11,058 bases of DNA from Candidatus Competibacteraceae bacterium (lineage in GTDB: Bacteria > Pseudomonadota > Gammaproteobacteria > Competibacterales > Competibacteraceae): assembly GCA_020445005.1 (NCBI GenBank), contig JAGRHM010000297.1, positions 1 to 11,058 on the forward strand. The letters run 5' to 3'. How positions within the stretch are numbered: position 1 is the first letter of the stretch; the number at the start of each line of letters is the position of its first letter. The translations under genes and the position numbers were made by a program. Positions 1-11,058 of this stretch are shown here, piece after piece. A model generated the notes under the pieces. That model was not told the DNA's origin. It saw nothing but the letters and a program-made list of their open reading frames with translations, and did no database searches.

Positions 1-2330
1 CGCTGGGCGATGTGGATGGCGATGGCGATCTCGATCTCGTCGCGGGTAACAATACCAGCCAGGCGAACCGGGTGTGGCTCAACAACGGCTTGGGAACATT
101 CAGCGACTCCGGACAGACTTTGGGTGCTTTTGTTACTCTCAGCGTGGCGCTGGACGACGTGGATGGGGATGGCGACCTTGATCTCATCGAAGGCAACAGC
201 GGCAGCGCCAACCGGGTGTGGTTCAACAACGGTCTTGGAACGTTCAGTGACTCCGGACAGACTCTGGGCAATCACGACACACACAGCGTGGCGTTGGGCG
301 ACGTGGACCGCGATGGCGACCTCGACCTCGTCGAGGGCAATTATCAACAGGCGAATCAGGTGTGGCTGAATAATGGTCTGGGAACATTCAATGACTCTGG
401 CCAGACCCTGGGCAACTACTGGACCCAGGGTCTGGCGCTCGGTGATGTGGATGGCGACGGCGATCTGGACTTGGTCGAAGGGAACGAGGGACAAGCCAAC
501 CGGGTATGGTTGAATCCAAAGACTAGCCAGACGATTAGCGCGATCACTTTCAACCCCACTGCTTTAAGCGTGGGTGGCGCGACCACAGCCAGCGCTACAG
601 CGACCTCTGGCCTGCCTGTCACCTTCAGCAGCCAGACCACCAGCACTTGCACGGTCAGCGGGATCACCGGCAGCACCGTCACCGGCGTTACTGAAGGAAC
701 CTGCACCATCGCCGCCAATCAAGCTGGCAACGCGACCTACAATCCAGCCCCACAGGTGACGCAAAATCTCGCGGTTAACAAGATTAATCAGACCATCGGC
801 GCGATTACCTTTAGCCCTACCACCCTGACCATCGGCGGTACCACTACGGCCAGCGCTACCGCCACTTCCAACCTGCCGGTGACCTTCAGCAGCCAAACGA
901 CAGGCATTTGCACCGTGAACGGCAGCATCGTCACCGCCGTTACTGAAGGAACCTGCATCGTGGCCGCCGATCAGGCTGGCAACGCGACGTATAACGCTGC
1001 CGCCCAGGTTACCCAGAGTATTGGCGTGGGCAAGATCGGCCAGACCATTAGCACAATCACTTTCAATCCCACCACGCTGATCGTTAATGGCCTGACCACC
1101 GTTAGCGCTACGGCGACCTCCGGGTTACCGGTGACCTTTACTAGCCAGACCACGGGAGTTTGCACGGTCGCCGGTAGCGCCGTCACCGGCGTTACTGAGG
1201 GAACCTGTATCGTCGCCGCCGATCAGGCTGGCGACGCGACGTATAACGCTGCCGCCCAGGTTACCCAGAGCATTGGCGTGGGCAAGATTGTCTACACGGT
1301 TACCCCAGTCGCTGGCACTGGTGGCGTCTTGCAACCCGCCACCCCGCAAACAGTCAGCGATGGCTCCGTAGCCACCTTCACCGTCACCCCGAACAGCGGC
1401 TACCAAACCGGCGCTGTCACTGGTTGCAATGGCACCTTGATTGGCAATCGCTACACCACTGGCGCAATCACTGGCGACTGCACGATCAGCGCGACGTTTC
1501 ACCTGATCGTCTCGCCGCCGCCCCCACCGGCCGCCCCCTCCCGGCTGCTCAATTTGTCCAGTCGCGGCTGGGTTGGCCCGGGCGATGCCTTGGTGATCGA
1601 CGGCTTCATTCTCGGCGGCGGCGACGCCGCCCGTCCGGTCATCGTGCGCGCCCTCGGTCCCACTTTAGCCAATGCCGGTCTGCCCACCCCGCTGGCCAAC
1701 CCGCGCCTGCGCGTCACCACGGTCACCGGCGAACCCATCGCCGACAACGATGATTGGATGCAGGCCCCCAATGCTGCTGCCCTGGAGGCGCGCGGTTACG
1801 CTCCGCCCGACCCCCACGAAGCGGCCCTGCTCCTAACTTTGAAGCCCAATGTTCCTTACACTGTCCTGGTCGATGGGGTGGACTACACCACGGGCACGGC
1901 CTTGGTCGAAATCCTCGACCCGGAGGCTGGCATTCCCACCCCGCGCCTGGTCAACCTCTCAGCGCGCGGTTGGGTCGGAATCAATGACGACCTGCTCATC
2001 GGCGGATTGATCCTTGGCGGCGGCGCAGCCCCGCGCCAAATCCTGGTGCGCGTCCTCGGCCCCACCTTGGCGGAAGCGCAACTGGCCGACACCTTGGCCA
2101 ACCCGCAGATTACTCTGACCACCTTGGACGGGCGGGTGCTGGCCGAGAACGATGACTGGAATCAGAGCGCCCAGGCGGCGGCGATTGCTGCTACGGGTCT
2201 GGCTCCGCCCGATCCTCGCGAACCAGCGTTGCTGCTCACCCTCGACCCGAACACGCCCTACACCGTGCTGGTGCGCGGCGTGGATGGAACTACCGGCTTA
2301 GTGTTGCTGGAAATCCTGGAATTACCCTGA
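1..2330 (+). CDS. FG-GAP/VCBS and Ig-like repeat surface protein, 3' part (start lies upstream of window)
   Basis: The reading frame is already open at the left edge (first whole codon at 3) and enters in the middle of an FG-GAP repeat, so the true start and any signal peptide are outside; the GTG at 12 is not a start. In order the protein shows four FG-GAP/VCBS calcium-loop repeats (motif DVDGDGDLDL, codons at about 3-520), three Ig-like repeats starting QTI (528-1289), one YTVTP-type repeat with two Cys (about 1290-1500), a proline-rich linker (about 1515-1541), and two 134-residue C-terminal modules (1542-2327). It ends with TGA. FG-GAP repeats form beta-propellers that bind Ca2+ and are typical of secreted or surface proteins that bind ligands or carbohydrate. 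No enzyme motif, LPXTG or PEP-CTERM signal is visible at the end. Composition is GC-rich, unlike the right side of the window. Family assignment is firm; function is unknown. Confidence 0.9.
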   Translation, partial: LGDVDGDGDLDLVAGNNTSQANRVWLNNGLGTFSDSGQTLGAFVTLSVALDDVDGDGDLDLIEGNSGSANRVWFNNGLGTFSDSGQTLGNHDTHSVALGDVDRDGDLDLVEGNYQQANQVWLNNGLGTFNDSGQTLGNYWTQGLALGDVDGDGDLDLVEGNEGQANRVWLNPKTSQTISAITFNPTALSVGGATTASATATSGLPVTFSSQTTSTCTVSGITGSTVTGVTEGTCTIAANQAGNATYNPAPQVTQNLAVNKINQTIGAITFSPTTLTIGGTTTASATATSNLPVTFSSQTTGICTVNGSIVTAVTEGTCIVAADQAGNATYNAAAQVTQSIGVGKIGQTISTITFNPTTLIVNGLTTVSATATSGLPVTFTSQTTGVCTVAGSAVTGVTEGTCIVAADQAGDATYNAAAQVTQSIGVGKIVYTVTPVAGTGGVLQPATPQTVSDGSVATFTVTPNSGYQTGAVTGCNGTLIGNRYTTGAITGDCTISATFHLIVSPPPPPAAPSRLLNLSSRGWVGPGDALVIDGFILGGGDAARPVIVRALGPTLANAGLPTPLANPRLRVTTVTGEPIADNDDWMQAPNAAALEARGYAPPDPHEAALLLTLKPNVPYTVLVDGVDYTTGTALVEILDPEAGIPTPRLVNLSARGWVGINDDLLIGGLILGGGAAPRQILVRVLGPTLAEAQLADTLANPQITLTTLDGRVLAENDDWNQSAQAAAIAATGLAPPDPREPALLLTLDPNTPYTVLVRGVDGTTGLVLLEILELP
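3..521 (+). repeat. Four tandem FG-GAP/VCBS coding repeats, period 48-49 codons
   Basis: The LGDVDGDGDLDL-type motif recurs with its first codon at 3, 150, 294 and 438, giving spacings of 147, 144 and 144 bases. Each unit continues with a conserved N-RVW-NNGLGTFSDSGQTLG stretch; the fourth breaks off after RVWLN. The Asp-rich DxDxDxDLDL loop is the calcium-binding signature of the family. More units probably lie upstream of the window. Confidence 0.9.
939..1036 (+). repeat. 98-base direct repeat, copy A
   Basis: This stretch matches 1191-1288 over 98 bases without gaps and with five substitutions that I count by eye. It encodes the VTEGTCIVAADQAGNATYN part of Ig-like unit 2 and its closing linker. 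Neighbouring parts of the same repeat units are more diverged, so this block was probably copied or converted recently. Confidence 0.85.
1191..1288 (+). repeat. 98-base direct repeat, copy B
   Basis: Partner of the block at 939-1036 with the same length and five differences; four lie in its first half and one near the end. It encodes the closing part of Ig-like unit 3. Confidence 0.85.
1542..2327 (+). repeat. Duplicated 134-residue C-terminal module
   Basis: Two copies start at 1542 and 1944 (period 402 bases). Both carry RL-NLS-RGWVG near the start, then an ILGGG segment, (V/I)RxLGPTLA, a PLANP or TLANP segment, ENDDW or DNDDW, APPDP-E-ALLLTL-PN-PYTVLV-GVD-TTG, and a final LEIL or VEIL. The copies have diverged clearly at the DNA level, so this duplication is older than the 98-base one. 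I recognise this as a recurrent C-terminal module of exported repeat proteins but cannot give its function. Confidence 0.87.
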
Positions 2331-2357
2331 ATATAGGGAATCCCTTTTCACCCTCGT

Positions 2358-2380
2358 CCCTCTCTCTTACTAGGAGAGGG
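2358..2380. terminator. GC-rich hairpin between convergent genes; possible bidirectional terminator or dispersed repeat
   Basis: A perfect 7-bp stem (CCCTCTC at 2358-2364, GAGAGGG at 2374-2380) encloses a 9-base loop. It sits between the stop of the FG-GAP gene at 2330 and the stop of the minus-strand glycosyltransferase at 2401, where a terminator for both would be expected. No T run follows on either strand, so it is not a standard intrinsic terminator. The CCCTC/GAGGG pattern is also typical of small dispersed intergenic repeats. Confidence 0.4.
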
Positions 2381-2400
2381 GAATTCAGGCGTGTCTTCAA

Positions 2401-4713
2401 TTAGGAAGTGAAATGGACATGCCGTATTCCGCTTTCCACAACCGGTACAGTCTTCATCATCTTGTTATATGGGTTGGCAACTTCCCGCACGAGGCCACAG
2501 ACCTCCATCGGTTTACCGGACATTCCCTCGGGTATCGCAAGCCGTGCTTCTGGGTGGGACGCATACCCTAGCACTTGCGCCTTAATACCGGCCGCCATCA
2601 GATAAAAGGCGTATTCCAAATCACCGTGAAAACACCGGGAATTGGCGACGCTACGGGCGATGACGACATTGCCTTCGCGCGTCGCGCTGACCGCTAGGAG
2701 CGGTTGACCGAGTGGAGACAATGATGCTGTGTTAACAGGCGAACATCCGTTGTTTACCCGGTTTGCATCCTGGAATGCAAAGATCTCTTTAATGATTTTG
2801 GCAGGGCGATATAGTTCGCCGCGACAAACGAATGCAATACGGGTTTTTTCATAGTAGACCGGGTCGCGCAGAAATAACCTGATTAAATGGATACACTCTT
2901 CCGAGGTAGTGAATTGAGGTAGATCGTTGCCAAAGATCAAGGAAGCCGGTGGGTTTTTTTCGCTAACACACAAGGCTCCACAAAAAGCGGCTTCCAAAAT
3001 TCGTCCCTTAAACTGGTAATAGGCAGCGCCACTAATATTAGAAGATTCAGAAAAGTTTAATACGATTTTTGAGCGGCGAAGGTATTCGCATAGTTCAGGG
3101 ATGGATAAGGATCTCTTTTGATCTCCAACATAAGTGACGGAGAATCCAGCCGCCTCTATCCTATAAAGATAATCACTTCTTCCTCCTTTATGGAGTTCAC
3201 CATAAAACAGTATATCAATGTCTCGATAATTGTTTTTATAAAAATACCATTTTTCATGCCCCTCAAGCGGAAGGAAAACTGCTGGCATATTGAGCTCTTG
3301 GTATTTTATCGCGCTTAAGGGGCAAGCGGTAAGTATCAACTCAAAAGGAGCGCTTTTGAGAAAATGCAAATTTTCATTTCGGAAAACAACATCATCGAAT
3401 AGCAAAGGATAAATTTTTCGGCATTGAATTTTCTTATAAAGATCGATAAATTCGCGGTGAAGTTTGGTATATTGTTTGTGTAGTCTTTCCACTCCCAGAA
3501 AAATAACCGAAATTTCTTCCCGAGCTACCACGTCATTAATAAAAAAGGATAAATGATGAATGCCGTCTAGTTTGTTCGCTAATTCAGTCAAATAAAAGAC
3601 CTGGCGAATATCAAAAGTCTCGCTCAGAGAAGAGAGTAAATGATCCTCCCACAGCGGCTTGATCGACAAACACACCAAAGCTTTTGCCTTTCCTTTGGCA
3701 GGAATCCCTACATAACGGCTTTCCATATTCCAATGTCTGGACTCGGTAACGGATTCCTCGTCCAGCTTAACGCCAAGCTGAGCCAATTTTTCCTCGGTCA
3801 GCGAGGCTCTCATCAAGGACGCCATCAGATGCTCCATCGGACGCGCTCTAGCGAATGCGGCCAGGGCGCTTTCAGCGCGCTCACTGAAGTGGCCTTGGGA
3901 CAAACTGATGATGGCGTCATTAACAATATTGCTGGAATACTCTATGTAGGCGTCCAGATCGCATGAGTAATGACAGCGTTCGCTTAACAACAGCGAAGCG
4001 TTGTTCAAATGATAGTGAAAACGGCTATTTGATGGGTATAACCAACCCACATGTTGCCGTAAATTCAGCGCAATTCGAGTGCGAGATAGTAATTGCTCTC
4101 GATGAAAGTGCGCAGTCATGGCCGTCGCTGCATGAACCCGGTATCCCCGGCTTTCCAAATCCGCAAGGATTTGCCGTCGATAAGGCGTCAGGCTACCGGT
4201 GAACAGAAAGTCGATATCGCGTTCGGCATCTGGACGCATAGCGACGCGACGAAAAGCCTTGAGATATCCATGCGGCAAATACTCGACGCGACAGCCGGGC
4301 AGGGCCTCTTGATACACGGGAACCTGATGTTCGGAAAGGTGCCAAATAGCAAGAGCAGATCTACTCAGGCGCAGGAAGTTATGGCAGCGTTTCACCCAAT
4401 AAGCTGAATTGTCATAGTGTATGTCTTTGGTTAAATCCGACGCAGATCTTCTGAAATCGTTAAAGGTGCTACCGGTCAGAAACTCGGTAGCGACAATAAT
4501 GAAATCCGTTCCTTGATCGGCAAGTTGCAATACTTTTTCGGTAAACTGATCATTAAAATTCTCCAGCATAATATTCAGATAGCCAGGCGTTAATTCCCGT
4601 TCAATATCTGCCCGATAACCTGCGCCTTGCAGGCCCCAGAGCATCATGAGCAAGGTATCGGCTATATGAATGCCCGTGTCATGATTTTCATAGACGATCT
4701 TAATCGCTTGCAT
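2401..4713 (-). CDS. Tandem CgeB-like glycosyltransferase (two GT units plus C-terminal tail)
   Basis: 770 residues. Residues 1-310 look like a CgeB / glycosyltransferase group 1-like unit, with an LPHG segment near 146-149, DIDFLFTGSL from 166 and SRTRIALNL at 210-218. Residues about 340-640 repeat the plan: FLPLEG near 480, DIDILFYGEL from 498, RRSKIVLNF at 546-554, then a GRILEAAFCGALCVSE segment from about 570 that is typical of the nucleotide-sugar binding half of GT-B enzymes. Residues about 655-770 form a separate tail of beta-strand character that I do not recognise. No membrane helix or signal peptide is seen, so it is probably cytosolic and would transfer sugars from nucleotide donors. 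The ATG at 4713 has no clear ribosome binding site, but the protein begins in a normal GT-B first strand (KIVYENH). It lies 43 bases after the epimerase and is the last gene of the cluster. Base composition changes sharply inside the gene (see findings). Fold class is fairly sure; substrate is unknown. Confidence 0.8.
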   Translation of the reverse strand: MQAIKIVYENHDTGIHIADTLLMMLWGLQGAGYRADIERELTPGYLNIMLENFNDQFTEKVLQLADQGTDFIIVATEFLTGSTFNDFRRSASDLTKDIHYDNSAYWVKRCHNFLRLSRSALAIWHLSEHQVPVYQEALPGCRVEYLPHGYLKAFRRVAMRPDAERDIDFLFTGSLTPYRRQILADLESRGYRVHAATAMTAHFHREQLLSRTRIALNLRQHVGWLYPSNSRFHYHLNNASLLLSERCHYSCDLDAYIEYSSNIVNDAIISLSQGHFSERAESALAAFARARPMEHLMASLMRASLTEEKLAQLGVKLDEESVTESRHWNMESRYVGIPAKGKAKALVCLSIKPLWEDHLLSSLSETFDIRQVFYLTELANKLDGIHHLSFFINDVVAREEISVIFLGVERLHKQYTKLHREFIDLYKKIQCRKIYPLLFDDVVFRNENLHFLKSAPFELILTACPLSAIKYQELNMPAVFLPLEGHEKWYFYKNNYRDIDILFYGELHKGGRSDYLYRIEAAGFSVTYVGDQKRSLSIPELCEYLRRSKIVLNFSESSNISGAAYYQFKGRILEAAFCGALCVSEKNPPASLIFGNDLPQFTTSEECIHLIRLFLRDPVYYEKTRIAFVCRGELYRPAKIIKEIFAFQDANRVNNGCSPVNTASLSPLGQPLLAVSATREGNVVIARSVANSRCFHGDLEYAFYLMAAGIKAQVLGYASHPEARLAIPEGMSGKPMEVCGLVREVANPYNKMMKTVPVVESGIRHVHFTS

Positions 4714-4756
4714 CGAACTGATTACCGGTTGAGCAAATTTTTTATACTAGCCCAAT

Positions 4757-5695
4757 TTATACATTGCTATAGCTATACTTGCGAATCATCGTATACCCTT
4801 TGATCAACTCCTGAATACCGTCATTCAGAGAGTAAGCCGGATGAAAACCGGTCATCTCAACTTTAGCGTTTGAAACGATATAATTGCGCTGATCAGGATC
4901 CTGTCCAATTGGCGCTTCTAGAAAAACAAAGTCGGGTATATAACATTGGATACGTTGACAAAGCCCCAGCTTGGACAAATTGACGTTGGACAGTCCAACA
5001 TTATAGATCTGTCCGCGCATCGCTTCGAACCGCTCCAACCCGTGCAAAAAAACCCGGGTTACATCGCGCACATGCAGATAATTACGTTTAAAGTGCGCCT
5101 CGAACAGCACCAGGGCGCGGTCGGTGACCGCCCGATAGGTAAAGTCGTTCACCAGCAGATCCATCCGCATGCGCGGTGACATGCCAAAGACCGTCGCTAA
5201 GCGAAAGCTGATCGCGTTTTCATGTTGCAGCAACCGCTGCTCAATCTCCACCTTTTCCCGGGCGTACTGGGAAATCGGGCGTAACGGCGATTCCTCAGTG
5301 CAATCATGCTGTTCATCGCCGGTTCCATAAGCGCTGTTCGTCGTAGGCATCAACACCCGTTGCTGGGGCGACAGCCGATCAAGCATCATTCCAATGGCGT
5401 CAACATTTACCGAGCGCGCGCCAACCGGGTCCCGAGCGCACGCCGGTGCGCCGACAATCGCCGCCAGAGGGATCACGACATCGGCCATAGCCAGTAACGG
5501 GCGCAACGTCGATTCCGCACGGATATCGCCGTTGACCACAGTAAAAGCGGGATGCGTACAGACCGCGGCCAGACTGTTTTGACGATAGAGAAAATTATCC
5601 AGCACCAGTACGCGGTGCCCCTGCCCCAACAGTTCCGGAACCAGAATGGAACCCAGATAACCAGCGCCGCCGGTGACGAGAATAGTGTCGCTCAT
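4757..5695 (-). CDS. NAD-dependent sugar-nucleotide epimerase/dehydratase (extended SDR)
   Basis: 312 residues, a normal length for the extended short-chain dehydrogenase family acting on nucleotide sugars. Visible motifs: the Rossmann glycine motif TGGAGYLGS at 8-16, an acidic Asp at 33 after strand 2 (NAD-type), LAAIVGAP at 77-84, the catalytic set Ser121 (TTNSAYG), Tyr144 and Lys148 (YAREK), and RNYLHVRDV at 204-212, which matches the usual substrate-domain segment. The start is well supported: the ATG overlaps the stop of the upstream nucleotidyltransferase as ATGA, and GGAGGA lies 11 bases ahead. Translational coupling is likely. It probably epimerises, dehydrates or reduces the sugar nucleotide made by that neighbour. 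The exact reaction (4-epimerase, 4,6-dehydratase or 4-reductase) cannot be told from sequence reading. Confidence 0.88.
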   Translation of the reverse strand: MSDTILVTGGAGYLGSILVPELLGQGHRVLVLDNFLYRQNSLAAVCTHPAFTVVNGDIRAESTLRPLLAMADVVIPLAAIVGAPACARDPVGARSVNVDAIGMMLDRLSPQQRVLMPTTNSAYGTGDEQHDCTEESPLRPISQYAREKVEIEQRLLQHENAISFRLATVFGMSPRMRMDLLVNDFTYRAVTDRALVLFEAHFKRNYLHVRDVTRVFLHGLERFEAMRGQIYNVGLSNVNLSKLGLCQRIQCYIPDFVFLEAPIGQDPDQRNYIVSNAKVEMTGFHPAYSLNDGIQELIKGYTMIRKYSYSNV

Positions 5696-6456
5696 GGACT
5701 GAATATTCCTCCAATAGGACCTGGATACGTCTGAGTAGCTTGTATCGTCCAGGGACGTTGAGGTAACAGTTCCCTGGCCCGCCGGTAATCTTCCGGAATC
5801 CCGATGTCAATGAAGAAAGCATCGGTGCGAAAGGCGAACACCATTCGCCCCGCCGCCAGCCAGCCCGGAATCAATTCCTGTTCCAGGGAACTCGGATGCA
5901 GCGGTTCACTAGCCAAATGACGTTCCAGCAAATACACTCCCCCGTTAATCCAGCCTTTTCCCGCTGCGCCATTTGCGTTGAACTGGACAATGCAACCGGT
6001 AGAGTCCAGAGCTAGGGCGCCAAAGCGCGCGTTATTCAACTGGCAACGACAGGCCAGCGTCAGGTCGGCGCAGTGCTTGCGGTGAGCGGCCCGCATAGCG
6101 CAGGCGTCGACGGCAAACAGGGTGTCGCCGTTGATGACCCAGACCGGATCCTCACTCCGGTCCAGCCGTTGCAGGGCTTGGAGCAAGGCTCCGCCCGTGC
6201 CTAGCGGCGTTGATTCTACCGCATAGTCGATCCGTGCACCCCGATAGTCGTTACCTAGTTGCTCAGCAATCATTTGCCAGCGATAGCCCACAGCTAGGAT
6301 GAAGCGACAAATACCCTGCTCGATCCAGAAATCCAGCAAGTGGGTCAGGAAGGGTCGCCCGGCAATGTTCGCCAAGGGTTTGGGTCGATCCGCAACCAGC
6401 GGACGCAGGCGCCGACCCTGACCTCCCGCCAACACGACTGCGGTTTGGACGTCCAT
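5692..6456 (-). CDS. Sugar-1-phosphate nucleotidyltransferase (HddC/RfbA-like)
   Basis: 254 residues from the ATG at 6456; a TTG directly in front at 6459 is a less likely start. The N-terminal LAGGQGRRLRPL (9-20) with RPKPLANIAGRPFL (24-37) is the signature of nucleotidyl transferases that join NTP and a sugar 1-phosphate. Further hallmarks are GTGG at 86-89, the metal-binding NGD at 109-111, INGGVYLL at 170-177 and FIDIGIPEDYRRA at 215-227. Length and the PEDY-RA ending resemble GDP-heptose pyrophosphorylase HddC and mannose-1-phosphate guanylyltransferases, but base and sugar specificity cannot be read off. The start lies 9 bases after the sulfotransferase stop, and the end overlaps the SDR start by four bases (ATGA). 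Together the two enzymes form a sugar-nucleotide pair. The usual heptose partners (isomerase, kinase, phosphatase) are not in the window. Confidence 0.87.
   Translation of the reverse strand: MDVQTAVVLAGGQGRRLRPLVADRPKPLANIAGRPFLTHLLDFWIEQGICRFILAVGYRWQMIAEQLGNDYRGARIDYAVESTPLGTGGALLQALQRLDRSEDPVWVINGDTLFAVDACAMRAAHRKHCADLTLACRCQLNNARFGALALDSTGCIVQFNANGAAGKGWINGGVYLLERHLASEPLHPSSLEQELIPGWLAAGRMVFAFRTDAFFIDIGIPEDYRRARELLPQRPWTIQATQTYPGPIGGIFSP
5707..5712 (-). promoter_or_regulatory. Ribosome binding site of the SDR epimerase gene
   Basis: On the minus strand this reads GGAGGA, 11 bases before the ATG at 5695. It lies inside the end of the nucleotidyltransferase gene and fixes the start codon that forms the ATGA overlap. 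It is the clearest Shine-Dalgarno site in the window. Confidence 0.65.
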
Positions 6457-6465
6457 CAACGCCTG

Positions 6466-7779
6466 CTATGGCCCGGTCAGCAGGCCATTGGCGATATCGT
6501 CGCAAACCAGCGCGCGACAAGCGGGCTCCACTGCACGGAACAGCGACTCGGCGTCAGTAGTCGGGCTTGTAGCCAAGGTTTGTACAATCGCGTTAATTCG
6601 CTGGCATCCCGTTTCGGCGCATTCGAGCACCTCAAGCACCATAGCATCCTCGGTAAAGGTAGAGCGTTCTACATAAGTCCATTGTTTTCCAGGGAAGCTC
6701 TTGAAGTTGAAGGCGCTGGCGTCGATGTTCGATTTGTTGAAACAGAAACCGGCGAGCACTGGATCCTGCATGGGCGCTACCTGTTCACGACGCAGGTAGT
6801 AATCCAGTTCATCCTGGAAGGCGCTGCGCGGACGCGCCGTATGCCAAGCGTCGAGATCGTAGCCAAGCGCTGCCGCTATGTCGACCAGTCCCAGGGCACG
6901 TGCCATGTCGATGTGCGTGGCGTGCAGATGATTCAGCCAGTCGCCGAGAATACCATGATCTTTACGGTAGTTATGTTTATGATACATCAACAGGTTGCGG
7001 TGATCCATAGGGGTCCAGATGGCGTGGGCTTCCTCCGCGCCGATGTCCAGGCCAAGCTGGCGTCCCACCCACTGCACGCTGCCGATCGGATCGGCAATGA
7101 TTGCTTCCCAGCGCCATTCAGCGTAGCGGTCACGGCAGTCCAGATATTCACGCCAGTATTTGAGCTGATGAAGCATCAGTCCTTGGCAAACTCTCAGGTC
7201 AGTGAGCTTATTAAGCGCCATCTCGCGCCGCAGGACGTTCTCGTCAGCTTCGGGACCAAAGCGCTGGAGGTACTCGCTGGTCAGGGCATTAAATGAATGA
7301 ACAGCGGAATTGAACATATCCAAAGGATGACGAATCGTGGCGAAGCGTATGCATTCGGCGTAGTCTGGTTCGTCAGTCCAACGTTGGGGGGTTTCGTGCG
7401 AATGGTAGATGCCATAGTATTCAAACAGTAGTTTGGGATGCTGGGTGACCAGCAGAAAGTCGCCATAACCACGACAACCGATGTATTTGCGCACGGCCAT
7501 CCATGGCTTGCCGGGGACCAGCCATTTGGGTCCGCCCACCAGCAGTTGAAATTCGCCATTGAACAGCAGCTCGTCGCCAAGACCCTGCTTGGCAAAAACC
7601 GCAGAGTACGACCTGTTAAGAACATAGGAAAAAAAAGGCATCAACCGAATGATCGCCTGTTGTTTCGGTATACGGGCGAAAGCTATGTGTCGATGATCGA
7701 GAATGCGCTGAATCATGGTGATCAGCAGGGAAAATCCGGAGCGGGGCGGTCCGATGACCACAACGGGCGAAATAGTCAT
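6466..7779 (-). CDS. PAPS-dependent sulfotransferase with C-terminal extension
   Basis: 437 residues. Three sulfotransferase signatures appear in order: the 5'-phosphosulfate loop GPPRSGFSLL at 10-19, the 3'-phosphate motif RHPLDMFNS at 150-158 (Arg150, Ser158), and a late RKDHGILGDW at 272-281, close to the RKGxxGDWK motif that also contacts PAPS. These predict transfer of sulfate from 3'-phosphoadenylyl sulfate to a hydroxyl or amino group, here probably on a sugar or glycan given the neighbours. Residues from about 310 on form an extra region of roughly 125 residues beyond the usual 260-300 residue domain; I do not recognise it. No signal peptide or membrane segment is clear. The ATG at 7779 starts right at the first strand (MTISPVVVIGPPRSG), which fits well although no good ribosome binding site precedes it. 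It lies 26 bases after the upstream sulfotransferase-like gene. Confidence 0.85.
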   Translation of the reverse strand: MTISPVVVIGPPRSGFSLLITMIQRILDHRHIAFARIPKQQAIIRLMPFFSYVLNRSYSAVFAKQGLGDELLFNGEFQLLVGGPKWLVPGKPWMAVRKYIGCRGYGDFLLVTQHPKLLFEYYGIYHSHETPQRWTDEPDYAECIRFATIRHPLDMFNSAVHSFNALTSEYLQRFGPEADENVLRREMALNKLTDLRVCQGLMLHQLKYWREYLDCRDRYAEWRWEAIIADPIGSVQWVGRQLGLDIGAEEAHAIWTPMDHRNLLMYHKHNYRKDHGILGDWLNHLHATHIDMARALGLVDIAAALGYDLDAWHTARPRSAFQDELDYYLRREQVAPMQDPVLAGFCFNKSNIDASAFNFKSFPGKQWTYVERSTFTEDAMVLEVLECAETGCQRINAIVQTLATSPTTDAESLFRAVEPACRALVCDDIANGLLTGP

Positions 7780-7805
7780 AAGCAGGAATATCCAGAACAG
7801 GGACG

Positions 7806-8666
7806 TCAGTCGAGTGGGTACCCAGCGGTAGCGAACACTTCGCCATAGGGTTGCGCCACCAGGATATCGAAAGCGGCCTGATGGTGCGACGCCCAGGCGG
7901 CGCGGATTGCTTTGGGTTCACGCAAGGCTTGCGGGCTGCGGTGATTGTTGATGGAGCCTTGCGCGATGAAGCGATCTAGGGTTGCCTCGTTATAAGCGAA
8001 TCCGCTAACTTTGCGGCAGAAATCGGCCAGGTAGCCGGCATCTGAAGTGAGCGTTTCCATCTGAAACAGGGGCAGGGGGTATCTGGCGATATCTTTCGCC
8101 TGGTCGATCACCGAAAAACAACTGATCAGAAAGGCGCGATCCAGGGCGGTCGCGTAGCACGGCATATCCAGAACGCCAAGCGCTTCCAGATAGGGAAGAA
8201 CCTGATCAGTGTACATTGTTGCATAATGCTGTTCGAGTTCCGCAAAATGTTTTGCATGCATGACAACAGCGTTGTGGCAATCGACAAAACCGATGGGGTT
8301 CCTGATGAGATTCACGACGGTTATCGACATCTCGTTAAAATCGCTTTTTGCATATAATTCCCCAGGCACAAAGCTATGCACATTACCGTAAGCTTCAGCG
8401 TCAGGATAAATTTCGCGGTAACGCGCATACAACGCTTTAAGCGAAGCGCTCTTGATCCATGAAAAGGCTTCCCTGCCGCGTTGCAGCGCGTCGAAATTCT
8501 CGGTTTCCTTGCCGATAGGGCGCTCGATCTCGAAGTTTCCCTTTATAATTGAATCAAGCGGGTAAGTACCATGCGCCACAAACACCCGTGGGTCGGAGGC
8601 GAGGACAAAGCTGGTCCAACGGCTGGCGGACAAGCCATAGCAGGTGACGCAAAAATCAGTGGCCAT
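7806..8666 (-). CDS. Sulfotransferase-like protein with degenerate phosphosulfate loop
   Basis: 286 residues, the length of a plain sulfotransferase domain. The N-terminus (CVTCYGLSASRWTSFVLAS, 6-24) occupies the place of the phosphosulfate loop, but it lacks the usual G-x-x-(R/K)-S-G/T-(S/T) form: the basic residue sits at Arg16 and no GxGKS-like core is present. VVNLIRNPIGFVDCHNAVV at 117-135 aligns with the 3'-phosphate motif (Arg122), with Cys or Asn where a Ser is expected. The C-terminal W-hhqaafdil-YGEVFATAGY pattern also fits the fold. It is first in the minus-strand cluster, 26 bases ahead of the clear sulfotransferase, so the two may act together. The ATG at 8666 begins the first strand, but no Shine-Dalgarno site is visible. 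It could be an active divergent sulfotransferase, an inactive partner, or another P-loop-fold enzyme. Confidence 0.6.
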   Translation of the reverse strand: MATDFCVTCYGLSASRWTSFVLASDPRVFVAHGTYPLDSIIKGNFEIERPIGKETENFDALQRGREAFSWIKSASLKALYARYREIYPDAEAYGNVHSFVPGELYAKSDFNEMSITVVNLIRNPIGFVDCHNAVVMHAKHFAELEQHYATMYTDQVLPYLEALGVLDMPCYATALDRAFLISCFSVIDQAKDIARYPLPLFQMETLTSDAGYLADFCRKVSGFAYNEATLDRFIAQGSINNHRSPQALREPKAIRAAWASHHQAAFDILVAQPYGEVFATAGYPLD

Positions 8667-8765
8667 TGCGAATGGTTAGATTTTTATATTTGAAAATCAA
8701 TATAATAATTTATTGAGGCACCGAACAAATTATACAAGAGCAGAGGTAAGAAAAGAAGTTAAATC
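8667..8765. promoter_or_regulatory. AT-rich divergent intergenic region, probable promoters in both directions
   Basis: This 99-base gap separates the minus-strand cluster (start 8666) from the plus-strand glycosyltransferase (start 8766), so at least one promoter per direction is expected. On the minus strand a TATATT-like -10 follows a TTGTTC-like -35 with about 18 bases between, and a TATAAT also occurs at 8729-8734. On the plus strand no well-spaced pair is obvious; AAGAAG at 8753-8758 is a weak ribosome binding site for the ATG at 8766. Exact sites are uncertain. Confidence 0.4.
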
Positions 8766-9665
8766 ATGACGGATCATGTGTTTTCTCCCCTTGGCGGCCT
8801 TTCCATCATCATCCCAGTTTATAATAGCGCAGCCACGCTGCCGGAGCTGATTGAACGCCTCAATACGGTTTTCGCTAAAGACGCCTTGCCTTTTGAGCTG
8901 ATTTTGGTGAACGACGGCAGCGAGGACGATAGCTGGCGCGTGATCGTCCGGCTGGCGGAATGCTTCGAGAGGGTGCGCGGCGTCAATCTCGCCGGCAACT
9001 TTGGCCAACACAGCGCCTTGCTTTGCGGAATCCTGCGGGCGCGTCATGGCGTAATTGTGACGCTGGACGATGATCTTCAACATCCGCCGGAGGAGATTCC
9101 CAAACTGCTCCGCGCCCTGCGGGACGATGTGGATGTCGTGTATGGCCTACCCATGCACCGGCGGCACACGGCGTGGCGCGTGGCGGCGTCGTGGATCATG
9201 GTGCAAATCGCGCGGGCTGGCGGACCCGGCGGCGCGTATCGACCTTCCGCGTTCCGCGTATTTCGGACACGCTTGCGCGAAGCGTTTGCCGATCCTGGCG
9301 GTAATCGGGTCGCTATCGATGCCCTGTTGGGTCGGAGTACGACACGCTTCGCTACTGTAGAAATCGAGCATCATCCACGATTCGTAGGGCATTCCCGCTA
9401 TAATCTCCGGCGACTGACCCAATTAGCCATTGATAATATCATGGCGTTCGGTCTACTCCCGCCGTGGCTCGTTCGCTGGAGCAAGCGGTTGCGCTGGCTG
9501 GTGGGAAGCCGTGACCCGAGCGCGAATTGTTCCCGGTATGTTGTTGCTAGGACTACGGAAGATACCCTATCTGTCGATTCCTTTATCTTTGAATCACCTT
9601 ACCTGATTGCCCCGAATCGCTTCGCTACACGGTCCGGCGTCGAATGTAATACCAATTCTCATTAG
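8766..9665 (+). CDS. Family 2 glycosyltransferase, polyprenyl-phosphate type, lacking its usual C-terminal membrane helices
   Basis: 299 residues. The GT-A domain is intact to eye: LSIIIPVYN at 12-20, LVNDGSEDDSW at 47-57, NFGQHSALLCGI at 78-89, the metal-binding DDDLQHPPEEI at 101-111, SAFRVFRTRLREAF at 161-174, and HHPRFVGHSRYNLRRL at 202-217. This pattern belongs to the DPM1/ArnC/GtrB-like group, which moves a sugar from a nucleotide donor to a polyprenyl phosphate at the inner membrane. Members normally continue with two membrane helices and about 80-90 more residues. Here the sequence after about 235 is polar (WSKRLRWLVGSRDPSANCSRY), with no hydrophobic helix, and then SRYVVARTTEDTL resembles the usual C-terminal tail. 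The gene therefore looks internally deleted or otherwise damaged at the 3' end. It faces away from the sulfotransferase cluster and precedes the membrane-protein gene. Confidence 0.82.
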   Translation: MTDHVFSPLGGLSIIIPVYNSAATLPELIERLNTVFAKDALPFELILVNDGSEDDSWRVIVRLAECFERVRGVNLAGNFGQHSALLCGILRARHGVIVTLDDDLQHPPEEIPKLLRALRDDVDVVYGLPMHRRHTAWRVAASWIMVQIARAGGPGGAYRPSAFRVFRTRLREAFADPGGNRVAIDALLGRSTTRFATVEIEHHPRFVGHSRYNLRRLTQLAIDNIMAFGLLPPWLVRWSKRLRWLVGSRDPSANCSRYVVARTTEDTLSVDSFIFESPYLIAPNRFATRSGVECNTNSH

Positions 9666-9763
9666 GTTTAATTCGAAAAAACGGTGTGAACTGCCAAGAC
9701 GCTAGCCTCCATTCTTCTGTGAAAACAAATATCTAGTTGATTGAATATTTAAGTACGAAATAG
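9666..9763. other. 98-base intergenic gap between glycosyltransferase and membrane protein
   Basis: No terminator hairpin, convincing promoter or mobile-element end is visible. The gap marks the switch from GC-rich sequence on the left (34 G/C of 60 at 9301-9360) to strongly AT-rich sequence on the right. It could be a recombination boundary, but no repeat supports this directly. Confidence 0.4.
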
Positions 9764-10006
9764 ATGAATTATTCTATGAAAAATTTAGCATTTTTTTTAA
9801 CGATTTTTTGTCGCATAAAATTAATTTTTCATTATTTAACTTCCGCTTTGACTAATAATATATTTTTGATGACGCTTGTCTATGGTTCGTTTATTTTATC
9901 AATAATTTCTTTGTTTATTCGGTATGATATGCGTTTTATTGACTCCGATATTATGTATCTACCGACTCTTTACAATGATTTAACAAAATGGGGAGGCAAT
10001 TTTTGA
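9764..10006 (+). CDS. N-terminal fragment of the interrupted membrane protein
   Basis: 80 residues ending at TGA 10004-10006. It holds a hydrophobic helix at about 33-52 and the acidic loop RFIDSDIMYLPTLYNDL. It ends immediately before the PAPYYFPDM segment, so it would not function alone as a multi-spanning protein. Confidence 0.5.
   Translation: MNYSMKNLAFFLTIFCRIKLIFHYLTSALTNNIFLMTLVYGSFILSIISLFIRYDMRFIDSDIMYLPTLYNDLTKWGGNF
10004..10006 (+). other. In-frame TGA inside a continuous membrane-protein reading frame
   Basis: This TGA separates GGNF from EWRLTPAPYYFPDM in the same frame. A change from TCA, TTA, TGG, CGA, GGA or TGC/TGT by one base would produce it. A six-pair hairpin with one G-U pair (10009-10014 with 10026-10031, 11-base loop) follows, but it does not resemble a known bacterial selenocysteine element. 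Confidence 0.8.
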
Positions 10007-10045
10007 GAGTGGAGATTGACTCCTGCTCCATACTATTTCCCTGAT

Positions 10046-11058
10046 ATGTTAATATTTTTTTCTATTAATTATATTTTTAATAACTTTTTAATTTCTTTAA
10101 CTATTATGCAAATCATTCAGATTTTTTTTTATGTTTATGGGTGGTTTTTTTTATATAACATTTTAAATAAAGACAAATTAGAAAATCCTCTACCTTTGCC
10201 TTGCCTCTCCCTTTTTGCTTTTTCGTCTACTATGATATTTTTTTATAAGGATTTCAGTTTAATAATCAAGCCGTTCTCTTACATAAGTTATCACTTCGGA
10301 ATAGCACTTTCAACACCATATTTTATTGCCATAATTTCGGTTTTTTTATTTCATGAATTCAGTAAAATAAATAGGATTTTTCTATACGGTTTGATTTTTA
10401 TTTTTACATTCATTTTAACTGCTTCCGATCTACTCTTCGTGGTTCAAGTTTCTCTACCATGTATACTGACACTGTTTTTTTTAACATGGATTGATCCGAA
10501 GGTTAATCGTAAATACATATTTGTGTTGACGGGATGGATTGTCCTGGGATCAGTCTGCGGTTTTCTCGTCAAATTCACTAAAGATATTGTCCTGTCCTAT
10601 ACTGTCTTCAAGGGGGGGAGTGGTTATAAACCGGAATTGATAGTCCGATCTATCGATAATATGCGTATATGGATTGAACATTCTATTGAAAATAATCCTG
10701 TTGCCATTGGAATAGTCGCATTATCGTTGGTAGTTGAGTTAGTAATAGTTTTGTTAGGTGTATATCGTTTGCTTAGCAGAAAATCATTTCCAATGCCTGT
10801 TTTTACGATCTGCCTTTTTATAATGTTGTCAGTAGCTTTAAACTGTTCTGCCATTATCCTAGTGGGGATGTTTCCTGACCCTCGTACTTCACGGTATATA
10901 TATACGCTGATAATAATTTCTCCTTTTTTTTTACCATTTTTTACTGTTTTTTTAGAGAGAAATTTCCTCTTCAAGATAGTATTGTCGATTACTGGGGTAT
11001 TTATCTCTATATCTTCAATTATTCAATTCGATAATTTCAAATCATTAAAAAGGTACTC
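10046..11058 (+). CDS. C-terminal open segment of the interrupted membrane protein, partial at window edge
   Basis: The frame after the TGA stays open from 10007 to the right edge with no further stop. The first ATG in it is at 10046 (MLIFFSINYIF). No clear ribosome binding site is seen in front, although reinitiation after the TGA 40 bases earlier is possible. The translation is dominated by long hydrophobic runs separated by short loops, such as the GGSGYKPELIVRSIDNMRIWIEH loop near 10612-10680 and FPDPRTSRYIY near 10870-10902. A run of seven G at 10612-10618 does not break the frame. Confidence 0.55.
   Translation, partial: MLIFFSINYIFNNFLISLTIMQIIQIFFYVYGWFFLYNILNKDKLENPLPLPCLSLFAFSSTMIFFYKDFSLIIKPFSYISYHFGIALSTPYFIAIISVFLFHEFSKINRIFLYGLIFIFTFILTASDLLFVVQVSLPCILTLFFLTWIDPKVNRKYIFVLTGWIVLGSVCGFLVKFTKDIVLSYTVFKGGSGYKPELIVRSIDNMRIWIEHSIENNPVAIGIVALSLVVELVIVLLGVYRLLSRKSFPMPVFTICLFIMLSVALNCSAIILVGMFPDPRTSRYIYTLIIISPFFLPFFTVFLERNFLFKIVLSITGVFISISSIIQFDNFKSLKRY

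Follow-up and report, generated by a model that had tools for sequence, protein, structure and literature searches.

A defining feature of GT-C glycosyltransferases is a conserved acidic residue in the first large loop after the first membrane helix. With regard to interrupted frames, Belinky et al. 2021 (PMC7918605) describe bacterial UGA as leaky and report that in-frame stops showing signs of purifying selection occur widely. Our data concern a gene of a predicted GT-C family with an in-frame TGA in the first large loop, located at the end of the window, as we call the whole analysed stretch of 11,058 nucleotides. The window is the complete contig C266 of a draft genome of an environmental, uncultured Candidatus Competibacteraceae bacterium (G000; 3.88 Mb, 855 contigs, 75.6% complete). 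We consider it fairly probable that this gene of a GT-C-fold membrane glycosyltransferase, itself probably acquired, was interrupted by a single recent nonsense substitution, and the in-frame TGA here needs no new biology.

The frame 9764-11056 on the plus strand (431 codons) contains a single stop, the TGA at 10004-10006, which is codon 81 and is directly followed in the same frame by EWRLTPAPYYFPDM; the original prediction had likewise read it as the sole stop between 9764 and the window end. The upstream piece (9764..10006, plus strand) consists of 80 codons and the TGA and encodes the first transmembrane helix together with the first half of the first large loop, including an Asp that is invariant in the alignment rows (codon 62, 9947-9949, plus strand). 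The TGA itself (10004..10006, plus strand) occupies a variable position of the family, mostly Ser or Ala, with an invariant Trp two codons later. The downstream piece of the same gene (10007..11058, plus strand) matches the family profile from position 61 and carries the motif TPAPY(Y/F)FPD at 10019-10045 (plus strand). It stays open as far as the contig end at 11058, where the gene is truncated on its 3' side, 1052 bases past the TGA. The membrane gene has about 30% GC, and its 431 codons in the window hold no stop other than the TGA.

Continuity across the stop was examined with a family profile of 46 homologues from which the window protein had been left out. Residues 38-80 of the upstream piece correspond to profile positions 14-59 (E 3.8e-6) and the 350 residues downstream, from residue 1, to positions 61-380 (E 1.9e-36), and the best E among 1000 shuffled controls (500 per piece) was 0.053. 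When residues 38-80 were tested alone, they reached E 9e-7 versus 0.02 for the best of 1000 shuffles; a second stretch matched by the upstream piece is noise (1.6 bits, E 4.8), and the stretch adjoining the stop alone bears the score. Since the first match ends at profile position 59 and the second begins at 61, position 60 is left to the TGA, which replaces exactly one residue without insertion or deletion. Alignment of the translation across the TGA with homologues, a check proposed by the original prediction, thus gives continuous homology with one position replaced. Besides, the host genome encodes a paralogue on contig C650 (32% identical) with the loop open and without a stop, and a BLASTP alignment between this paralogue and the window frame translated through the TGA (written as X) crosses the stop at E 9e-16 in a single comparison.

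The alignment with the paralogue was needed to collect the family because relatives were missed with the downstream piece alone: used as a protein query, this piece found no relative at E 0.001 among 4270 candidates, and none was found against genome contigs. The alignment of the window frame and the C650 paralogue led to 35 proteins, one of which (P0003) is a piece of the window, and to 34 distinct genome loci; a wider alignment gave 61 proteins. Based on the profile search, the family is present in 2 of 39 genomes of the host's taxonomic family at E 0.001 and in 6 of 369 genomes of its class at E 1e-10, the window genome counted in both. A single-sequence search of relatives gave no match in 95 genomes besides the window's own, and none of the 42 stretches that fitted a pattern in viral contigs encodes a relative. 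No near-identical intact copy of the window gene was among the matches listed in two protein searches, each with 8000 candidates scored.

At the position of the TGA, a sense codon is present in each of the 34 homologous genome loci. These loci are the fairer sample because proteins from predicted-protein collections cannot hold stops. The patterns used for the locus scan flank the stop position without any of them spanning it, so the scan did not directly disfavour loci with a stop there. For the segment count, 113 of 119 sequences fitted the pattern and gave 109 distinct segments, including the window's own; P0077, P0079, P0080, P0084, P0085 and P0086 did not fit and were left out, and P0003 was removed before the count. 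The loop is continuous across the TGA position in all sequences fitting the pattern. In the other 108 distinct segments, the position is filled by S (35), A (28), G (10), K (7), R (7), Q (5) and L (5), more rarely by N (3), T (2), H (2), W (2), M (1) and F (1), and in none by a stop or Cys. Homologues ending or beginning at the stop, as expected for two separate proteins, did not occur among the sequences examined, the 34 loci all reading through, and the same TGA, which it had been suggested to look for, was found in none of the relatives examined. The view of one polytopic membrane gene split by a TGA within a conserved loop is supported by both the profile and the 34 loci. As a separate observation, another family member from the class genomes (G331, contig C23; L079, L082) appears frameshifted at or just after the conserved loop, which may be real or an error.

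An intact homologue was predicted with high confidence as a GT-C glycosyltransferase fold by structure prediction, with ArnT as the nearest solved fold (5f15, 5ezm), followed by OST/PglB/AglB, PMT and Emb/Aft. Judged from this model, the product of the window gene would probably be a GT-C-fold membrane enzyme attaching sugars. In alignment A2, Asp 62 of the window frame is conserved without exception (36 of 36 rows), and its equivalent in the model, D48, which is invariant in alignments A3 and A4, lies at the start of helix 47-61 after helix 14-35. The TGA falls in the first large loop of the predicted fold and separates the invariant Asp from the remainder. Among the 36 members of A2, Pfam at E 0.01 gave only Y_Y_Y in one member (E 0.008), NCBIfam at E 0.01 gave no match for the 46 members of A4, and in a PDB sequence search no solved structure was matched by the family. 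Members are scattered over many phyla and are mostly membrane proteins of 500-700 aa with motifs like SDALYLP and DW.LTPAPYFFPD; the record titles include Gammaproteobacteria, Duganella, Legionella, Myxococcaceae, Firmicutes, Spirochaetaceae, Flavobacteriales and Omnitrophota. Their C-terminal extensions vary, with an F5/8 type C domain in the copy on contig C370 of the host genome and another extension in homologues of about 640 aa.

The genomic surroundings provide insights into the origin of the gene. The preceding family-2 glycosyltransferase (GT2) gene (8766..9665, plus strand) is common to two sister genomes, whose DNA is 81-82% identical to that of the window as far as about 9489 (G001) or 9584 (G002). 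Beyond this shared stretch, an amino-acid permease follows in G002 and a resolvase fragment in G001, and these differing continuations fit an acquired accessory gene. Around the membrane gene, GC is 26-37% in windows within 9801-11000, and most of the remaining contig has 44-67%. Low GC alone is not unique to the membrane gene, since dips to 35-43% also occur near 3001-3800 and 4401-5000. Taken together, the membrane gene was probably gained by horizontal transfer. Two apparent internal stops in the sister genomes, one in the GT2 gene of G002 and one in the family gene of G001, proved to be the natural ends of these genes. The GT2 neighbour was also considered as a functional partner and rejected: the 34 homologue loci and the C370 locus contain 738 frames of 120 codons or more, and none of these gave a match to it at E 0.01, whereas the self-control did. 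The end of the GT2 gene and the bases beyond it before the membrane gene (9638-9709) contain a dispersed repeat some 50-60 bases long; three copies at 80-83% are present in G001 (C501, C505, C126), and it may represent the end of an IS or a small mobile repeat. The remaining part of the window (3-2327 and 2401-8666) holds a frame with FG-GAP repeats and, on the minus strand, genes of glycan type (glycosyltransferase-like, epimerase, nucleotidyltransferase, sulfotransferase-like), with a frame at 7806-8666 that has no Pfam match.

The 3' end of the contig (11002..11058, plus strand) overlaps with the end of C370 from the same genome, 54 of 57 bases being identical. C370 encodes a C-terminal part of the family including the F5/8 type C domain (E 3.6e-15) and reaches a natural stop after 296 codons; it is the probable continuation of the window gene. 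The three mismatches of the overlap sit in two codons, and both amino acids are altered. Given these mismatches, C370 may also stem from another strain, carry errors at its end or represent a close paralogue.

Among the rival explanations, those which let the cell translate beyond the TGA are all improbable, to different degrees. Programmed recoding, by selenocysteine or by a genome- or gene-specific reassignment of TGA, had been raised by the original prediction; the one point in its favour is that the codon is TGA and the frame goes on, and we give it next to no credence. selB was above the family cut-off in none of the six genus genomes, of which four reach a completeness of at least 90% (the host genome 75.6%), and weaker selB matches occur in all six and likewise in all 14 controls. 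The incomplete host genome has three matches to tRNA-Sec (RF01852), of which one narrowly exceeds the cut-off; ARAGORN calls them tRNA-Ser, tRNA-Ser and tRNA-Leu. A tRNA survey of this genome gave 12 matches, 11 of them called by ARAGORN, none with a TCA anticodon; tRNA-Trp is absent from the 12. RF2 is encoded, its gene prfB lying in two pieces either side of a gap of 9 N and containing a CTTTGA site, which we take to be of the kind used in RF2 autoregulation. The lack of Cys in the 108 other segments also speaks against recoding, as does the codon usage of the membrane gene, in which six of six Trp codons are TGG and TGA occurs once in 431 codons. A leaky stop, with a near-cognate tRNA reading UGA at a low level to give little full-length enzyme while the frame stays selected, is unlikely, although less so than recoding. 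If true, the low dose of GT-C enzyme would keep a surface glycan at a low level and the frame under selection. This is in line with the reported leakiness of UGA and the wide occurrence of in-frame stops with signs of purifying selection (PMC7918605), and with Trp at this position in two of the 108 other segments, so that Trp would be tolerated. Against it, Belinky et al. 2021 conclude that most such stops are short-lived (PMC7918605), none of the relatives examined shares the stop, and the structure after the TGA is not outstanding. When four stretches around the stop were folded, the 45 nt from the TGA gave a small predicted hairpin (z -1.84), and the stretch with z -3.03 holds the stop codon within its own stem and loop, not ahead of them. 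Among 418 stretches of 41 nt that were scanned, the one starting with the TGA ranked 37 and the best near the stop 6; in 411 stretches of 60 nt, the best near the stop ranked 20. RNA structure around the TGA is thus unremarkable, and Rfam gave no match in the window at gathering scores. A split gene, restarted at the in-frame TTG (10016) or ATG (10046) with the two pieces assembling into one enzyme, is still more doubtful than a leaky stop. The TTG does lie nine bases after the stop codon, and a GGGGAGG run is present at 9990-9996; however, 19 bases separate this run from the TTG, it codes for a portion of the conserved Gly region of the family, the downstream piece is without the first membrane helix, and none of the 34 homologous loci is split here.

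A more serious competitor, though clearly the less probable one, is a consensus or assembly artefact, by which the TGA would derive, for instance, from mixed haplotypes of different strains or from a wrong base call close to a poorly covered contig end, and the gene of the organism would be intact. The draft state of the genome, with its 855 contigs and 75.6% completeness, is consistent with such an error, as are the N-filled scaffold gaps that occur within prfB and where the C650 paralogue begins. The contig also ends 1052 bases past the stop, and the inexact overlap with C370 (54/57) suggests strain variation or end errors. As a side observation, the length of the 9-N gap that splits prfB on contig C131 (L056) is apparently wrong, so that prfB looks frameshifted there. 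On the other hand, the remaining frame is free of any other stop or frameshift, and the other main genes of the window are open, with six of the seven tested matching a Pfam family. Moreover, a consensus usually contains fewer single wrong bases than accessory genes contain genuine nonsense variants.

A nonsense substitution remains our preferred reading. A recent mutation is favoured because no further stop has arisen in the frame in spite of about 30% GC. Assuming equal rates without selection, the absence of a further stop corresponds to less than about 0.05 substitutions per site since inactivation, or 0.03 if the C370 part is included. In this scenario, RF2 would terminate translation at codon 81, and the product left, a single membrane helix with half the first large loop, could not work as an enzyme. 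The rest of the frame would be intact either because the time since the mutation was too short for more lesions to build up or because only part of the population carries the stop. In our view, these data are best read as a loss of function of recent age with a substitution as the cause. Weighing against it, the base comes from an 855-contig draft with scaffold gaps, and an intact remainder would look alike under an error or readthrough. From the options offered by the original prediction, recent mutation is consequently the one we favour, a sequence error keeps a smaller share of the probability, leaky readthrough has little in its support and recoding is rejected.

In comparison with known systems, the locus resembles bacterial selenoproteins in its in-frame TGA and the homology that continues beyond, but differs in that SelB is over the cut-off in none of the six genus genomes, the host genome shows no tRNA-Sec and no homologue has Cys at this position. 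In contrast to the in-frame stops treated by Belinky et al. 2021 (PMC7918605), no orthologue with the same stop was found here; what both share is a single stop inside an otherwise open, conserved frame. Compared to the known GT-C members (PMT, ArnT, STT3 and others), the family is matched by no curated GT-C sequence model, ArnT having 8% sequence identity, and the window copy is interrupted. In a predicted GT-C family without a curated sequence model in the libraries searched, the TGA probably marks a recently interrupted accessory gene.
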